Of a DNA stretch of 64,000 nt, positions 1 to 64,000 are shown in pieces. Source of the stretch: a virus. The notes under the pieces are model-generated. The model saw only the letters and a program-made list of their open reading frames with translations, was not told where the DNA came from and did no database searches. The stretch is from the IMG/VR virus record IMGVR_UViG_3300028422_000919, positions 338,384-402,383 of that record; one strand, given 5' to 3'. A program made the translations under genes and the position numbers. Numbering within the stretch: the stretch's first letter is position 1; each line of letters opens with the position of its first letter.

Positions 1-5
1 CTCCT

Positions 6-419
6 TCAGTAAGCCACAACCCCTTTCTCTCGGGGACGTTTTTCGATGTCGGAGATCCAGAAGACATGCTCGTCGCCCCCAACCTCATCCAAAGGCAAGC
101 AGATGATCTTCTCGTAGTACGGGAAAGGCGGGGCGTTTACGCCCCCGCACTCCCGATCCCACCACTCCTGGAAGTTGCTGCCGCTGCTGTGAACTTGTGC
201 CGATTTGACTTCTTCACAGTCCAAAAAGGCCTTCGCCTTCTCATACCCGGCGAGGGACTTGAACAGGAAATATGCGTTGTACCACCCCGGAGAGGGATAC
301 GGGCCATTGTCGCCGCCGCCACACGCATTGGAGTGGTACTGGGTGATTACCTGAACCTCCACCCCCTGATCCCGTATCCTTTGCGCCCAGCCCACGATCT
401 TTTTCTTCGAGTAATTCAT
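6..419 (-). CDS. Hypothetical protein, 137 aa
   Basis: This is a complete small gene downstream of the capsid-gene terminator. The start ATG follows an AAGGAAG ribosome binding site. The protein is rich in aromatic residues and has four cysteines, none in a clear zinc-binding spacing. It reads as a soluble globular protein with no signal peptide or membrane segment. I do not recognise a family. It lies beyond the strong terminator at 588-621, so it probably depends on read-through or its own weak promoter in the 420-587 gap, and need not be a structural protein. Confidence 0.6.
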   Translation of the reverse strand: MNYSKKKIVGWAQRIRDQGVEVQVITQYHSNACGGGDNGPYPSPGWYNAYFLFKSLAGYEKAKAFLDCEEVKSAQVHSSGSNFQEWWDRECGGVNAPPFPYYEKIICLPLDEVGGDEHVFWISDIEKRPREKGVVAY

Positions 420-587
420 GCTAGACTTCCTTAGACGGGAAGGCCGTCGTTGATGATCAATCCCCCCACTCTATTGTTTTCACAGGAGATCCTGTATCAG
501 GGAATGCCCCAGAAGGCAACATCTTTTTTGACCCTTCCGAGCAAGCCTTTCAATCGGAAAAGGACGGGGGGCGGGTCTTGAAAACAC

Positions 588-621
588 AAAAAAGCCTCCC
601 CAGCCATGAGGCCGGGGAGGC
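588..621 (-). terminator. Rho-independent terminator after the major capsid gene
   Basis: On the minus strand a 12-bp stem (arms 594-605 and 610-621, one mismatch, 4-base loop) rich in G and C is followed by six T residues (588-593). It lies 45 bases past the capsid gene stop. A strong terminator here fits a highly expressed capsid transcript. The remaining intergenic bases 420-587 show no gene. Confidence 0.85.
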
Positions 622-665
622 TCCTTGCAGGCCCCCTTTTCAGGGAACCTTAGTCAGGCCGCCGA

Positions 666-1538
666 TCAGCGGGTGACGGTCAGGCGGGCCAGGCCACGGG
701 GGTTGTAGGCCCCGATGCCGAGGTTCTCAAACACAGAGAACCCGATGGTGCGGGCCTTGGGGTCGTCCGCCGAGAGGACGGTCAGCTCGGTACGGACCGG
801 AATGCGACCGAAGTGCTCGGCTTCGCAGCACAGGTACACGGTCCCGACCGGAACGAGGCGGCTGACGACGATCTGGGCGCCGTAGATGACACCCATGAGA
901 CCCGTCTTCAGCAGGACCGCCTGGGTTTCGATGTCCAGAATGTCCCGACCGAACTTACGGATGTCGGCATAGTCACGGGCATTCATGTACACCCGGGCCA
1001 CACGGAGGTCCCAGCGTTCGATCAGGGCAAAGGCATCGGCCAGCACCGCACCGGAGATCGGAGCGATGACGGGGATGTCCGGGTTAAGCTGACCCGGCAG
1101 GCTGTCGAACCCGGCGGTGGCGATGGAGTCCATGATGGCGAAGACACGCTCGTCCTCGGCAGCCTGGACCTGCGCCCGAGCCAGATCCTGAGCACGCTCG
1201 ATGAGATCGAAACGGCGCTCCTTGATCTGGGTGAGCGGGATCTCCGGGTTCGAGGCGATCTCGAACAGGGGGAAGATCACACGCCTGGGCTTCGTGATCG
1301 CCAGGATGTTCTGACCCTCTTCCCCTAGGACAAAGGCGGTGACATCCGGGTCCTTGTCGTAGATGGGGAGGGCCCCATCCGGAAGCTGTTCCACAAGGAA
1401 CGTCTTGCGCCCGACGGCAGCGTAGTCACGCCGGGTGCGGAGGGGCGACGTCATGCTGGCGGCCAACTTCGCCCGTCCCATCGGGGTCTGGATCAGCTCG
1501 CCAATCAGACGCTGCTTAACTGCGTTGGTGATGGCCAT
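666..1538 (-). CDS. Major capsid protein (putative, HK97 fold)
   Basis: Probable major capsid protein of 290 aa forming the icosahedral shell. The pattern is typical of HK97-fold capsid proteins: a helical N-terminal part, a central helix around residues 120-155 that would be the spine helix, then the stretch around residues 180-240 with YMN, a KFGRDI loop, GVIYGA and a run of beta strands, ending in GIGAYNPRG. It is somewhat short for the family and has no obvious long scaffolding domain. The ATG has a strong AAGGAG site, and the gene ends before a strong terminator. It follows protease, scaffold-type and decoration-type genes in the order seen in T4-like head clusters (gp21, gp22, gp23). 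Sequence similarity to one known phage cannot be claimed without a search. Confidence 0.72.
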   Translation of the reverse strand: MAITNAVKQRLIGELIQTPMGRAKLAASMTSPLRTRRDYAAVGRKTFLVEQLPDGALPIYDKDPDVTAFVLGEEGQNILAITKPRRVIFPLFEIASNPEIPLTQIKERRFDLIERAQDLARAQVQAAEDERVFAIMDSIATAGFDSLPGQLNPDIPVIAPISGAVLADAFALIERWDLRVARVYMNARDYADIRKFGRDILDIETQAVLLKTGLMGVIYGAQIVVSRLVPVGTVYLCCEAEHFGRIPVRTELTVLSADDPKARTIGFSVFENLGIGAYNPRGLARLTVTR

Positions 1539-1564
1539 GGTAGTTCTCTCCTTCTCCCGTCGGG

Positions 1565-2260
1565 TCAGATACGCTGGTCATAGACCAGTTCGTTCTGGGT
1601 GGCGTCCGGGGCCATCTTCAGCAGGCCCACGAGAGTGGCGCTGGCGTTGGCGTTATGGACGAACGACTCGGCGGACATGGCGATCACGTCTGCGTTGTCA
1701 CGGCCCCCATCCGTACCGATCACCTCGGTCGGCATGAGGAAACCGTTGCGGCTGCTCATGAGCCTCATCCCGGCGATGTAGGTGATAGCCGCACCGGCCG
1801 GGCTATTGACAGCGTCGGCAGAGTTGGCGATCAGAGCCGTCTCGAACAGACCGTTCCCGTGTGTTCCGTTGCTGGACACGTAGGTGTTCTTGCCGGAGGC
1901 GGTCCCGGGGGTGTTCTCGAAGGCGTTCCCGTTGGCCGAGTTGATGAACACGCCGAGCGCCCGGAAACCGATGGCCTGGGCGTTGGCGGCTGCAAGGGCG
2001 ACCTGGACGGCGTTAGAGCCGGGGCCACCGATGAAGTTGGAGCCGCCGTCCGGACGGACGAAGGCGACGGAACCGGAGAGGACTCCGGTGAGGGTGGTGT
2101 CCACCTGATCCGAGACGTTGGTCGCCACGGCGGTGGGATTGGCCTGGGTGAACGCATCGGCCGTCAGGACGCCAATTGCGTTCCGCACACCAATGTGCAG
2201 GGGACGCAGCGCCGAAGACGACTCGGTCCAACCACCGCTGGCCTGTCCGAGAAGGGGCAT
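1565..2260 (-). CDS. Putative capsid decoration or minor head protein, 231 aa
   Basis: Complete gene of 231 aa just upstream of the major capsid gene, with a 26-base gap and a GGAGG site before its ATG. The protein is rich in Ala, Gly, Ser, Asn and Thr, low in charge and without cysteine, a composition common in capsid surface or beta-rich virion proteins. No family is recognised. Its place between a scaffold-position gene and the capsid gene, in the same transcription unit, suggests a decoration or head-stabilising role. This is inference from context only. Confidence 0.5.
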   Translation of the reverse strand: MPLLGQASGGWTESSSALRPLHIGVRNAIGVLTADAFTQANPTAVATNVSDQVDTTLTGVLSGSVAFVRPDGGSNFIGGPGSNAVQVALAAANAQAIGFRALGVFINSANGNAFENTPGTASGKNTYVSSNGTHGNGLFETALIANSADAVNSPAGAAITYIAGMRLMSSRNGFLMPTEVIGTDGGRDNADVIAMSAESFVHNANASATLVGLLKMAPDATQNELVYDQRI

Positions 2261-2378
2261 GATTTCCTCCGTTCTCCTTGTTTACAGGAGTTGGGTGATA
2301 CAGAGCCGCCACCCACCTCGGATGGCAGCGCCTACTGATATGTGGGGTGCATAGGCACTCTATTGAGCAACCCCCCAG

Positions 2379-2415
2379 AAAAAAGAAGGCCCGGCCGAGA
2401 AACGGCCGGGCCTTC
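2379..2415 (-). terminator. Rho-independent terminator between scaffold-type and decoration-type genes
   Basis: On the minus strand a perfect 13-bp GC-rich stem (2385-2397 with 2403-2415, 5-base loop) is followed by six T residues (2379-2384). It separates the acidic 508-aa gene from the two capsid genes, so the capsid pair must be transcribed by partial read-through or from a promoter in 2261-2378. No clear promoter is visible there. Confidence 0.85.
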
Positions 2416-2451
2416 GAGGATTCCAAAAGGAGGTTGGAACCCCTTGGGAGA

Positions 2452-3978
2452 TCAGTCCTCGATCCCAAACGCCTTGTTCACGTTGGGGGCGGACTTCCAC
2501 AAATCGGACAGGTTATCCACCCTGCTGGAGGCAGTACGAGTCTGGTGACCCAGGCTCGTCACCCCCGTGCTAGCACGGCGGGGCTGCGGGAGCAGATCCA
2601 GATCCTCGCTCGCCTGGTGGCCGGGAAGGCCAGACGAGAAAATCTCGTCCAACAGGGCTTCGTCTGCGGCGGAGAGATGGATGCCCTGACCTTTGCTCAG
2701 ACCCATCGGGTCGTGGCCGGAAACGTCGAAGAGGCTGGCGGTCTTGCCGTCTTCGCCCTCGTCTTCGCCTTCGCCCTCGCCCTCGCCCTCGTCTTCGCCT
2801 TCGCCCTCGCCCTCGTCTTCGCCCTCGTCTTCATCCTCCATGGACTTCTTACCGGCCTTCTTGTCCTTCTCCCAGGGCTTCTCGTCCTTATCGTCGTCGT
2901 CCTTGTCGTCGTCCTTTTTCCAGTTCTTCTTGAAGGCCTCGGGAACCTCGCCCGCCAGGACCATCTCCCCGCAAGCGTTCAGCATCCCGACTTCACCCTC
3001 AGTGAAGTCTTCCGCCATCGCCAACAGGTCCTCCGACGGATCGAACATGGAACCCATCATCTCGTCGCAGGCCACGATGCCGTCACGATCGGTGTCCAGA
3101 GCAGCGAACAGAGCCTTCGAGCCGGTCCAGTCGGCGCCGAGAACGAACCCATCCTCGCCACCGCCGTGCTGGGCGAAGTAGGTGGCGATGCGGTTCTTGA
3201 GACTGGCAAATTTCCGGGAACCCGACTTGGGCTCACCCTTGCCAGGGGCGTCCGCCTCGTCACGCTCCTCCTTCTCCTCCTCCTCGGACTCCGCCGGAGG
3301 GTCGTTCTGGTCGGCGCCCTTGAGCTGAGCCTTCAGGCTGCGAAGCTCCGCCGCCATGTGCTGCAGCATGCCCATGACGTCGTCTCCGGGACCCTCGAAA
3401 TCGTCGGCATACATGCCATCATCAATGTCCATCACACCCAGGTCGTCATCCATCATGCCCATGTCGTCGTCGAACATGTCGTCGTCGTCGTCGAACCCGC
3501 CGAGGAACATGTCATCATCCATCGCCATGAACCCGCCGCCGAGGCGCTTGAGGCTCGACTCGATGAACTTGTCCGGCAAATCCATCATGTCGAGGGCCTG
3601 GGACTCTACCTTGTCCTGGGAGGCCGCCTTGCCGAGCTGGTGCCGGGCGAGGACGAGACACTTAGCCGCCTTACTCGTGATCTGAGCGGACAGAGCAGCA
3701 TCCTTCGGGACCCGGGGGTTCCGCTTGTGGGCGGGATGATCCTGGTCCTCGGAGTCATAGCCCGGAACCGCCGGGGGGTTGCCCTCAGGGTAAGGAGGCC
3801 GGCGAACGTCCTCATTCCAGGATGACGTGTCCCCGTTCTCGTACTGGTGGACGCCCGGATCATCCTGCGAGTGTGCAGGGTGGTCCTGGTCTTCCTTGCC
3901 GTAGCCGGGGACTGCGGGAGGGGCAGACGCCTTGCGGCTCGCCTGACCCCACGTAGTGCGATTGCGCTTGAAGCTCAT
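2452..3978 (-). CDS. Acidic EF-hand protein in the scaffold position, 508 aa
   Basis: A very acidic, low-complexity protein. Residues 20-36 and 68-84 are near-identical copies of a PPAVPGY...EDQDHPAH unit. Residues 150-200 are Met- and Asp-rich. A coiled-coil-like stretch lies near 200-220. Residues 295-306 (DTDRDGIVACDE) match the calcium-binding EF-hand loop. Residues 378-411 are a Glu/Asp/Gly run encoded by a short tandem DNA repeat. The gene sits between the prohead protease and the capsid proteins, the place of the T4 scaffold gp22. A scaffold or prohead-core role is plausible, and multiple K/R-x-A-S sites near the C terminus could be processing points. Scaffold function is inferred from position and composition, not from a recognised family. 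Confidence 0.5.
   Translation of the reverse strand: MSFKRNRTTWGQASRKASAPPAVPGYGKEDQDHPAHSQDDPGVHQYENGDTSSWNEDVRRPPYPEGNPPAVPGYDSEDQDHPAHKRNPRVPKDAALSAQITSKAAKCLVLARHQLGKAASQDKVESQALDMMDLPDKFIESSLKRLGGGFMAMDDDMFLGGFDDDDDMFDDDMGMMDDDLGVMDIDDGMYADDFEGPGDDVMGMLQHMAAELRSLKAQLKGADQNDPPAESEEEEKEERDEADAPGKGEPKSGSRKFASLKNRIATYFAQHGGGEDGFVLGADWTGSKALFAALDTDRDGIVACDEMMGSMFDPSEDLLAMAEDFTEGEVGMLNACGEMVLAGEVPEAFKKNWKKDDDKDDDDKDEKPWEKDKKAGKKSMEDEDEGEDEGEGEGEDEGEGEGEGEDEGEDGKTASLFDVSGHDPMGLSKGQGIHLSAADEALLDEIFSSGLPGHQASEDLDLLPQPRRASTGVTSLGHQTRTASSRVDNLSDLWKSAPNVNKAFGIED
2749..2845. repeat. Short tandem repeat coding for a Glu/Gly/Asp tract
   Basis: Six-base units of the type CTCGCC, CTCGTC and TTCGCC repeat about fifteen times within the acidic gene and encode an alternating Glu, Gly and Asp tract. 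Such repeats change length easily by slippage. Confidence 0.8.
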
Positions 3979-4010
3979 CGTGGTTCTCCTGTGGCGTACT
4001 GCCAGGGTTC

Positions 4011-5561
4011 TCAGTGCTGTCCCCGGAGGGCCTGGCCCCTCCGAGACATGATGTTGCCGAGCCGCAGGAACACCCTGGCCTCAGCGGTACTGGGCTTGCG
4101 CCCAAGGGCGGAGGCACAAGCCCCCAGGTAATCACGACCCGTACTGTACCCACTGGGGGCTCCCGCCCTCAGAACGGCCCGGTACAAGTTCCTATCGATC
4201 TCGATGCCAGCAGCCTTGTCCAGCGTTGCCACCCCCTCAATGAGAGCGATGTCCGAGCTGGCCGTCCTGGCCAATACCCGGATAGCAGCTTCGTGCTGGA
4301 CGGTATCGTTGGGTGCCGTGGAGTCGTTGACCGCACGGGATGTGTCTTCCTCCCGCATCTGGTCCTTGATCTTCCGCTTCACCCGATCCTGCATGTACTG
4401 GGTGAGCTCTTCCTCGGTCTCCTGGAGGGGAGACCCAGACTGAGCCGGGGCAACAGCGCCACCCTCACCTTCGTCCTCACCCACCTCGTCGCCCTCATCC
4501 TCCCATCCGGCAATGAAACTGTCTCTCCCCACCGCAAGAACATCCGAGTCCGTCAGAGGACCAGATGTGACCCTTCCCACCACACGAGCGTCCTGGTGGA
4601 AACGATCCTCCAAGATGCTAATGTCCGTGGCGGAACGCCCCATTGTGGCAGCACGCTGCATCTGGTTGGCATCCCACTCCGGGGGCGGGGAGTTGAGAAC
4701 CTTGGCAGCCCTGTCGAGCATAACCTGGGTAGGTTCCAACACGTTCCGCAGGACTGCTCCCGTGAACGCTGGAGTTTCCACCCAACTTGCCTCGATGAAC
4801 CGCACACCGCCAGTGGGATCGATGCTATCGTGCCCACACAACTCCGCCACACGGTGCTGGCGGCCCAACTCGTCATAGAACACGGTGCCCTTGGCATACT
4901 TGATATGGGCACACATCTCAGTTTCGTCGGCAGCCCAGTGTCCACACTTGGTACAAATCGTGCCATCCACCGTACAGCCCATGGACATAGTGCCCATCTT
5001 TCCGGACTCAATGGCCTTAACCAGCTCAGTGTGCTTGCGGTCCGTGGCAACGAGGATGTCAATGTAAATGCTATCCCCGATATCACGGGCCACGGCGTCG
5101 ATGATCCGACCCCGGGACTGTGATTCGATCTGAACGTGCTCAACGAAGTTGTGCCCGCCCACAAACGTCTCGAACGCCTTGAGCAAAACCGGGCGGCTCC
5201 AGGCATCGAGGTTGTTGTTGATGAACTTGTCGCAGACCGGCTTTACCCGGTAATCCCCATACCTGCGGTTCACTCGGAACCCATCCTCCATCTGGTGGCC
5301 GAGCTTAACCCCCTGGGGGGACTCGACATCGACCGACGCCACAATGGTGGCATGGGTCAGGAGGAAATTCTTGGGGTTGAACGGCTTACCCAAGAGTTGA
5401 GTGGCCCGTTCCACCAGGTTGCTGGCCATGGCGACCTTGGTGGGCCTGAAATCCTTGGCGATCTTCCCGCTCTGCCTTGCAGCAGCTCGGACATTGCCCC
5501 ACTGCTTCCGCCCAATTGACGGATTGGCGATTGTGGCATAGGCGTACTTCATCATCGGCAT
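4011..5561 (-). CDS. Putative prohead (capsid maturation) protease with zinc-binding insert
   Basis: A 516-aa protein whose central part resembles head-maturation proteases of large phages. A conserved His (H137 in GGHNFVEH) and a Ser in MGTMSMGC (S193) are candidate catalytic residues for the herpesvirus-protease-like fold used by T4 gp21 and relatives. Right after the serine comes a C-x2-C-x10-C-x-H set (C203, C206, C217, H219) that could bind zinc. The gene lies directly upstream of the scaffold-position gene, as gp21 precedes gp22 in T4. The C-terminal 100 residues are helical and could be an assembly region. The ATG has a GGAGG site. The protease assignment combines motif and synteny and is not certain; a catalytically inert core protein is the main alternative. 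Confidence 0.58.
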   Translation of the reverse strand: MPMMKYAYATIANPSIGRKQWGNVRAAARQSGKIAKDFRPTKVAMASNLVERATQLLGKPFNPKNFLLTHATIVASVDVESPQGVKLGHQMEDGFRVNRRYGDYRVKPVCDKFINNNLDAWSRPVLLKAFETFVGGHNFVEHVQIESQSRGRIIDAVARDIGDSIYIDILVATDRKHTELVKAIESGKMGTMSMGCTVDGTICTKCGHWAADETEMCAHIKYAKGTVFYDELGRQHRVAELCGHDSIDPTGGVRFIEASWVETPAFTGAVLRNVLEPTQVMLDRAAKVLNSPPPEWDANQMQRAATMGRSATDISILEDRFHQDARVVGRVTSGPLTDSDVLAVGRDSFIAGWEDEGDEVGEDEGEGGAVAPAQSGSPLQETEEELTQYMQDRVKRKIKDQMREEDTSRAVNDSTAPNDTVQHEAAIRVLARTASSDIALIEGVATLDKAAGIEIDRNLYRAVLRAGAPSGYSTGRDYLGACASALGRKPSTAEARVFLRLGNIMSRRGQALRGQH

Positions 5562-5564
5562 GGA

Positions 5565-6200
5565 TCAGCCCTCCATCATGCGCTGGCGGGCCAACCGGAT
5601 ACTGGCGAACGGCTTAGAGGCTGCCTCTGCCTCAGCCACATCGTCGATGTACTCCGGGTGACCGATGATGTCACACTCCTTGACCAAGAACAGGCACTCC
5701 GGGCACCCAAGCAGCCGCTCGCTCACCCCCCCCTGCCTCTTGTAGGAGGCGGGGCGGAGGATGGCTTCCTTGCACTTTGGGCAGTTGAAATTGCCTGCAT
5801 CAATCTCCGTCTGGGTTGCCTTGTAGTGGCGATCCTTGGCGGCCCAGTAGAGGGACTTCTTGACGAACGCCTGGGCAACCCGGGCGGCGCTCTCAGGGGT
5901 GAGACTGGCGGCCTTGGGGCCGCCGGGGACGCTGACCGTCCCGGCACCCCCGGGCACGTTATCATGCTCGGGGTCTGCGGGGATCACGTCCTTCTGCTCA
6001 TACCGCTGAAGCTCTTCGACTGGTTTGCGCTCGGACCCGTGAGGCCACTCCACATCCACCATGCCAATGGCGGGATAGACCGTCGTGACACGGCCGATTA
6101 GGTCATGGTTGCCGCTCAGGAATGGGTATACCCGGTCACCAACCTCAAACTCCAAAGCCCGCTGTTGGTAATCCACATATGCAGAGCGGTCGTTACTCAC
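5565..6200 (-). CDS. Virion-associated protein with SH3/KOW-like and zinc-ribbon domains, 211 aa
   Basis: GTG start with a GAGAGG site; the stop lies four bases before the protease start. Residues 15-70 form a small beta-barrel-like segment (VGDRVYPF...GRVTTVYP...VDVEW) of the SH3/KOW type. Residues 103-115 (SAARVAQAFVKK) carry the repeated motif A described in the findings. Residues 139-170 hold two C-P-x-C pairs 24 residues apart (CPKC, CPEC), a zinc-ribbon pattern. The motif again lies between two domains. Function is unknown; a minor head protein is suggested by the neighbourhood. Confidence 0.6.
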   Translation of the reverse strand: MSNDRSAYVDYQQRALEFEVGDRVYPFLSGNHDLIGRVTTVYPAIGMVDVEWPHGSERKPVEELQRYEQKDVIPADPEHDNVPGGAGTVSVPGGPKAASLTPESAARVAQAFVKKSLYWAAKDRHYKATQTEIDAGNFNCPKCKEAILRPASYKRQGGVSERLLGCPECLFLVKECDIIGHPEYIDDVAEAEAASKPFASIRLARQRMMEG

Positions 6201-6224
6201 GATGACCTCTCCCGGATTCTCTGA

Positions 6225-6860
6225 TCAGGAGAACAGGTTGAACCCGTGGCTGGCCTTCTTGCCGGCGTCCTTCTCGTCGTCCTCGTCCTCGCCGTCAGAA
6301 GCCCAACGGCTACCGGCCTTCTTGCCAGCGTCCTTCTCGTCGTCCTCGTCCTCGTCGTCTGAAGAAGACTTGATGACGCCCGTGGCGAGTTCGAGAGCCT
6401 TGGCAGCCTTGGCAGCCCCTGCGGGGGTCAACTTGGCGCTCTTCAGAGCGGCCAACAGAGCCTTGAAGTTGGCCTGGACACCAGGGTTGGCGGGCTGAGG
6501 ATCGAGGTCCGGTGCGGCGATGTTGCCACTCTCGACCTCCTCTCGAAGCTCCCGGCGCTCCTGCTGGGAAAACTCACCCCTCATGTAGGACTCATCCGAG
6601 TCACCCTCCAGGGGGCCGGCCTTCTCGACACCAATCTCGGAGGGATTGAAATCGGCGTTCTTGAGATTGCCCTTCTGATCTCGCACCAGCCCGGCGGTCC
6701 GCTCGATGCGGTCGGCCAAAAGGTCGCACCGATGAGCGAAATCGGAAGCCACCTTCTCGGGGATGCCGAGAGAAGTGTGCTCCATCTGGATGAGGGTGGC
6801 AATGCGATCCAGAGCGGCGCTAGCCTGGAATGCGCCCTTCTTTGTGATGCTCTTGGGCAT
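6225..6860 (-). CDS. Acidic repeat protein near the prohead protease, 211 aa
   Basis: I place the start at the ATG at 6860, nine bases after an AGGAG site; an in-frame TTG at 6896 would add 12 residues but lacks such a site. The N-terminal 80 residues are helical. The C-terminal 45 residues contain two copies of an acidic stretch ending in DEKDAGKKA, encoded by a 40-base DNA duplication (6252-6291 and 6315-6354). Composition and position suggest a prohead-core or scaffold-associated protein, but no family is recognised. Confidence 0.55.
   Translation of the reverse strand: MPKSITKKGAFQASAALDRIATLIQMEHTSLGIPEKVASDFAHRCDLLADRIERTAGLVRDQKGNLKNADFNPSEIGVEKAGPLEGDSDESYMRGEFSQQERRELREEVESGNIAAPDLDPQPANPGVQANFKALLAALKSAKLTPAGAAKAAKALELATGVIKSSSDDEDEDDEKDAGKKAGSRWASDGEDEDDEKDAGKKASHGFNLFS
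6252..6354. repeat. Direct repeat, two 40-bp copies with 63-bp period
   Basis: Bases 6252-6291 and 6315-6354 are nearly identical (one mismatch seen) and encode the duplicated acidic DEKDAGKKA tail of the 211-aa protein. Confidence 0.85.
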
Positions 6861-6979
6861 GTCTTCGTGCTCCTGTTCCATCAAGACCTCAACCAAGTAT
6901 CAGCTCGGGCATTCCAAGCCCTCCGCTGATATGGTCAAGGTATAGACGAAAGATTGAGAATCAGTGGTTCAAAACCCGT

Positions 6980-9900
6980 TCAACTGGGTAGTTCCTTGTC
7001 CTCTGTTACGGCCCTCATATACGCCCGGAACGCATCCGGTCTCATCTCCCGGATGCGCTTCCTCTCCTTGGGGTCGGTGACGTTTTTGAGCCATTCCTGC
7101 TTCTTCTGTTCCGGGGTCTTCTCAGGATTCTGCTTGTCTTCCCGGACCTTCCGACCGTCATCCTTCGGCTCGACCTTCTGATCGAGAACCGAGAGGTCTC
7201 CAGTCTCACTCACATGGCGGACCCGAGCTACGTTCGGATTCATCTTGTCGGGCACCGTTCCCGACAGCTTCTCTGCGGTAGACATCGTCAAACGCAGATC
7301 CTGAACCTGGACTCCCTCCCCTGCCTTTAGGCAGCTCTCCAGATCCTCCTGGGTCACAGCCTTGGCGATGCAGTGTGCCAGCTCATCGGCGGCCCCCTTG
7401 AGGGCCTTGTCGTCTGTCTTGGCCTGGCGTACCCTTTCGGCCAGACTCTCAGGGTCTGTGGTAGGCTTAGAAGTGGGCTTGGTTTTACCCTTCCCCTTCT
7501 CATCGGTCTCCTTCCCCTTGTGGAAAGCGTTCAGGAACCCTTGGGTTACAGTCATGTCGTTTAGGGCCAGCATCTTGAGCACATCTCGGGCGAACGCTCT
7601 CCCCTCTGCCGTGATGTGGTTGTCCTCATCATCATCCGTAAGAACCCTACCGATGGCCTCATAGGGGCTATTATCCCCTGCCACAGTTTCCACCAATTCA
7701 TCGTCCGACATGATGTCCAGAGCATCCCTGACCTTGACCCTCCCCTCAGGGCTGTACAAATCAGAAGCCCCCTTCAACAGTACGTCTTCGTCCCCAAGGA
7801 CAGCCAGAGACTGAGCCATCCTCTGGAAGCTCTTAGACATCTCCTCCGTGCCGGAGAGCTGGCGACCTTGTACAGCAGCGGCCAACATCATCCCCGACTT
7901 GATAGCATCCAGCTCGATGTACTCGTCTGATTCGGGGTCGGCCTTATCCAATTCCTGCTTGAGCTGGTCGGCAGCAGCATCCAGAAGCCCCGGCCCCGCC
8001 TTACGGAACTGGTGGTAAGCCTCAAGAGACCGCCCATGCAGCTCCTCCGCCGTTTTGTTGTTGTTGTTGACCGCCCGGCCACCAACAAGACGAGGGTTAG
8101 CCACCACCTTCGTGGCGAACACATACTCAGCCAGGCGCTTCGCTCGCACCTGGGGGGCAGCCTCCGCCAACCCCTTGGTCCCCCTCTTGAGAGCAGACTG
8201 AGCCCTCTTCAAGACATCCACAGTCAACCCCCCATCCTCCGCACGAGCGCTCAGAAGCTGTCCCATGTGAGAAGCATAAGCCTCTGCCAGCTCCTGCTTA
8301 GCGGAGGCCACATTCTTCTCGTACTCTGCCTTAAGCCTCTGGATATGATCCCGAACCCCCTGAGCACTCTCCTGATCTTCCGGAACCTCTGGGTACTCCG
8401 GCTCTTCCGGCCACAAATCACCCAGGTCCATTCCCTGGACGGCCTTGTCGAAATCAGCAAGCTGTCTCTGCTGCTTGGCCCTCTGCTGTTCCCGTTCCTT
8501 AACCTTTCGCTCTTCCGCTTGCTGGGCAGCGACCTCTGGATCTTCTTCCTCCTCACCTTCCCCGCCCCCTTCAGCCCTCCTCTTAGCGGATTCTTCATCG
8601 GGAGCCGACGTGGGCTGCTTGGACTTGGGAGGCCAAACACCCCAGCCGTTCTCCGTCTGCCAGTAGTCTCCCTCTTTGTGTTCAGCATCCTGTGGGACCT
8701 TCCCAGCAATGCGAATAGGAGGACCTGACAAGACCATCAACATCCGGTCACCGGCATCCGTGATAGCGGCAACCTTCTTGTAGTTCAGGGAGAGATCGGG
8801 ATCCTTCTCAGCCTTCCCCGTGTCGTCCACGTCCGGGTCATACTCGTCCATCCGATTGCGACGAAGGTCCTGCCGGGGAGGCTTCTTCGATGGCTTCGGA
8901 CGATTCATCCGCTCTACTTCCTCGTTCTCCTTCTCCCCCTCATCTTTGGTCGCCTGCCGGTACAGGTAAGCCGAAGCCACTCTCCCGGCTGCCTTCCTGA
9001 TCCACTCTGCAGCCAGGCGGAGGGACGTACTTGCCCCCTTGCCCAGCCGGACCGGATCTTCGTCAGAGCCCTTCTTGTCAAGACGTTTCATGACCTCGCC
9101 GGAGGCGAGGTACTTGTCGGCCAAACCGGGGACCAGGTACTGGCTCTTAAGGGTCGAGGGTTCATGGCCCACCGCCTTGGCGGTCTCTTTTAGAGCCTGC
9201 TCAAATTCCTTCTTGAGCAGCTTCCCCCGCTCCTTCTTATCCTCGGGCAGCTCCCCACCCTTGGAGCGGATATCCTTGAGACGGCTCTGCATCTCGGCAT
9301 TGGCGTGGTACCCCCGCATGTCCTTAGCGGTGATGCCGAAAGGCTCCAGGTACTCGTTCACGTCTTCGGCAGAGATATCCCCCGTTAGGCTGTCATTCTC
9401 CCCCTTTCCCTCTTTGGCGGCCTTGAGAGCCGACACCAAAGCCGGATCACTGACAACCTTCTCGTGACTCACGCCGGACTTGCCGACGTACTTGACGGTG
9501 ACTTTGTTGCCGGAAAAGGTCAGATGCTTGACCTTCCAACCTGTGACCCCATAGTGCCCATCCTCAGCAGACTCCTCATTGCCGACCCGCTCGTATGTCT
9601 CGTCCATGAGGCCAACAATCAGGGCCTTTAGCCGGGTGTCCTCGTCCTTGGACTTCAAATCCTTCGACACCTGCGCCCTCAGCTTGGTGATGGATCCACG
9701 TAGCTTCTCTACCTGCTTAGCCTTCTCTCGGTTCCGGAGTTCAATCTGGCCCTCGCTGTACTCGTAGACGGTCGTGGTCCCTTTGCCATCGGCCTTGGGG
9801 ACCTCCTTCTTCTTCTGATACTTGGCGGACACCCGAAGAACGGCCTCCTTAGAAAGCCCCCCCGCTGTTGCGGCGGCCTCATCGTAGCGGAGCTTGAACA

Positions 9901-12100
9901 GTTTGATCTCCATGTCCTGCTTGCGCCCCTTGGGCACTGGCTCCACGATCACCACAGGTTCCCCAGACTTCTCGTCAGTCTTGAACTCTTTGATAACCCC
10001 CTTCTTATTCTTGTACTTGCCGTACAAGACGGGGTCACCGACATTCAGGGTGAAGGTTTTGGCGATCCGCAGAGCTGCCTCCTTCATCCACTCGTTATCC
10101 TCCGGGGGGTACAGCTCCTGGAGGTGTGGCATCTCATCCTGGAGGCCCGTGTAGACCCCCTTGAGCAAAGTCTTCTTCGCCTGGGTGTTCAGGGCCCTAT
10201 GGACCCTGTTCCATGTGGTGGAATTCTCCAGGGCACGGTCCAGGAGGGACATCGAGGCTCCCGCCCAGAGGTTTCCGGCCCCCCCCTGCTCATGGACGTA
10301 ATCAATCACTTCGTCCACGATCTGCTGCATGAACGCCCGGATCTCAGTCGCTTCGTTGTGGTAGGTGTCCTCGTCAAGGTGACTGATTCCCCCTGGGGCA
10401 AGAAGGTCCCGGAGGTGGGTGATTTCATGAATCAGAACCGAGTACACCTCCTTGGCGACCCGGGCCTCATTGTCCAGAAACGCCTTGGGGGACTTGGCAG
10501 CATCGAGAGTGACCGTCATCTGGTACTTGAACGCATGGCTCCCCTGAACCCTCTGCGTAACTGCCCCCCCTACCACATACTGCCGGGGACCGCTGAAACC
10601 CAAGGCCTTGTTTCTGGACTCAACCTTGACATCCACAGCCACAAGGGCGCCCTTCACATCCTGGACGACGTACTTAGCGACGACAAAACCCCATGTGTCC
10701 GGCCGGAACCCCCGCTGGGAGTACAGAGAGTCAGAAGGGTCATCTCGAAACCGTAGGTGCTGGGGCAGCACCTGCATGATCTTGTCCGTCAGCCCCTTGG
10801 CCTCGACCTTGTTGATCGGAATAGGACGAGCAGCCCTCTTCTTGGTGTACGCCTGTGCCACTCGGAACACTGCCCCAGCGGTACGCTGCCAGCTTTCTGA
10901 GGTCATCCCCATCCGCTTAGCCGGCACCTGTCCTTTGCCCACCGTCCCCTGTCCCCGGGCAAGCCTCATAAGGGGCTTGCCATACAAACCGGACATGCTC
11001 AGCGCCCTCTGCATCCTGAACTTGCCCACATCGGACAGCTTCTCGGGGGCCGACATGAAGGCAACGAAAGACTCTGCAAAGTCCTCCCTCTCGTTGGTCT
11101 TGGCGTACTCAGTGGGCACATGTAGGGCTTCGATAGCCTGGGCCACCGCAGAGTCACCCTGGGCATACTCTGCCACCTGCTCTTCGGTGAGAACAGGGTG
11201 GTGGTAGCTAGAGTACGAGTCCAGCACTCCCATCTTGTCCTGCTTCTGGCGCCATGCCCGGGAAAGAACCTGGTCGAACCTCTCAGTCCCAGGAGTCACC
11301 CCCTGGTTCTCCTCGACGTGCTTCTGGAACCAGGACCGCAGAGCCTTATTCCGGCTGAGCCGCTTAGCGATCTGCTTCAGATGGTAGACGTTAGCATTCC
11401 CCATCCAGAAGGTCAGATCTTCTATGAGCCCCCGAAAATCCTGCTGGGCCTCGGAGCCCATCTCCAGAAAGGGGTCGGAGCTGCTGTACTTCTCCATGCC
11501 TGCACGGAGCTTGTGAACCTGAGGCATCCCCCAGACCTCAATCTCGTCGAAGGACCAGGAACCAGTCGGGATCGGACCCTCCCACTCAGTGTCGAGACCG
11601 TCGAGGTATTCAAGGGTGGTGTGGGGGCGGTAAACCGTCCAGCTATCCGTTACCTCGACCCCAATGTCCTGGATAGCCGACTTGAGACGGTCCCGAAGCT
11701 CTGCCATGCGGTGACTGAATCGAATGGGGAGAATAGCAACCCGCCGCTGCTGGGATTCATGGGTGAAGTAGTCCAACCCCTCCAGTTTGGCCTGTACGGG
11801 CCCCCTCAGTTCTTCGGACACCACCCGCTGGCAGGTCTCGATGAACTCGTCCTCATGACCCTTGACGTTGCCAACGTAGAGCAGAGTGACGTGGGGCGGA
11901 CTCTTGTCGTTACCCGACTTTTTCACCGGAAACTGGCTGGAAATCCCCCGGGGTAGAGGAATGAACAGCCCTGTCCACTCCGTGCTGTCGCCGGTCTTTT
12001 TGCCGTCATCGGGACCGGCGTGCCTTTTAGCCCAATCAGCCTTGACCTGCTGCCGGACGGCCAATCTGCGAGCCTGTGCTTGAAGAATAGGGTGCTCCAC
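6980..12100 (-). CDS. Multidomain protein: 2H phosphoesterase, HExxH metallopeptidase, KOW and topoisomerase IB domains, 1706 aa
   Basis: GTG start, GGAGG site eight bases upstream. Domains in order: (1) residues 40-200, a 2H phosphoesterase with two H-x-T motifs (H70, H160); (2) residues 300-350, an EDFAESF segment of a kind seen in phage zincin-like proteins; (3) residues 430-600, a metallopeptidase with HEITH (558-562) and downstream Glu residues; (4) residues 686-740, a KOW/SH3-like barrel; (5) residues 765-1020, topoisomerase IB aligning with the vaccinia enzyme over R838, K874, R929, H979 and Y988; (6) residues 1050-1706, charged helical and coiled-coil segments. Motif A sits at 410-422, 674-683, 752-764 and 1035-1048, that is between the domains. 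It lies between portal and protease genes, so a packaged virion protein, perhaps a polyprotein cut by the prohead protease, is likely. Packaging and cleavage are inferred. Confidence 0.75.
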   Translation of the reverse strand: MEHPILQAQARRLAVRQQVKADWAKRHAGPDDGKKTGDSTEWTGLFIPLPRGISSQFPVKKSGNDKSPPHVTLLYVGNVKGHEDEFIETCQRVVSEELRGPVQAKLEGLDYFTHESQQRRVAILPIRFSHRMAELRDRLKSAIQDIGVEVTDSWTVYRPHTTLEYLDGLDTEWEGPIPTGSWSFDEIEVWGMPQVHKLRAGMEKYSSSDPFLEMGSEAQQDFRGLIEDLTFWMGNANVYHLKQIAKRLSRNKALRSWFQKHVEENQGVTPGTERFDQVLSRAWRQKQDKMGVLDSYSSYHHPVLTEEQVAEYAQGDSAVAQAIEALHVPTEYAKTNEREDFAESFVAFMSAPEKLSDVGKFRMQRALSMSGLYGKPLMRLARGQGTVGKGQVPAKRMGMTSESWQRTAGAVFRVAQAYTKKRAARPIPINKVEAKGLTDKIMQVLPQHLRFRDDPSDSLYSQRGFRPDTWGFVVAKYVVQDVKGALVAVDVKVESRNKALGFSGPRQYVVGGAVTQRVQGSHAFKYQMTVTLDAAKSPKAFLDNEARVAKEVYSVLIHEITHLRDLLAPGGISHLDEDTYHNEATEIRAFMQQIVDEVIDYVHEQGGAGNLWAGASMSLLDRALENSTTWNRVHRALNTQAKKTLLKGVYTGLQDEMPHLQELYPPEDNEWMKEAALRIAKTFTLNVGDPVLYGKYKNKKGVIKEFKTDEKSGEPVVIVEPVPKGRKQDMEIKLFKLRYDEAAATAGGLSKEAVLRVSAKYQKKKEVPKADGKGTTTVYEYSEGQIELRNREKAKQVEKLRGSITKLRAQVSKDLKSKDEDTRLKALIVGLMDETYERVGNEESAEDGHYGVTGWKVKHLTFSGNKVTVKYVGKSGVSHEKVVSDPALVSALKAAKEGKGENDSLTGDISAEDVNEYLEPFGITAKDMRGYHANAEMQSRLKDIRSKGGELPEDKKERGKLLKKEFEQALKETAKAVGHEPSTLKSQYLVPGLADKYLASGEVMKRLDKKGSDEDPVRLGKGASTSLRLAAEWIRKAAGRVASAYLYRQATKDEGEKENEEVERMNRPKPSKKPPRQDLRRNRMDEYDPDVDDTGKAEKDPDLSLNYKKVAAITDAGDRMLMVLSGPPIRIAGKVPQDAEHKEGDYWQTENGWGVWPPKSKQPTSAPDEESAKRRAEGGGEGEEEEDPEVAAQQAEERKVKEREQQRAKQQRQLADFDKAVQGMDLGDLWPEEPEYPEVPEDQESAQGVRDHIQRLKAEYEKNVASAKQELAEAYASHMGQLLSARAEDGGLTVDVLKRAQSALKRGTKGLAEAAPQVRAKRLAEYVFATKVVANPRLVGGRAVNNNNKTAEELHGRSLEAYHQFRKAGPGLLDAAADQLKQELDKADPESDEYIELDAIKSGMMLAAAVQGRQLSGTEEMSKSFQRMAQSLAVLGDEDVLLKGASDLYSPEGRVKVRDALDIMSDDELVETVAGDNSPYEAIGRVLTDDDEDNHITAEGRAFARDVLKMLALNDMTVTQGFLNAFHKGKETDEKGKGKTKPTSKPTTDPESLAERVRQAKTDDKALKGAADELAHCIAKAVTQEDLESCLKAGEGVQVQDLRLTMSTAEKLSGTVPDKMNPNVARVRHVSETGDLSVLDQKVEPKDDGRKVREDKQNPEKTPEQKKQEWLKNVTDPKERKRIREMRPDAFRAYMRAVTEDKELPS

Positions 12101-12133
12101 CGGGTGTTCCTCCAGTCTCTACCTTCGGCAGAG

Positions 12134-12156
12134 CTATAAACAAATCACAGCGCCGG
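12134..12156 (-). promoter_or_regulatory. Candidate promoter-like element shared with 20628-20649
   Basis: Minus-strand reading gives CCGGCG, 5 bases, then GATTTGTTTATAG. Almost the same string lies upstream of the gene starting at 20595. The TTTATAG part could be a -10 or late-promoter core. It lies 34-56 bases upstream of the 1706-aa gene and partly overlaps the portal stop. There is no recognisable -35 box. Confidence 0.3.
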
Positions 12157-14052
12157 TGATGGCCTGTGCCCCTTGAAGCGGGCCTCCTTCCCGGACACTG
12201 GCTTAGTCAGGCCACTCTCCAGCTCACCCTGAAGCTCGGGATCAATGTGGGTGTCGCTCGCCAGAGCTTCCTCAGCGGCCTCTCGGATAGCTCTCTTGAT
12301 GGCTTCCTGGAAAGTATCCTTGAGGAAACGGTGAATCTCGTTCTGCTGTACTGAGCCAAACCGGGACATGCCCTCTTCCTTCGGTTTGGTATACTTCAGA
12401 CCCAGGACATCGGCCACTCGCTGGACAGCGTCGGAGGACTCCGCCAAGGCGTCCCCGACACGGCTGTAGACCGCCCGCAAGACTTCATTGAACGTAGCGT
12501 CCTGGAGTGTAAAAGTGTCCCTCTCCAGCTTCTCTCGGACGGTGTCGGCATCAAGGTTCAGCAAATCCAGAATGGTCTCGATGTCCAAACTCCCCTTCTG
12601 GTAGAGATTGAACAATGTGTCGAATGTCTCCTGGTTATCCCGCAAAGCCAAACGGGTGAACGACAGCCTCGGATGGATGACCACCTCTTCGCCGTCTTCG
12701 TCGTACTCGATGAACCCCATGCGGCGGCACATCGGCTCCAAAAGTTGCCGGTCTACGAAATCCTGAAGCAGCTCACGCAGCAACAGATAGCGGACGTTGA
12801 TCACCTCCAAGTGGATGCGGTCCCCACTGTAGCTCGACTCACCGGACAGCAAAGATTCAGTGACCCCGAGACCGGCATAAAGCTGCCGGTCAGTGAGGTC
12901 GTACTCGGAGGACAGGTCCAGCAAGCGGGAGTCCGCCCCCCCGCCCCGCTCTTCCCAGTTGACCTGGAAGTTCGTGATGACACTATAGTCCGGGTCCTGA
13001 AGAGCCAGATCCACCTGGTCCCGCAGCTCTTCCGTCTGCTCGGCGTTCATGTCCTCCGCCCAGATGATGCGGTAGGGGGTCATGTGCCGGGAGGCGATGG
13101 ATGTCTGGGCCTGGCGGAGTTTATCCCGGAACACCAGGACTCGGAGACACCGCTGAAGGATAGACTTCCCCCGAGCCTCGTACTGACTCTTCTTGCGGGC
13201 CAGGTAGTGGCAGAAGCTGCCCGCCTCAGGGGTGGTGTTCAAGGGGATGTTCTCACCCCGGAGGACGTAGTCCACAACCTCGGTAGGCATGGACTCGACC
13301 ACCTCTCGGGCTCGGAGATCTCCCTGAGTAGCCCTCTCGATGATGGCCTTGGTCTTGCTATCGGGAATCAGCTCAATGAGGCGCTTGTCCGTGAAGGGGA
13401 ACGCCTCCATCTGAATCTGCTCGGGGGGAAGAACTCGGAGAGCCGACCAGCCCTTGTAATTCTTCTTCACCCACTGGACCATCCTCTTTCGGGCATCCGG
13501 GTAAGGCCGCTCTTCCTCTACCAGGGACCCGTCAGCAGCAATCTCACGATATGTCTCATGAGTCACCTCCCGGGGCATATCTGGACTCGTGTCCTCTGCG
13601 AACACGAATACCTCCCCGACGAGGTAATATTCGTGGACCACCTCCAAAAGACGGTGCAGCAGACCAATATAGCGAACCCACCGCTCACAGAACCTCATGG
13701 ACGCCTCAGCCAGCTTCTTGTTCTTGGCCTTAGGCTTGCGGAGGCGTAGCTTGGAAAGGGGGAGTTCCCCGTGCAGATCGATGGCCTGACCCACAAAGGG
13801 GTCGTTGTCGTAAAAGAAGCGGAAATAGTTCCGCATCTCATCTACGGACTGAGGCAGCTCCAGGAAATCTGGGCTCAGCTCGGGACTGTAGAAGTTGCCC
13901 CCCGAGCCAACCATGGCCCCACCCGTAGCAGGGTAGGCCATCTTGAGGCGGGCTGTTCCGGTAACGAGCTTGCCGGGTTTGCCTACCTTGACCTTGTCCC
14001 GCTCGGGAAGGGTAGCCACCTTGACTGTATGCTTGGGATCGTTCTTCTTCAT
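12145..14052 (-). CDS. Portal protein
   Basis: A 635-aa protein forming the dodecameric portal through which DNA enters and leaves the head. It has the usual features of large-phage portals: an N-terminal arm, a helical stretch around residues 75-105 (NYFRFFYDNDPFVGQAIDLHGE pattern), a central wing with mixed strands, and a long C-terminal helical crown containing ESLLSGESSYSGDR followed by RELLQDFVDRQLLEPM. Length fits the family. It overlaps the preceding gene by ATGA and lies two small genes downstream of the large terminase, the classic order. The C-terminal tail is basic and could be trimmed. Confidence 0.85.
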   Translation of the reverse strand: MKKNDPKHTVKVATLPERDKVKVGKPGKLVTGTARLKMAYPATGGAMVGSGGNFYSPELSPDFLELPQSVDEMRNYFRFFYDNDPFVGQAIDLHGELPLSKLRLRKPKAKNKKLAEASMRFCERWVRYIGLLHRLLEVVHEYYLVGEVFVFAEDTSPDMPREVTHETYREIAADGSLVEEERPYPDARKRMVQWVKKNYKGWSALRVLPPEQIQMEAFPFTDKRLIELIPDSKTKAIIERATQGDLRAREVVESMPTEVVDYVLRGENIPLNTTPEAGSFCHYLARKKSQYEARGKSILQRCLRVLVFRDKLRQAQTSIASRHMTPYRIIWAEDMNAEQTEELRDQVDLALQDPDYSVITNFQVNWEERGGGADSRLLDLSSEYDLTDRQLYAGLGVTESLLSGESSYSGDRIHLEVINVRYLLLRELLQDFVDRQLLEPMCRRMGFIEYDEDGEEVVIHPRLSFTRLALRDNQETFDTLFNLYQKGSLDIETILDLLNLDADTVREKLERDTFTLQDATFNEVLRAVYSRVGDALAESSDAVQRVADVLGLKYTKPKEEGMSRFGSVQQNEIHRFLKDTFQEAIKRAIREAAEEALASDTHIDPELQGELESGLTKPVSGKEARFKGHRPSPAL

Positions 14053-14420
14053 TCAGCCCACCCCAAACGCTCCATCACCTTCTGATCCTCCCTACGCTGC
14101 TCCCGACGTTTCTGCTCAGCAGCTTCACGGCGTGCTCGGGCAGGAGGAACCTTACTGGACTCGGGGGTCAGATCGGGATCTGAGGAAACACCAGAGTCGA
14201 GATAACCCAAAGAGTTGATCTGGGAGAGGACCGCCCGAAGAGAAACCTCCTGAGCCTTAGCCCGGAGTCTGAGCGGGGCGAGTTCAGGATCACGACTGCG
14301 GGCGACACGGCGGCAGACGTCCATTGCCCGATCTAGGCTCTTCCTGGCAGCCGCCAGATGCCCCTGAAGCTCATGGTCGGAGGCGTTCCTCGCCAATGCT
14401 GCTTTTGTCCCACTGGCCAT
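14049..14420 (-). CDS. Small helical protein between terminase and portal, 123 aa
   Basis: The start is taken as the ATG at 14420, which overlaps the stop of the preceding gene as TGATG; a longer upstream reading is not needed. The protein is almost entirely helical, rich in Arg, Ala and Glu, with a C-terminal basic coiled-coil-like segment (RREAAEQKRREQRREDQK). No family is recognised. Its stop overlaps the portal start, so the two are translationally coupled. Confidence 0.55.
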   Translation of the reverse strand: MASGTKAALARNASDHELQGHLAAARKSLDRAMDVCRRVARSRDPELAPLRLRAKAQEVSLRAVLSQINSLGYLDSGVSSDPDLTPESSKVPPARARREAAEQKRREQRREDQKVMERLGWAE

Positions 14421-14674
14421 CAAATCCAGTCCTTCTCCCTCTTGGTCAAAAAGCCGTGCTTTGCTGCCGCCTTGATGATCCTCTTCAGGAGTGCAACGTC
14501 CAGGGGAGAGCCTTTGAAGACCCTCTCCCAAGATCCACCCAGTAGAGAGAATACCCGGGAAATCCGAGCGAGTTCCGACCCACGCACCTCCACCTTGTTT
14601 CCGACTGTCACGTCGATCAGCTTCGTTAGGAACCGCTGGTCAGCTCGGACAGGATGAATGGGTCCAGGAGTCAT
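14420..14674 (-). CDS. Small hypothetical protein, 84 aa
   Basis: The best start is the ATG at 14674, directly behind a GAGGAAGGTGAT ribosome binding site and one base after the terminase stop. The protein contains VTVGNKVEVRGSELARISRVFSLLG and a C-terminal KHGFLTKREKDW segment, which looks like a small winged-helix or helical DNA-binding fold but cannot be assigned. It is coupled to terminase upstream and to the 123-aa gene downstream. Confidence 0.55.
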   Translation of the reverse strand: MTPGPIHPVRADQRFLTKLIDVTVGNKVEVRGSELARISRVFSLLGGSWERVFKGSPLDVALLKRIIKAAAKHGFLTKREKDWI

Positions 14675-14675
14675 A

Positions 14676-16673
14676 TCACCTTCCTCGGATACTTCCCCGG
14701 TTGGACCGGGAGGGTTGGCGATCCGGGCTCGATCCGCCCCCCTGCATGGCACGGATGCGAGCCTTGCGGGCCTGCTTAGCGGTCAAAGCCCTCTGGGGGA
14801 GCATCCCCGGCGGCAAGTTGTTGTTCCGGCCAGCAATGTGCTTGGGCTTGATGATGTGCTGGCTGGCACACCAGACCATGCGAACAAGTGCATCCGACAT
14901 GTCGTCGTGCTTACCTTTGATGTTTGGAGCCTCCACAGTCACCAGATACTTGGTTTGGTACTCTGCCTGGAGTTCCAGCAGCTCTTCGATGTACGGGCAA
15001 TGCTCAGCGGCTTCGGGGTCCCCCGTCTTTGACGGCTTGGGCCAGTCGTACAACCTCAGCCTCTTGTCCCACATGAAGTCCTTGAAGTTACGGAACATCT
15101 GGGAGCTGAGCTGCTTGGTGAAATGCTCAGACTGGAGCATCTTCAAACCCCGGTTATGGAGGGCCTGCTCAAACACGATCCCCGCCCACTGATCGAAAAT
15201 CCCCTCTGCGAACATGAACCGCTTGGAAAAGCCGGTAACCCAGTCGGCCACATCGTCGAACTCCAGCCTCTCCAAATGGGCGTACTCACCCTCCCCAGCC
15301 CGAATCTGTTCAACGACATCCAGCTCGATCGTACCGTCGTCCCCCAGATGCCCGATGGCAATGGCGCTGCCATCCCCCGCAAGAGCGAAGTCGAGACCAA
15401 TGTAATGGGGCTGGCGAGACCGCCCCCGGAGCTTCGGGCGAAGCTCAGTGTCCACACAGGCCAGGAGGTCGTCCTCGTCCTCAATCCACCCCCGGGTGCG
15501 ATCCGTGAAGTGCCCACCGTATTCGGTGAAAAACACAACGGGGTCGGCCCGGTATGCCTGCTCCAACTCATCCCCATCCACGAAAGGGTTGACCTCCCAA
15601 GTTGGAGCCTGGATGGCGATCATGTTGGGGGCGCCACTCATAGCAAGTTGGAATTGCTTGTAGAACTCCCCCTGCCTTCCCAGAGGAGAGCTGATCCCGA
15701 TCATGCGGCCTTCGACCGGACCGCCCGCAGCGGGAGAAAAAGCAGACATGGACGGTTTTACAGCGTTCCACACCTCGGTGGCCGAGGACTGGCCCGCATC
15801 CGTAAAGTGGGCCATCTCATCAAGGATAATCACAATGTTACCGGCACCCCGGAGACCTTTGGCTCGGCAGGGACGGAACGTCACACGGATGGTAGCATTG
15901 GCCTTTTCATCATCCACATACCGGCCATACCTCTCGATGTCCTTCGGGGTCTGGAACCTGGCATAGGACATGGTATTGTTGGCGGTATACGGGGCAAAGA
16001 AAGCACAGTCTTTGTAATACCCTGCCACCTTGCTATAAAGGATGCCAGCCTGTTCCTTATCGGTCGCTACCGAAATTAGCTGGATGGGTTCACCTGCGGG
16101 CAGTCCATAGTATTCCTGGGGATCGCCTTTGGAAATCAGCTTATATGTCTCGTAAGCACCGATGATTGAAGCCAACTGGGTTTTGCCCGAACGACGGCCC
16201 ACCGACAAGATCATGACCCGCAGCTCCGTTCCCGGAGCCGTCCTTACACTGCATTGTCCCTTCTCAAACAGGTAATTTAGGTACTCAACCTCCGACATGA
16301 ACTTCCACTTGCGGCGCTTCCAGTCAGAGACCATCACCACGTTCTCGTACAGACCCCCCCAATCATCCTGGCTCATGACGTGAGGGAACGTGTTCGCCAG
16401 ACTGAGGGCCTGCCTCGGGCGACGGTTCTTGAGGGTGATCTCATCGTACTGGGGGTGACTCCGGGGAACGGGCTTGGAAAGATCCAGACCGTAGGGGTTG
16501 TCGTCCAGGGGCATCCCATAGTGCAACTTGAGGATGATCCTCTGCACTGGGTACAGCTCCATCCCCAGACCCCATCGGGACTCAGCAAACGTGAGGATGT
16601 CTGCTACAGAGGTAGACCCGGTGCCCTTCTGGGCGGCACCAATGTCAAGGGCTAGGCTGGCGAGATTCGGCAT
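14676..16673 (-). CDS. terL: Terminase large subunit
   Basis: ATP-driven DNA packaging motor and genome-cutting nuclease, 665 aa. The ATPase domain has a Walker A motif SVGRRSGKT (157-165) and a Walker B motif VIILDE (281-286, then MAHF). The C-terminal RNase H-like nuclease has IGLDFA (Asp at 428) and the late acidic pair in GKHDDMSDA (590-591). The N-terminal 150 residues are a family-typical extension. The ATG follows GAGG in the spacer from the upstream gene. It is followed by two small genes and the portal. This is one of the firmest calls in the window. Confidence 0.93.
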   Translation of the reverse strand: MPNLASLALDIGAAQKGTGSTSVADILTFAESRWGLGMELYPVQRIILKLHYGMPLDDNPYGLDLSKPVPRSHPQYDEITLKNRRPRQALSLANTFPHVMSQDDWGGLYENVVMVSDWKRRKWKFMSEVEYLNYLFEKGQCSVRTAPGTELRVMILSVGRRSGKTQLASIIGAYETYKLISKGDPQEYYGLPAGEPIQLISVATDKEQAGILYSKVAGYYKDCAFFAPYTANNTMSYARFQTPKDIERYGRYVDDEKANATIRVTFRPCRAKGLRGAGNIVIILDEMAHFTDAGQSSATEVWNAVKPSMSAFSPAAGGPVEGRMIGISSPLGRQGEFYKQFQLAMSGAPNMIAIQAPTWEVNPFVDGDELEQAYRADPVVFFTEYGGHFTDRTRGWIEDEDDLLACVDTELRPKLRGRSRQPHYIGLDFALAGDGSAIAIGHLGDDGTIELDVVEQIRAGEGEYAHLERLEFDDVADWVTGFSKRFMFAEGIFDQWAGIVFEQALHNRGLKMLQSEHFTKQLSSQMFRNFKDFMWDKRLRLYDWPKPSKTGDPEAAEHCPYIEELLELQAEYQTKYLVTVEAPNIKGKHDDMSDALVRMVWCASQHIIKPKHIAGRNNNLPPGMLPQRALTAKQARKARIRAMQGGGSSPDRQPSRSNRGSIRGR

Positions 16674-16680
16674 GGAATCC

Positions 16681-17364
16681 TCACACGGCGCTTCGGATTC
16701 GAGCCTTGGCCTCGGCTTCCCATGTGGGGTCGCTCGTCAGAGCGGCGAACTTGGCGAACACCGTCTCGATCATCTCGGGGCGGGAACCCACTGCCGACAT
16801 AGCCTCTTTGAAAGTGCTCATGACGTGGGAGAAATACGCCTGAACAGCGGGGCTCTCTGGGTTGAACGACCTCTCCCGATTACGGTCAATGCGCCTCTGA
16901 AGGGTGTCTGCCAGAGCCTTTAGACCCTGGACCCTTCGGGTAGAGATGTTGGCCGTCTCAGCAATCTTCCCAGACCGCTCCAGCTCTTTCCGGGCAAAGG
17001 CCAAAGAAGCCTGCTCTTCACCGAGGGCGAGGATGATGGCAGTCATCAAATCTTCCTCGGTGTCCTGACGGGCTGCCCGAAGAACGTTGTCCTCCGAGAG
17101 AGCCTGATCCTTCTTGCTGAGGATGGCGGCTACAGTATCGTTGGCCGGCTCGACCTCAATCTTCTTCTTGCGGCCAGGCCTCCCCATCATGCAAATGGGA
17201 GACCCGTCCGATTTGGTCTGGATCTCATCCGAGGTTGCCAGATCTTCGATGGCCTTGTACTTCAGCTCACCCAGTTCAGTACGGACCTGCACCCGACGGG
17301 CACCCTCGGGAGCCTTAGAAAGCACAACCTCATGGTCTTGACCCTGGTGCGTCTTCCGTGCCAT
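16681..17364 (-). CDS. Possible terminase small subunit or DNA-binding head protein, 227 aa
   Basis: Directly upstream of the large terminase, with a TAATG overlap with the gene before it. Residues 60-70 contain GRPGRKKKIEVE, an AT-hook-like basic patch. Residues 100-150 are helical and the middle segment ISTRRVQGLKALADTLQRRIDR could be a recognition or oligomerisation helix. Location and size fit a small terminase, but no sequence signature proves it. Confidence 0.42.
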   Translation of the reverse strand: MARKTHQGQDHEVVLSKAPEGARRVQVRTELGELKYKAIEDLATSDEIQTKSDGSPICMMGRPGRKKKIEVEPANDTVAAILSKKDQALSEDNVLRAARQDTEEDLMTAIILALGEEQASLAFARKELERSGKIAETANISTRRVQGLKALADTLQRRIDRNRERSFNPESPAVQAYFSHVMSTFKEAMSAVGSRPEMIETVFAKFAALTSDPTWEAEAKARIRSAV

Positions 17365-17933
17365 TAGGTCAACTCCGGTGCTCCGAATGTGGGAACCCCA
17401 TCGGCCATGAACCCGTTACTGGGGGTGATCGTTCCGAAATTCACCACCGAGCTGGACCCCAGGAACTCGAAACCCACCTGCATCATTGGGTTGCCGTAGG
17501 AGATAGACACTGTAGTCGACGTACCCGAAGAGTTGTCCGCTGTGAACCCCCCTCCTAGGGCATTGATGGCAGCCACCAGGTAATTCGCTGTGACCTGTGC
17601 TGTGGGGCCCGGGAGCCAGTCCACACCCTGGCGTAGGGCATAGTCCCCCAGAACGAGCCTCCAGTCGGCGGCCGAGAAGTCGTTGTTAGCCACTACGAAT
17701 GAGGCCGTAAGATCTGCACGGAGGGTGGTATCCAGGAGGACATTCCCCTTGGGGTCATTGCCCACAAACCCAACATGGCTGCGGACAGTGTCCGTGTACC
17801 GATTGGTTGGGGGTCCTCCCACCTGTGCGGGATCCTCCCCGTGAGTGAGGGTGCCCGCTAGAGTCGTGAACCCCTTCCCCAAGACGAACCGAGGGGTGAT
17901 ACCAGTATTCGGCTGGTACACGGGTTTTGCCAT
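17364..17933 (-). CDS. Beta-rich virion protein, 189 aa
   Basis: I choose the ATG at 17933, which overlaps the preceding stop as TGATG; a GTG one codon earlier is possible. The protein is rich in Gly, Ser, Thr, Val and Asn, with alternating hydrophobic patterns (TSTTVSISYG, QVGFEFLGSSSVVNFG) typical of beta-sandwich virion proteins. There are no cysteines or membrane segments. It is a likely tail, neck or fibre component, not assigned to a family. Confidence 0.5.
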   Translation of the reverse strand: MAKPVYQPNTGITPRFVLGKGFTTLAGTLTHGEDPAQVGGPPTNRYTDTVRSHVGFVGNDPKGNVLLDTTLRADLTASFVVANNDFSAADWRLVLGDYALRQGVDWLPGPTAQVTANYLVAAINALGGGFTADNSSGTSTTVSISYGNPMMQVGFEFLGSSSVVNFGTITPSNGFMADGVPTFGAPELT

Positions 17934-19915
17934 CACTTGCCCTCCCCGACATTCAACAAAATGCCATCGAACAGTAGCTCTCCCAGCTTTTCGATGTCGG
18001 GGGTGTTGTCCAGCGTAACGTCCATGTTGGCCACCAACCCGAACTCCGAAACGATACTGGTGTGCTGATTGGTGAACAGAGAGGCGGTGGCCTCAGCATC
18101 CGAAGCGTTGGCCCCCTTGATGGCCTCTTCCTGAAGAGCCCTGAGATCGACCCCCTCCAAAGCGGCGGCCTCGATGAGCGGCTTATTGTAGACGGAGCAG
18201 TGACCACTCCCATCCAACATGGCTTTCTTGTGGACACAGGACCCGCAGCGCCCCATCGCCAACACCCGCTTGACCTGGTTGGTCCGATGCTTGCTGGCAG
18301 CTTCCTTGCAGCCCGTGTACCCCGTCGGAGAGGCATAGGCTGCAGCGTCCACGTAGACGTGTCCCGCCAACCCCTCATGCTGGGCACGAAGCTCTCGGAT
18401 ATCCTGGGCAGCCTTCCGCAAAAGGTCAGTGTTCCAACGGGCCTGGATTAGCTGGTCGAGATCCTTCCCCATCCATCCCTCATTCATCGCCCTCCGAGTC
18501 CAAAGAGCCAGCCGCTCAAACTCCGCCGTCTTCGTGGTCCCGCTGCCCTCCTTCCGGCTCAGCTCAGCACCCTTTTTGACGGCCAGGCCGGCACCCTCAT
18601 AGGTTCCCGTCTTTGGGGCGGAAACCCACTCGGAGGCCCTCTTGAGCATATCGTCGGTACCGAGCTTCCGCAGCTCATACACCTGGCGAGAGGTCAGATC
18701 TCCAGATGCCAGCCACTGAGAGACCTTCGCCAGAGCCTTGGCCCGACGGGCCTGGGACCCATCGTTGACCCGGATCTCCTCCATCACCTCGGGGGTAGAC
18801 GCCTGAAACTGGCGTACCGCCTCGGCCAGGGTGACAGTGTCAGCAGGTCGGACCTCGACCGGCTTGGGCCTCTCGACATGGAAAGCATAGGCGGCCGTGG
18901 GGCCCTTCTTGAACGCCCCCCGCAGAGCCTCCTGAGGACCCTTGGACAAATCCAGCTCGTAGCCCGCTGCCTTGAGGAGAGGGCCATAGTGCCGGAGAGC
19001 CTGCTCCCACGGGACAGCGGGAACGGCCTGCATCCCTAGCTTGGTCCCGATGGAGGGGTCATCGGTGATGACGTACCGGGCTCCCCGAGCCCGCCTCTTG
19101 ATCTCCTGAACCCACTTGCCGTTCTTGATTCCGGGGAAAGCGTTGGCCCGGATGAACACGTTGCCGGCGAGGCCGATGTCCCTGCTCAGGTGAGCCACGA
19201 CACCTCTGGTGTTGGATGCGTCATCACCCAGAGCAGCCACCAAATCCCGCTTGATCTCGTCAAGCGGCTTACCAAAGTGAGCGTCCCGGACAGCCTTCAT
19301 GGCAGCAGCCCGGACCAGGTGCTCATCGGAATCCTGCTTGGGGCCGGGAGTTGCCGGATGTGGACTGTTGTTCATCTGCTGGTGGTAGCGCTCCGCCTCC
19401 AGGTCCTTAGCCGGGATACGAGAAACGCCATCCGTCCTTCGGTTTACCCCCCAGGCTTCCTCCAGCTCTGCGATACCCTTGTCAACGGGGTTATCGGGGA
19501 GTCTGTTCGGGTCCTGACCCTGAGTCGGGTCAAGCCAAAGCAGATCCATGATAGCGGCGTTCTTGTCGTGCCCTTCCTCGACAGTGAACATGGTCCCCAG
19601 GTGGAGGCCTCCCTCGTTGTCCTGCATAAGGGCGGCCTCGTCCAAAGGAGCCTCGACGGAAGCACCCATGATGGAAGCCACCATGTCCTGTGGGCGCTTG
19701 TAGCTACCCCGATGGGCACCACTCCCCGGTGCGGGTCCTGGAGAGGCCCCAGGCAGACCAGGCCGCTCCTTAACTCCCTCACCCATCGTTTGGTCGAAAT
19801 GGTATCCGTCCAAGCCGTAGTTCGAGCCCAGACTCCACTGGAAATCTTCGCTAGGCATGTTGGATTCGGCCAGGATCTCGGCCGCCCAATCGAGGGCCTT
19901 CTTCTTGTTGCTCAT
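17933..19915 (-). CDS. Large virion-region protein with Cys-cluster C-terminal domain, 660 aa
   Basis: ATG overlaps the preceding stop (ATGA). The N-terminal 100 residues are Gly/Pro-rich and look disordered. Two segments share a GLAGxVxVxAxA pattern, at about residues 245-260 and 520-535. The second is followed by a cysteine cluster: one Cys in GYTGCKEA, then C-G-S-C, then GHC about 12 residues later, which looks like a metal site. A central part (340-460) is helical. The repeated GLAG module suggests duplication within the gene. The protein is probably a structural or injected protein; no known enzyme family is recognised. Confidence 0.55.
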   Translation of the reverse strand: MSNKKKALDWAAEILAESNMPSEDFQWSLGSNYGLDGYHFDQTMGEGVKERPGLPGASPGPAPGSGAHRGSYKRPQDMVASIMGASVEAPLDEAALMQDNEGGLHLGTMFTVEEGHDKNAAIMDLLWLDPTQGQDPNRLPDNPVDKGIAELEEAWGVNRRTDGVSRIPAKDLEAERYHQQMNNSPHPATPGPKQDSDEHLVRAAAMKAVRDAHFGKPLDEIKRDLVAALGDDASNTRGVVAHLSRDIGLAGNVFIRANAFPGIKNGKWVQEIKRRARGARYVITDDPSIGTKLGMQAVPAVPWEQALRHYGPLLKAAGYELDLSKGPQEALRGAFKKGPTAAYAFHVERPKPVEVRPADTVTLAEAVRQFQASTPEVMEEIRVNDGSQARRAKALAKVSQWLASGDLTSRQVYELRKLGTDDMLKRASEWVSAPKTGTYEGAGLAVKKGAELSRKEGSGTTKTAEFERLALWTRRAMNEGWMGKDLDQLIQARWNTDLLRKAAQDIRELRAQHEGLAGHVYVDAAAYASPTGYTGCKEAASKHRTNQVKRVLAMGRCGSCVHKKAMLDGSGHCSVYNKPLIEAAALEGVDLRALQEEAIKGANASDAEATASLFTNQHTSIVSEFGLVANMDVTLDNTPDIEKLGELLFDGILLNVGEGK

Positions 19916-20595
19916 GCCGTCCTCCTTGCCGAGTACCGAGCTGCAAGGCGAGATGCCTGCACATGGATATTACCGTCGGCAGAGGCCAGTCTGGGCTTTC
20001 CGTCGGTCACCTTATCATCGTCCCGATCCGCCTCGGACTCTTCCTGCTCCGCCCACTCCTCCGGGTCCTCCCGAATTTCCTCCACTTCGTCCATGATCTG
20101 CTTGACCTCATCCCGATCACGGGGGTCTCCACCAGAGTCATCGACCCGAGGATTCCAATGGACGGCCTGCATCTCGTCGTACATCGAGTCGGAAACAGCG
20201 CTCAACGCCTCCAGGACGTTCGTGTAGAGCTTACGGATGTCCTTAATTGTCAGAATATAACCCTTCCCACCAATGGACCCGTCGGGGCTGATCCGCTGAC
20301 TCTTGATCTTGTTGAAAATGGTGTAGGCACTCTGGGCATGCCCCAGTGCCATCAAAGTAGCTCTCAGGGACTTGGCCAGGGGCTCCAGGTTCTTGGGGTT
20401 GAACTCGTAATCGGGGTCAATCATCCGCTCAGATGCCCCGGCGGGATTCCACGCCCATTCCTTGGAGTCCCCCCCACGATCCTTGATGAAGCGGACTTCA
20501 CCGGCCGTGCGGTCCATGGCGGCACGTTTCATATGTGCCGAAGCCACCCGGCGGATGGCTTCGGCGTCAAGCTGTGGAGTCCTCGTCGTGGACAT
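19912..20595 (-). CDS. Virion-region protein with motif A at both ends, 227 aa
   Basis: GGAGG site nine bases before the ATG. Residues 11-24 (AEAIRRVASAHMKR) are a strong copy of motif A; residues 211-225 (VQASRLAARYSARR) are a weaker copy at the C terminus. Between them lie a helical domain (70-150) and a long acidic stretch (150-195). The gene is preceded by a promoter-like element at 20628-20649. Function unknown. Two terminal tags around a small domain are what a packaged cargo protein might look like, which is inference. Confidence 0.58.
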   Translation of the reverse strand: MSTTRTPQLDAEAIRRVASAHMKRAAMDRTAGEVRFIKDRGGDSKEWAWNPAGASERMIDPDYEFNPKNLEPLAKSLRATLMALGHAQSAYTIFNKIKSQRISPDGSIGGKGYILTIKDIRKLYTNVLEALSAVSDSMYDEMQAVHWNPRVDDSGGDPRDRDEVKQIMDEVEEIREDPEEWAEQEESEADRDDDKVTDGKPRLASADGNIHVQASRLAARYSARRTA

Positions 20596-20627
20596 ACTGT
20601 GGAACCTCCAACCCTACTGAGCGAAAC

Positions 20628-20649
20628 CTATAAACCAAATACCCGCCGG
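20628..20649 (-). promoter_or_regulatory. Candidate promoter-like element shared with 12134-12156
   Basis: Minus-strand reading gives CCGGCG, 4 bases, then ATTTGGTTTATAG, matching the element upstream of the 1706-aa gene. It lies 33-54 bases before the start at 20595, in a 56-base gap, a sensible place for a promoter. The match could also be chance in GC-rich DNA. Confidence 0.33.
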
Positions 20650-20651
20650 AA

Positions 20652-21071
20652 TCAGTGGGGCATCTGCTTGAACGGAATACGACTACGCAGGCTAAACCCC
20701 TCCATCGCCTGATCTACTTCATCCGACCCGATAGACCGGGTGTTCACCCCGACACGAAAACCGTAGTTAGCCACCATGACTCTCGGATTCGACTTCGGGC
20801 AGAAAAACGTCGTCCCCAGGCCAGTCCCGCCCGCCCAGGCGTCTCCCGACTCCAGATCCTTCTGAAGCTCCATAAACAGGCCGAAGAGTTTCTTGTCCCA
20901 TGTCTGGATGGGTTGGATCAGATGGTTGGCAGTGCCGTAGCCGGAGAAGCTCGTCCACAGCCAGTAGTCCCCCCCACCGGATTGGTGGAGGTACACCTTA
21001 GGGGCTTCTCCTTCTGCTGCCTGCTTACGAGTATGGGCCTCTGCGACCCTTTTGATTGCTGCACGGTTCAT
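20652..21071 (-). CDS. Small virion-region protein with N-terminal motif A, 139 aa
   Basis: The protein begins with MNRAAIKRVAEAHTRK, a clear motif A at its extreme N terminus, followed by an Ala/Gln/Gly-rich linker and a compact globular domain (24-139) rich in aromatic residues (DYWLWTSFSGYG). No family is recognised. The arrangement tag, linker, domain matches the neighbouring 227-aa gene. Stop and start spacing with the upstream gene is four bases. Confidence 0.57.
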   Translation of the reverse strand: MNRAAIKRVAEAHTRKQAAEGEAPKVYLHQSGGGDYWLWTSFSGYGTANHLIQPIQTWDKKLFGLFMELQKDLESGDAWAGGTGLGTTFFCPKSNPRVMVANYGFRVGVNTRSIGSDEVDQAMEGFSLRSRIPFKQMPH

Positions 21072-21074
21072 CGC

Positions 21075-21668
21075 TCAGATCTCCTTCAGGGGATTCCCGT
21101 CATAGTCGAAAAGGCGCTCGATGACAAAGCCGGCCGAGTCCTGACGAAAAGACCAGAGGTCCTTAGTCGCCATGTGGACCAGCTCATCATCGGCATTGAC
21201 AGCGCCGGCCTGAGCGAAAAATCCCGCCAGGCTGTTCAAATCGGCCGTTCGGATAACCACGTTGTAGGCCATCCTGCGGTTCGACTTTGCCGGTGCCAGG
21301 TGGGAAGCCAAGATGGGACGGAAAACCCCATCGTCCCACTTGACGAAAACCATCCCATCCTCAGAGGCCGTGACCTTGCCCTCAGCCGCCTTGACCTTGA
21401 TCACCGTCCCTTCAATGCCGGGATCGGGAAGGGAGTCGTAGGTCAGCACAGATCCCGTATTGTACTTGAACGACACTCGGGTCCCTGCCTCGACGGGCAG
21501 CCCGATTCCGCCAGCCTGACGACCCCGGTCGGTCAGGCCGACCATGACAGACATCTCGGGGCCCTCCATGTTCTTCGCCTGAAGCAGACGGTCGATGGCC
21601 GAGGGAACACTCGGGTTGGCGTTCAGGTGGCCATTAGCATCGGCCCATTTGTCCCAGAAATCACTCAT
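21075..21668 (-). CDS. Virion-region protein with SH3/KOW-like domain, 197 aa
   Basis: Residues 60-130 form a beta-barrel-like region (AGTRVSFKY..., IEGTVIKVKA..., DGMVFVKWDDG) resembling the SH3/KOW domains of the 211-aa and 1706-aa proteins in this cluster. The C-terminal 70 residues (NVVIRTADLNSLAGFF...) look like a separate small domain. No catalytic motif is seen. The gene fits tightly between its neighbours, four bases on each side. Confidence 0.52.
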   Translation of the reverse strand: MSDFWDKWADANGHLNANPSVPSAIDRLLQAKNMEGPEMSVMVGLTDRGRQAGGIGLPVEAGTRVSFKYNTGSVLTYDSLPDPGIEGTVIKVKAAEGKVTASEDGMVFVKWDDGVFRPILASHLAPAKSNRRMAYNVVIRTADLNSLAGFFAQAGAVNADDELVHMATKDLWSFRQDSAGFVIERLFDYDGNPLKEI

Positions 21669-21671
21669 GAT

Positions 21672-22073
21672 TCACCACCTGCTCTGCTTCACAGAGTCGA
21701 GCCAATACACCATATCCTTCTCCAGGTTGGCGCTCGGCCCAAACTCCTTGTCCTGGTTGTACAGAGAAACCTTGAACTTCCTCGGGGTGCCCTTCACAGT
21801 GATCGTGAAAGGCTCCTTGGTGTCGTGGATCGTGATGATGAGCTGGTAGGGGCCCCGCTTGACAGTATTCTTGCTGAAGCTCCACCACTCCGTGATGACC
21901 TTCTCCACGTCCACCCACCAGTCTCGAACCACCGCCTGCATCCGGGTCTCGAACGGGGTCGTGTTGACCCCAGCGAAATTCGTCCCCCGGGCCTCACGCA
22001 GGAAGGGGACCAGAAGGGAGCGAGTCTCCGGACGCTCCGCAGCCAGCTTCTTCAGATCGTTGTACAAACTCAT
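21672..22073 (-). CDS. Small virion-region protein with N-terminal motif B, 133 aa
   Basis: The ATG at 22073 has a GGAGG site eight bases upstream and overlaps the preceding stop as ATGA; a GTG at 22088 is less likely. Residues 1-28 are motif B: LYNDLKKLAAERPETRS then LVPFLRE. The remaining 100 residues form a mixed alpha/beta domain (QLIITIHD, FTITVKG, KFKVSLYN). No function is recognised. Motif B recurs at the N terminus of the 361-aa protein and at the C termini of two others. Confidence 0.57.
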   Translation of the reverse strand: MSLYNDLKKLAAERPETRSLLVPFLREARGTNFAGVNTTPFETRMQAVVRDWWVDVEKVITEWWSFSKNTVKRGPYQLIITIHDTKEPFTITVKGTPRKFKVSLYNQDKEFGPSANLEKDMVYWLDSVKQSRW

Positions 22074-23326
22074 CGTCGGATCCTCCACCTCACGTTCAAA
22101 GTCTGAGCGGTGTTGAACTCGATGTCGAAACCGCTGGCGCCCTTGTTCGTGACCCAGGGGGGCTCATCATTAGCTGGGTGGGAATCCAGCTCCAAGGCCA
22201 CGTCATAGCTGTCGTCCGGCTGGGGGATGCCGAATGTTACCGTCTCGGTAGCAGAGGCGGCGAACCCCTGAGTCCCACCCAGAGAGCCGTTGAACTCGGC
22301 GTTCAGGTTCCCCGCCAGCAGCGAAGAGTAGGTGCTGTTGAGCAGAGCCAATGTGGAAGTCTCCAGCAGGGAGACCACCCCCAGTACCGAGTTGGTAGCC
22401 TGCCCAGACTGGTCCCCGCTGAGCTGGAGCCGCTTGGCAGAACCCATACTCATGCCCAGAAGCAGTAGGCTCCCACCCCCATCCAGGTCCACCGAGACCG
22501 CCGGGGACAATCCCGTCTCCGAAGCCACCTGGTGACTGTTCTCGATGATGTACGCCTCATGGGCCTGAGAGGGGAGATCCTGGGCGGTATCCCACCGGAG
22601 AGACACGGCGGCCTCGCAGACCGCAGAGCGCAAACACAGCCGGGCCGCTTCTTCCCCAACCACCAGGGAGCCAAGGCCCCCTCCGAATCGGCAGAGGTCC
22701 GTCTCGACGAAGTTGCATGCCGTAACCCACAGGGGGCGTCCGCCCCCCAGAGAATCGTCCCAGAGGGTGCAGCTCTTGATGTAGATCCCCACCTCCCCCA
22801 CCGTCGAGGCAGCCCCGCCGACGATGCGGAGAGCGGCCTTGTTGTCGTGGGCGTTGTGGATCTCGAACCCCTCAATGAGACAAAACTCCGGGGTGGTCCC
22901 AAGCTGGGAGGACAGGATGACCGTATGGTCATTCCCCGGGGCATTCGGGGTGGCGTTCAGAGGGTCCTTGAGGGTGGGTCGTCCGAGACCCACCAGACTC
23001 ACCCCGTTCCGCACAATGTTGATCGTCTCTTCGTACACCCCAGGCATCACCAGGATGATGTACGGGTTGGTCGGGCTGGCGAGACTTGGGACTGCGTCGA
23101 TAGCCGACTGGATAGTCGTGTACGCAGCCCCCGTCCCCGACTTACCAACAACCAGCACATTTCCGATAGACCGAAGACCAGCGAGCTGATTCAGCAAAAT
23201 GCCCCCCGTCACGACAGCGTCGGTGAACTTGAGGGCACCCGTGACAGCGTCCCGCTCGATGAGCAGGGTGTCGCCGGAGCCGGGCTCCACCTGTAGGGAA
23301 TCTGCCTTGAAGGGAGGCTGTGCCAT
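22070..23326 (-). CDS. Beta-helix tail fibre or spike-like protein, 418 aa
   Basis: Residues 60-330 resemble right-handed beta-helix proteins of the pectin-lyase type: AAYTTIQSAIDAVP, then IILVMPGVYEETINI and GVSLVGLG, followed by many short Asn/Gly-rich rungs. The last 60 residues (VTFGIPQPDDSYDVALEL, then NKGASGFDIEF) match the C-terminal beta-sandwich domain often found in tail fibres, related to H-type lectin modules. It is likely a host-binding spike or fibre on the virion surface; carbohydrate binding or cleavage is possible but no catalytic residues can be named. GAGG site before the ATG. Confidence 0.7.
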   Translation of the reverse strand: MAQPPFKADSLQVEPGSGDTLLIERDAVTGALKFTDAVVTGGILLNQLAGLRSIGNVLVVGKSGTGAAYTTIQSAIDAVPSLASPTNPYIILVMPGVYEETINIVRNGVSLVGLGRPTLKDPLNATPNAPGNDHTVILSSQLGTTPEFCLIEGFEIHNAHDNKAALRIVGGAASTVGEVGIYIKSCTLWDDSLGGGRPLWVTACNFVETDLCRFGGGLGSLVVGEEAARLCLRSAVCEAAVSLRWDTAQDLPSQAHEAYIIENSHQVASETGLSPAVSVDLDGGGSLLLLGMSMGSAKRLQLSGDQSGQATNSVLGVVSLLETSTLALLNSTYSSLLAGNLNAEFNGSLGGTQGFAASATETVTFGIPQPDDSYDVALELDSHPANDEPPWVTNKGASGFDIEFNTAQTLNVRWRIRR

Positions 23327-23334
23327 CGTCTACC

Positions 23335-23973
23335 TCACTCCCCATCCCGCAGGAGTGGGGCCAGGTGCTGCCGGAGTTCGGGAACCTCGGCTGCGAGCTT
23401 CTTTAGGTCGGCCTCCAAAGAAGCTCGGTGCCCGCTCCGATGTGCCGCATTGACGATGTCGTCAATCTGGTCCACCACCTGCTGGGCACGGTCAGCCAGG
23501 GCCACCGCCACGGGGCGGATCTTCTTTTCAAGCAGGGTAGGGGCCTCGATGTAGTGGCTCCCGAACCTCTCCAGACCCTTGAGCTGGCTCTGAACACTCT
23601 TGATGGCGTCCACTACGGACTTCACGTCAATGAACTGGGAGAAGCTCTTGTCGTTCTGGATCAGCTCGTATGCCTGGACGTAGGGGTCATCCCCAATATT
23701 TGCCGCCTTGTCCCTCATTGCGAATCTCCGCTCGTTCAGCTTAACCTTGGCCCAAACCGCACCTGCGTGTCGGATGAACTTCTCTGCCGTGGATTTGTCC
23801 GGAAACCTCAGAGGGTCCCTCTGATTGTTGGTCGGAGACAACCAGGCCCCTTGGGCATCCCGGATGTACCAGCTCCGGGGGGTACTGATACCAACGGGAA
23901 CCGCCTCGTAAGGTCCCGGGAAAGTGTACTTTTTGATCAGGTCGTAAACCCGCTGGATCTCAGGAGTAGCCAT
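23335..23973 (-). CDS. Virion-region protein with C-terminal motif B, 212 aa
   Basis: The start at ATG 23973 lies one base after the upstream stop; a longer reading to 24039 would overlap it. The N-terminal half is globular (YDLIKKYTFPGPYEAVP... WYIRDAQGAWL), and residues 85-180 are helical. The C terminus (186-212) is motif B, ending DLKKLAAEVPELRQHLAPLL. The tag is here at the end of the chain, while neighbours carry it at the start, so it behaves as a movable module. Function unknown. Confidence 0.57.
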   Translation of the reverse strand: MATPEIQRVYDLIKKYTFPGPYEAVPVGISTPRSWYIRDAQGAWLSPTNNQRDPLRFPDKSTAEKFIRHAGAVWAKVKLNERRFAMRDKAANIGDDPYVQAYELIQNDKSFSQFIDVKSVVDAIKSVQSQLKGLERFGSHYIEAPTLLEKKIRPVAVALADRAQQVVDQIDDIVNAAHRSGHRASLEADLKKLAAEVPELRQHLAPLLRDGE

Positions 23974-23974
23974 A

Positions 23975-24658
23975 TCACACCACCACGTCGTAGCCAACAT
24001 CAACGGTTTCGGCTGGCTGCAGCTCGATGCCGAGGGCAACCGTGAACCCGGTCTTGGTCTTACTGGTGACCCTAACGGGAAAAAACCCTGAAGGCTCCAG
24101 AAGAACCCGGTAAGTCGCCGTCGGGAGAGCCGACGTGAATGTCACCGTTTTTGAGCTATTGTCCGCCTGAGCGAACGTCAGAGTTCCCCCCAGAGCGCTC
24201 GCTGCAGATGTCGAGACCAGAATCGCCCAGTCCACATCCTTCTCATCCCCGACAGCCCCGTAAGTTGAAGGGGCCACCAAGAGGAAGGACGTGATGGTCT
24301 TGTTCTCGACCCGCATGGGGGTTCCGTCGGGGGTTGTTACCTGAACCCGGTAATCGGTGTTGTTCAGAAGCCCGGGGGCCACCGCTACCGTGCGGGAGGC
24401 CTGCCCGTTGAACGTCTCAGTGCCGCTGGTCACGGACGACTCGGTGGTCAGGAGCTGGGCCAGATCCACCGAGTCGTACATGTCCTGGAGGACCTCTTCG
24501 GGCACCCCCGTCATCGAGTCTGTAATCAGCCCCCGAGGCCCACGAATATTGCGAACCGACGATGCGGACTGCTCATTGATGACGATGTCCCACACGTACT
24601 CCTGTCCCCCTCGGGAGGACTTGTATGTGAGGACTGTCTGGACTCGGGAGAGGGCCAC
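23975..24658 (-). CDS. Tail or baseplate protein with duplicated beta-sandwich modules, 227 aa
   Basis: GTG start with an excellent GGAGGTGAT site. Residues 1-60 resemble an N-terminal attachment segment. Two homologous modules follow, at about residues 86-128 and 163-210, each with the pattern T-V-x-(F/V)-x3-L-x3-(D/T)-Y-R-V followed by a K-T-x-T-(S/G)-F strand. This is the same module type as the C terminus of the 418-aa fibre-like protein next door. It is likely part of a fibre or tail tip. The internal duplication is seen directly; the structural role is inferred. Confidence 0.57.
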   Translation of the reverse strand: MALSRVQTVLTYKSSRGGQEYVWDIVINEQSASSVRNIRGPRGLITDSMTGVPEEVLQDMYDSVDLAQLLTTESSVTSGTETFNGQASRTVAVAPGLLNNTDYRVQVTTPDGTPMRVENKTITSFLLVAPSTYGAVGDEKDVDWAILVSTSAASALGGTLTFAQADNSSKTVTFTSALPTATYRVLLEPSGFFPVRVTSKTKTGFTVALGIELQPAETVDVGYDVVV

Positions 24659-24672
24659 AGATCACCTCCGGC

Positions 24673-25758
24673 TCAGCTCCAGACCGAGAACTGGTACTTG
24701 TACTTGATGCCGCCCTGGTCCATCTTCGCCTGGAGCTGCTTCCCCGTCATGCGCTTGATGTCGTCCTGGTTGGCCTTGGCCCACAGGAACATCTTGCGGG
24801 CGCCCGCAGGACTGGTACTCACCAACTTGGTGTAGTGGGGGTCTCCACCGAAGGCGTACTCATCAAGCTGCTTGTCGGTGTAGCCATTGTTGAGGGTGAC
24901 GTCGAACGAGGTCCACTCAGCCTTGATATAGAACTCATCCTTCGCCTTGATCTCGACGGGGGCATAGTCCACCGGCTCAACCTGGAGGTAGTTGACATCC
25001 TCTTCTTTAGGCATCCAACGACCCGTGAGGGACTGGGAAACCCAATCGGGGTACTCCAAACCCTCTTTATCCAGATCCTTGAACGCCTTCTCGATGGCCT
25101 TCTTGAGGCCAGCAGCAGAGGCTTCGGCGGTCTGGGAGGCGTTGGGCTTCCAGTCCCGCTCCAGGTTCTCGATCATGAAGTAGTCGTAGATCTTCCCCAA
25201 CGGTCCCGTCCCGTTGAGACTCTGGATCTGACCACCAATGCCAAACGTGAACCGCTTGAGGCTCCGCTTACCCTTCTGGGGCAGTTCCTCGATGACGACG
25301 TAGTGCCGGGGGTGCCCGGAGATACGGATACGGGTCTTGTCGCCGACGAGAATCTTGTCCCACTTCTCACGGGCGATTCGAGCAGCGGCCCACCGCCCCA
25401 TGAAGTCCTCATCGGCCCTGGCTCCCTCAAACTCCCGCCATGCCTGCTCGGCAGCCTTGCCGGTCAGAATGCTCTTGGTCTGGGGGTAGTAGAGGACCCG
25501 GTCACCCGCCCGGAAAGGGATTCCCTTCTCATCCACGCCGGGGCGCCGGGCGTTGATCCAGCGGGGGTCTCCCCCCTGACCACGGCTCCGGCCGGACCAG
25601 CCGGCCGACTTATCGTCGTTGCCCTCAACATACCCGAGCCCCGGGTCCTCCGCTGACTCCACGTTGAGGTGGGCGTGCTTCCGAAGGAGAGGAACCAGGT
25701 GCTTGCGGATGGACGGCACGTCCACTGCCAACTTGCTCAGCTTGCTGTAGAGATTCAT
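24673..25758 (-). CDS. Virion-region protein with N-terminal motif B, 361 aa
   Basis: The chain opens with motif B (NLYSKLSKLAVDVPSIRKH then LVPLLRKHA, residues 2-29). A disordered Gly/Asp-rich linker (30-70) follows, then AGDRVLYYPQT (83-93), an SH3-like strand, and a larger domain of about 260 residues rich in aromatic and basic residues with no recognised catalytic motif. Tag, linker, domain is the same plan as in neighbouring proteins. Function unknown; a packaged or minor virion protein is suggested. Confidence 0.57.
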   Translation of the reverse strand: MNLYSKLSKLAVDVPSIRKHLVPLLRKHAHLNVESAEDPGLGYVEGNDDKSAGWSGRSRGQGGDPRWINARRPGVDEKGIPFRAGDRVLYYPQTKSILTGKAAEQAWREFEGARADEDFMGRWAAARIAREKWDKILVGDKTRIRISGHPRHYVVIEELPQKGKRSLKRFTFGIGGQIQSLNGTGPLGKIYDYFMIENLERDWKPNASQTAEASAAGLKKAIEKAFKDLDKEGLEYPDWVSQSLTGRWMPKEEDVNYLQVEPVDYAPVEIKAKDEFYIKAEWTSFDVTLNNGYTDKQLDEYAFGGDPHYTKLVSTSPAGARKMFLWAKANQDDIKRMTGKQLQAKMDQGGIKYKYQFSVWS

Positions 25759-25789
25759 GTTGTTACCTGCCTGGAACTACTGGGTTAGG

Positions 25790-26098
25790 TTACCAAACCC
25801 CTGTTGTCTCAAAACCCCGCCTCTCGAACCAGCTCTGAAGAGACAGCATAGCTTCCCGATTCGAGGACCACAGAGTCACACAGTCGAAACTCTCTCGGAT
25901 GCCGAGGTCTGGGATGGTAGGCACCCCCGCCATCGCCACCTTGCCATCTCTCTGGGATCGGAGCAGCCCGGGGATGTAGCGGTAATCCTTCGCCCCGTAC
26001 AAGACCGAGAATCGAAACTCAGCGGTGGCGATGCGGCTGACCCACCTCCGGGCCACTCGCCTTGCCATGACGATCCTCTTCTCGTTATCCTGGGACAT
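25790..26098 (-). CDS. Small protein with N-terminal motif A-like helix, 102 aa
   Basis: AGGAG site before the ATG. Residues 8-22 (RIVMARRVARRWVSR) resemble motif A. The remaining 80 residues are a compact domain (FRFSVLYGAKDYRYIPGLL...). No family is recognised. It is the first (most upstream) gene of the virion cluster next to the regulator at 26171. Confidence 0.5.
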   Translation of the reverse strand: MSQDNEKRIVMARRVARRWVSRIATAEFRFSVLYGAKDYRYIPGLLRSQRDGKVAMAGVPTIPDLGIRESFDCVTLWSSNREAMLSLQSWFERRGFETTGVW

Positions 26099-26170
26099 GC
26101 TGCTCCTACGGTAAAACCGGGGCTTTGCTCTACCGATAGCCTCACATAGGCGATCTACCGGGGAGCCGCT

Positions 26171-26797
26171 TCAGTCCAGAATAAGCGGAAGGGGAAACAG
26201 CCGCTCGCCGGATCGGCGGACTTCTCGGAGGATGTTCAGGTTGGCGGCGATGAACTCAAACAACCGGATGTACAGGTCGTAAGTGTCGGTCTTGGGACCA
26301 CCCAGCTTGACGGCCTCCTGAAGGTGCTTGATGGTCCGCAGGAACCGATGTCGGACCAAACCCTGGGTAACCCCAAGCTGTTTGGCGACTTCCGACTGGC
26401 AGGTGGTCTTCCACATGCCAAGCATAATCTGGACATCCAGATCATTGCCCAGGAACCCCTGGAGATCTGCCAGAAGGGTTTCCTCTTCGACACGGGGGAG
26501 CTGGAATAGAAACTGGATGCGGGCGGTCGCCCTCTGGAGACGATAGTGAACTGTGGGCTGGGAGCACTCAAACAGCCCGGCGATCTCCGTTTGCTTGAGC
26601 TTTTTGAAGAAGTACAGATCCACGAAGTCTGCTTCCAATGGAGGCAGGAACTCCATGTACTCCTTGACCACCTCAATCTGAGCCAGATCCTCGTCGGAGG
26701 GTTCGGTGAAGATGGAGTCCAGGAACCCCATCCCATCTTCGATAGAGAACCTGGTCTCGATGTCGCTAGGATCGATCATGTGTCCTGTCCAAGCCAT
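26171..26797 (-). CDS. Tandem helix-turn-helix (sigma region 4-like) regulator, 208 aa
   Basis: The start at ATG 26797 has a GGGGAG site. Residues 51-95 (LPPLEADFVDLYFFKKLKQT..., SQPTVHYRLQRA) look like sigma-70 region 4: a Leu-Pro-rich first helix and a helix-turn-helix. Residues 120-161 (MWKTTCQSEVAKQLGVTQGL then VRHRFLRT) form a second, similar helix-turn-helix. There is no region 2, so it is unlikely to be a complete sigma factor. It stands between replication genes (NusG-like, DnaX) and the virion cluster, so a late-gene activator or sigma appropriator is a reasonable inference. Confidence 0.65.
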   Translation of the reverse strand: MAWTGHMIDPSDIETRFSIEDGMGFLDSIFTEPSDEDLAQIEVVKEYMEFLPPLEADFVDLYFFKKLKQTEIAGLFECSQPTVHYRLQRATARIQFLFQLPRVEEETLLADLQGFLGNDLDVQIMLGMWKTTCQSEVAKQLGVTQGLVRHRFLRTIKHLQEAVKLGGPKTDTYDLYIRLFEFIAANLNILREVRRSGERLFPLPLILD

Positions 26798-26892
26798 GCG
26801 TGCTCCCCGGCTAAACCCCCAAGAAGGGCTTTCTGCACAGCTCAAACAGACCAACCGACCTTCCAACCATACCCGACAACCGGGCACTGGCC

Positions 26893-27438
26893 CTATGCCG
26901 GGGCGGGCTCCAGTTGCTCCAGGAAGATTCGAGGGATGGAGGCAATACGTCGCCAGGACCTCAGCTCAAACTCAATGTACGCATTGTCTCCGTCGAGACC
27001 GATGACTTTCCCACTCATACTGCGGAACTTCCCCTCCATGACCGTCACCACCGAACCGATCTCCACCTCTGCGGCGATCATCTGTTGGAGCTGACGTCGT
27101 AGGGATTCGATTTCCGAATCGGGGAGGACGGAGAGGGTTCTCATACGGTGAGGGCCGGATGTGGTAGACATCACGGAGGAGACATAGGGACGTCTCTCCA
27201 GGGCAAAGTACGTGGCCTCAGGGAGCCCCGAGGCCACGAACACATAGCCCTCCATCAAGTGGATGGTGATGACCTTGGACTGCTTCCGGTAGATAGCCGT
27301 GGGGATGAAGATGGGGAAGTCCGCATCGACGCCGAGGTCCATCCTCAAACAGGTACTGAGGATTCCTTCCTCAACCTTCTGCTCACCAAGCCGACTCAGC
27401 TCAATGGCGATCCAAGTTGTCCCATCCCGTGTGTCCAC
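26893..27438 (-). CDS. NusG/RfaH-like transcription elongation factor, 181 aa
   Basis: The chain has the two-domain layout of NusG. An N-terminal NGN-like domain (8-115) includes WIAIELSRLGEQKVEE, a FIPT strand and ITIHLMEGYVFVAS, matching the family's central strand. The C-terminal KOW domain (126-175) includes IGSVVTVMEGKFRSMSGKVI and ends with an F-L-E-Q-L-E strand. Length equals that of bacterial NusG. The GTG start overlaps the DnaX gene by 38 bases. NusG family proteins bind RNA polymerase and suppress pausing, so this is a likely phage antiterminator or processivity factor. That functional step is inferred. Confidence 0.75.
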   Translation of the reverse strand: MDTRDGTTWIAIELSRLGEQKVEEGILSTCLRMDLGVDADFPIFIPTAIYRKQSKVITIHLMEGYVFVASGLPEATYFALERRPYVSSVMSTTSGPHRMRTLSVLPDSEIESLRRQLQQMIAAEVEIGSVVTVMEGKFRSMSGKVIGLDGDNAYIEFELRSWRRIASIPRIFLEQLEPAPA

Positions 27439-28873
27439 CTGCGGCTACCCCGTCAAGTTCGACGATTCGCAGTGCAAGAAGCCGGGCGAACAGCATTGCA
27501 TCAAAGGACGAAAGTTTCCCCGATGGCGAAGTTTGGCCTTGGGTTCCCTTGCTCTTCTTTGCGACAGCACGGTAGTCTACGTGAACTCCGTTCCCGGTCA
27601 ACTCCGAAAGTTTACCGGGCCGTTCAGAACTTTTAGCAGATTTGTGGTGAGTTTGGGAAGTTTCTTCTTCCCGCACAGGAGCCGGGGCTTGGGCTGAAGG
27701 CTGCGGAACCCCAGTAATCATGGCCTGGGGGATTCCCACGGGAACCTGCTGGACGATCACCGTAGGAACCCCAGAACCAACCACCCCGTGATGCAATGAA
27801 GCCAGATCGCACTTGAGCATCGCCCCCGAAGGTCTCCCGGGTCGGGAAGCCAGTCGGCTGGCATACCCCATGAGGACCTCGCCCCTCTTCGCCACCTCAG
27901 CGATCTTCTCAGGCTTCCAGTACACCACCGGACGGGGACCTCCCAGGTACACCTGATAGGCCAGCATGCTGGCCTCGGCCAGACGCTGGTAGATGGTGGA
28001 AGGGCTGACCCTCTCCAGCAGAAGGTCTACCGCTTGGTAGGCCATCGAGAGCCCCCAGTTGGGAGAGGGTTCCCCCTGGGGGTTCACCTTGATCCCCAGA
28101 GAGTTGATGACCGTCAGATACAACCCAATCTGGTCCAAGCGGAGGTACTGGCTGACGTTATCCTCGTTGATGACCCCCAGCATCGAGACCCCCTCGACAG
28201 CCTTGAGGGCATCTCGGATGTGGCACTCGGTGACAGTGGCGATAGTCGTGAGGGCGTCAAAATCTGCCTCGATCCCCTCCTGCTCGCAGATCTCCTGGAG
28301 ACGCCTGGAGATCACATCGGGGGTCAGAGCCTCTATGACAAAGGCCGGGGCGCACCGGGACAGCACCGTGTCCCGCATCTTCTCCGGCTCAGTGGTGCAG
28401 AAGATGCAAACAAGCTGTTTGTCGTCGCTCCCCGAGACCTTGTCCTCCAACGGCTTCAGGAGGGCATCCAGAGCCTCCTTGCTGAGCTGGTGGGCCTCAT
28501 CAAACAGGTACACCCTTCTCTTGCCCGAGAAAGTATCGTACTTGATCTCTTCCTTCAGCCGGTTGATGTCGTCCTTGCCGCTGTTCGTAGCGGCGTCGAC
28601 CTCGGAGAAGCAGTCCGAAGAGCCATTATCCAGGATGGACCGGCAGGAGGGGCACTCGTTGCAGGGCCCCCCTTCCTGAGGGTTGTCACACAGCAGAGCC
28701 CGAGCCAGGATACGCCCCAAGGTGGTCTTCCCGGAGCCGAAACCCCCAGCAAAAAGGTACGACTGCTGGAACCCCCTACCAGACGCCACGAAGCGGCGGA
28801 GGATGGTCTTGGTCGCCTCTTGACCCAGAACTTCGTCATAGGATGTGGGGCGGTATTTGAGGTCGAGGCTCAC
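27401..28873 (-). CDS. dnaX: DNA polymerase III gamma/tau-like clamp loader subunit
   Basis: AAA+ ATPase of 490 aa that loads the sliding clamp. It begins like bacterial DnaX (LDLKYRPTSYDEVLGQE). Walker A is GGFGSGKTT (43-51). A zinc module has Cys residues at 62, 71, 74 and 77. Walker B is LFDEAH (123-128), and the arginine-finger motif SRC is at 162-164. Domain III covers 230-330; the rest is a low-complexity linker and a short C-terminal helix, shorter than cellular tau. GTG start with an AGGAG site. Delta and delta-prime partners are encoded at 51313 and 52609, and the clamp at 32198. The linker coding DNA carries several GAAAGTTT-like motifs. Confidence 0.9.
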   Translation of the reverse strand: MSLDLKYRPTSYDEVLGQEATKTILRRFVASGRGFQQSYLFAGGFGSGKTTLGRILARALLCDNPQEGGPCNECPSCRSILDNGSSDCFSEVDAATNSGKDDINRLKEEIKYDTFSGKRRVYLFDEAHQLSKEALDALLKPLEDKVSGSDDKQLVCIFCTTEPEKMRDTVLSRCAPAFVIEALTPDVISRRLQEICEQEGIEADFDALTTIATVTECHIRDALKAVEGVSMLGVINEDNVSQYLRLDQIGLYLTVINSLGIKVNPQGEPSPNWGLSMAYQAVDLLLERVSPSTIYQRLAEASMLAYQVYLGGPRPVVYWKPEKIAEVAKRGEVLMGYASRLASRPGRPSGAMLKCDLASLHHGVVGSGVPTVIVQQVPVGIPQAMITGVPQPSAQAPAPVREEETSQTHHKSAKSSERPGKLSELTGNGVHVDYRAVAKKSKGTQGQTSPSGKLSSFDAMLFARLLALRIVELDGVAAGGHTGWDNLDRH

Positions 28874-28880
28874 GGTGCTC

Positions 28881-29159
28881 CTACCTGCGGATCTCCCAGA
28901 GGATCAAGGTACCGTCGTCTTCCCGAGCAGCCAGGAAAGGGCCGTTCTCCCGGAAGAACACCTTCAAGGTCTCCGGAGTCCACTCCTTCAGGGTTGCCAA
29001 CCTCTTGTGGCTCTGGTCGACCTTGCCAGGTCCCTCAGACAGATAGGGGACCGGAGCACAATCCTCCCCGTTGCTGTAGGCATACGGCAAATCCCGGGTC
29101 AGGGACTTACGGATCTGCTCTTCCGAGTTCAGATGGTGGATGACTTCCAAAGGCCACAT
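28881..29159 (-). CDS. Small hypothetical protein, 92 aa
   Basis: Compact gene three bases from its upstream neighbour and eight bases from DnaX, so clearly part of the replication operon. The protein is mixed charge with a C-terminal LAAREDDGTLILWEI strand pair. No family or motif is recognised. Confidence 0.55.
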   Translation of the reverse strand: MWPLEVIHHLNSEEQIRKSLTRDLPYAYSNGEDCAPVPYLSEGPGKVDQSHKRLATLKEWTPETLKVFFRENGPFLAAREDDGTLILWEIRR

Positions 29160-29162
29160 GGC

Positions 29163-29645
29163 TCAGTCCCCTTCGGGATCGTCGTCCCCGAACAGCTCCG
29201 TGATGATGTCATCATCGGGCTTGGCCCCGGAGGTACGCCAGAACCCGTGGCGCTCGACCTCGTCCTTGTAGAAGGCCACGTCGGGAGGTTGAACAAAGAA
29301 CCTGCACTCACCGCCGGGCTCCTTCTCCACAGCCCGGCACCCGCAGAGATGATGATCCAGGAGGGCGATCTGCTGCTCTGTGCTGTACTCCTGCCACACG
29401 TCGTGACCGAGGGTGATGATGAACTTGTAGTCCACCTCTCCCAGAATGCCGAACAGCTTGTTGGCCTTGGAAGTCTTGCCGCTGATCACGGCATCTCCGC
29501 TCTTGCTGGCCTTCTCCTTGAAGATCACGGCGATCTCATCCACGCACACAATCAGGTCAGGGTGGTAGTTTGCCACCAGGTCCTTCAGGGTCTGGTAGAC
29601 CTCAGGCGGGGCATTCCAGGTGGTCTGGGTGTTCTCTTCGGACAT
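29163..29645 (-). CDS. Phage metallopeptidase-family protein lacking the HExxH residues, 160 aa
   Basis: The start at ATG 29645 gives a 160-aa chain with the layout of the putative phage metallopeptidase family: N-terminal helices, HPDLIVCVDEIAVIF, a SGKTSKANKLF loop, DYKFIITLGHDVW, the core ALLDHHLCGC, then FFVQPPDVAFYKDEVERHGF. In family members as I remember them the core reads H-E-L-C-H. Here Glu is replaced by His and the second His by Gly, so peptidase activity is doubtful. The acidic tail is family-like. It may have turned into a binding protein. It sits between primase-like and DnaX genes. Confidence 0.62.
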   Translation of the reverse strand: MSEENTQTTWNAPPEVYQTLKDLVANYHPDLIVCVDEIAVIFKEKASKSGDAVISGKTSKANKLFGILGEVDYKFIITLGHDVWQEYSTEQQIALLDHHLCGCRAVEKEPGGECRFFVQPPDVAFYKDEVERHGFWRTSGAKPDDDIITELFGDDDPEGD

Positions 29646-29659
29646 AGCAATCCCTCTCG

Positions 29660-30439
29660 TCAGTAGGTGATCTCGAAGGCTCTCCTGAGCCCTTCCGGTC
29701 CTTGTCGGTCCCACAACTCCCCCGGGTCTTTCACCCCGTGGTATGGGACCTGGCGGTTATCAATACCCGCATATGTCAGTTTTCGGAGCGCCCCCCAGCG
29801 CTCCTTCCCCGTCTTCTCGTCCAGGTACCCAAACGTACCCTTCTTCCCATCCTCATCATTGTCGTAGACAACGTGGACGGTAGCCCCCACCCCCATCTGG
29901 GTGAGGCGTGCCCCCTGACGAGACTTCGTGACAGCGCAGAACCTCTTGAGGAACGCCAGATGGCGGGGGCCCAGGAAGCTCCTTCCGGTCGCCAGGGACA
30001 CGTCCGAAGAGGGGATGGCCCACTCCAGAGGGGACGAATCGAAGAACCCCTTGGAGACCCAGACGTCCCCACCGGCCCAGATCTTCTCCATCACCGATGG
30101 CCGCATCCCCAACCAGATGGGGTTCCAGGCGGCCTCGGGCAAATAGAACTGGCTGGACTTGTACTCCTTGCTCGGGTTGGGGTTCCGGGCCTCGAACCCA
30201 ATCAAATGACCCCGGGGGCTATAGAGGGGGATGACGGCCCAGCCGTCAATCCACTCGCCTCGGCCCTCAGGGCCATAGCGGTGCTTCCACGCTGGATCGT
30301 CGTGGGGAGTCTTGAGGGGGCTCCAGGTTTTGATGCCCAGCTCTGCGATGGTGGTTTCCCGAGCCCCCCGCCCAAGGAGATAGCCCTCGATGTCCTCGGA
30401 CAGCTCTAGCCTACTTAGGGCGGTCTCCAGAAACGACAC
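29660..30439 (-). CDS. Toprim (DnaG primase-like) protein, 259 aa
   Basis: The start is set at GTG 30439 because GGGAGG lies six bases upstream; a longer ATG reading would overlap the preceding gene by 143 bases. Residues 65-110 (WAVIPLYSPRGHLIGFEAR) match the DnaG RNA-polymerase N-terminal region. The toprim domain follows, with SKGFFD at 129-134 and the metal-binding DNDEDG at 193-198. The glutamate normally preceding GxxD in toprim primases is Lys here, and the N-terminal zinc finger of DnaG is missing. It could be a compact primase or a degenerate partner of a missing one. It lies in the replication operon next to DnaX. Confidence 0.66.
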   Translation of the reverse strand: MSFLETALSRLELSEDIEGYLLGRGARETTIAELGIKTWSPLKTPHDDPAWKHRYGPEGRGEWIDGWAVIPLYSPRGHLIGFEARNPNPSKEYKSSQFYLPEAAWNPIWLGMRPSVMEKIWAGGDVWVSKGFFDSSPLEWAIPSSDVSLATGRSFLGPRHLAFLKRFCAVTKSRQGARLTQMGVGATVHVVYDNDEDGKKGTFGYLDEKTGKERWGALRKLTYAGIDNRQVPYHGVKDPGELWDRQGPEGLRRAFEITY

Positions 30440-30977
30440 TTGGTCCTCCCGTGGCGATGGCAATTCCTCGGGCGGGGTTGTGGACCACCGCCACCAGGTC
30501 CCCTCGGGATACCCTTCCCCAGCCTCCGACGAACTCCCTATCCCGGGGAACAACCACTACGGTCCCCTGGGGGACCCAAGGGGCCTTGGAGACGGGGGTA
30601 CCATCACTGAGAGTGATGTCCAGCTCCATGGACGTGATCGCTTCAACCTCCCCCAGCTCATACAGGCGGACGTGCTGAAGAGCAGCCTTGATGCCCTCAC
30701 TGGACAAGGGGTGGATGTTCCCCCAGTCGTACTCCCTACCCGCCCCCACAACAGCCAGCACCACCTCATGGAAAAGCTGATCTGCCGATGTGTCCAGGCG
30801 GAAGGCGGCATTCACCGTGTTGTCCTGGGAGCACTGAGGAATCCAAACCAGGCTCCGGCTGGCGGTTACCAGGTAGGGTCCAGTCTCCGGGTTGACATGA
30901 AAAGTCAAGATCCCCACCCGCCCCTCAGGCGGGAGGTCCTTCTTGGCGAATCGAATGCGGTGTAGAAGGTTGCTCAT
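30411..30977 (-). CDS. Hypothetical protein in the replication operon, 188 aa
   Basis: Start at ATG 30977 overlaps the preceding stop (ATGA). The protein begins SNLLHRIRFAKKDLPPEGRV and is a mixed alpha/beta globular protein with a beta-rich C-terminal part (QGTVVVVPRDREF, RGDLVAVVHNPARGIAIATG). No family is recognised. It overlaps the primase-like gene by 29 bases, so co-translation is likely. Confidence 0.52.
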   Translation of the reverse strand: MSNLLHRIRFAKKDLPPEGRVGILTFHVNPETGPYLVTASRSLVWIPQCSQDNTVNAAFRLDTSADQLFHEVVLAVVGAGREYDWGNIHPLSSEGIKAALQHVRLYELGEVEAITSMELDITLSDGTPVSKAPWVPQGTVVVVPRDREFVGGWGRVSRGDLVAVVHNPARGIAIATGGPSVVSGDRPK

Positions 30978-31528
30978 CGAAACCAGTTCCATGGCCAGGC
31001 GGGGTGATCCCAGGAAGACCTCACAATCGGGTCTGCTGGAGGTTCCCCTTCCTCGTCATCCTCATCCCCAGTGCTGCTCTTAGAACCCCCTTCAGAGGGG
31101 GTCTCCGACTCCATTGGAGGAGGCTCAGGGAGGTCATCCCCCAGAACCCACATCAATGCCGAAGCCACTGGGAACTCGGGGTGTTTTTCTCCCCTCCGAG
31201 ACCCGATCACCAGATCTCGGTAGTCCTCTGCGAACTGAGCCCTGATCTCGTCCTTGGTCTGGCGGGAAATCCAGAAAGGGCATTCCCTTGCCAAATCGAC
31301 ACCCCCGTGCATCTCGTCACAAATCCACCCACCTCGGTCATGGTGAATACACACCGCTGGCGACGCTGCGGGCCTGCTCCGTCCCGGGTCGTCGGGCTCG
31401 ATGTGGTAGGGCTTCCGGTTGAAACCACAGGTATCCGGCTTCTGCTTGAAGTTGTCCTTCATCCGCCGCTGGAGCTTACGGTAGAGGACCTGCTTGAGCT
31501 TCTGACGGATCTGTCCTTCGGTCTTCAT
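30974..31528 (-). CDS. Cysteine-motif protein in the recombination operon, 184 aa
   Basis: Start at ATG 31528 with GGAGG seven bases upstream. The N terminus is a basic helix (IRQKLKQVLYRKLQRRMKDNF). Four cysteines spread over residues 33-83 (CGFN, VCIHHD, ICDEM, ECPFW) could hold a zinc or an iron-sulphur cluster. Residues 110-130 (SALMWVLGDD) are followed by an acidic, Pro-rich tail. The pattern looks like a conserved phage family of unknown function. It is adjacent to the Rad50 C-terminal half. Confidence 0.57.
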   Translation of the reverse strand: MKTEGQIRQKLKQVLYRKLQRRMKDNFKQKPDTCGFNRKPYHIEPDDPGRSRPAASPAVCIHHDRGGWICDEMHGGVDLARECPFWISRQTKDEIRAQFAEDYRDLVIGSRRGEKHPEFPVASALMWVLGDDLPEPPPMESETPSEGGSKSSTGDEDDEEGEPPADPIVRSSWDHPAWPWNWFR

Positions 31529-31559
31529 AGGTGTCCTCCCCGGCTCTCGGGCCGTCTTG

Positions 31560-32198
31560 TCACCGTACCCGCTGGAAAGTGGCTTCTCCACCCTTCTTGA
31601 CGATCCGATAGGAGCGGTCCGCCGCCTCGAACAGTGCCGGGTTGTGGGTCACCATGAGGATGTCGATGTCGAGCCTCTTGCACAGCTCAGACAGGAAAGA
31701 CCCCATGTTGGAGATGTAGTTGGAGTCAAACGCAGGGAGTGCTTCGTCCAGCAGGATGAACCGCCGAAGATCCCGCCGCATCATCACGATGATGCGTAGG
31801 AGAATGCTCTGGACGGTAAGCACGGATCCCCCAAAGGCATCCGTGGGGAGCCCTTCAATGGTGGTCCCGTCGGGGAGCTTCTGGACAGTCAGAAGGTCCA
31901 CCGACACCTTCCCCCGCTGGATGTCGATGCTGGCTTTGACGGAAAGATCCTGGTCATCGAACACGGCCTGGAGGCCTTCGGTCTGAAGATCTTCGACAGC
32001 CTTGACCCCCGCCTCCACCTCCTTGTCGATGAGGGTGCGGAGAAGGGAGCTGGTCATCTCCAGCAGCTCTTCCTCATCCTCCAGAGCACGGATCTTGCCC
32101 TGGAGCAACTGGAGGGCTCGCCGCAGGCCGTCCCTCAGTCCCTTGGCCTCAGAGGCTTGGGACTGAAGACGACTCAAATCTGGGAGAGGTTGCAACAT
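31560..32198 (-). CDS. Rad50/SbcC C-terminal ATPase half (split gene), 212 aa
   Basis: ATG overlaps the beta-clamp stop as TGATG. The chain contains a short coiled coil (residues 7-75) and then the C-terminal lobe of an SMC/Rad50 ATPase: a signature-like helix DAFGGSVLTVQSIL (120-133), Walker B FILLDEALPAFD (147-158) and the switch His in LMVTHNP (175). There is no Walker A, no Q-loop and no zinc hook. Those are in the separate gene at 38164-39354, so the two proteins together make a complete Rad50-type ATPase. Partner of the Mre11-like nuclease at 37118. The motifs are clear; assembly is inferred. Confidence 0.82.
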   Translation of the reverse strand: MLQPLPDLSRLQSQASEAKGLRDGLRRALQLLQGKIRALEDEEELLEMTSSLLRTLIDKEVEAGVKAVEDLQTEGLQAVFDDQDLSVKASIDIQRGKVSVDLLTVQKLPDGTTIEGLPTDAFGGSVLTVQSILLRIIVMMRRDLRRFILLDEALPAFDSNYISNMGSFLSELCKRLDIDILMVTHNPALFEAADRSYRIVKKGGEATFQRVR

Positions 32199-33364
32199 CA
32201 CTTCCGCAGCCAGGCCATGACCACCAGGTACTTATCATCTCCCCGGTCCTCACGGAAACGAACGAACCCACTGGTCTTCCGAGTGTTGACACCGAATCGG
32301 AGAGTCGCACCGCTCGAACCGGAAAGGACCTTCTGGAGACAAGTCACCGAGAGCTGGAACTCAGGGATGACAGCGTCGGGCTTGGTCTTAGACCCCCGCC
32401 CCTCTTCGGCCGGGGTGATGTCGAGGGTCTTGAGATTTCCCGTCGTGGCAATCATCCCGAGTTGGATCGGGCTGTCGTTGTCCACCCGAGAGAAGAACAG
32501 CCGGTTGTCATCCTTGTCCGACCCGGACTCCAGGAACATGATGGCCGACTTCAGCTCGTCTCGGGGCAGCTCCCACCACCACTCGTCGTCCCAGTGCATC
32601 GGGAGAGACATCGTGGGGAACTGAGCCTGGTACTTGCTCTCCCCGAACACGGCACCATCCTTGCGCCGCAACAGGAACCCCCTGGGATGCTCCAAAATCT
32701 CCACCACTTCATCCGAAGGGAAAGACGCCAGGAACTTCAGAATGGGGCCAATGTCCTTGACGAACACCCGCAGGGTGCAGTTCTCCAACCCCTTGACAGA
32801 AATCTCACACCCCGCCTTCTTGTCGTTGGCGAGAAAAGACCCCTGGCGAATCTCCGTCACGCAGTGCTGGGGGCTGGAAGATTCCATCTTCAGGTCTCCC
32901 ACGAACTGCCGGGAGAAGCTCAGGGCGTCTGCCAGGCGGCCCGCCTCGATGGTTGACGTAACCGTGACTTCCTCCATGAGGCCATCCCAGTAAGGAAACG
33001 CCTTGGGGTCCAAGGAGCGGAACTCCTGAGACCCCCTGGGAGCCTTGGCGGTGACCACCTTCTCATCGGAGTCGTAGATGAACTCCAATGTGGCATCCGA
33101 CACCGACCTGAGCCACTGCTTCAGCCGCTCCCCCTCGATAGTGAACGCCTTGTCGGAGTCATCATCCAAATCCCCAACGGTGGCGACAAACGGGCAAGAG
33201 CTGGACAAGCGCCCCGAGAAGGTCAACACTTCGGCCTTCCCGTCCGTCCCCGCCAGAGGGCGGAAGACAAACTGAGAGGACAGCTCAGTGTCTGTCCCGG
33301 ACATAGAGCTGGACACCACAGTGAGGGCAGCATCCAGGTCCCTCTTGGCTACGCTGATCTTCAT
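32198..33364 (-). CDS. dnaN: DNA polymerase sliding clamp, beta (DnaN)-like
   Basis: Start at ATG 33364 overlaps the upstream stop as TGATG. The 388-aa length fits a three-domain beta clamp. The N terminus (MKISVAKRDLDAALTVVSSS) matches the first strand and helix of DnaN, repeated topology is visible (DKAFTIEGERLKQWLRSV; TIEAGRLADALSFSRQFV), and the end resembles the domain III motif. The sequence is divergent, so the family rests on length, repeats and context with a DnaX, delta and delta-prime set in the same genome. It acts as a ring around DNA holding the polymerase. Confidence 0.72.
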   Translation of the reverse strand: MKISVAKRDLDAALTVVSSSMSGTDTELSSQFVFRPLAGTDGKAEVLTFSGRLSSSCPFVATVGDLDDDSDKAFTIEGERLKQWLRSVSDATLEFIYDSDEKVVTAKAPRGSQEFRSLDPKAFPYWDGLMEEVTVTSTIEAGRLADALSFSRQFVGDLKMESSSPQHCVTEIRQGSFLANDKKAGCEISVKGLENCTLRVFVKDIGPILKFLASFPSDEVVEILEHPRGFLLRRKDGAVFGESKYQAQFPTMSLPMHWDDEWWWELPRDELKSAIMFLESGSDKDDNRLFFSRVDNDSPIQLGMIATTGNLKTLDITPAEEGRGSKTKPDAVIPEFQLSVTCLQKVLSGSSGATLRFGVNTRKTSGFVRFREDRGDDKYLVVMAWLRK

Positions 33365-33639
33365 CACCCATCCTCCCGAAGGAATGGCGCCAGGTCCTTC
33401 TCTGCCTGAGACACCTTGTTTTCCAACTCTTCTACAGCGGTGTCGTATCGCTTCTGGAGCTTCGTAATGCTGTCGTCCAGATTGTCGGGCTCCAGGCCCT
33501 TGGAGCGGCACTCCTCCTCGATACGGGCCACTTCCTCCCGAGCTGCTTCAAGGCGGCCCTGGAGACGCTGGGTTTCCTTTGCCACGGCATCCCGCCTGGC
33601 AATTGCCTGGCTTAGACGCTTCTTCCGGTCGTCACTCAT
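33364..33639 (-). CDS. Small coiled-coil protein, 91 aa
   Basis: The start at ATG 33639 overlaps the upstream stop (ATGA). Nearly the whole chain is a heptad-type coiled coil (residues 5-85), with a short break near EPDNLDD at about 50, giving a possible helical hairpin. Located between the Cas4-like nuclease, a zinc protein and the clamp, near a split Rad50 that has lost coiled coil in one half, so it might supply arm structure. That idea is speculation. Confidence 0.57.
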   Translation of the reverse strand: MSDDRKKRLSQAIARRDAVAKETQRLQGRLEAAREEVARIEEECRSKGLEPDNLDDSITKLQKRYDTAVEELENKVSQAEKDLAPFLREDG

Positions 33640-33857
33640 TCCGCCCCCTGAAACCTTGGCACCCCGTACTTGTCGCACAGGGCGTCATCTTCTTCCTGGT
33701 TGAATGGGACCCCCATCGCAGAACGAATCTTCCTCATCTCGGACACCTTGTGACACCCCAGGCCGCAGAACTCTCCCCCATAGGGAGTGCTCGGGGCCGG
33801 AGTCACTAGCTGAGGCTTGCCGCACGCCATGCAGAATCTAGGTTGCCTACCCCACAT
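33636..33857 (-). CDS. Small zinc-finger protein, 73 aa
   Basis: The start at ATG 33857, seven bases after the nuclease stop with GAGGG before it, gives 73 aa; an upstream extension would run through the nuclease gene in another frame and is rejected. The chain has C-x2-C (CMAC), then GEFCGLGCHK about 16 residues later, a four-Cys zinc-binding pattern, and a C-terminal KYGVPRF segment. A DNA- or protein-binding accessory of the recombination operon is possible. Confidence 0.6.
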   Translation of the reverse strand: MWGRQPRFCMACGKPQLVTPAPSTPYGGEFCGLGCHKVSEMRKIRSAMGVPFNQEEDDALCDKYGVPRFQGAE

Positions 33858-33864
33858 GGTCCCT

Positions 33865-34971
33865 CTACCCCTCGACCGCCTTGGTACGACCCCCCGAACC
33901 GAAGGTGAAACGCTTGACCCCATCCTTGGAAGGAAGGCTATCCAGGAGACCCGGGGCCTTGACCCTACGGTTGTCCTCCTTCTGGGCCTGACGAGCGGGA
34001 CAGACTGACTCATAGTCACACAGGTGGCAGTTGTCCGGCGACGGGCGGGCCTCAAACAGTTCCTTGTCCATACTCGTCCGAGCCTCCTTGGCTCGGTGGG
34101 CCAAACCCTTGAGGTCTTCCTTCGTGAAGGGAACCCAGATGACCCCCGGAGCGGGGTCCCGGCCCTCGTAATGGGCCAAGGCAATCCGCTTGCTCTTTCG
34201 GGTGTCCTCGGTGACGGTCATGTCCCCCGCCTCAGCCTTGTAGCGCTCGATCTCTTCCGCCCAGTCGTACCCCTCAGGGTAACGGAAATAGATGAACCCT
34301 AGCTTGTCGGGCATGACCTTGTGGAACAGGTAGAAGCATAGGGCATACCAACGGAGCTGGTCGGGGTTCGTGTATGTGATGGGGACCTTCTTAGTGCGGT
34401 CCCAGTATTCCCGTCCGTTCTTGCCGTCGAGGATGATGATCCCCTTGTTCGGTTCGGAGTCTCGCCGGATGAGGAAGTCCATGCGCCCACCGACAGGGAT
34501 AGAGTAGGGATTCCCCGCCTTATTCCTGGTCTTAAGTGTCCCCAGGTAGTTGACCTCGGACTGAGCGTAGGGTCCGATCAGCTTGTGGGCCTTGAACGTC
34601 CGCAGAAACCCCTTCACCCCGTCGTTCACGATACGGAACATCTCCTCCCGGGTCATGTTGGCAACCCGCCAATCTACAAACCTCTGGGAGAGAGCCAGCT
34701 TGAACTGCTTCTCGATCTCCAGGTCCAGCCAATTCTTCAACTCAGCGGGGTACTGCCACCTCTTCTCGTTGTAGAACAGCTCCAGCACACCCTGGATAGC
34801 ATCCCCCATCAAAGCGTGGTGTTCCGATTTCTTGACAGGGACCGGCTTCTTACGGCCCGGACCCCCACCCACGTCGATGTTGCCCCAGCCACGTCCCCAG
34901 AGGAAGCTCTGGGGGCACTTCTCGTAGGTGTCGAGGCTGGACCAGTACAGAGTGAAAGGGCGCCGATCCAT
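33865..34971 (-). CDS. Cas4/RecB-like PD-(D/E)XK nuclease with iron-sulphur cysteines, 368 aa
   Basis: The start at ATG 34971 (TGATG overlap, GGAGG upstream) is preferred over a GTG one codon before. The protein begins with the SSLDTYEKCPQSFLW motif of RecB-family nucleases; its Cys 19 together with Cys 315, 318 and 324 (CHLCDYESVCPAR) gives the four-Cys pattern that binds a 4Fe-4S cluster in Cas4 and AddB. The catalytic core is visible as GGRMDFLI (Asp 165) and ILDGKNG (Asp 182, Lys 184). The setting with RecA, Mre11 and Rad50 points to recombination-linked end resection, not to CRISPR adaptation. Confidence 0.83.
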   Translation of the reverse strand: MDRRPFTLYWSSLDTYEKCPQSFLWGRGWGNIDVGGGPGRKKPVPVKKSEHHALMGDAIQGVLELFYNEKRWQYPAELKNWLDLEIEKQFKLALSQRFVDWRVANMTREEMFRIVNDGVKGFLRTFKAHKLIGPYAQSEVNYLGTLKTRNKAGNPYSIPVGGRMDFLIRRDSEPNKGIIILDGKNGREYWDRTKKVPITYTNPDQLRWYALCFYLFHKVMPDKLGFIYFRYPEGYDWAEEIERYKAEAGDMTVTEDTRKSKRIALAHYEGRDPAPGVIWVPFTKEDLKGLAHRAKEARTSMDKELFEARPSPDNCHLCDYESVCPARQAQKEDNRRVKAPGLLDSLPSKDGVKRFTFGSGGRTKAVEG

Positions 34972-35825
34972 CACTTATCCTCCGACACGTCCAGGAGGAC
35001 TGGGCCGGTCCTTCTGGTCTTAGCCACCGGGATGACATGCCTTCCCTGATCATCACGGAAAGGGTTGTGCAGCTTGATCTCGGAGGCTTCCTTCATGAGG
35101 GTCATAAGAACCATGCGGTTGGGGATCTCGGTGGGGTACTCCCCTCTCTCCGAGACCACCTCGTACCCGTCAATGTCCCTGGCCGTAAGGGTACCCAGAC
35201 GAGTTACCTGCCGGAACTCCATCGACACCTGGAAGCCGGCACGCCCGCTTGGGAGCGGCTCTGCCATGAGCTTCCGGTATACGTAGGTGATGAGGGATGT
35301 GTCCTGACCGGCAGCGTGGGCCTGGTTGTCTGAGAGAGACCGGAACTCCTTTTGGAGGGAGTCACAGGTGTCCATGAACGCCTGCTCGGCGTCCTCCACA
35401 GACTGGCCCTCCTGCCAGGAGGAACGGCGGACCAAGACCCGGGGGGTCGAAGGGGCCTTCCCCAACACAAGATGGTCCTTGAACTCATCTGCATCGAAAG
35501 CGGGGCGGACTCGCCCGACAATGACGGCATCGGGGATCAGCATGTCCTCGGGGAGGGCGATCTCCCCAGACTCCATCTGCTTGACCATGCTGTCCCCGTA
35601 CACCGAGCGCAGGGTCTTGAAACTGACGGCCTGGGTGAGATACCGGCGAAGTTCCTCAGGGATATCCGAAACCTTCGGAGAAACCCCGTCCCGGGAAGGA
35701 TCATTCCAGAGTTGCCGAAGCAGCCCCCTCAACTCCCTCAGCTTCTCGACAGGGTTGTGCTGAACCAAGGTCCAGAGTGCCACAATGTGGGGATATGTAA
35801 GAGGTTCGGCGAGATTGTTGGACAA
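34971..35825 (-). CDS. Hypothetical protein in the recombination operon, 284 aa
   Basis: No ATG fits well; a TTG at 35825 with GGAGGAG five bases upstream is the best start. The protein is soluble, mixed alpha/beta, with a helical N-terminal part (LTYPHIVALWTLVQ...) and a C-terminal part of strands (GRVRPAFDADEF; GYEVVSERGEYPTEIPNRM). No family is recognised. It overlaps the nuclease gene by one base and is therefore co-translated with it, so it may be a partner subunit. Confidence 0.52.
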   Translation of the reverse strand: MSNNLAEPLTYPHIVALWTLVQHNPVEKLRELRGLLRQLWNDPSRDGVSPKVSDIPEELRRYLTQAVSFKTLRSVYGDSMVKQMESGEIALPEDMLIPDAVIVGRVRPAFDADEFKDHLVLGKAPSTPRVLVRRSSWQEGQSVEDAEQAFMDTCDSLQKEFRSLSDNQAHAAGQDTSLITYVYRKLMAEPLPSGRAGFQVSMEFRQVTRLGTLTARDIDGYEVVSERGEYPTEIPNRMVLMTLMKEASEIKLHNPFRDDQGRHVIPVAKTRRTGPVLLDVSEDK

Positions 35826-35877
35826 AGTAGCTCCTCCATTTCTGGGGGACTCTACTCCGGAAGGGAAACAAAGGGGG

Positions 35878-35901
35878 CCCCTGTTGATCAAAAAACAGGG
35901 G
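35878..35901 (-). other. Intergenic hairpin
   Basis: Eight-base perfect inverted repeat (35878-35885 with 35894-35901, CCCCTGTT/AACAGGGG, loop of 8) in the 82-base gap between the nucleotidyltransferase stop and the TTG start of the 284-aa gene. No T tract follows the stem on the minus strand, so a terminator is uncertain; it could be an mRNA stabiliser. Confidence 0.5.
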
Positions 35902-35907
35902 TTCTGG

Positions 35908-37026
35908 TCACCCCACCATCTCGGTGAGCTGCTGACATAGGTCATCCAGCTTCTTGCGGTTGGGCTGACGGGGCAGATCCGACTTGAGGGCAACCCTCTT
36001 CAGATCCTCATCCTCTCCCATCGCCCACTCCATCAACCGCTCGTAGCTCCAGGCCCCGTCCCGGATAGCGTTCAACTCGGCGGCATCTGGACGGCGGACG
36101 TGGACCACGCCTTCCTCCAAGATCTCACGACACATCCGCATGAGACGAACCAGGTGCATCCCGTGCTTCGTGTCGTAGCCGAACTGGGCCTCCAGCTTGG
36201 CTCGCTTCTCGTTCCGGCTTCTCTTCCACTCCAGGTAGGAGTTGTAGTGGGCGAGAGCGGACTCATACCTACGCTCTCGGCTCAGAATGTCGATGAAGTT
36301 CTCTTCGAGGCCACAGAGGCGGCCTGCTGCCCGGAACTGCTTGCTCTCGATCTCTTCAACGGACCCTTCCCAAATCTTGGGATCGTTGCCCACCAGCATC
36401 TGAGCAAGGGTGTCCTCGATCTGCTCTCGGATCTTCAGCCGCTCGGGGTACTCCAGGTCCCCGAAGTCGATGGACCAGGATTCCATCTTCTTGCGAATTT
36501 CCGAGGTGGCCGCCGTGATCTGGTTCGTCGGCAAATCTGCCTTCGGGAGCAGGTGGAAGTCCGCCCGCTCCGGCTTCTGCTTTGGCGGGTTCAGCAGCCA
36601 ATTCCGGTGGCGTCCGATCCGACGGAGCTGCTGCATGGCGTAGCCCCGGAAGGTGTGGAGCGCCTTGACCGACAGAAACTCCGACCGATGCTGCCGGAGA
36701 ATCTGACCCGGCTCCGTGGCGAAGTACACCCCGTCATCATCGATCCACAGGATCTCGATGAGGGTCGGGTTACAGTCCGCCGCCAATCTCATGAACTTCG
36801 GCAGATTGTAGATCACGGCATCGGCCGTGTCCTTGATCTCCGCCTGATCGAAGTGGTTCAGGAACCCGTTGCGAAAGCTCCGGGGTGCCACCGCCACGCC
36901 CTTGTAGTCGTAGTCCGAATCAGGGCGATGAGTGCCGTAGGCCCGGGAACCGTGGTCCACCAGAAGAATAGTGCGATCCTTGAGCCAAGCAAGATTGCCG
37001 GTGTACTCAAAAGGCCATTTGTGCAT
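35908..37026 (-). CDS. Nucleotidyltransferase of the DNA polymerase beta superfamily, 372 aa
   Basis: Start at ATG 37026 with GAGGAGAGG upstream. The N-terminal domain has the signature GSRAYGTHRPDSDYDYKGV: Gly-Ser at 26-27 and the metal-binding Asp residues at 36 and 38, as in minimal nucleotidyltransferases. A third acidic residue follows near ILWIDDDG. The C-terminal two-thirds is helical. Homologues in phages are usually predicted to add nucleotides to RNA or proteins. Found between Mre11-like and nuclease genes. Substrate unknown; tRNA or RNA repair is one possibility. Confidence 0.74.
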   Translation of the reverse strand: MHKWPFEYTGNLAWLKDRTILLVDHGSRAYGTHRPDSDYDYKGVAVAPRSFRNGFLNHFDQAEIKDTADAVIYNLPKFMRLAADCNPTLIEILWIDDDGVYFATEPGQILRQHRSEFLSVKALHTFRGYAMQQLRRIGRHRNWLLNPPKQKPERADFHLLPKADLPTNQITAATSEIRKKMESWSIDFGDLEYPERLKIREQIEDTLAQMLVGNDPKIWEGSVEEIESKQFRAAGRLCGLEENFIDILSRERRYESALAHYNSYLEWKRSRNEKRAKLEAQFGYDTKHGMHLVRLMRMCREILEEGVVHVRRPDAAELNAIRDGAWSYERLMEWAMGEDEDLKRVALKSDLPRQPNRKKLDDLCQQLTEMVG

Positions 37027-37117
37027 AGACCTCTCCTCGGGGTAGGCTTCTCCCCTCCAGGAAAAACACTCGAAGGTCTCCCAAGGGAGACCGCCATGCC
37101 GGACAGGAGGTTGGGGC

Positions 37118-38167
37118 CTACTGAGCGGCCAATTCAAGGAAATGGATGGCCCGTTCCTTCACCTCGACAGGAACATCCCTCATTTCGGACACCACCTCAA
37201 TAAGGGACTTCTTGTCGGTGCGGAGAAGAGCCTCCTCGATGTTCTTGACGAAGGCCTCCATCGTAGACTCCCGGGCTTCCTGACGGACCCGACCCTCGAC
37301 GTTGAACACCTCCTTGGCAGACTGAACGGTGAGGGGGATCTCGGTAAGTGTGATACCGGACCCGTTGACCCCGAACTCCATGAGGACCACTTCGGGGACC
37401 CTCGTCATTTCATCCTGGGTCAAAGCCCCCCTAGAAAGGCTTCCGACATTGACGACATACCTGGAAGAATTGCGAGACACCCTGTTGGCCTTGCTCAGCT
37501 CATAGATCCCCTGGTTCTTGTGCCAATGCCCGAAACAGAACACGTCCACATCGGATAGGCTGTCCAGGAACTCATACTTGAGGATGTCCTCAGCCCCGAA
37601 CATCTCCCCACCATCCTTGGAAGCCAGGCAGTGGGCGACGACCACCAGGTAGTCCTCTCCCCCCCTCTTGATGTTCCGGAACCTGTCCAAGTCGTAGGAT
37701 GTGCCGTGGTAGGGGACACCCACCACACGGACCTTGTTGGAGGTCCCGCCGCTCTCCCTGATCGCTGGGCTGTCAAACACAGCTTCGTGCTTGTCGTACA
37801 GCCGACGGAACACCCCCGACTCGAACAGAACCCCTAGGGGTTGCTCAGGGAGGTTCTCGATGTCCCCATACTTGCAGTCGTGGTTTCCCACGTTAGCCCA
37901 GACCTGGACCCCCTTGTGGACCTCGGCCACCTGACGGACCAGCCGGTGGCTATTCCGGGAAGGGGACTTGATGTGGAAAAAGTCACCACCGTCGAGGATG
38001 TGAGCGTTATGTTTCTTGGCAAGGTCCACCGTCTGGCGGACCTTGCCGAGGATGGTTTCCGTCCAGTCATCAACACGAGTCTTGGGGGGATGATCGGACA
38101 AATGGGCGTCCGTCCTCCACAGCAAACGGATGGTGTAGTCTTGAGGTTCAGGATCGTCCCAGCTCAT
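37118..38167 (-). CDS. Mre11/SbcD-like DNA exonuclease subunit
   Basis: A 349-aa calcineurin-type phosphoesterase with all metal-binding motifs: TDAH (Asp 20, His 22), GDFFH (61-65), GNHD (94-97), VVAH (His 179) and GHWH (213-216). These match SbcD/Mre11 and T4 gp47, which resect double-strand ends with Rad50-type partners. The C-terminal 90 residues (VQSAKEVFNV...) would be the Rad50-binding part. The start overlaps the stop of the Rad50 N-terminal half as ATGA, which supports a complex. Confidence 0.88.
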   Translation of the reverse strand: MSWDDPEPQDYTIRLLWRTDAHLSDHPPKTRVDDWTETILGKVRQTVDLAKKHNAHILDGGDFFHIKSPSRNSHRLVRQVAEVHKGVQVWANVGNHDCKYGDIENLPEQPLGVLFESGVFRRLYDKHEAVFDSPAIRESGGTSNKVRVVGVPYHGTSYDLDRFRNIKRGGEDYLVVVAHCLASKDGGEMFGAEDILKYEFLDSLSDVDVFCFGHWHKNQGIYELSKANRVSRNSSRYVVNVGSLSRGALTQDEMTRVPEVVLMEFGVNGSGITLTEIPLTVQSAKEVFNVEGRVRQEARESTMEAFVKNIEEALLRTDKKSLIEVVSEMRDVPVEVKERAIHFLELAAQ

Positions 38168-39354
38168 GCCCCTTGCTCCTTGCCACAGGTAGGGCAGGCT
38201 CCCAGTTCGTCCAGGAACTGGTGAGCTTCCGCAGCGGCTGCTGCGTACTCCAACTCGGATACTGCCAGCTTCTGTGCGGCATCCTGGGCATCTTGGTTCG
38301 CCTTCCCGATGCGGTAAGAGTACCCCTCCACCTTGTCGATAGCCTTGAGGAGCTTGTCCGCCAGAGACACATCGAGAGAAATATCGGGAACCTCACCCAG
38401 GAGGCGCAACCGGGAGGCCACGTCTGCAGCCTTGTGGTAGCGCCCCCTCAACTTCTCCGCCCCCTCCAACTCGTCGAGGATGCCAGAAGCATCTGTGGTG
38501 GGGACCACCACAGACTCGACCCCCACCAGGGCTCTGAGAGCCTCTCTGGCGGCCTCAAGCCGGTCCCGCAAGCCCTCAGCCATCACCAGCTCTGCCAGCC
38601 GCTCCTGGGCCCCCAGAACCCCGGGGATGACCACCTGGCCCACGGGGGCCAACGCCTGCTCTACCTCCCTGGCATCATGCAGGCGGCCCCTCATCTCGGA
38701 CAGCTTCTGGTGGGTCTTACCGATCTTCTCAGCGTACTGGCGGGTCTCCCCGAGCCCCTCGATGTCGGACAAGACCCCATCGAGACCAGCGTAAGCAGCC
38801 AGACCTTCCTCAGCTTTTTGGAGATCAGAGCGCCGGACCTTCAGCTCCGTGGAGGCCGCCCTCTTCTCTTTGTCGGACTGCCTGAGGGCAGCGTTGAGCT
38901 GGGAAACCCGCTCGATGTCGGCCACGGCTTCTGCCAGGTGAGACCCGGGACGATCGAGAAGGAACACCTGGCCAGTGAACTGGGGTGCCAGCGTCGGCCA
39001 GGTGTCCTTGCCTCCAGCCTCGATGGGGGTGACCCCGAGGGCTTTCACCTCATCGGGAACCTCCCTACCTGGGTTGATGGGGTCTCCTCCGTTGACGATG
39101 TAGGTCGGCTTAGAGCGGTTTCCCGTCCCCTTCGACCAGGAGACGGAGGCGTCCTCGAACTTGACGACGACCTCCAGCTCCTTTTCGCCATGGCGGACGA
39201 ACGATGTCCCCGGAGAGTTCTCGAACACCCCCCGGATCGCCCGCATCAAAGCCGACTTGCCAGAGTTGTTCGGTCCGGTGAGAGCCGTGAAGCCCTTCAC
39301 CTCGATACTGGCGTCCTTGATGGATTGGAAGTTCTTGACGTGAATGCTGGGCAT
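38164..39354 (-). CDS. Rad50/SbcC N-terminal ATPase half ending at the zinc hook (split gene), 396 aa
   Basis: The chain has the N-terminal lobe of Rad50: HVKNFQSIKDASIEV and Walker A GPNNSGKSA (27-35), then QFTGQVFLLD (about 128-137) in the Q-loop region. A long coiled coil follows (165-380) and the protein stops seven residues after a CPTC (387-390), the Rad50 zinc-hook motif. The descending coil, signature motif and Walker B are absent and are instead encoded at 31560-32198. The gene ends in overlap with the Mre11-like gene. No sign of a frameshift: the stop is clean and the next gene begins at once. Confidence 0.85.
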   Translation of the reverse strand: MPSIHVKNFQSIKDASIEVKGFTALTGPNNSGKSALMRAIRGVFENSPGTSFVRHGEKELEVVVKFEDASVSWSKGTGNRSKPTYIVNGGDPINPGREVPDEVKALGVTPIEAGGKDTWPTLAPQFTGQVFLLDRPGSHLAEAVADIERVSQLNAALRQSDKEKRAASTELKVRRSDLQKAEEGLAAYAGLDGVLSDIEGLGETRQYAEKIGKTHQKLSEMRGRLHDAREVEQALAPVGQVVIPGVLGAQERLAELVMAEGLRDRLEAAREALRALVGVESVVVPTTDASGILDELEGAEKLRGRYHKAADVASRLRLLGEVPDISLDVSLADKLLKAIDKVEGYSYRIGKANQDAQDAAQKLAVSELEYAAAAAEAHQFLDELGACPTCGKEQGA

Positions 39355-39379
39355 GAGGCCCCTCCTTCAGGGCCTACCC

Positions 39380-40702
39380 TTATTCGCCGCCCTCGTCCCC
39401 ATCCTCGCCCCCATCCTTCAGGGCGTCCGGGTGGGGTTCTTCCCGCATGGCGTCCAAATCGAAGTCCGGGGATGCGTTGTTCATGAGGGTGTCGAGGTCC
39501 ATGTCTTCATCCTCATCCACCTCATGGCCCACCAGGGTGGACCCCTTAGCCTGAGCCTCCTGCACCTTCTGCATGGCGAGCTGGTACAGCTCGTCAAGGG
39601 CATTGGCGGCTGTCAAGTCAGACCGGAACGCTGCCAGCCCCTGGCTCTTGATCTGTTCCCCATTGTCCCTCTGCCAGGCGTACCAAGCCCCACCTTTGTC
39701 CACGATCTTGTGGTTGATGGCGACTTCGATGATAGACCGCAGGTTGTCGATGCCCTCCCCGAAAACCACCCAGAAATCCATCTTGTTGTGGGCGGACTGG
39801 GACACCTTCGACTTGTCGACCGTGGCCTGAACCTTCCGGGCCACCACCTGCTCTTCGACCTTGTTGGTCAGAGCGTTATAGATCTTGCCCTTCTCAGACT
39901 GGATGGGGACGAAGTTCATACGAATCGAGCTATAGAACTTCCAAGCCCGACCACCCTGCTCGGTGGTGGTCTTCCCGTACCCGGAGGTGTTGATCTTCTC
40001 ACGGATCTGAGAGATGCCCATGACATGAGTTCCGCTCTTGCTGCACTCCTTGACCATCGTGGGCAGATACTCAGACCATGCCTTGGCAAGCCAACCGACC
40101 TGCTGCTGCTTGCCTTGATCATCAACCTTTCGTTCTGCGATGGCCTCCGAAATGGGGGCCCCGACCGAGTCAAGGATGACCAGATCGATGCCATGCCGGA
40201 TCATGATGTACATGATCTTCAGGCCGTCCTCGAACGTATCCGGCTGGGTGACGAAGAACACCTCGTCGTCCTCAACAGGGATGCCGAGGGACTTGGCATA
40301 GCTCAAGTCGATGGCATGTTCCCAGTCGATGAAACACACTGAGCCCCCTCTGGCAATCACCGAAGCGGCGGCCATCAAGGCCACCGTGGTCTTGCCCGAG
40401 GACTCCGGACCATACACGTTGGAAATGGCCCCCTTGGGCCACCCCGGGCAGGGAGCCACACCGAAACGGTTGGGCCGACCACCGATCAGGTAATCCAGGA
40501 CAATGGAACCCGTCGGGATATAGGGGCGGGACTTCTTACTGAGATGGGGGTCGATTTCCATCTCGGGCTTGGTCTGCTTGAACACCTTGACCACGGTGGC
40601 CCGAGCCAGGAGCATCCGCTTACGGCTCAGAGCCTCCTGACTGCTCTTGGAGGGGGCCTTGGCGGGAGCCTTGACCCCCTTTGTCGTCTTCGCTGCTACC
40701 AT
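39380..40702 (-). CDS. recA: RecA-type recombinase
   Basis: Strand-exchange protein of 440 aa, longer than bacterial RecA (about 350) because of a basic Ala/Lys-rich N-terminal extension and an acidic C-terminal tail. Core motifs: Walker A GPESSGKTT (98-106), DWEHA (126-130, usually DAEHA), Walker B LVILDSV (174-180) and the loop region with AERKVDDQGKQQQVG. Divergent but clearly RecA rather than UvsX. It lies next to RuvC-like resolvase and the Mre11/Rad50 set, giving a complete phage recombination operon. Confidence 0.88.
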   Translation of the reverse strand: MVAAKTTKGVKAPAKAPSKSSQEALSRKRMLLARATVVKVFKQTKPEMEIDPHLSKKSRPYIPTGSIVLDYLIGGRPNRFGVAPCPGWPKGAISNVYGPESSGKTTVALMAAASVIARGGSVCFIDWEHAIDLSYAKSLGIPVEDDEVFFVTQPDTFEDGLKIMYIMIRHGIDLVILDSVGAPISEAIAERKVDDQGKQQQVGWLAKAWSEYLPTMVKECSKSGTHVMGISQIREKINTSGYGKTTTEQGGRAWKFYSSIRMNFVPIQSEKGKIYNALTNKVEEQVVARKVQATVDKSKVSQSAHNKMDFWVVFGEGIDNLRSIIEVAINHKIVDKGGAWYAWQRDNGEQIKSQGLAAFRSDLTAANALDELYQLAMQKVQEAQAKGSTLVGHEVDEDEDMDLDTLMNNASPDFDLDAMREEPHPDALKDGGEDGDEGGE

Positions 40703-40705
40703 CGA

Positions 40706-41410
40706 TCAGTTCTCCGAGTGCCGGAAAAACCTGGAGTCCTCCCGGAACAGCAACCCCTTCCTCTCGGACTTACCCGCTTTGGTGCCTCTCTGGAAGGTGT
40801 GGATCTTGAGGAATTGGGATTTCTCGGTGTCCGTCAAGTCGTCGATAGTGATGTCACCCTCGAACAACCTCCAGAACCGGGCCCCGGTTCGTGCAGCCCA
40901 ATAAGCGTCGGCCTCGTTGTGGTTCCAACGGCCCCCGCCAGCATCCACCTGAGCAGCCAGGACCATGTCGGCCTTCATCATCTTCCACGTCTCTGGGCGG
41001 TTGATGGCAATCCGGGCATGGGCCTTGAGTTGGCCAGGGGAGAAGAACACCACATCCTTCTTCTCGGACCAGATGGCCTCCCATGTGAAGAGAAACAGAC
41101 CGTACATGCCCTCCGAATACAGGGAGTTGAAGACGGGGTACTCGATGGAAATACGGTCAGGCTGGTGCTCTTGGATCAGGGCACGAAGCGCCGCCCTAAT
41201 GGTCCGATAACGGACGATCTCCAGCACCTGGGAGGGGGTCTGGATTCGCCCTCGGGATACGCACCTCTCTGGGCCCACGGCCTCGTCGTCATGGACGGCC
41301 CAGCCGAAGTTAGTCAGAGAGGGGTCGCATCCCAGGACCTTCAAGGCGGCGCTCCGTGAAACGGGGAGGGTGGGGGTTGGGCACTTCTTCCGCCCTCCCC
41401 CCACCCTCAT
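40706..41410 (-). CDS. RuvC-like Holliday junction resolvase
   Basis: RNase H-fold nuclease of 234 aa. Catalytic residues visible: Asp 29 in VLGCDPSLTNFGWAV, Glu 90 in RISIEYP and the late motif with His 164, Glu 166 and Asp 168 in NHNEADAYWAA. The first 22 residues are not typical of the family; a TTG at 41344 with GGAG eight bases upstream would give a chain beginning directly at KVLGCDPS and may be the real start. Placed beside RecA, it most likely resolves branched recombination or packaging intermediates. Confidence 0.8.
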   Translation of the reverse strand: MRVGGGRKKCPTPTLPVSRSAALKVLGCDPSLTNFGWAVHDDEAVGPERCVSRGRIQTPSQVLEIVRYRTIRAALRALIQEHQPDRISIEYPVFNSLYSEGMYGLFLFTWEAIWSEKKDVVFFSPGQLKAHARIAINRPETWKMMKADMVLAAQVDAGGGRWNHNEADAYWAARTGARFWRLFEGDITIDDLTDTEKSQFLKIHTFQRGTKAGKSERKGLLFREDSRFFRHSEN

Positions 41411-41415
41411 GCGTC

Positions 41416-42132
41416 TCAGTCGTCCAGGATGTTGTCCACAAGGTCATCGATCTCGGCGCCGGCCGTGGCATCCCCGACGGCGGTGGCGGCGTTGTCGCCT
41501 CCGGCAATCTTCTGCTTGACCTGCTCGACGGTCATCGTCCGGGCGATGTCGTTCTCGATGCCGGCGACAATGGCCTTCACCTCGGCCATGATGCGGTCGA
41601 CGTGCTCCTTGCCCCTGTCACCCTGCTCGATGAGCTTGCGGAGCAGATTCTCCTTGCAGGAGATGAAGGTCATCTTCTGGTACTGGGTGTCCGTACACTG
41701 AGCCTTGATGTCATGCTCTCCGAAGGGGAACTCTTCGACGATCCCCTTGAAGGTCTCGTACTTGTCTTCCCCGAAGATCCACTCCTGGACCTCGTAGTCG
41801 CCGTCCTTGAAACGCTGAGCATCGAGCGATCCATTCGGCTTGGTCGGCCACTTCACCACGACAGTGGCAATGCTCGTGCGAGGGGGCTTCCCGTCCTTGC
41901 TGAACTTGACGATGTCCGGATGCGTAGCCTCAACGTAGCCGCAGCCCTCAATGAACACCCGGTCCTTGCCGGTGAAAATCGGGTTGGCGTCCAGGTTGAA
42001 CTTGCCCTTGTCAAGGCCCGGCCACCAGGCGAAGCTGAGGCGGTAAGTTCGGCCGCCCTCTCCCTTGAAGCGGGAGCCTTTCTTGCCGAGGTTGTCATCG
42101 CCTTCGTTGAATGTGAAAGTCTTCATTGCCAT
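41416..42132 (-). CDS. Probable single-stranded DNA-binding protein, 238 aa
   Basis: A soluble protein with an aromatic-rich N-terminal part (GRTYRLSFAWWPGLDKGKF; EFPFGEHDIKAQCTDTQYQK) that may be an OB-like fold, and a flexible C-terminal part ending in the acidic tail EIDDLVDNILDD. Such tails are typical of single-stranded DNA-binding proteins and serve as docking sites. The position between RecA/RuvC-like and helicase genes fits. The sequence is not a recognised SSB, so this is inferred from tail, aromatic content and context. GGAG lies ten bases before the ATG, directly behind a hairpin (42149-42168). Confidence 0.5.
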   Translation of the reverse strand: MAMKTFTFNEGDDNLGKKGSRFKGEGGRTYRLSFAWWPGLDKGKFNLDANPIFTGKDRVFIEGCGYVEATHPDIVKFSKDGKPPRTSIATVVVKWPTKPNGSLDAQRFKDGDYEVQEWIFGEDKYETFKGIVEEFPFGEHDIKAQCTDTQYQKMTFISCKENLLRKLIEQGDRGKEHVDRIMAEVKAIVAGIENDIARTMTVEQVKQKIAGGDNAATAVGDATAGAEIDDLVDNILDD

Positions 42133-42148
42133 GCTGTTTTTTCTCCAT

Positions 42149-42168
42149 GGGGGCAGTCATTGGCCCCC
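42149..42168 (-). promoter_or_regulatory. Hairpin directly upstream of the SSB-like ribosome binding site
   Basis: Six-base perfect stem (42149-42154 with 42163-42168, GGGGGC/GCCCCC) ending three bases before the GGAG that serves the SSB-like gene. It could be a translational operator, as the phage T4 single-strand binding protein regulates its own mRNA. No data show this here. Confidence 0.35.
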
Positions 42169-42225
42169 GGCTATGTTCAGGATGGCAAGAGTCGTGTCGG
42201 TAAACGAGACGGATGACTGCCATCC

Positions 42226-42261
42226 AAAAGAGTCTACTCGGGTTGGTCAGTGTACCAACCC
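42226..42261 (-). terminator. Weak terminator-like hairpin after the 357-aa gene
   Basis: Perfect eight-base stem (42240-42247 with 42254-42261, GGGTTGGT/ACCAACCC, loop of 6) eight bases past the stop of the gene at 42269. A run of four T follows ten bases later. It may limit read-through into the SSB-like and RecA genes. Confidence 0.4.
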
Positions 42262-42268
42262 CCTCCCC

Positions 42269-43342
42269 CTAACCCTCCCCAAAAAGCTCCAGAAGCTCGT
42301 CCACTTCAGAGTCTTCGACCATCCCCTGAACACCCACCATCTTGGACCGGGTGGCTCTGGGAACCTCCACCATATCGATCACCCTGTCGAAATCGGCGGA
42401 GACTTCCTGGTCAAAAACGAAAGGCTTACCTGAGGCCTCGGGGAGAATCACAGTGCTCCCGGGGTCTTCCTGGGGGTCTTCCTGGTGGTCCTCCTGGGGG
42501 TCCTCAGAAGGACCACCAATGTCCCCATTGTCCATTGCGTCCAGCTCTTCCAGGAGATCCCCGATGTCAGAGTCCTGGATGACCAGGCGGGACAGGATGT
42601 CGTCGCTTGACTTCAAGAGAGGAAGCACCTTGGGAGGCTGCGGATCAGGAAGAACCTCTTCGACCTCTTTGACCTCTTCGAGATCGTCTTCCTCCTCCTC
42701 CTGGAGGGAGACCTGGATCTCGCCCTCAACCTGGGCGATGAGGTTGTGGACATCCACGTCCTCAGCAATCACCCTCCCGGGGGTGATCTTCATGGCCCCC
42801 TTCACCGCAGAACCCCATGTCTCCCCCCCGTCGATGCGGGCGTAGCAGAGCCGCATCTGCTCACGGATGGACGACTGGGTGTTCTTGATGTCCGACCTCT
42901 TGGCCTTGATGACCAAGAGAATGGCCTCCAGCTCCTGAAGGATGGCCTCAGCCAGGTGGAGTTCGGTGACCTCTTCTCGTAGCTTGATACTAGCGAGGGC
43001 ATCCCGGTCGGACTGAGACCTCCCCGCCCTCACATCGGTGTCAGTGGCGAACAGGTACTTCTTCGACAGCTCAAAGGCAACCGTCTTGGCCCGGAAGTCC
43101 TGAGCAGCGGCAAAATGCCTCTTGGAGGCCCCAAGGAAGATCTGCTCCACGATATCCAGACCCTTACGTGCCTGGTACACCTTGTCCTGGAGTGACTTGG
43201 GCCCGAAGACCAGGGGGTCTTCGTCCAGCTCCACCTGGATGTCCGCCAGGCGCTCGTAGATCTCGTCTTCCCGGTGCTCTTCCAGAGCCTTCACGGTTTC
43301 ATTGAATAGGCTCTTGGCGTCCTGAAGGGTCTGAGTCGCCAT
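42269..43342 (-). CDS. Coiled-coil acidic protein, 357 aa
   Basis: The ATG at 43342 with GGAGG upstream and a TGATG overlap is preferred over the TTG before it. The N-terminal 180 residues are helical with probable coiled coils (KSLFNETVKALEEHREDEIY; LREEVTELHLAEAILQELEA). Residues 235-255 and 300-320 are strongly acidic, with a repeated EDPQEDHQEDPQEDP tract. No domain is recognised. It is in the replication/recombination operon between RecD2-like and SSB-like genes. Confidence 0.53.
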   Translation of the reverse strand: MATQTLQDAKSLFNETVKALEEHREDEIYERLADIQVELDEDPLVFGPKSLQDKVYQARKGLDIVEQIFLGASKRHFAAAQDFRAKTVAFELSKKYLFATDTDVRAGRSQSDRDALASIKLREEVTELHLAEAILQELEAILLVIKAKRSDIKNTQSSIREQMRLCYARIDGGETWGSAVKGAMKITPGRVIAEDVDVHNLIAQVEGEIQVSLQEEEEDDLEEVKEVEEVLPDPQPPKVLPLLKSSDDILSRLVIQDSDIGDLLEELDAMDNGDIGGPSEDPQEDHQEDPQEDPGSTVILPEASGKPFVFDQEVSADFDRVIDMVEVPRATRSKMVGVQGMVEDSEVDELLELFGEG

Positions 43343-43656
43343 CAATCCTCCCTGGCGGCCTCCCCAATCATACGGGAGAAGTTGTGCCGGAGGACTTTGA
43401 GGGCGTTCTCCAGCTCGTCATCGTTGATGAGGGACGAAGCCCGTGCCGACCGGAACACAGTCTCGTTGCACTCCAGGAAAGCCAGCATATAGGCCACCCT
43501 AGCCTCCGCTGCCGTAGTATCCTCGTCCATCTCAATGGCAACGGACAGGAAAGTGTCTCCCCCTCGACCAGTGACCTTCCTACTGACGGTGAAGGATTTC
43601 CGGTGCATCTTGCGAAGGGCGGACTTTCCAAGGGCCTTCAAGTCTTCTTTGCTCAT
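43342..43656 (-). CDS. Small hypothetical protein, 104 aa
   Basis: Short gene tightly packed between the RecD2-like helicase (4-base overlap) and the coiled-coil gene. The N terminus is basic (LGKSALRKMHRKSFTVSRKV); the rest is helical (AEARVAYMLAFLECNETVF; LENALKVLRHNF). No family is recognised. Confidence 0.53.
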   Translation of the reverse strand: MSKEDLKALGKSALRKMHRKSFTVSRKVTGRGGDTFLSVAIEMDEDTTAAEARVAYMLAFLECNETVFRSARASSLINDDELENALKVLRHNFSRMIGEAARED

Positions 43657-46073
43657 GGCGTCTCTCCTGTCGTCAAAGAGGGATACTCCCCCGACGGCAC
43701 CATGAGCCCCCTCAGCCGGTCGAGGAACAGAGTGTTCCGGGAGTCCTCCTTAGCGTTGAACACCGCTTTTGCAAATGCGGTGCGGGTCCCCACGAGAATC
43801 ACCTTCTTGCGGGCTCGGGTCACCGCAGTGTAGTACAGGTTCCTCTGGAGCTGCTGGTGGAAACTCTCGACCACAGGGATGATGATGTGGTCGTACTCCA
43901 GACCCTGGGCCTTATGGACTGTGCAAGCGTAAGCCAGCCGCAACAGCTTGGGGACCTTCCGAAAGTCGATGCGAACCAACATGGGAGGCTCGCCGAAGAT
44001 CTTAACCTCAATCTCCTTATTGACCCGGTCGATGTGGTTGACCTTGCCGACGTCTCCGTTGAACACCCCGAGCCGATAGTCGTTCTTGACCACCATAATT
44101 CGGTCATCCTGACGGATCACGTCCTTGCCCATACGGTACTCGGCCAACCCGCCCTGCTTGGGGTTCAGCCTCTCCCGCAGCAACTCGTTTAGAGCCGTGA
44201 CCCCCACAACCCCCCCGTGACGAGGGCTTAGAATCTGGAACTCCTTCCGCTTCTGGTACATGAGACGGGCCAGCTTGATGACCAGGTCCTTGACCTCATC
44301 GTCGTTGGACTTCTCCAGGAGGACAAAGTCCCCCGACGTGGAGACCTTGGGAACTTTCCCCCGGACTATGTCGTGAGCCGCCCCCACGATGCCGCTAGTG
44401 TCCTCCTGGCGGAAGATGGTGACCAGCTTGATCACCGGAAAGCACTCCGAGTTGATCATATCCCGGAGCACGTTCCCTGGGCCGACGGACGGAAGCTGGG
44501 CATGGTCCCCAACGAACACCAGCCGAGTGTCCTCCCCCGTGCATGTCAGGAGACGGTACAGGAGGTGCTGATCGATCATCGAGGACTCATCCACAATGAC
44601 CACCTTGGCAGGGTGAGGGTTCTCCTTATGAAACTGCCACTGTTCCCCCTGCCCGCTAAGAGTAGCCCCCCCATCCGAATCCCCGACGATGCCGGCGTAG
44701 GTGAACTCCCGCTGCTCATCGGAAGCCCCCTGGGCGCCGAATGCCCGGTGAATGGTGTACGCCTTGGAACCCGTAACCGCCTCCAACCGCTTGGCAGCAA
44801 TGCCGGTGGGTGCGCACAGCAGGAAAGGGACTTCAGCATCCTGAAGGATGCGAACAGCAGCCCGAAGGCTAGTGGTCTTACCCGTACCAGGAAGCCCGGT
44901 AAGGACGCTAACCGGGTACTTGAGGGCGTTCAAAACGCCCTCCTTCTGGTCAACGGACAGAGCCATTCTGGTCTGGGAAGACCATTCCTCAACAGCAGCT
45001 CGGCACACATCCGTCAGATCCCCACCATCCGTCTTGACCTTCTCCGTCTGGGGCCCAACTTGGGTCAGGGCCGTGAGGTAGGCCGAGTGGTCCTGGTCCT
45101 CCAGGGAAGCTGTCTTGGCCCGCTCCGCCAAAAGCTGGGCGGACTCCGTCTCCAGCTCGTAAGGCCATGGCTCATAGATTGCCATCATCCCCGGGCGGGT
45201 CTTACGGTCGAGAACCAACAGACCCTGCTTGTGGAGAACCACCAGGGCCTTGCCCACCTCCTTCTGGTCCACCTCCTTGAGCAGATCAGTCAAGGCTCGG
45301 AAAAGCGGGGCAGACGTAAGGAACATGTGCCCCATCGTCAGCTCGTTCTTCATCACGTACATGATGGCCCCCTCGATGCGACGGGGGTCCTTCATGTCGA
45401 GACTCAGCTTACGGGCGATCTCGTCGGCCTGAGAGAACTTGAACCCCTCCACCTGGCACAAAGCCCAGGGGTTCTTCGTGAGGACTCCCTCGGCTTCGTC
45501 CCCGAACGTCCTCCAGATCTCTTTGACTCGGGCAGCAGGAAGACCCATCTCCCCTAGGAAGTTCAGGGTCTGGAAGTACGCCTGAGTTGACTCCCACCTC
45601 TGGACCACCTGGGCGGCGGAGAACTTGGACAACCCCGGGACCTCCCGGATCATGTCCTCCTTCCCCAGGACCTCGATGAACCGGGCATCCCCCCAATGCT
45701 CCCGGATCTGCTCGACCACGTACTCGGACACCCCGTTGGATGCCAGCATCTTGGCGGCGTTATCAGGGTCCCAGCCCCCCTTGAGGACGGGGGCCTTCGT
45801 GATCTGAAGTTGCTGCCCGTACTTGTTGGTGTTGACCCAGTGGGCCTCGAACCCAAACCAAGTCCCCACCCCGACACTCAGGCCCGGGATGTTCCCTTTC
45901 ACGGTGACGGACCCGGAAGGGTCGTCATAGCCGACAGCAGCGCTTCCTCCCGATCCGAACAGCTTGTCGATGTGATCGGTTTCCCCGTCGAGAACCATCT
46001 TGAGGATGTAGAATCCTTTAGAGGGGTCATCATAGATGACGGTATGAACCCGCCCCTCGTAGTAGTCAGCCAT
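43653..46073 (-). CDS. recD2: RecD2-like superfamily 1B DNA helicase
   Basis: ATP-dependent 5'-3' helicase, 806 aa when started at ATG 46073; a longer reading into the upstream gene is rejected. Layout as in RecD2: N-terminal OB-like domain (4-98, YYEGRVHTVIYDDPSKGFYI), helix-hairpin-helix region (110-260), helicase core with Walker A GLPGTGKT (393-400), motif II VDESS (494-498), motif III GDHAQLPSVGPG (522-533), and late motifs CTVHKAQGLEYDHIIIP and YYTAVTRARKK near the C terminus. Length matches the RecD2 family. It probably works in recombination or replication restart. Confidence 0.9.
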   Translation of the reverse strand: MADYYEGRVHTVIYDDPSKGFYILKMVLDGETDHIDKLFGSGGSAAVGYDDPSGSVTVKGNIPGLSVGVGTWFGFEAHWVNTNKYGQQLQITKAPVLKGGWDPDNAAKMLASNGVSEYVVEQIREHWGDARFIEVLGKEDMIREVPGLSKFSAAQVVQRWESTQAYFQTLNFLGEMGLPAARVKEIWRTFGDEAEGVLTKNPWALCQVEGFKFSQADEIARKLSLDMKDPRRIEGAIMYVMKNELTMGHMFLTSAPLFRALTDLLKEVDQKEVGKALVVLHKQGLLVLDRKTRPGMMAIYEPWPYELETESAQLLAERAKTASLEDQDHSAYLTALTQVGPQTEKVKTDGGDLTDVCRAAVEEWSSQTRMALSVDQKEGVLNALKYPVSVLTGLPGTGKTTSLRAAVRILQDAEVPFLLCAPTGIAAKRLEAVTGSKAYTIHRAFGAQGASDEQREFTYAGIVGDSDGGATLSGQGEQWQFHKENPHPAKVVIVDESSMIDQHLLYRLLTCTGEDTRLVFVGDHAQLPSVGPGNVLRDMINSECFPVIKLVTIFRQEDTSGIVGAAHDIVRGKVPKVSTSGDFVLLEKSNDDEVKDLVIKLARLMYQKRKEFQILSPRHGGVVGVTALNELLRERLNPKQGGLAEYRMGKDVIRQDDRIMVVKNDYRLGVFNGDVGKVNHIDRVNKEIEVKIFGEPPMLVRIDFRKVPKLLRLAYACTVHKAQGLEYDHIIIPVVESFHQQLQRNLYYTAVTRARKKVILVGTRTAFAKAVFNAKEDSRNTLFLDRLRGLMVPSGEYPSLTTGETP

Positions 46074-46611
46074 TGTTACCCCGGGTCTTGATCTTGGCCG
46101 CATCCGCAGCCTGCTTGATGCCTTCCAGTACCCCCCGGAGCTGTTCGGCCTGCTGGCCCAGCACCTCGATCTGAGAGAGGTCAGCGTTGGCAACAGACTC
46201 CCGCATCTTCGCCACGTCCACCACAGGAGCAGCGGCGAGCCGGGCATGATGCCCCTCCAAAAGAGGGAGGGGCAGCTTCTTCAACACTCCATCGAATTGG
46301 CGCACCGACCAGATCCCCTGGTCGGTAACCAGCACCCCCTCCGCCTTGACGGAAAGCATCCGGAGGCGGTGCTCCGGGATGTGGTGCTCTACAGGGCAAT
46401 CCCCCCGGCCCTGCCAAAGGCAGCTCCCGTACCCCCACTTGGAATCGTCCAAACCCCCCGGAGGAACGTAATGGAAGGCGATGTTGATGTGCTGTCCCAG
46501 CAATGGACGCAGGAGGTCCACGATGGGGGTGGGTTCCCCCTCAGAACCCTGGATACTGAGGGTTCCGTTGTGCTGTAGGACGATGCCCTCGGCGAGAACG
46601 ATATTGAGCAT
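46066..46611 (-). CDS. Hypothetical protein, 181 aa
   Basis: The ATG is preceded by GAGGTGAT, which lies inside the 3' arm of a perfect 11-base hairpin (46616-46655). The protein has a strand-rich N-terminal part, a Gly/Cys/His segment in the middle (YGSCLWQGRGDCPVEHHIPE) that might bind metal, and a C-terminal helix. It overlaps the RecD2-like gene by eight bases. Family not recognised. Confidence 0.53.
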   Translation of the reverse strand: MLNIVLAEGIVLQHNGTLSIQGSEGEPTPIVDLLRPLLGQHINIAFHYVPPGGLDDSKWGYGSCLWQGRGDCPVEHHIPEHRLRMLSVKAEGVLVTDQGIWSVRQFDGVLKKLPLPLLEGHHARLAAAPVVDVAKMRESVANADLSQIEVLGQQAEQLRGVLEGIKQAADAAKIKTRGNNG

Positions 46612-46615
46612 GGAT

Positions 46616-46655
46616 CACCTCTTCAGTCGAGGACTACTACCCTTCTGAAGAGGTG
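46616..46655 (-). promoter_or_regulatory. Perfect inverted repeat that covers a ribosome binding site
   Basis: Arms 46616-46626 and 46645-46655 (CACCTCTTCAG/CTGAAGAGGTG) are exact complements with an 18-base loop. On the minus-strand mRNA the second arm includes GAGGTG, the ribosome binding site of the gene starting at 46611. Just upstream is the ribonucleotide reductase stop. There is no T tract, so translational control or coupling is more likely than termination. Confidence 0.55.
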
Positions 46656-46669
46656 TTTAGGCGGGTAGG

Positions 46670-49600
46670 CTACTTCTTCAACGCCCAGGGAAGCTGGCAG
46701 GACTCCCCGGAGCAGAACTTATCCTCGGACTCCACATCGTGGGTCCCTTCGTCAAAGTTCAGCGGCTTGATCCCCGACATCATACGGTGGTAGGTAGCCT
46801 CGTTGATGGTCTCGTAGGGAGCCTGCACATACCCGTGAGTCTTGAGGGGCAGCATCGAAATGGACTTAAGCTGATCCTCGAACGCCTCCAAGCAACGGGG
46901 GATTTCGGACACCTCTTCCGAACTGAAGGTCACCGTCACTGAGACCTGGTTGTCAGCCCAGTGCTTCTGGAGAGCAGCGGCCAGAGAGAACTGCTCCCAG
47001 ATGCTAACCTCGTCTTTGGCTCGGTCGAAGTTCTTCTCATGGACCGGGAACTCAATGACGCTGGTGTCGTCGGCGTAGTGGTCCGCCTCGACCGTGTACC
47101 CCGCCTCACGAGCCGCCTTGATGAGGGTGCTCGTGTTGGAGAGCCGGATGCGGCGGATGTAGAACTCGGAGTGAGGGAAGTGGATGCCTGGAGTCGCCCC
47201 CGCCAACAGACTGACGGTCCCCGACGGCTTGATCGAGGTAGTCTTCTTCGACAGGGGAACCCCCAGCCACTCACTGTAGATGCGATCGAGATCCCGAATG
47301 TACTCGTACCCGTCGTCACACCAGTTCAGGAACTCCCGGTGGCCGAGCTTCTGCCGAGCCTGGGCGATCCCGCTCATGGAGCACCCGATGCGGCGGTTCC
47401 GCTGCATCACCAGGTTGGCACGAGGGTCATGAGTAGGGACCAAGGTGACCGTCTTGGCGTACAGGTACGCCATCTTCAATGTCCGCTTGTAGTCGTCCAT
47501 GTCCGCATGGTGAGCGGGGTAGGTCTCCACAAGATTGCATTGGTATGTCAGCACGTTGCCGAACACACCCATATGGTTCTCGGGCTCATCGAAGCAGTAG
47601 GTCGTATGCAAACCATCCAGCTTTTCGACCTTGACCACCTTCTGTTCCCGAGCCCGGTCGAGGGGCTGTCCTTTCGGGTGTGCATTGTTCATGGTGTAAC
47701 GGTCCCCCAGGGAGGTCAGCACCTTCAGCCGGGTCGGGATCTCGGCACACTCGTAGCTGGGGATCGTAAGATAGTAGAGGTCATAGTTCCGGGTGCCGTA
47801 GTTGGTCTCGGCCCCCGCCTCAGCGAACATCCGAAGGCTGGCATGATTGACACCCACTCGCCGGAGAAGAAGCTGGGCGTCACGCAGCTTGGCCTCGGAA
47901 CCATACAGTCGGAACCCTTCCGCCACCGAACCGGCATTGGTGATGCTGCCATCGGCCTCGATCCACCCTGCCATGAATTCCAGAATGGAGCCCCTGTCCA
48001 TGCGGAGAATGTCCGGTGCCAGACCGGAGGTCTTGGACCGGAGGGACTCCGCAACATTCACCGGGAGGATGCCCTTCAGATTGAGGCGGTTGACCGGGTC
48101 CGTGTACCCCTCGACGATCTGCGGCTTGTGCCATGTGCCGTGGACGTCGAGATCCATGAGCTTGGCCTTTTCCCCGCAGATGGCGACCATCGGGTAGGTG
48201 TAGCCCCCCTCCCGATCCAGGTAGCCACCCCCTGCAAAAAGCCCCCACTCAAAAGCCGCCACGTTGTGCTCGCCGTCGATGGGGGCGTCGATGTCGAAGG
48301 AAATGACCTGACTGCCCTTGGTAAGCTCTGCCGTCTCAACTCGGCGGAATACACGCTTTCCGACCGGCTTGACGTGCCACCCGTGGTTCCCCGTGCAGTC
48401 CAGGTATGAACCGTCGGACAAATGGACCCGGAACAACTCCCGGCCCTCCCCCGTCACCCGAGGGGTCACCGTAGACCAGCCATCGCCATTCCAAATGTCC
48501 ACAGACTCTCCGGCCAGCTCGGAGATGGCCTGAATCCCTCGGCGGTGCTGGATGTAAGTGTCCGAACTCACACACAATTCAAAGGATTCGAGCGATTGCT
48601 CGCCGCAGGGATTCGTGCCCAGAATGCGGTGGTCTCGCCCATCCGGAGGGTCCCCCATGCGTCCGTACTGGCGGGCGTTGTCCAGCCAGAAGATGCCGGG
48701 CTCACCGTTGGCAGCGATTCGGGAGGCAACCGAGGTGTAGTCCATGCCGGGGTAGCCAAACACGCTGTTGTTCGACGCCCATCGGCGATCATTCAGGGGG
48801 TGAGCCTGGATGGCCTGCTCAACCTCACCCAGCTCCTCCTCCCACTGACCAATCTGGAAGTCCCCAGGGTTCTTCTCGATCAGGTTCCGCAACTCACTCT
48901 CTCGGGCGTACAGGGGAAGCAAGTCCGCATTGGACTTGAGGTTGATGAACTTCTCGTCGGAAGCCTGGCCGAACATAATCTCGGCGGTGTTGTGGACGAG
49001 ATAACCCCCCTGAACCACGAACTCACCGGCCTCCACCGAGATATCGTAAGTCTCATCCTCCCGCACCCGATGTTCGACGTAAATGACCTCTACGGGCACC
49101 AGCACCACATCCTGCCCCGTCAGGTCTTCCAGTCGGGCAATAGTGATCTGCCGGGAGGACCGGGACCACCGCATTTGACCGTCCTTCCACCCGCTAACCC
49201 CACCATCCAGCGCCATCTGCGAGGGGAACCCGTAATCGTACTGAGAACGGGAGGACTCCCGAGTCTCAGTGAACTTCAACGAGTGCGAGGCGACCTTTCG
49301 CTGAAACCCCGCCAACGCCTTCTCACCGACGACCGTGAGGTGAAAAAGAGGCTGCCAACCGTTCGTCTCACGGCTCTTGTCCTTGTGAAGCTGAAACCGG
49401 CTCGGAACACCCAACGAGGCCAACACCGCTTGGACCCCCTCCAAAAAAGAGGGGTACACGCTGGCAGCCACCACCAGAGGACGGTTCTTGATGGACCCGT
49501 CCGCATCCATCAAACCGGCCACGAACGCAGCCCGAACTTCGGGCAAACCCCGAAGGACGATGTCGGGAACCTCCAAGGTCGTCTTGGGCTGCTTGAACTG

Positions 49601-51148
49601 ACCCAGGAACTCCGCCAACTGCTTCGACTTGACCCGCACTTTAAAGCACTGGTCCCCATCACGGGGATCTTGGACGGTGACGTTCACCCCGAACCGCTGA
49701 AGACAGGACATCGCCCGTGCGGCGATGTCGCCCTGATCCCCGGCCACGGCGATGGACACCTCCTTGTCGTTGACGTACCCGTCCCCCTGGAACAACCCCA
49801 ACAGCCACGCCATCTCGGCATCCAGCTTTGGGATGGTGATGTTCGTACAAGTTGTGGAGCCCAAGGGCGAGGCGTAGTTATACGACGGAAACTCGGTGGC
49901 GACCCCCTCAATGAGCCGGTCCACGAAAACCATCCGGTCCCCCGGCTCCAACTCGTGCAGCTTTTTCCACGAATACCCGCCACTCACGTCAGAGATCACG
50001 GCGATCTTGTGCTTATCCGTCGCCTCGAAGACCCCCATCTGGGTAACGACCTGACTGATTGGCTGAACCCCCTGCTCCACCCAATCGGTGACCCGGCTCA
50101 ACCCCTGGGATGTCATCACCTGAGAACCCACCTTCACCTTCTCAATAGGCACCAACCCCTCTGCCGTATGAACAAGGGTGCCCGCCGGAAGGCAACGACG
50201 AACCCCCCCGGCCACCACACACTTCCCGATGAAGTTGAACACGTCTACGATCTGATCGGACTGGATGCGGTAGGGCTTACCCTGGCCCTCGAACAGCACC
50301 TTGATCTCGTCGATGTCCGTGGGGTTGCCATCCCACCCCTCCCGCTGGGCCCCGTTGGGCTCGACCGTCCGGAACTTGACGGTAACCCCCTCGGGCAGCA
50401 GAAGACGGGTAACCCCCTCGACCAACCGCTTCAGGGGGGCGGCGCCGGAAGCGATCCCACCAAAGCCGAGGATGGCAGTTCCCCGAGGACGAACCTTCGT
50501 GTAGTCGATGGTGAGGGGGAACTGACCACGACCCACGAAGCTGTTCAGGACGGTGCGAGCCAGCTCGACCCAGCCCTCACGGCTGTCCTCCACGAGAAAC
50601 GGGGTGTCCGTCGTCTTGGGGGTCTGGATTCGGGCCTTCCCCTCACCACGGGTGTCCCCGCCTACCCCGACCCCCAGCATAGACATGTCCATGAGGAACG
50701 TGAAAGGGGCGGCGAACTCCTGGTCAATGTCCTTCGTGCTGACGAAAGCGCAGTTTTGCAGAGCGGCAGCCCCCTTGTCGTAGATGAGGTCAGTCCCCAT
50801 CATCCAGAGCCCACGGCCCGGGGGCGTCCATTTGAAGTCCCAGAGCCGCTGGAACATGTCCTGGGCGCTCTTCTGGGCCTTGGGTTCGTTCCACATCAAC
50901 CCCATCGTCAGGCAGTGGTCCTTCTGGATGTTGAAACACCCTTCGACCACCCGCTGGCATGTCTGCCAGAACTCTTCGGTTGTCCCGTCCGAGAGTGTCC
51001 GGGCATATGTGCGCTTGTACGTGAAGTACCCGAGGCCTCCGAAGCCCCACTCCGGCTGCTTCCCCTGGAATTGCTCCAAGAAACCTTGGCTCAGCTTGAA
51101 CGCTCGCACCTTTCTGTCGGTCACGGGGGGGTTGGGATTGAAAATCAT
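46670..51148 (-). CDS. nrdJ: Class II (adenosylcobalamin) ribonucleoside-triphosphate reductase with two inteins
   Basis: Reduces ribonucleotides to deoxyribonucleotides for phage DNA synthesis. ATG at 51148 with GGAG seven bases upstream. The 1492-aa chain loses two inteins (402 and 345 aa) to give about 745 aa, the size of monomeric B12-dependent reductases such as the Lactobacillus enzyme. Visible residues: first redox Cys in LQNCAFVS, the radical site TNPCGEQ (Cys and Glu), the second redox Cys in ESFELC, KPSGTVSLLAG, and a C-terminal C-x4-C (CSGESC). Intein 1 enters after GGVRR, intein 2 at the second redox Cys. No metal-radical subunit is needed by this class. Confidence 0.92.
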   Translation of the reverse strand: MIFNPNPPVTDRKVRAFKLSQGFLEQFQGKQPEWGFGGLGYFTYKRTYARTLSDGTTEEFWQTCQRVVEGCFNIQKDHCLTMGLMWNEPKAQKSAQDMFQRLWDFKWTPPGRGLWMMGTDLIYDKGAAALQNCAFVSTKDIDQEFAAPFTFLMDMSMLGVGVGGDTRGEGKARIQTPKTTDTPFLVEDSREGWVELARTVLNSFVGRGQFPLTIDYTKVRPRGTAILGFGGIASGAAPLKRLVEGVTRLLLPEGVTVKFRTVEPNGAQREGWDGNPTDIDEIKVLFEGQGKPYRIQSDQIVDVFNFIGKCVVAGGVRRCLPAGTLVHTAEGLVPIEKVKVGSQVMTSQGLSRVTDWVEQGVQPISQVVTQMGVFEATDKHKIAVISDVSGGYSWKKLHELEPGDRMVFVDRLIEGVATEFPSYNYASPLGSTTCTNITIPKLDAEMAWLLGLFQGDGYVNDKEVSIAVAGDQGDIAARAMSCLQRFGVNVTVQDPRDGDQCFKVRVKSKQLAEFLGQFKQPKTTLEVPDIVLRGLPEVRAAFVAGLMDADGSIKNRPLVVAASVYPSFLEGVQAVLASLGVPSRFQLHKDKSRETNGWQPLFHLTVVGEKALAGFQRKVASHSLKFTETRESSRSQYDYGFPSQMALDGGVSGWKDGQMRWSRSSRQITIARLEDLTGQDVVLVPVEVIYVEHRVREDETYDISVEAGEFVVQGGYLVHNTAEIMFGQASDEKFINLKSNADLLPLYARESELRNLIEKNPGDFQIGQWEEELGEVEQAIQAHPLNDRRWASNNSVFGYPGMDYTSVASRIAANGEPGIFWLDNARQYGRMGDPPDGRDHRILGTNPCGEQSLESFELCVSSDTYIQHRRGIQAISELAGESVDIWNGDGWSTVTPRVTGEGRELFRVHLSDGSYLDCTGNHGWHVKPVGKRVFRRVETAELTKGSQVISFDIDAPIDGEHNVAAFEWGLFAGGGYLDREGGYTYPMVAICGEKAKLMDLDVHGTWHKPQIVEGYTDPVNRLNLKGILPVNVAESLRSKTSGLAPDILRMDRGSILEFMAGWIEADGSITNAGSVAEGFRLYGSEAKLRDAQLLLRRVGVNHASLRMFAEAGAETNYGTRNYDLYYLTIPSYECAEIPTRLKVLTSLGDRYTMNNAHPKGQPLDRAREQKVVKVEKLDGLHTTYCFDEPENHMGVFGNVLTYQCNLVETYPAHHADMDDYKRTLKMAYLYAKTVTLVPTHDPRANLVMQRNRRIGCSMSGIAQARQKLGHREFLNWCDDGYEYIRDLDRIYSEWLGVPLSKKTTSIKPSGTVSLLAGATPGIHFPHSEFYIRRIRLSNTSTLIKAAREAGYTVEADHYADDTSVIEFPVHEKNFDRAKDEVSIWEQFSLAAALQKHWADNQVSVTVTFSSEEVSEIPRCLEAFEDQLKSISMLPLKTHGYVQAPYETINEATYHRMMSGIKPLNFDEGTHDVESEDKFCSGESCQLPWALKK
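47540..48574 (-). mobile_element. Intein 2 of the ribonucleotide reductase, 345 aa
   Basis: Begins at Cys (CVSSDTYIQ) after the extein ESFEL and ends in NVLTYQ, followed by Cys of the extein. The last residue is Gln rather than Asn, a known but uncommon ending. Splicing block B is seen as TGNHGWH. LAGLIDADG-like motifs: a degenerate first one (WGLFAGGGYL, acidic residue replaced by Gly) and an intact-looking second (MAGWIEADGSI). Splicing is probably intact because the host enzyme needs it; homing endonuclease activity is probably lost. Confidence 0.85.
48989..50194 (-). mobile_element. Intein 1 of the ribonucleotide reductase, 402 aa, with LAGLIDADG homing endonuclease
   Basis: Starts with CLPAGTLVHTAEG (N-terminal splicing block) after GGVRR and ends with GGYLVHN, followed by Thr of the extein (TAEIMFG). 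Cys first, His-Asn last and Thr at the next position are standard. The central homing endonuclease has WLLGLFQGDG and FVAGLMDADG, both LAGLIDADG motifs with the acidic residue kept, so it may still cut an intein-less reductase gene. Confidence 0.92.
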
Positions 51149-51218
51149 GTTGTCTCCATCTGGCGAACAGTACACCGCCAGGTCAAACGGGTGTCATGTG
51201 GTGACCCTGAGGCAACAA

Positions 51219-51247
51219 AAGCCCGAGGGTCTAGCCGACGGGCTTCG
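51219..51247 (-). terminator. Possible terminator between the delta subunit gene and ribonucleotide reductase
   Basis: Six-base stem (51220-51225 with 51239-51244, AGCCCG/CGGGCT, loop of 13) followed by TTTTGTT on the minus strand, about 70 bases past the delta stop. A second small hairpin (51160-51165 with 51176-51181, CTGGCG/CGCCAG) lies just before the reductase ribosome binding site. The 164-base gap holds no gene and no recognisable cobalamin riboswitch. Confidence 0.45.
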
Positions 51248-51312
51248 TGGGGATGACCTGCGTCCCATCTTGCTCGGGGCTATCAGTTCTCTACCGGGCA
51301 GCGAGGATTCCC

Positions 51313-52272
51313 TCAGCACACCTCCAACAATCGGGCGGTGAGGCCAACCCAGGGTGAGATATGTCCGCTCAGCACGGCTCTTTCCGAAACGGCCAGGGCC
51401 TTGATGAGCTTGATGAGGTCCCTCTGCCCCCAGTGCTTGGCTACAGGGAGGATGTTGGTTTTGAAATGCCAGGGGTTGATCCCCAGTTCTTCTGCCGCCG
51501 CTGCCGGAGGAAGCTCCGATAGGTTGGCCGCCTGGAACCACTGCATGGCCCGGCCCCCCAGAATACGACAAAGCCCCATCGTGGGGTCTGTCCTGCTGGT
51601 GGACTTGATGCGGGAAAGGGCTCGGACCAACTTCTTGCGATTCCGGGCGGCCAGGGCGTTTGCCACAGGATCAAATGAGGCTTCGGAAAGCTCTGCCAAG
51701 GCCCCCTTAACATGGCCGACAGTGATCACGTCTCCTTCCGCTAGGACTGCCATCTTCAGCAGCTCGTAGTGGAGGGTACCCAAATCTGAACCCACCCGTT
51801 CCACGATGGCACCAGGAAGGCTGGGGTTCTCGAACCGTTTTCCGAACTCCTGCACCTCCTCAGCCACGAACTTCGTGGCGTAAGCGGGGAGGTCCCAGTC
51901 TTTGGGGCGCTCAAAGGAACGATGGGCTTTGTTCAACCCTTTGGTGAACTTGCCCCACTTCGTGTTCCCCTTCGGCTTCCCTTCGTAGTACAGAACCAGA
52001 ACCGTTTCTGGCTTCTTCTCCTTGGAGTGAGCCGTGTACATGTCCAGATCCCCTTTGTCGGGGTTCGAGACCACCACCAGGGTCTGGGACTCATTCATGA
52101 ACATGCCCCCATCCATCGCCTGCCCCACCTGACCAGGCACCCCTGCGTCGGCGTACTCCACGGAGTACCCTTGCTCTTGCATAGCCCCAAGATACCCCTC
52201 CAGGAACCGACGTCGCAAAAAGGGCTCGTTTCCCGAGATAATGCACACAGGGAGGACTTGGGCTCGGCTCAT
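51313..52272 (-). CDS. holA: DNA polymerase III delta subunit-like clamp loader protein
   Basis: A 319-aa protein with the HolA layout: an N-terminal AAA-like domain without a Walker A motif (VCIISGNEPFLRRRFLEGYLGAM; TLVVVSNPDKGDL; ETVLVLYYEGKPK), then the helical domain II (LPGAIVERVGSDLGTLHYELLKMAVLAEG) and a C-terminal collar domain (GLCRILGGRAMQWFQAANL). The LHYELLKMA segment matches the delta signature around L-x-x-E-L-x-K-L. Works with DnaX (27401) and delta-prime (52609) to load the clamp. ATGA overlap with the next upstream gene. Confidence 0.83.
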   Translation of the reverse strand: MSRAQVLPVCIISGNEPFLRRRFLEGYLGAMQEQGYSVEYADAGVPGQVGQAMDGGMFMNESQTLVVVSNPDKGDLDMYTAHSKEKKPETVLVLYYEGKPKGNTKWGKFTKGLNKAHRSFERPKDWDLPAYATKFVAEEVQEFGKRFENPSLPGAIVERVGSDLGTLHYELLKMAVLAEGDVITVGHVKGALAELSEASFDPVANALAARNRKKLVRALSRIKSTSRTDPTMGLCRILGGRAMQWFQAANLSELPPAAAAEELGINPWHFKTNILPVAKHWGQRDLIKLIKALAVSERAVLSGHISPWVGLTARLLEVC

Positions 52273-52607
52273 CGAATCTCGTCCATGAACTCGAACCGGA
52301 GCTGCTGGGGGTTCTCTCCCACATACTGCGGCTCAACGAACATCTCCCAGAGGGTTAGCAGATCCTCCGGAGCGTGTGCGATGACATCCCGGAGGTCGAA
52401 AGGCACTGACGTCAGTTCCCCGATGACAGGAAACTGTCGAGACTGGGGGACCATAAGCCAGGTGCGGGCACCGAATTCGGGAAACTGCTGGATCCTCCAC
52501 GGGAACGGATGCCTCGCCTCCAGGTAGTCCTGGTAGTAGAAATGCCCGTCACGGCACTCTTCTCGGATGACAGCGATGCGTTTTTGGATCTCGCTCAGCT
52601 CGGACAT
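52269..52607 (-). CDS. Small hypothetical protein between clamp-loader genes, 112 aa
   Basis: The start at ATG 52607 lies one base after the delta-prime stop (TGACATG). N-terminal helix MSELSEIQKRIAVIREECRD, then an aromatic-rich segment (GHFYYQDYLEARHPFPWRI) and a C-terminal helix. No family is recognised. Its place between delta and delta-prime with overlap on one side suggests an accessory of the clamp loader, by context only. Confidence 0.55.
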   Translation of the reverse strand: MSELSEIQKRIAVIREECRDGHFYYQDYLEARHPFPWRIQQFPEFGARTWLMVPQSRQFPVIGELTSVPFDLRDVIAHAPEDLLTLWEMFVEPQYVGENPQQLRFEFMDEIR

Positions 52608-52608
52608 G

Positions 52609-53238
52609 TCACACCTCAGGCAGCAGGGCAGCAACCAGCTCAATGGCCGTAGGGTTTAGGAACTCAGCTACCCTTCGTAGCCGCTCCCACAAAAAGCTGG
52701 CCTCCGGTGTGGGGTTCCCGTGGATGGCCTCAGCCATCACCGCCAGCAACTCATGCTCCCTTCCAGGGAACTGCTTCACCAGTTTCGGGATCTCATAGTA
52801 TCTGTCAGGGGTGAGTGCGGCTCTCACCAAATCTCGGCCCCCCGCCTCCAGCTCATCGTCCATTTCATCGGGGTTGAAGTCGGGGCACCACCGTGGGAGG
52901 CAACGGCTACGGATCGTGGGCCGGACCCCTTCCAGGTCATGTGCCCACAGGACCGCTTTTGTCCACTCGGCGGGTTCCTCGATGATCTTGAGGAAAGCGT
53001 CGTTGACCTTTTCCACCTGGGCGGCCTGCCTGGAGGTCTGGTCCAGGGGACCAACGACAACTACCCCCACGGCCGAGCCGACGGGAGTCGATTTCAGGAG
53101 GGAGACGATCTCTCGGGCTTGATCCATCTTGAGCCCTTCATCTCCGAAGGGAGGAGCCAGAAGACGGCCTTGCTTATGAGCCTCCGCAAGAGCGGCTTGT
53201 CGGGCACCCGGCCCATACATCAACACAGTGGAACCCAT
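52609..53238 (-). CDS. holB: DNA polymerase III delta-prime-like clamp loader protein
   Basis: A short (209 aa) AAA-type protein lacking a Walker A motif, as usual for delta-prime. The signature NDAFLKIIEEPAEWTKAVL followed by PTIRSRC (the SRC arginine-finger motif) identifies it. N-terminal GPGARQAALAEAHKQGRLL replaces the nucleotide-binding loop. The collar domain is reduced compared with cellular HolB (over 300 aa). GGAGG-rich sequence precedes the ATG. Together with DnaX and delta it completes the clamp loader. Confidence 0.82.
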   Translation of the reverse strand: MGSTVLMYGPGARQAALAEAHKQGRLLAPPFGDEGLKMDQAREIVSLLKSTPVGSAVGVVVVGPLDQTSRQAAQVEKVNDAFLKIIEEPAEWTKAVLWAHDLEGVRPTIRSRCLPRWCPDFNPDEMDDELEAGGRDLVRAALTPDRYYEIPKLVKQFPGREHELLAVMAEAIHGNPTPEASFLWERLRRVAEFLNPTAIELVAALLPEV

Positions 53239-53322
53239 GCTCGTTTCCTCCCCCCAGGTCTACCCGAGGGGGACAGAAACATACCTACTGGCGGTGGGGG
53301 ATGGTACTACCCTGCGAAATCC

Positions 53323-53541
53323 TCAGTGGGTGAACGACCAGACTCCCCCACAAGTTTCGCATTGGTAGCGGCGCCAGGTTCCCCCTCCCGCTACCAGCGG
53401 GTTGGTCTTGATCAGGGTCATCCGGGCGTATTTGCCCTCGCACCCCTCACGGGCACGGCAAGCCATCCAGACGACGTTCTGATCTTTTCCGGGGGCCGAA
53501 GGCTGGGGTACGAGATTGGGAACTTGAGGTCCATTGCTCAT
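53323..53541 (-). CDS. Small zinc-ribbon-like protein, 72 aa
   Basis: The ATG has a GGGAG site. Two cysteine groups are visible: ACRAREGCEG (C-x5-C) and, near the end, YQCETCGGVW (C-x2-C), a zinc-ribbon-like pattern as in small transcription or replication accessory proteins. The N terminus is Pro-rich and probably disordered. Between the delta-prime gene and the 178-aa gene. Function unknown. Confidence 0.57.
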   Translation of the reverse strand: MSNGPQVPNLVPQPSAPGKDQNVVWMACRAREGCEGKYARMTLIKTNPLVAGGGTWRRYQCETCGGVWSFTH

Positions 53542-53553
53542 GGTGGGTCTCCC

Positions 53554-54090
53554 TCAGCAGTCGAACTGCGTGTATGTCAAAGGATCGGGAAGATCCGAAC
53601 GGATCACAGGTTCTCCGGGGGCTCCGTGGTCTGAGGTGACGATCACTGCCGGGGAGCCCATCTGCTCATCGGTGGGAAGATACCCGGCGTCCTGGCATCC
53701 CTGGATCAAAGCCTCCGCATAGAAGTCCATCAACGAATCCCACTGGCCTCCCTGGAAGAACGACCGCAGGACGTGGTTCTCGGTGACCGTGATCTTGGTG
53801 GTAGGGACCCCTGTTCTGGTGGGGACCTCTTCGGAGGTCTGAATCTTGAACCGAGCATCTTCCAGAATGGGGACCACCACTTGATGCCAAAGCCCCGACT
53901 CCACCTGCATGGGAAAGTAGGCTTGAAACCTGTTGGCCAAGGAACCTCGGAATTCCAAACTGACCTGCACGAATCTGGAAGGGCCGGCCATCGTGGATTC
54001 GGGAAAATCCAGCACGGCCCGTCCTACCGCCAGGTGCATACAGGCCACCGCCAGCCCCTCGACGAATTTCTTGTGGGTGTCAATCGACAT
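53554..54090 (-). CDS. Hypothetical protein, 178 aa
   Basis: Start at ATG 54090 with GGAGG five bases upstream. The protein has an N-terminal helix (DTHKKFVEGLAVACMHLAVGR), a central strand-rich region and an acidic C-terminal part (DLPDPLTYTQF). No domain is recognised. It is the first gene of the minus-strand clamp-loader operon and follows the non-coding stretch with GAAAGTTT repeats, which may control it. Confidence 0.53.
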   Translation of the reverse strand: MSIDTHKKFVEGLAVACMHLAVGRAVLDFPESTMAGPSRFVQVSLEFRGSLANRFQAYFPMQVESGLWHQVVVPILEDARFKIQTSEEVPTRTGVPTTKITVTENHVLRSFFQGGQWDSLMDFYAEALIQGCQDAGYLPTDEQMGSPAVIVTSDHGAPGEPVIRSDLPDPLTYTQFDC

Positions 54091-54130
54091 CACGGCCTCC
54101 ACCCTCAGAAGTTCCAGAGGAAGACTACCG

Positions 54131-54255
54131 AAAAGTTTCAGAACGCAACAGTGAGGGCGGAAGTTTGCTCTGGACTGAAACTTTCGCCCCCTGAAAGTTC
54201 CTCAAGGGCAAAGTTTTGCCCCTGAAAGTTTGGTGTGCCCAAACTTCGGGCACAC
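54131..54255. repeat. Array of GAAAGTTT-like motifs with two hairpins
   Basis: About seven copies of GAAAGTTT or its complement occur in 125 bases: 54131-54138, 54160-54166, 54177-54185 (inverted), 54193-54200, 54206-54221 (inside the palindrome GGGCAAAGTTTTGCCC), 54224-54231 and 54241-54247 (in the loop of the inverted repeat GTGTGCCC/GGGCACAC at 54233-54240 and 54248-54255). Lies 40-165 bases upstream of the clamp-loader operon. Could be protein-binding sites, an origin or an mRNA leader structure. Confidence 0.6.
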
Positions 54256-54787
54256 CCCACCTATACCATAGCTGGGTTGACGGCTACCGTAAGGGCTGCC
54301 TACGTATGGGGAGCATCCTCAGTAGGATCTGTAGGAGGCTCAGTTGTTGGGGCTCTACGAGTTTTCGTATCGCTTTCGGGATCTGGTGTAGTTACGGTCG
54401 TCCTTCGGACTCCCTGGGAGCATTGATCCTACTGATCCATCCTAATGCTCTCCCGGAAGGTTTCCCCGAAGGACGAAGAGGGCTGCCTGAACCCCAGGCA
54501 TCCGAACCGCCTGGGAGACTCCCTCTCGGGGCCATACCTCCTGTCGGAGGGGTAGGCCACGCCGAGGCTGACCTTCCCACCCGAGGGGTCGTTCGGGACC
54601 CGCAGGGTGGGAACTAGTGGTTCAAAGACCATGCGACCTGGCGGCGTCCTGCACAGCTCAACGGCTTCCGCTCTGGTTTCCCAGTTGCCCAGGGGGATGA
54701 CCCAGGCACACCCCCAGTAGGGGGAGGTCACGGCGACTATACCCGAAAAGTGAAGGGTGGGGAACGGGGAAGATCGAAACCGGGGGA
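54256..54787. other. Largely non-coding stretch between two minus-strand genes
   Basis: About 530 bases with no convincing gene apart from the weak candidate at 54429-54731. Promoter-like strings are present: on the minus strand TTACGG, 16 bases, TATGGT (54268-54295), which could drive the operon starting at 54090; on the plus strand TTGACG near 54287. An imperfect inverted repeat GGGAGCATT...AATGCTCTCCC spans about 54415-54453. No tRNA fold is seen. Confidence 0.4.
54429..54731 (-). CDS. Doubtful small gene, 100 aa
   Basis: A GTG-started reading frame of 100 codons rich in Arg, Pro, Trp and Cys (WGCAWVIPLGNWETRAEAVE at the start). There is no good ribosome binding site. The N-terminal stretch looks protein-like, but the lower half is low in secondary-structure signal. 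It is listed because it is the only candidate in a gap of nearly 700 bases. Confidence 0.28.
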   Translation of the reverse strand: MTSPYWGCAWVIPLGNWETRAEAVELCRTPPGRMVFEPLVPTLRVPNDPSGGKVSLGVAYPSDRRYGPERESPRRFGCLGFRQPSSSFGETFRESIRMDQ

Positions 54788-55978
54788 TTAGCCTCGCAGG
54801 AGGGGAACCAGGTGCTGGCGGAGTTCGGGGTGTCCGGAGGCCAGCTTACACACGTCCTGGCGGAGGATAGCCTCCATCTGGAACCCGTACTTGCGGAACC
54901 GACCGAACGTGCTCTCGTCCTCCATGATGTCGGACCAGGAGATGTCCTGGGTCTCCACACCCAACGTATCCAGCCTGTTCCGCACCGCCCGCTGAAGAGA
55001 CTGGTTTCCTTCCATGGCCTGGAAAATGACAGGCATGGCGGCCATCCAGTGCTTTTTGACTTTGACTTTTGCCGCAGCCTCTCCTTTGCTGTCCATCCCC
55101 GGAACGATGTATCCGGCAGCTTCCGCAAGCTCCTTCCCCGAGATGAACTCTCCACGATTCAGAGCCTCCCACCAAGCCTGCATGGTGGGGATGGCGGCAG
55201 TGGGAATCTTCGTGTCGATGATCTTTTTGATAGCCTGCCGGACGGCCTTCCCCAGCGGGTCGTTGGAGAAGAAAACCATGTCGAACACGTCCCTCGACAC
55301 CTGAGAGGGATCAGCCACGCCACCATGGCCGCCTTCCTCGGTCTGCCCGTGCGGTCCGGTGTCCAGAGTAATCCCCTGGATCCTCTGGTGGCGACGGAGC
55401 TTGTTGATCACGTTAAGAGCGGCCTTCTTGAGGCTCTTGCCAAGGGCCCCAGCGGCAACTTTGCCCGGGGATTCAGTACCGTCCAGGATGCCCGCCGAGA
55501 GGAATTTGCCGGCTTCCCAGAATTTGTTCTTGATCTTGCGGCGGACGACCTCCCCTTCTTCATCGACGTCGGCTCCCAGGCCAGCAACGCCGTCCTGGAC
55601 GACATCCTCCCCGGTCATGTCGGGGACCCCCGAGCGGCTGAGCCAACCGTCGAGTTGCCGGGTGAGCATCCGCACCATCCCCGTAGAGTTCGGGAGGAAC
55701 CAGTCGGGGTCCATGTCAGGGACGTACTCGGCCAGGTGGGCCTGGGCTTTCTTCAGCCCTCTCATGGGGTTCTGAGCCCAGGTGAACTCCCGGACCCCCG
55801 CTGCCCCCTCAAGGATGACCAGGCGGGCCATCACGTCGTAAAGGCCGTCCTCCGTCAGGGCCTTCTTCAGGTGGCGGTACGCCAGCCGGATGGCGGCCTG
55901 TTTCCCTCGGCTGGCAAAACGCTTATGAGAGGTTTCCCGGAGCGTAATCAGAGCCAAGAGCTTCTGGTACATGTTCAT
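54788..55978 (-). CDS. Sigma-like helical protein with C-terminal motif B, 396 aa
   Basis: ATG with GAGG eight bases upstream, divergent from the plus-strand gene. Residues 27-40 (QAAIRLAYRHLKKA) resemble motif A and residues 372-396 (QDVCKLASGHPELRQHLVPL end) are a clear motif B. The middle has DMTGEDVVQDGVAGL (120-134), like the start of sigma-70 region 2, and KKAALNVINKLRRHQRIQ (184-201); the later helices near 290-330 could form a region 4-like part. If both readings hold, it would be a sigma-like protein bearing the packaging-type tag, possibly injected with DNA. The sigma similarity is weak. Confidence 0.48.
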   Translation of the reverse strand: MNMYQKLLALITLRETSHKRFASRGKQAAIRLAYRHLKKALTEDGLYDVMARLVILEGAAGVREFTWAQNPMRGLKKAQAHLAEYVPDMDPDWFLPNSTGMVRMLTRQLDGWLSRSGVPDMTGEDVVQDGVAGLGADVDEEGEVVRRKIKNKFWEAGKFLSAGILDGTESPGKVAAGALGKSLKKAALNVINKLRRHQRIQGITLDTGPHGQTEEGGHGGVADPSQVSRDVFDMVFFSNDPLGKAVRQAIKKIIDTKIPTAAIPTMQAWWEALNRGEFISGKELAEAAGYIVPGMDSKGEAAAKVKVKKHWMAAMPVIFQAMEGNQSLQRAVRNRLDTLGVETQDISWSDIMEDESTFGRFRKYGFQMEAILRQDVCKLASGHPELRQHLVPLLRG

Positions 55979-56081
55979 GCTATGATCCTCATTGGAGCCG
56001 GGAACCCCCCGGGCCTGTTCCTGTTGAAGGTGGGGTATAGGAACCCTACCGATCTCATCCCCATGTCGGACCTTCTGGTGC

Positions 56082-56109
56082 TTGACTTCCTAAGCCAACT
56101 TGGTATGGT
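56082..56109 (+). promoter_or_regulatory. Sigma-70-type promoter for the plus-strand gene
   Basis: TTGACT (56082-56087), 16-base spacer, TATGGT (56104-56109), 100 bases before the start at 56209. The 230-base divergent region also contains CCTATACC on the minus strand near 56030 that might serve the 396-aa gene. The ribosome binding site AAGGAGG precedes the plus-strand ATG by seven bases. Confidence 0.5.
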
Positions 56110-56208
56110 TGTCCAGTCGGGGAGCGACCCAGACCCACTCGGAACGAGATTTCGTCTACCGTCGCTGCCCGGAATTTTTCCAAGGCCACAGGCCAAGGAG
56201 GATGCCGC

Positions 56209-57732
56209 ATGTCGGTTCCGCAGCAGCCCGGGAATTTCGCCCGGGGGGAGCTTCACCAAGCTCTCTTCGCCCACTTCGCCAAGTCCCCCATTAACACGCC
56301 GCACGATGCCAGACAGGTTCTCGACCAGGTGATGATCGATCTGGGAAGGGACGATGACCGTAGTCGCAAAGCCATCCGGAAAAGTTTCTACAAGATGGTG
56401 GATGGCGGCTACATGCGTCAGACTGGCCGGGGTTCCTGGGCGTTGACCGAGTCGGGGATGGAGGTGTTCATCTCCAAGTCCAATGGACAGAAACCAGCCC
56501 CCAAAAAGAACATCGACGCTTCACCTCTCCCCAAGCCGAAGCCCCCGACCCCCGAGCAGAGTTACGCCGCCCAGCTCGCCAACAACGTAGGTACGTTGGC
56601 GATGAGGGATGATTTGTCTTTCACGATGCGGACTCGTACCCTCGACGAGCTGAACCGGGACATCATCGACACGTCGATGCAGGTGGACAAGGTGGAGAAA
56701 GCCACAGAGGCCGCACTGGAGCAGATTCGGGAGACCCGCCGAATGGTCGAAAAGCTGAAGATGGACCGGGCCATCTCTGAAGCTCGGGCCACAAAGGAGA
56801 GAGTCCAGAAGCGCCTCGCCCAGGTGTTGGACACCCAACAGAAGGTGTACGCTGAGCTGGCTTCTCTCCGGGCCGAGGTCAACGCTTTCCAGACTGAGAC
56901 TCCTAGCATGGATAATGCTGTCGTTGTCCCTGAGAGCAACGACGGGGACGACGGGGACGAGGGGGACGAGGGGGACGAGGGGGACGACGACCCGGACCTA
57001 TCGGGGCCGGACGATCACCGTCGTTCGGCCCCTGACAAGAACTACACCTCTGAGTGGTTGAGCACTCACCTTCGCCCCACGGGGCGAAGCGGCGAATCAA
57101 AATTGATGCGGGCCATGAAGGCTGCCGTCCGCTCGAAATGTCCGATCTCCGCTCAGTCTGATAAAGTGGAGGACCACATCCAGGAGTTCCTGTTGAAGCT
57201 GGTTCGTCGGGACGGCCTCCGTAAGAAGATCTTGGCAGGCGACAAGATCACCTACAGCCATCTGGCCTCCTACGCCGTCCGTAGCGCCTGGACGGACGCC
57301 CGGAACGCCGGCACAGAGCCGGTGGAGCGGGAGATGTACGGTGCCCGGACGGAGAGGGAGCGGAGAGAATGGGGGGACACCCCCCTCCCAGAACTCCCTC
57401 AGACAAAGCCAGACTCCCGACTCATTTGGGGAGGGGAGGAAGATGGAAACTCCGCCATCGTCGGCGTCGTCGACGCCGCCAACCCTCCTGACGTTTTGTT
57501 CCAGCAGCGGAAAGACTTCGAGGTTATGTGGTCTCGTATCGAGACCGTCATGCGGTCTCAGAAACCCCAAGCGTGGGAGCGGTACTCCGGAATCTTGCGG
57601 ATGAAGTACCAAGGGCTTTCGACAGACGACATTGCCGAGAAAGAGAACGTCTCTACCCACCGGGCGGCATCCCTGATCCAGGAAGCCAAGTCTGCCATTC
57701 GTGCGGTGGGGTTCGAGAGTCTTATGGCTTAG
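56209..57732 (+). CDS. Winged-helix, coiled-coil and sigma-like regulator, 507 aa
   Basis: The only plus-strand gene. ATG with AAGGAGG. Domains: residues 12-90, a winged helix (RKAIRKSFYKMVDGGYMRQT then GRGSWALTESG); 145-230, coiled coil; 245-262, an acidic tract from a GACGAGGGG-type DNA repeat; 300-380, a region resembling sigma region 2 (DKVEDHIQEFLLKLVRRDGL, then SHLASYAVRSAWTDAR); 455-500, a helix-turn-helix like sigma region 4 (ILRMKYQGLSTDDIAEKENV). Opposite orientation and its own promoter suggest an early regulator or phage sigma factor. Function is inferred from fold-type resemblance. Confidence 0.62.
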   Translation: MSVPQQPGNFARGELHQALFAHFAKSPINTPHDARQVLDQVMIDLGRDDDRSRKAIRKSFYKMVDGGYMRQTGRGSWALTESGMEVFISKSNGQKPAPKKNIDASPLPKPKPPTPEQSYAAQLANNVGTLAMRDDLSFTMRTRTLDELNRDIIDTSMQVDKVEKATEAALEQIRETRRMVEKLKMDRAISEARATKERVQKRLAQVLDTQQKVYAELASLRAEVNAFQTETPSMDNAVVVPESNDGDDGDEGDEGDEGDDDPDLSGPDDHRRSAPDKNYTSEWLSTHLRPTGRSGESKLMRAMKAAVRSKCPISAQSDKVEDHIQEFLLKLVRRDGLRKKILAGDKITYSHLASYAVRSAWTDARNAGTEPVEREMYGARTERERREWGDTPLPELPQTKPDSRLIWGGEEDGNSAIVGVVDAANPPDVLFQQRKDFEVMWSRIETVMRSQKPQAWERYSGILRMKYQGLSTDDIAEKENVSTHRAASLIQEAKSAIRAVGFESLMA

Positions 57733-57787
57733 GTTGGACGTCTGGCTCCCAGGGGGTTCTAGGGCACATTCTCGTGCCACCGCCTGC

Positions 57788-58309
57788 TTAGAAAAAATCT
57801 CCGGGGGCAGTACGGTAGAACCAGTCGAGGATAACCCTCGACTCGTTAGGGGTCAGTCGGCGGCGGGTATTGACTAGCTTGTTGATCTCCCGAGGAAAAT
57901 TCCCCCCGTCTACCTCCCAGTCCATGACGAACATGTTGGCCCTGGCGAGGTCCTTCTGCTCATTGGGGGTTAGGGGTTTCTCCGTTGCCTGCCGCAACGG
58001 TTCCCGAGAGAAAGTTCGAGCAACGGGGTCTTCTTCGTAGAGGGCCATGAGGTCGAAGGATCCTCCTTCGGGAAGTTTCATCTCCAGAGCGGCCATCCGG
58101 CGGACGAACGCCCGCATGATGTCCTCGATCTCCGCCAGCTCGTACCCCTCGGTGAGTAGCAGGTTGACGAACCTCTGTTTGTTGGCGTTGATGACATTGG
58201 ATCTGAGTCCCTGACCACTTAGGGAGTGGATGTATGCTTCCCACTCTCCCAATGTCTTGGGGGGCGCCAGCTCTGCGTACATGGATTCGAGTTCGGCCAT
58301 CTTGCCCAT
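57788..58309 (-). CDS. Hypothetical protein, 173 aa
   Basis: Converges on the plus-strand regulator; 55 bases lie between the two stops without a clear terminator. The protein is helical (LGEWEAYIHSLSGQGLRSNV; YELAEIEDIMRAFVRRMAAL) and ends in RRLTPNESRVILDWFYRTAP. It has no cysteine or recognised motif. It starts four bases after the 113-aa gene. Confidence 0.53.
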   Translation of the reverse strand: MGKMAELESMYAELAPPKTLGEWEAYIHSLSGQGLRSNVINANKQRFVNLLLTEGYELAEIEDIMRAFVRRMAALEMKLPEGGSFDLMALYEEDPVARTFSREPLRQATEKPLTPNEQKDLARANMFVMDWEVDGGNFPREINKLVNTRRRLTPNESRVILDWFYRTAPGDFF

Positions 58310-58312
58310 AGG

Positions 58313-58654
58313 TCACTCCGTAGCCAGCATGGCTCCCAGCACGTCGAGGGGGCCTTTCCCTACCCAGGTACCTGGTTCGAGCCGGAGGGCCCCCAGGATG
58401 TAGTTCCCGCCCCCAAACAGGATGTCACAGTTTTCCCGGGAGTCGGCCTCGTCAGTCTCTCGGAACCAACACCACAGCTCCATCCCACGACTGCCCCGGC
58501 GGAAGGCGATGGCCGACTTCTTGGATCCGCTGTAGCGTTGGACTAGGTCCTCCATGATGCTGTAGTACTGATCCATCGACTCAGAGAGTCTCTTCTGGGC
58601 AAGACCTCCCCGAGCTACCTTCCAGATAGCCTTCATCCTCTCGACGTTGCTCAT
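58313..58654 (-). CDS. Hypothetical protein, 113 aa
   Basis: The start at ATG 58654 lies one base after the helicase stop. Residues 7-22 (MKAIWKVARGGLAQKR) distantly resemble motif A. The rest is a compact domain (SAIAFRRGSRGMELWCWFRE; CDILFGGGNYILGALRLEPG). No family is recognised. Coupled to the helicase gene by position. Confidence 0.52.
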   Translation of the reverse strand: MSNVERMKAIWKVARGGLAQKRLSESMDQYYSIMEDLVQRYSGSKKSAIAFRRGSRGMELWCWFRETDEADSRENCDILFGGGNYILGALRLEPGTWVGKGPLDVLGAMLATE

Positions 58655-58655
58655 G

Positions 58656-61600
58656 TCAAGTCCTCGGCGGTTTGCTACGTCCAACGTAGGGGCTTGCCAT
58701 CAACTCCATCACCTCACGGTCCAACCGCACGTTTCCGGCGTCCCTCTTGGTGATCTCGTCCCACTCCAGCCCCAGGTTCTTGGCCTGTGCGTCTTTGATG
58801 ATACGGTCGAACAGGTCTGACTCCATCGACTGGAACCAGCGGCGGATTTCATCGAGGGTGGCATCGAATTCGTCCAGGTTCTCCGGGTCGTGGGAGAACG
58901 TGGCGTCGATGGTCACCTCATCCACGGGTTGCTCCTGCCCCTGACGCCAGGACCGGGCGGTCCTTTGCTTCATGTTCTCCGAGCTGAACGTGTCCCGGTC
59001 GAGGTGGATGACCGTGTCGAACGACTGGAGATTGTGCCCGAATTGGTATGTCTGCCCCAGCAGAGTACATGTCTTGATCCTGCTGTTGGGACTCACGACC
59101 TCCTTGAGCACGAACTGCTGCCAGCGGTCCGCTTTGTAGTGTACGTTGTAGAGACGGTGCGCCGGCAGTTCAGGCCAGCGCCGATATGCCTTGGCCTTGA
59201 ACGGTAGCGGGATGCGGGCCTTGCCCCCTTGGAGATTAGACAGGGCCGCACGGGCTTTGTCCTCGTCCCCCCGGAAGATGCGGACCACCTCTCGGGGGTC
59301 CACGTCAAAGGCGACCTCGTGGACCTCCCCGCCAGAGCTGTAGATGTTGATGGAGTCGTTTAGGGCGACGACATGCCAACCCGGGATAGTCTTCGCCAGA
59401 TGCTCTCCCGCCATCCGGCAGAGCTTCTTGTCATCTGCGAACACCAGCGCCCGGCTCGCCCCCTCGGCAGCTTCCAGCTTATCCGAGATGGTTTTGGTCA
59501 TGGCCTCCAGCTTAGGGTTCCCCAGGCGGTCCCCGATGCCCCGCAGGTCCTCCGGGGTGTACTTCTCCCCCCACGCCTTCAGCACCCTCCAGAGAGCCCT
59601 TGGGACAGGTTTTCCGTCAGGGGTCTCCCGAGTCTCCAACATGTGGGCCACGTCCTGCATAGCGTCTCGGGGATAGTTGGACAGGCCGTTCAGGAGCTTC
59701 AAAATCGGCCGGAACTGAAGCCCAAAGGCCCGTTCGATCTCCGGGTCTCTTGCCTCAGGGATGACTTTGCCGTCCGGGGCAAAGCCTCGGTCACGGAACT
59801 TCGCTACCAGTCCCCTCATGAGACGGGGCATCGTGGAGGTCACGTCCCGGTAGATGGACTCTACAGCGGAATCCATCTCCACAGCCAGGGTTTCCGGGCG
59901 CAGTGCGGGCAGCTCGAACTCTTCGACGTCGGTTTTGTCAGCGTAGAAGACGTTGCTCTTCACCCAGGTGTCCAGGTCATTTTTGACCAGGGGGTCCTCT
60001 TTGACGCCGACCACCCGGCCGCCCACCCGATCGGTAAATCGCTCCATGAACCGTCGCATCTCTACCCGGTTCCGCTTGGCTCCCTCGGACTTGGACGACA
60101 GGTCGATGTTGTTAGCGATGGCTGCCAACAGATACGCCTGCTCGGGCTCCCGCTCCATCGGAGAAGCGGAGAGCAGGATCTTTCTTGGGTGGAAGATGCC
60201 GTTGGCAGATTTGAACTTGGAAGAACTGGGGCTCGCCAGCTCCTGGGCCTCATCGAAAAAGATGGCGGTGTAGAGTTGGATGTCCCAGACCTTGCCCTCA
60301 GCACCCTGCTTCGGGCTCATTCCCCGCTCACGGCTCTTCCAGTACCCCACAGCTTTGAGAGACCGTGGGATGGTCCCTGAGGCTGCGGACCGACTGAACT
60401 CACTGTACGAGATGATGTCCACGACATCCAGGAGACTGGTCGAGGCGTCCCTCTCCAGAAACCCTCGGATCTCCTTGGGCAAGTTTCCCTTGAGGGAACC
60501 GGGGGACACGAACAGAAACCGTCCGTTGGTCTGGATGTTTTTGCCAGTGCTGGGGTCTCTATATGTAGCACCAATTTCCCCGAGTCCGTCCCGGGTGAGT
60601 TTTTGCATCATGCCGATAGCAGTGAGGGTGTTGTGATTAATCACCCCGTTGCCCACGAAACAGTGAGAGGGGTGATCTACTTCGATGTCCATCACGACTG
60701 CCACGGAGTCCTCGCAGACCTCGATGGGGTCGTAGAAGAACCGGCGGTCCACCACATGTGAGATGGCCTTGAAGCTGGGGTGGTCATGGCAACAGAGCGC
60801 CGCTGCTTTGCCGAGCATGCCGGACAGGAATGAGTAGGTGGGGTTCCGGCGGCCCCGTCGTACATGGTTCACCGTGTTGTAGAACGCTGGTCCATGCTGT
60901 CGCCGGAACCCGCTGACGTTAGTGTCCCCTTGGATCAGCATCTCATCGAAAAGCCGGCCAACCTCCACGGCAAGGTGGGGCACTGTGTCGAGATTGGAGT
61001 TCCGGCTCGAAGGTGTATTAACGAAAGCTGCCTGTTTCCGCTCGGACACGAACCCGATCTCCTGCCAGTACCGGACGGCATCCTCCCCTGTGATAGTCAC
61101 TCGCCAGTACGTGTGATCGAAACCTTTCACCTTCTTGGGGTGACGACTGCACAGGACGTTGAATCGGAGCAGGAGAACCTGAAGCTCCCGACCCAACTGC
61201 TCAGAAGCGGTCGTGAACTCGATGTTGGCACGAGATCCCTGAACATGGCCCTCAGCATCCACCAGCCCACGAATGAACTGGCGCATCGTCTCTTTGGTGG
61301 AACGTAGGATGATTTCTGGTACAGCCTTGTCCTTGGCGACCCCCATGCCGACCCCCATGCGAAGCAGGTACTCCCGCAGGAATCGACTCATCACCACGAT
61401 GTCCTTGTCGGGCTGGGTTTCCAAGCCCAGCAGGCGATGCAGCAGAGCTTCGATGTCTGCTCGGACCTCGGGGTTTTTCTCCGGGCACTGGCTGATTGAG
61501 AACAGCTTGTGATGGTTCGTCCATCCCTCGGCCACGATGTACCCGAGAAGCCGCCCCATCTCAGGAGACATCCGGTCAGGTACCGGGAAAATGTTCACGT

Positions 61601-63728
61601 TGCCGTTCTGGAACGTGATGTCAGGGTTCCGGCTTGGCTGCTGGAAGTCTTCCGCTACGGGAACCGAGAGAGCCGGGTCTTCCAACGGGAACGGGACGGG
61701 ATTGCGTTCGACACACAGGTAGTCCCCGGCCTCAAGTTCCGGGGTTTTCACCCACGTCTCGTTGCCATCCGGGGTACGAACCAGTAGCGGGTGGATGAGA
61801 GAGCCTTCCACCTCGTATCCACGACGAGTCCGCACCTTCAATGTGGGCTTGGGGCCACCATAGTAGAAGTTCTTGACGGGGAGCGCTTCGCCATTGACCA
61901 GCACGGACCAGCCCTCAACGGGAGCCACGCTGTTGGGTTCGGTCAGGCCGGGGTTCATGTCACGGATGGGTGTGAGGCCCTTGTCAGTAACGATGAGGGT
62001 GTCCTCCCGAACGCATTTGCCCACACCAGTGTCTAGGGCACACACCCCATTGTTCCCTCGGGCATCCATCCAAGCTAGAGCCTGCTTCTGCTTGGTCAAC
62101 AGGTCGAATTTTTTGGTCTCGTCGGTGTCCCGGTTCTTCCAGGTTGTCTTGAACCCACCCAGGTTCTCGGCGGCGTAGAACCTCAGGTTCTCTTCAGCCG
62201 TGGCCTGTTCTGCTCTGGCGAGATCCTTGAAGTACGTCTTCACCACATCCAGGGCACCCTTCGAGAGGGACATCCCCTTCAGGCTCTCCTTGATGACGGA
62301 GAAGTCCTTGGGATCGAAGTAGAAGGCGGCAGCCTTGGAACCTTCGACTTTGTGGTAGGTGATGGAGGGAATGCAGCCCCGCTTCGCCCCTGTGTTGCAG
62401 GCCATCGCTTTGATGGCGTTCCTTAGCTCAGCGTACTGGCGGGTTCCCGGGATTTTGAGGAAGAGCTTCTGCTCCTTCTCCACGAATTTCCGGTTGCCGA
62501 TTTTCTTCTCCACGTCCACTTCGGCCGTGGTCACATAGGGTTCCCGGTCTCCAGGATCGATGCGGACGGGGACTTTGCGCTCTCGGCCGTTCTTGGCTTC
62601 GTAGGCATAGGCTGTACCCTCGATGAGCCTCCCCTGGCTATTGACCATGTCGTCGAGGAACACGCCCTTGTAACGCCCAGACACGATGACCTTGACGTGA
62701 TCGATTCGGATCTGTCCCGTCTCCGGGTCCGAGATCATCATCGGATACTTCTTCGTGGCGAAGATCTTGGTAAGGCGACCCTGCTTGGCCTTGTCATCGG
62801 TGAGGGAGTCCCACTCGATGTTGCCTTCAAGTCGGTCCAGCTTCTCGTCGGGGACAGATCGCAAATCTTCGGGAGGGACCTCCGTGCGTGTCGGGACCCT
62901 CCCCAACCTCTCCCGAAACTGCTCCTGTTCCCGCCGTTTGTCCTTATACTCGTCGAATGTGAGGATCTGGCCATCACGGTCGAAGATGACCTTTTCCCCC
63001 GTTTTCGGGTCCTCGCCGATGCTGACGGGCCGCCCCATGACAAAGGACCGACCGGGGATCATCCCCGAAGAAGCGATCTGCTCCTGGATGCCCGCATCGA
63101 TCTCCTGGAGAGCCTGCCCTTTCTGGAGCATGAGCGCATAGCTCTCGGGGTCATCGTCTTTAAGCTGCTCGATGGCCTCCTGCTTGGGAGACATCTTGCG
63201 GAACAGAACCCAACGCTCCTGCCCCCGCTGCTGCGGGCGCATGTAGATACCCTTGTCCCTCGTGATGGCTTCGATGAGGGGAATCATCACGTTGTTGATT
63301 TGGGCCCATGTCGTTGGGTTGTCGGTCCGACCTTGCTCCAGACGCCCCAAGAGAGAGTTGAGCATAGAGCGAGCTTCGGCGATCTGATTGACTACAGCCG
63401 GGCTGAGGAGTCGTTGGTCCACGGGGGACTTCACCCGAATCAGGAGATTTGCCGCCCGCTTGAACTGTTGCCGGAGGTCATCCGGCACCGGCTCCCCCAG
63501 GGAGATCCGCTTGAGCAAGATGTAGAAACGGAAGAACTCCAATCCCCTGACCGTGAATGCCCGTCGAAGTTGAGTCCAGATCGCAGGCGGCAGGTAGTTT
63601 TCCGCCTGCGCTAGCTCTTTCTTGCGGGCCTTCGCCTCGGTGGGGGTCAGCTTGACGGTATCGGGCAAACCCCCACTCCAGGACTCAGCAACCCGTCGAA
63701 TAGCCCCCTCGGTGATCATGCCGGTCAT
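58656..63728 (-). CDS. SNF2-type superfamily 2 helicase with N-terminal motif A and a P-loop intein, 1690 aa
   Basis: Spliced product about 1228 aa. Residues 7-17 (EGAIRRVAESW) carry motif A. Residues 20-540 are a long N-terminal region of unknown fold. The helicase core starts at KQKQALAWMDARGNNGVCAL; the P-loop DTGVGK is interrupted by the intein and continues as TLTAIGMM. Motif II is FFDEAQE (1157-1163), motif III SASP (1187-1190), and late motifs include LGQTYQFGHNLQSFDTVI and RTARSWRQGQEQPVDEV, typical of SNF2 helicases. It may remodel or strip DNA-bound proteins. If motif A is a packaging tag, the helicase is carried in the virion. Confidence 0.82.
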   Translation of the reverse strand: MTGMITEGAIRRVAESWSGGLPDTVKLTPTEAKARKKELAQAENYLPPAIWTQLRRAFTVRGLEFFRFYILLKRISLGEPVPDDLRQQFKRAANLLIRVKSPVDQRLLSPAVVNQIAEARSMLNSLLGRLEQGRTDNPTTWAQINNVMIPLIEAITRDKGIYMRPQQRGQERWVLFRKMSPKQEAIEQLKDDDPESYALMLQKGQALQEIDAGIQEQIASSGMIPGRSFVMGRPVSIGEDPKTGEKVIFDRDGQILTFDEYKDKRREQEQFRERLGRVPTRTEVPPEDLRSVPDEKLDRLEGNIEWDSLTDDKAKQGRLTKIFATKKYPMMISDPETGQIRIDHVKVIVSGRYKGVFLDDMVNSQGRLIEGTAYAYEAKNGRERKVPVRIDPGDREPYVTTAEVDVEKKIGNRKFVEKEQKLFLKIPGTRQYAELRNAIKAMACNTGAKRGCIPSITYHKVEGSKAAAFYFDPKDFSVIKESLKGMSLSKGALDVVKTYFKDLARAEQATAEENLRFYAAENLGGFKTTWKNRDTDETKKFDLLTKQKQALAWMDARGNNGVCALDTGVGKCVREDTLIVTDKGLTPIRDMNPGLTEPNSVAPVEGWSVLVNGEALPVKNFYYGGPKPTLKVRTRRGYEVEGSLIHPLLVRTPDGNETWVKTPELEAGDYLCVERNPVPFPLEDPALSVPVAEDFQQPSRNPDITFQNGNVNIFPVPDRMSPEMGRLLGYIVAEGWTNHHKLFSISQCPEKNPEVRADIEALLHRLLGLETQPDKDIVVMSRFLREYLLRMGVGMGVAKDKAVPEIILRSTKETMRQFIRGLVDAEGHVQGSRANIEFTTASEQLGRELQVLLLRFNVLCSRHPKKVKGFDHTYWRVTITGEDAVRYWQEIGFVSERKQAAFVNTPSSRNSNLDTVPHLAVEVGRLFDEMLIQGDTNVSGFRRQHGPAFYNTVNHVRRGRRNPTYSFLSGMLGKAAALCCHDHPSFKAISHVVDRRFFYDPIEVCEDSVAVVMDIEVDHPSHCFVGNGVINHNTLTAIGMMQKLTRDGLGEIGATYRDPSTGKNIQTNGRFLFVSPGSLKGNLPKEIRGFLERDASTSLLDVVDIISYSEFSRSAASGTIPRSLKAVGYWKSRERGMSPKQGAEGKVWDIQLYTAIFFDEAQELASPSSSKFKSANGIFHPRKILLSASPMEREPEQAYLLAAIANNIDLSSKSEGAKRNRVEMRRFMERFTDRVGGRVVGVKEDPLVKNDLDTWVKSNVFYADKTDVEEFELPALRPETLAVEMDSAVESIYRDVTSTMPRLMRGLVAKFRDRGFAPDGKVIPEARDPEIERAFGLQFRPILKLLNGLSNYPRDAMQDVAHMLETRETPDGKPVPRALWRVLKAWGEKYTPEDLRGIGDRLGNPKLEAMTKTISDKLEAAEGASRALVFADDKKLCRMAGEHLAKTIPGWHVVALNDSINIYSSGGEVHEVAFDVDPREVVRIFRGDEDKARAALSNLQGGKARIPLPFKAKAYRRWPELPAHRLYNVHYKADRWQQFVLKEVVSPNSRIKTCTLLGQTYQFGHNLQSFDTVIHLDRDTFSSENMKQRTARSWRQGQEQPVDEVTIDATFSHDPENLDEFDATLDEIRRWFQSMESDLFDRIIKDAQAKNLGLEWDEITKRDAGNVRLDREVMELMASPYVGRSKPPRT
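60630..62015 (-). mobile_element. Intein in the helicase P-loop, 462 aa, with LAGLIDADG homing endonuclease
   Basis: Enters between Lys and Thr of the Walker A motif (TGVGK, then TLTAIG). First residue Cys (CVREDTLIVTDKG), last residues VINHN, next extein residue Thr: all standard. Homing endonuclease motifs GRLLGYIVAEGW and FIRGLVDAEG keep their acidic residues. The splicing C-terminal block is MDIEVDHPSHCFVGNGVI. P-loops of helicases and terminases are favourite intein sites because they are conserved. Confidence 0.92.
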
Positions 63729-63738
63729 CTCACCCCCC

Positions 63739-64000
63739 TTACCTGAGGCTTCGAGCTTTTGCCCAGGTCATCCTCATCTGGGCGATCCGATCCGTGTATG
63801 CCTTTTTCTTGCTCCTACGGGCGTCATTGGCATCCTGGATAGCTCGAAACGCTGTTGTGAGCTGGTTCAGAAGGGGATCGCCTCCGGACTGAAGGGGCTT
63901 TCCCGACTGTTCTCCCAAAACCTCGTGCTTGGCTTTGGACACTGCGTTGAAGACGGCATTGAACTCATCGTCAGGCAGCCCCTCCAGATGGTCCTGGAGC
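63739..64000 (-). CDS. Partial helical protein, truncated at the right edge
   Basis: The reading frame is open to the end of the window (upstream codons encode LPDDEFNAVFNAVSKAKHEV), so the real start lies beyond 64000; an internal GTG at 63942 is not needed. The visible 86 residues are helical and end in basic YTDRIAQMRMTWAKARSLR. It is 10 bases upstream of the helicase start, likely in the same operon. Function unknown. Confidence 0.6.
   Translation of the reverse strand, partial: LQDHLEGLPDDEFNAVFNAVSKAKHEVLGEQSGKPLQSGGDPLLNQLTTAFRAIQDANDARRSKKKAYTDRIAQMRMTWAKARSLR

Follow-up and report, generated by a model that had tools for sequence, protein, structure and literature searches.

P0001, a 507-residue protein of a huge tailed phage, is quite probably a divergent sigma-70-family transcription initiation factor, i.e. 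a promoter-specificity factor for the host RNA polymerase (RNAP). A sigma2-sigma4 module in a phage record in which no polymerase was found is most simply read as such a factor. The identification rests on the agreement of independent methods, the individual E-values being modest: fold comparison of a predicted structure, profile searches with the protein family, and conservation of the module among related huge phages. In most of these relatives with strong matches the gene is paired back to back with a probable distant paralogue. The window, i.e. the whole stretch of 64,000 nucleotides that was analysed, corresponds to G000:338384-402383 in an IMG/VR record of 402,383 bases; its features are collected in Table 1.

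Table 1. Features of the window that bear on P0001, its partner and other sigma-related elements
Feature	Coordinates	Strand	Description and basis
P0001 gene	56209..57732	+	507 aa, ATG start; winged helix - coiled coil - sigma2-like - sigma4-like
Winged-helix domain	56242..56481	+	Residues 12-91, Mrr_N-like; AlphaFold2, pLDDT ~85; Foldseek PadR family prob 1.00
Long helix / coiled coil	56641..56892	+	Residues 145-228, lineage-specific; AlphaFold2
Acidic low-complexity linker	56923..57006	+	Residues 239-266, 14/28 D/E; pLDDT <50
Sigma region-2-like domain	57043..57372	+	Residues 279-388, VEDHIQEFL motif; AlphaFold2, family conservation
Sigma region-4-like domain	57484..57711	+	Residues 426-501; AlphaFold2 pLDDT 90-96; Pfam family and PDB profile matches
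Candidate promoter	56082..56109	+	TTGACT-N16-TATGGT, extended -10 TG; 9/12 matches
Shine-Dalgarno sequence	56195..56202	+	AAGGAGGA; read directly in sequence
Divergent intergenic region	55979..56208	.	230 bp, common to the pair
Partner gene	54788..55978	-	396 aa, divergent from P0001; probable distant paralogue of the sigma2-sigma4 module
P0003	26171..26887	-	238 aa, two sigma-4 helix-turn-helix copies; Sigma70_r4_2 3.6e-10, two stretches, above Pfam cut-off
Candidate phage promoter element	12134..12141	-	GTTTATAG; 41 bp upstream of start at 12100
Candidate phage promoter element	20628..20635	-	GTTTATAG; 40 bp upstream of start at 20595

The gene and its genomic setting

The open reading frame of P0001 was recovered with exactly the coordinates given by the sequence-only reading, and it is a real gene: its codon-usage coding score of 128.6 (0.254 per codon) lies within the range of the minus-strand genes, and its GC content by codon position is 0.61/0.44/0.75 as against 0.64/0.42/0.78 for the neighbour. 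The window carries ~53 genes, nearly all on the minus strand. In a gene set chosen by coding score P0001 is the sole strong plus-strand gene, and to this extent the earlier statement that it is the only one holds; a marginal plus-strand ORF of 110 aa (46246-46578, score 16) is a possible second. The strand bias around P0001 is regional: of the 61 genes called in the neighbouring 100 kb of the record, 13 are on the plus strand. The description "lone" needs qualifying in another respect, since the gene is half of a conserved divergent pair with 54788-55978 (minus strand). Recent acquisition as the reason for its standing alone was rejected in view of the conservation of orientation and position in relatives.

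The gene is preceded by the good ribosome binding site that had been noted. The -35/-10 sequence that had been called recognisable does show its matches and extended -10, but sites of this type occur overall at chance frequency (2 seen in 14 kb vs 2.3 expected), so that the candidate promoter is plausible mainly because of its position. A regulator that is switched separately would fit the lone orientation of the gene and the promoter-like site in front of it.

Among the genes of the window and record are those for a major head protein, protease, portal, large terminase (TerL), clamp, clamp loader, UvsX, an SbcCD-like protein, ribonucleotide reductase (RNR) and helicases; P0001 itself has genes of replication and nucleotide functions around it (clamp loader, RNR, helicases, UvsX). 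Within the phage-record collection LR745208.1 (485 kb; TerL 54%) is the nearest relative. The RNR ORF at 46670-51175 (minus strand, 1501 aa) shows its RNR matches piecewise, with matches to HNH/endonuclease families in the middle, which suggests an intein. A search for the RNAP beta' C-terminal domain found none in the phage record or in 13 related and comparison records, the control being positive in 14 of 14 cellular genomes; this search covered one RNAP domain in a record that may be incomplete, and an RNAP could have been missed. Since no beta' gene was found in the phage, the host RNAP is the likely partner of P0001.

Domain anatomy and resemblance to sigma factors

An AlphaFold2 model of P0001, built with 16 sequences, bears out the domain order first proposed: winged helix, coiled coil, acidic disorder and two well-predicted helical domains. 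The sigma2-like part (residues 279-366) has pLDDT about 95, with values of 86-96 for residues 281-360. The N-terminal extension amounts to 275 aa, region 3 is absent, and a disordered linker of ~40-60 residues separates the sigma2-like and sigma4-like domains in the model. With regard to the architecture, the combination of winged helix and sigma module is the plan of the family, while the coiled coil and the acidic linker are confined to the P0001 lineage; because relatives do not share them they are lineage-specific additions, and the idea that they are essential was discarded on the same ground. The P0001 winged helix matches Pfam Mrr_N at E 0.066, below the cut-off, and the best relative does so at 7.4e-4; three of 11 family winged helices match Mrr_N, the best at about 7e-4.

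Fold similarity to sigma regions 2 and 4 had been set beforehand as the point on which the sequence-only reading could fail, and the best Foldseek matches of the model in the PDB proved to be nearly all sigma factors. The top matches were sigma32, SigA, SigL, AlgU, sigmaE and SigB, over 217-290 aligned columns, with E-values of 0.04-0.3, none <0.001, and prob mostly 0.6-0.9; TM-scores for the chain as a whole are low, since the model does not predict how the domains are arranged. The N-terminus matched PadR-type winged-helix regulators, and viral matches include several RpoE-like phage sigma factors. The model of the 396-aa partner, put through the same procedure, gave no match to a sigma factor and none to any protein above prob 0.1; since this was only noise, the sigma matches of P0001 are not the generic outcome of Foldseek for any helical model.

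Searched alone, P0001 matched Pfam Sigma70_r4_2 at E=0.018, below the Pfam cut-off, its PHROG matches were sub-threshold, and no relevant PDB sequence was found. Pfam searches with 23 family members reached 4e-5 for Sigma70_r4, 3e-4 for Sigma70_r4_2 and 6e-4 for Mrr_N; Sigma70_r2 was matched by one of the 23 (E 1.3e-3) and not by P0001 itself. Family members also matched the PHROG sigma factor family at 6e-5. The family profile matched sigma factors among PDB sequences at 3e-4 to 0.06 (6pfv 3e-4, FliA 0.013, RpoH 0.017, SigA 0.03), in a search that also returned other helix-turn-helix (HTH) proteins and had a repeat protein as its top match. For region 4, the Pfam matches of family members, the PDB profile search and Foldseek all point to the sigma-70 family; for region 2 the fold does so, and sequence support is weak. 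Sigma-4-like domains also occur in non-sigma regulators.

Relatives in huge phages and the divergent partner

A tblastn search of 50,697 phage records gave a single distant match to P0001, in LR745208.1 (residues 318-481), and a close-relative scan of cellular genomes found no relative. The family was sought in IMG/VR records of TerL relatives, with the main matches falling on P0001 residues about 272-499. A profile of this C-terminal module matched 33 of 50 records of TerL-related huge phages at E<=1.2e-14, the 33 being related and not independent; weaker matches were to the phage's other sigma gene (3.7e-5) and to bona fide sigma genes of relatives. The module gene is on the strand opposite TerL in 30 of the 33 (the exceptions being G007, G013 and LR745208.1), often at a distance of 35-50 kb. 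Distances between the modules are correlated with those between the TerL proteins (Mantel r 0.41, 0/5000 permutations), consistent with vertical inheritance.

The alignment shows two conserved blocks, the region-2-like ..VEDHVQ.FL..LI.RD.L...L..GK...S.L..WA.RSA.T..R..G.DA..R...GA.T..E and the HTH ..G.T..EIA...GVS..RA......R..L. The first of these contains VEDHVQ..L, which is similar to the DLVQE motif of sigma region 2.2, and has, by eye, an aromatic residue at what we take to be the place of the region 2.3/2.4 aromatics. Winged helices precede the sigma module in many relatives, e.g. two copies in L120 and three in L176, with further winged-helix-like segments in others; several members have extra C-terminal domains, and some (e.g. 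L110, L111, L112) have short N-termini without a recognisable winged helix. The winged helix is common in the family, not universal.

The gene upstream of P0001 on the opposite strand is also conserved. Seventeen loci had 3-kb flanks, a set that includes the window itself and one near-identical pair, and in 16 of them the sigma-like gene is back to back with an upstream opposite-strand gene; the remaining locus, L118, has no called upstream gene, and its record (G022) has the partner by profile. The upstream proteins are homologous to each other. A profile of the partner was applied to the 22 records whose sigma matches are strongest: in 19 it places the partner next to the sigma-like gene and divergent from it, in G042 the partner is 7 kb away, and in G013 and G017 it was not found by this profile. 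More distant relatives have a winged-helix-sigma gene and no detectable partner.

Resemblance of the partner to sigma factors was first seen by eye and had no support from PDB profile search and Foldseek and weak support from Pfam; it was rescued by profile-profile comparison with controls. The P0001 and partner family profiles align by hhalign with prob 90.7 and a score of 51.6 over 181 columns, as against maxima of 13.8 for column shuffles and 32.4 for 12-column block shuffles, and about 15 for reversed profiles and TerL. Taken by domain, sigma2 aligns with the middle part of the partner at 30.0 (null max 21.0) and sigma4 with the partner HTH at 30.9 (null max 23.4), the cross-comparisons being at noise. 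Pfam Sigma70_r2 is weakly matched by two members or paralogues, the partner itself has a weak Pfam match (0.026), and its PDB profile search gave no sigma factor above noise. Because neither that search nor Foldseek returned sigma factors, the partner is termed a probable distant paralogue of the sigma2-sigma4 module, and not a proven sigma factor.

Several other genes of these phages are related to the partner or to sigma factors. Outside the window, a tail-to-tail pair occupies about 83.7-86.2 kb of G000 (L185:9018-10199, minus strand, and L185:7674-8546, plus strand). It is made up of a second gene of the partner type, at 83.7-84.5 kb, and, convergent with it, a gene at 85.0-86.2 kb for an ECF-like sigma factor whose N-terminal domain is unusual. 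In G018 the partner gene (L117:284-2416, minus strand) is a fused tandem duplicate of 710 aa with two copies. Many otherwise different proteins of these phages have a short motif like LRxxLIRLAHxxPxLRxxLLPLLK at one of their termini, N or C, including in the window at 54841 (C-terminus of 54788-55978, minus strand) and 25728 (N-terminus of 24673-25758, minus strand), and also in L003, L035, L043, L123-L126 and L186, with dozens of weak profile matches; it might serve as a tag for packaging, targeting or processing. P0003 is possibly a minimal sigma factor or one of the gp33 type; Sigma70_r4 (PF04545) matches were found in 14 of 14 huge-phage records searched, with the two-copy pattern in several, often near TerL.

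The element GTTTATAG occurs just twice in 402 kb, both times at candidate late promoters of the sequence-only reading. LR745208.1 has one copy, near TerL and 35 bp upstream of a start codon; G022 also has one, which falls within an ORF, and neither G001 nor G018 has any. The pattern is suggestive of a phage promoter element, without link to P0001. A further sequence, CAATAGAGTG, has exactly two occurrences but was rejected, its one-mismatch copies being near control frequency.

Proposed role, alternatives and significance

For the working of P0001 as an initiation factor we infer RNAP binding, promoter recognition, a role of the winged helix, timing and a relation of the two partners. Through its sigma2-like and sigma4-like domains P0001 would attach to the beta' coiled coil and the beta flap of the host RNAP and recognise promoters of the phage. 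The N-terminal winged helix may add a DNA or protein contact, either an upstream or extended contact or the binding of a partner. Transcription of the P0001 gene would start at a promoter of its own and run counter to the genes around it, the gene facing the paralogous sigma-like gene across a common control region, an arrangement that suggests co-regulation, joint action or sequential action.

A sigma-derived protein could also bind RNAP without initiating, as a co-activator or antiterminator of the T4 gp33 or Q type, with its sigma4-like part on the beta flap and the winged helix on DNA. The sigma4 part is indeed the best-supported sequence match, the phage has an independent sigma4 factor (P0003) as well as a separate ECF-like sigma gene, and the PHROG "anti-termination protein Q-like" is weakly matched by three of 23 members (best 0.0039), with Pfam Phage_antitermQ at 0.08 in one. 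However, the region-2-like domain, with its VEDHxQ motif and the presumed 2.3/2.4 aromatic, is kept across most of the family, and the Foldseek matches span both sigma domains. A non-initiating regulator appears rather unlikely. Much less probable again is a DNA-binding protein of replication, repair or packaging whose sigma-like helices arose by convergence. The replication and nucleotide genes around P0001 would suit such a protein, and Mrr_N-type winged helices are also found in nucleases, but no nuclease or ATPase family is matched, and the Pfam, PDB profile and Foldseek sigma signals agree.

The divergent pair may be a two-part system, either a heterodimeric or two-subunit initiation factor or a couple in which one protein antagonises the other as an anti-sigma by mimicry; this is possible though somewhat doubtful, and as a refinement it is compatible with P0001 being a sigma factor for the host RNAP. 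The divergent adjacency in 19 of 22 strongest loci and the paralogy in both domains speak for it, as do the precedents of SigO-RsoA (PMC8103513) and T4 gp55/gp33 (PMC2988020) and, for mimicry, PhyR, a response regulator with a sigma-like domain (PMC8103513). Unlike in split sigmas, however, a sigma2-like and a sigma4-like part seem to be present together in each of the two proteins, and the distant relatives without a detectable partner also stand against it. Tentatively, the paralogous pair might form a two-component initiation or switching system on the host RNAP, in which one member gains a new promoter contact through one to three Mrr_N-type winged helices, an architecture that would be undescribed in cells and known phages.

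Phage sigma factors as such are known already, as are split ones in T4 and SigO-RsoA. P0001, as a probable sigma factor for the host RNAP, shares with the ECF (group IV) sigma-70 proteins (SigL, AlgU, RpoE) the layout of sigma2 and sigma4 without region 3; ECF sigmas are among its best Foldseek matches, and profile matches fall at sigma4. ECF sigmas consist only of these two domains with a short linker and no N-terminal extension, whereas P0001 has the winged helix, coiled coil and acidic linker at its N-terminus and a long sigma2-sigma4 linker, and its family has a strong conserved motif, R..G.DA..R...GA.T..E, after region 2.4; identity is too low to reach Pfam cut-offs. On the model, P0001 may work like an ECF sigma without being classed as one. 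T4 gp55 and gp33 are phage-encoded sigma-related subunits acting on the host RNAP (PMC2988020), and like T4 the phage of P0001 encodes a clamp and clamp loader; in T4, however, gp55 is sigma2-like only and the sigma4 role is on gp33, whereas P0001 carries both domains, with a winged helix, on one chain. In Bacillus subtilis SigO-RsoA the sigma4 and sigma2 parts are similarly split between two proteins (PMC8103513); it is a functional precedent for the pair, although here both genes seem two-domain and are divergent.

Group 2 jumbo phages, according to the sigma-factor passages of Iyer et al. 2021 (PMC7824862), are without RNAP and have their own sigma factors, minimal HTH and RpoD-like; the double HTH of P0003 resembles the minimal HTH sigma of those passages, in which there is no mention of a winged helix fused to a sigma factor or of sigma genes in a divergent pair. 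In the literature searched, the coverage of which is incomplete, no such fusion and no divergent pair of sigma paralogues was found for huge phages.

The P0001 family is unannotated by public family libraries across many related genomes. Most huge phages are known from metagenomes alone, and how they take over host transcription without a polymerase of their own is largely open; the winged-helix sigma factor, its divergent partner, the minimal double-sigma4 factor and the candidate promoters offer a testable set with which this question may be approached.
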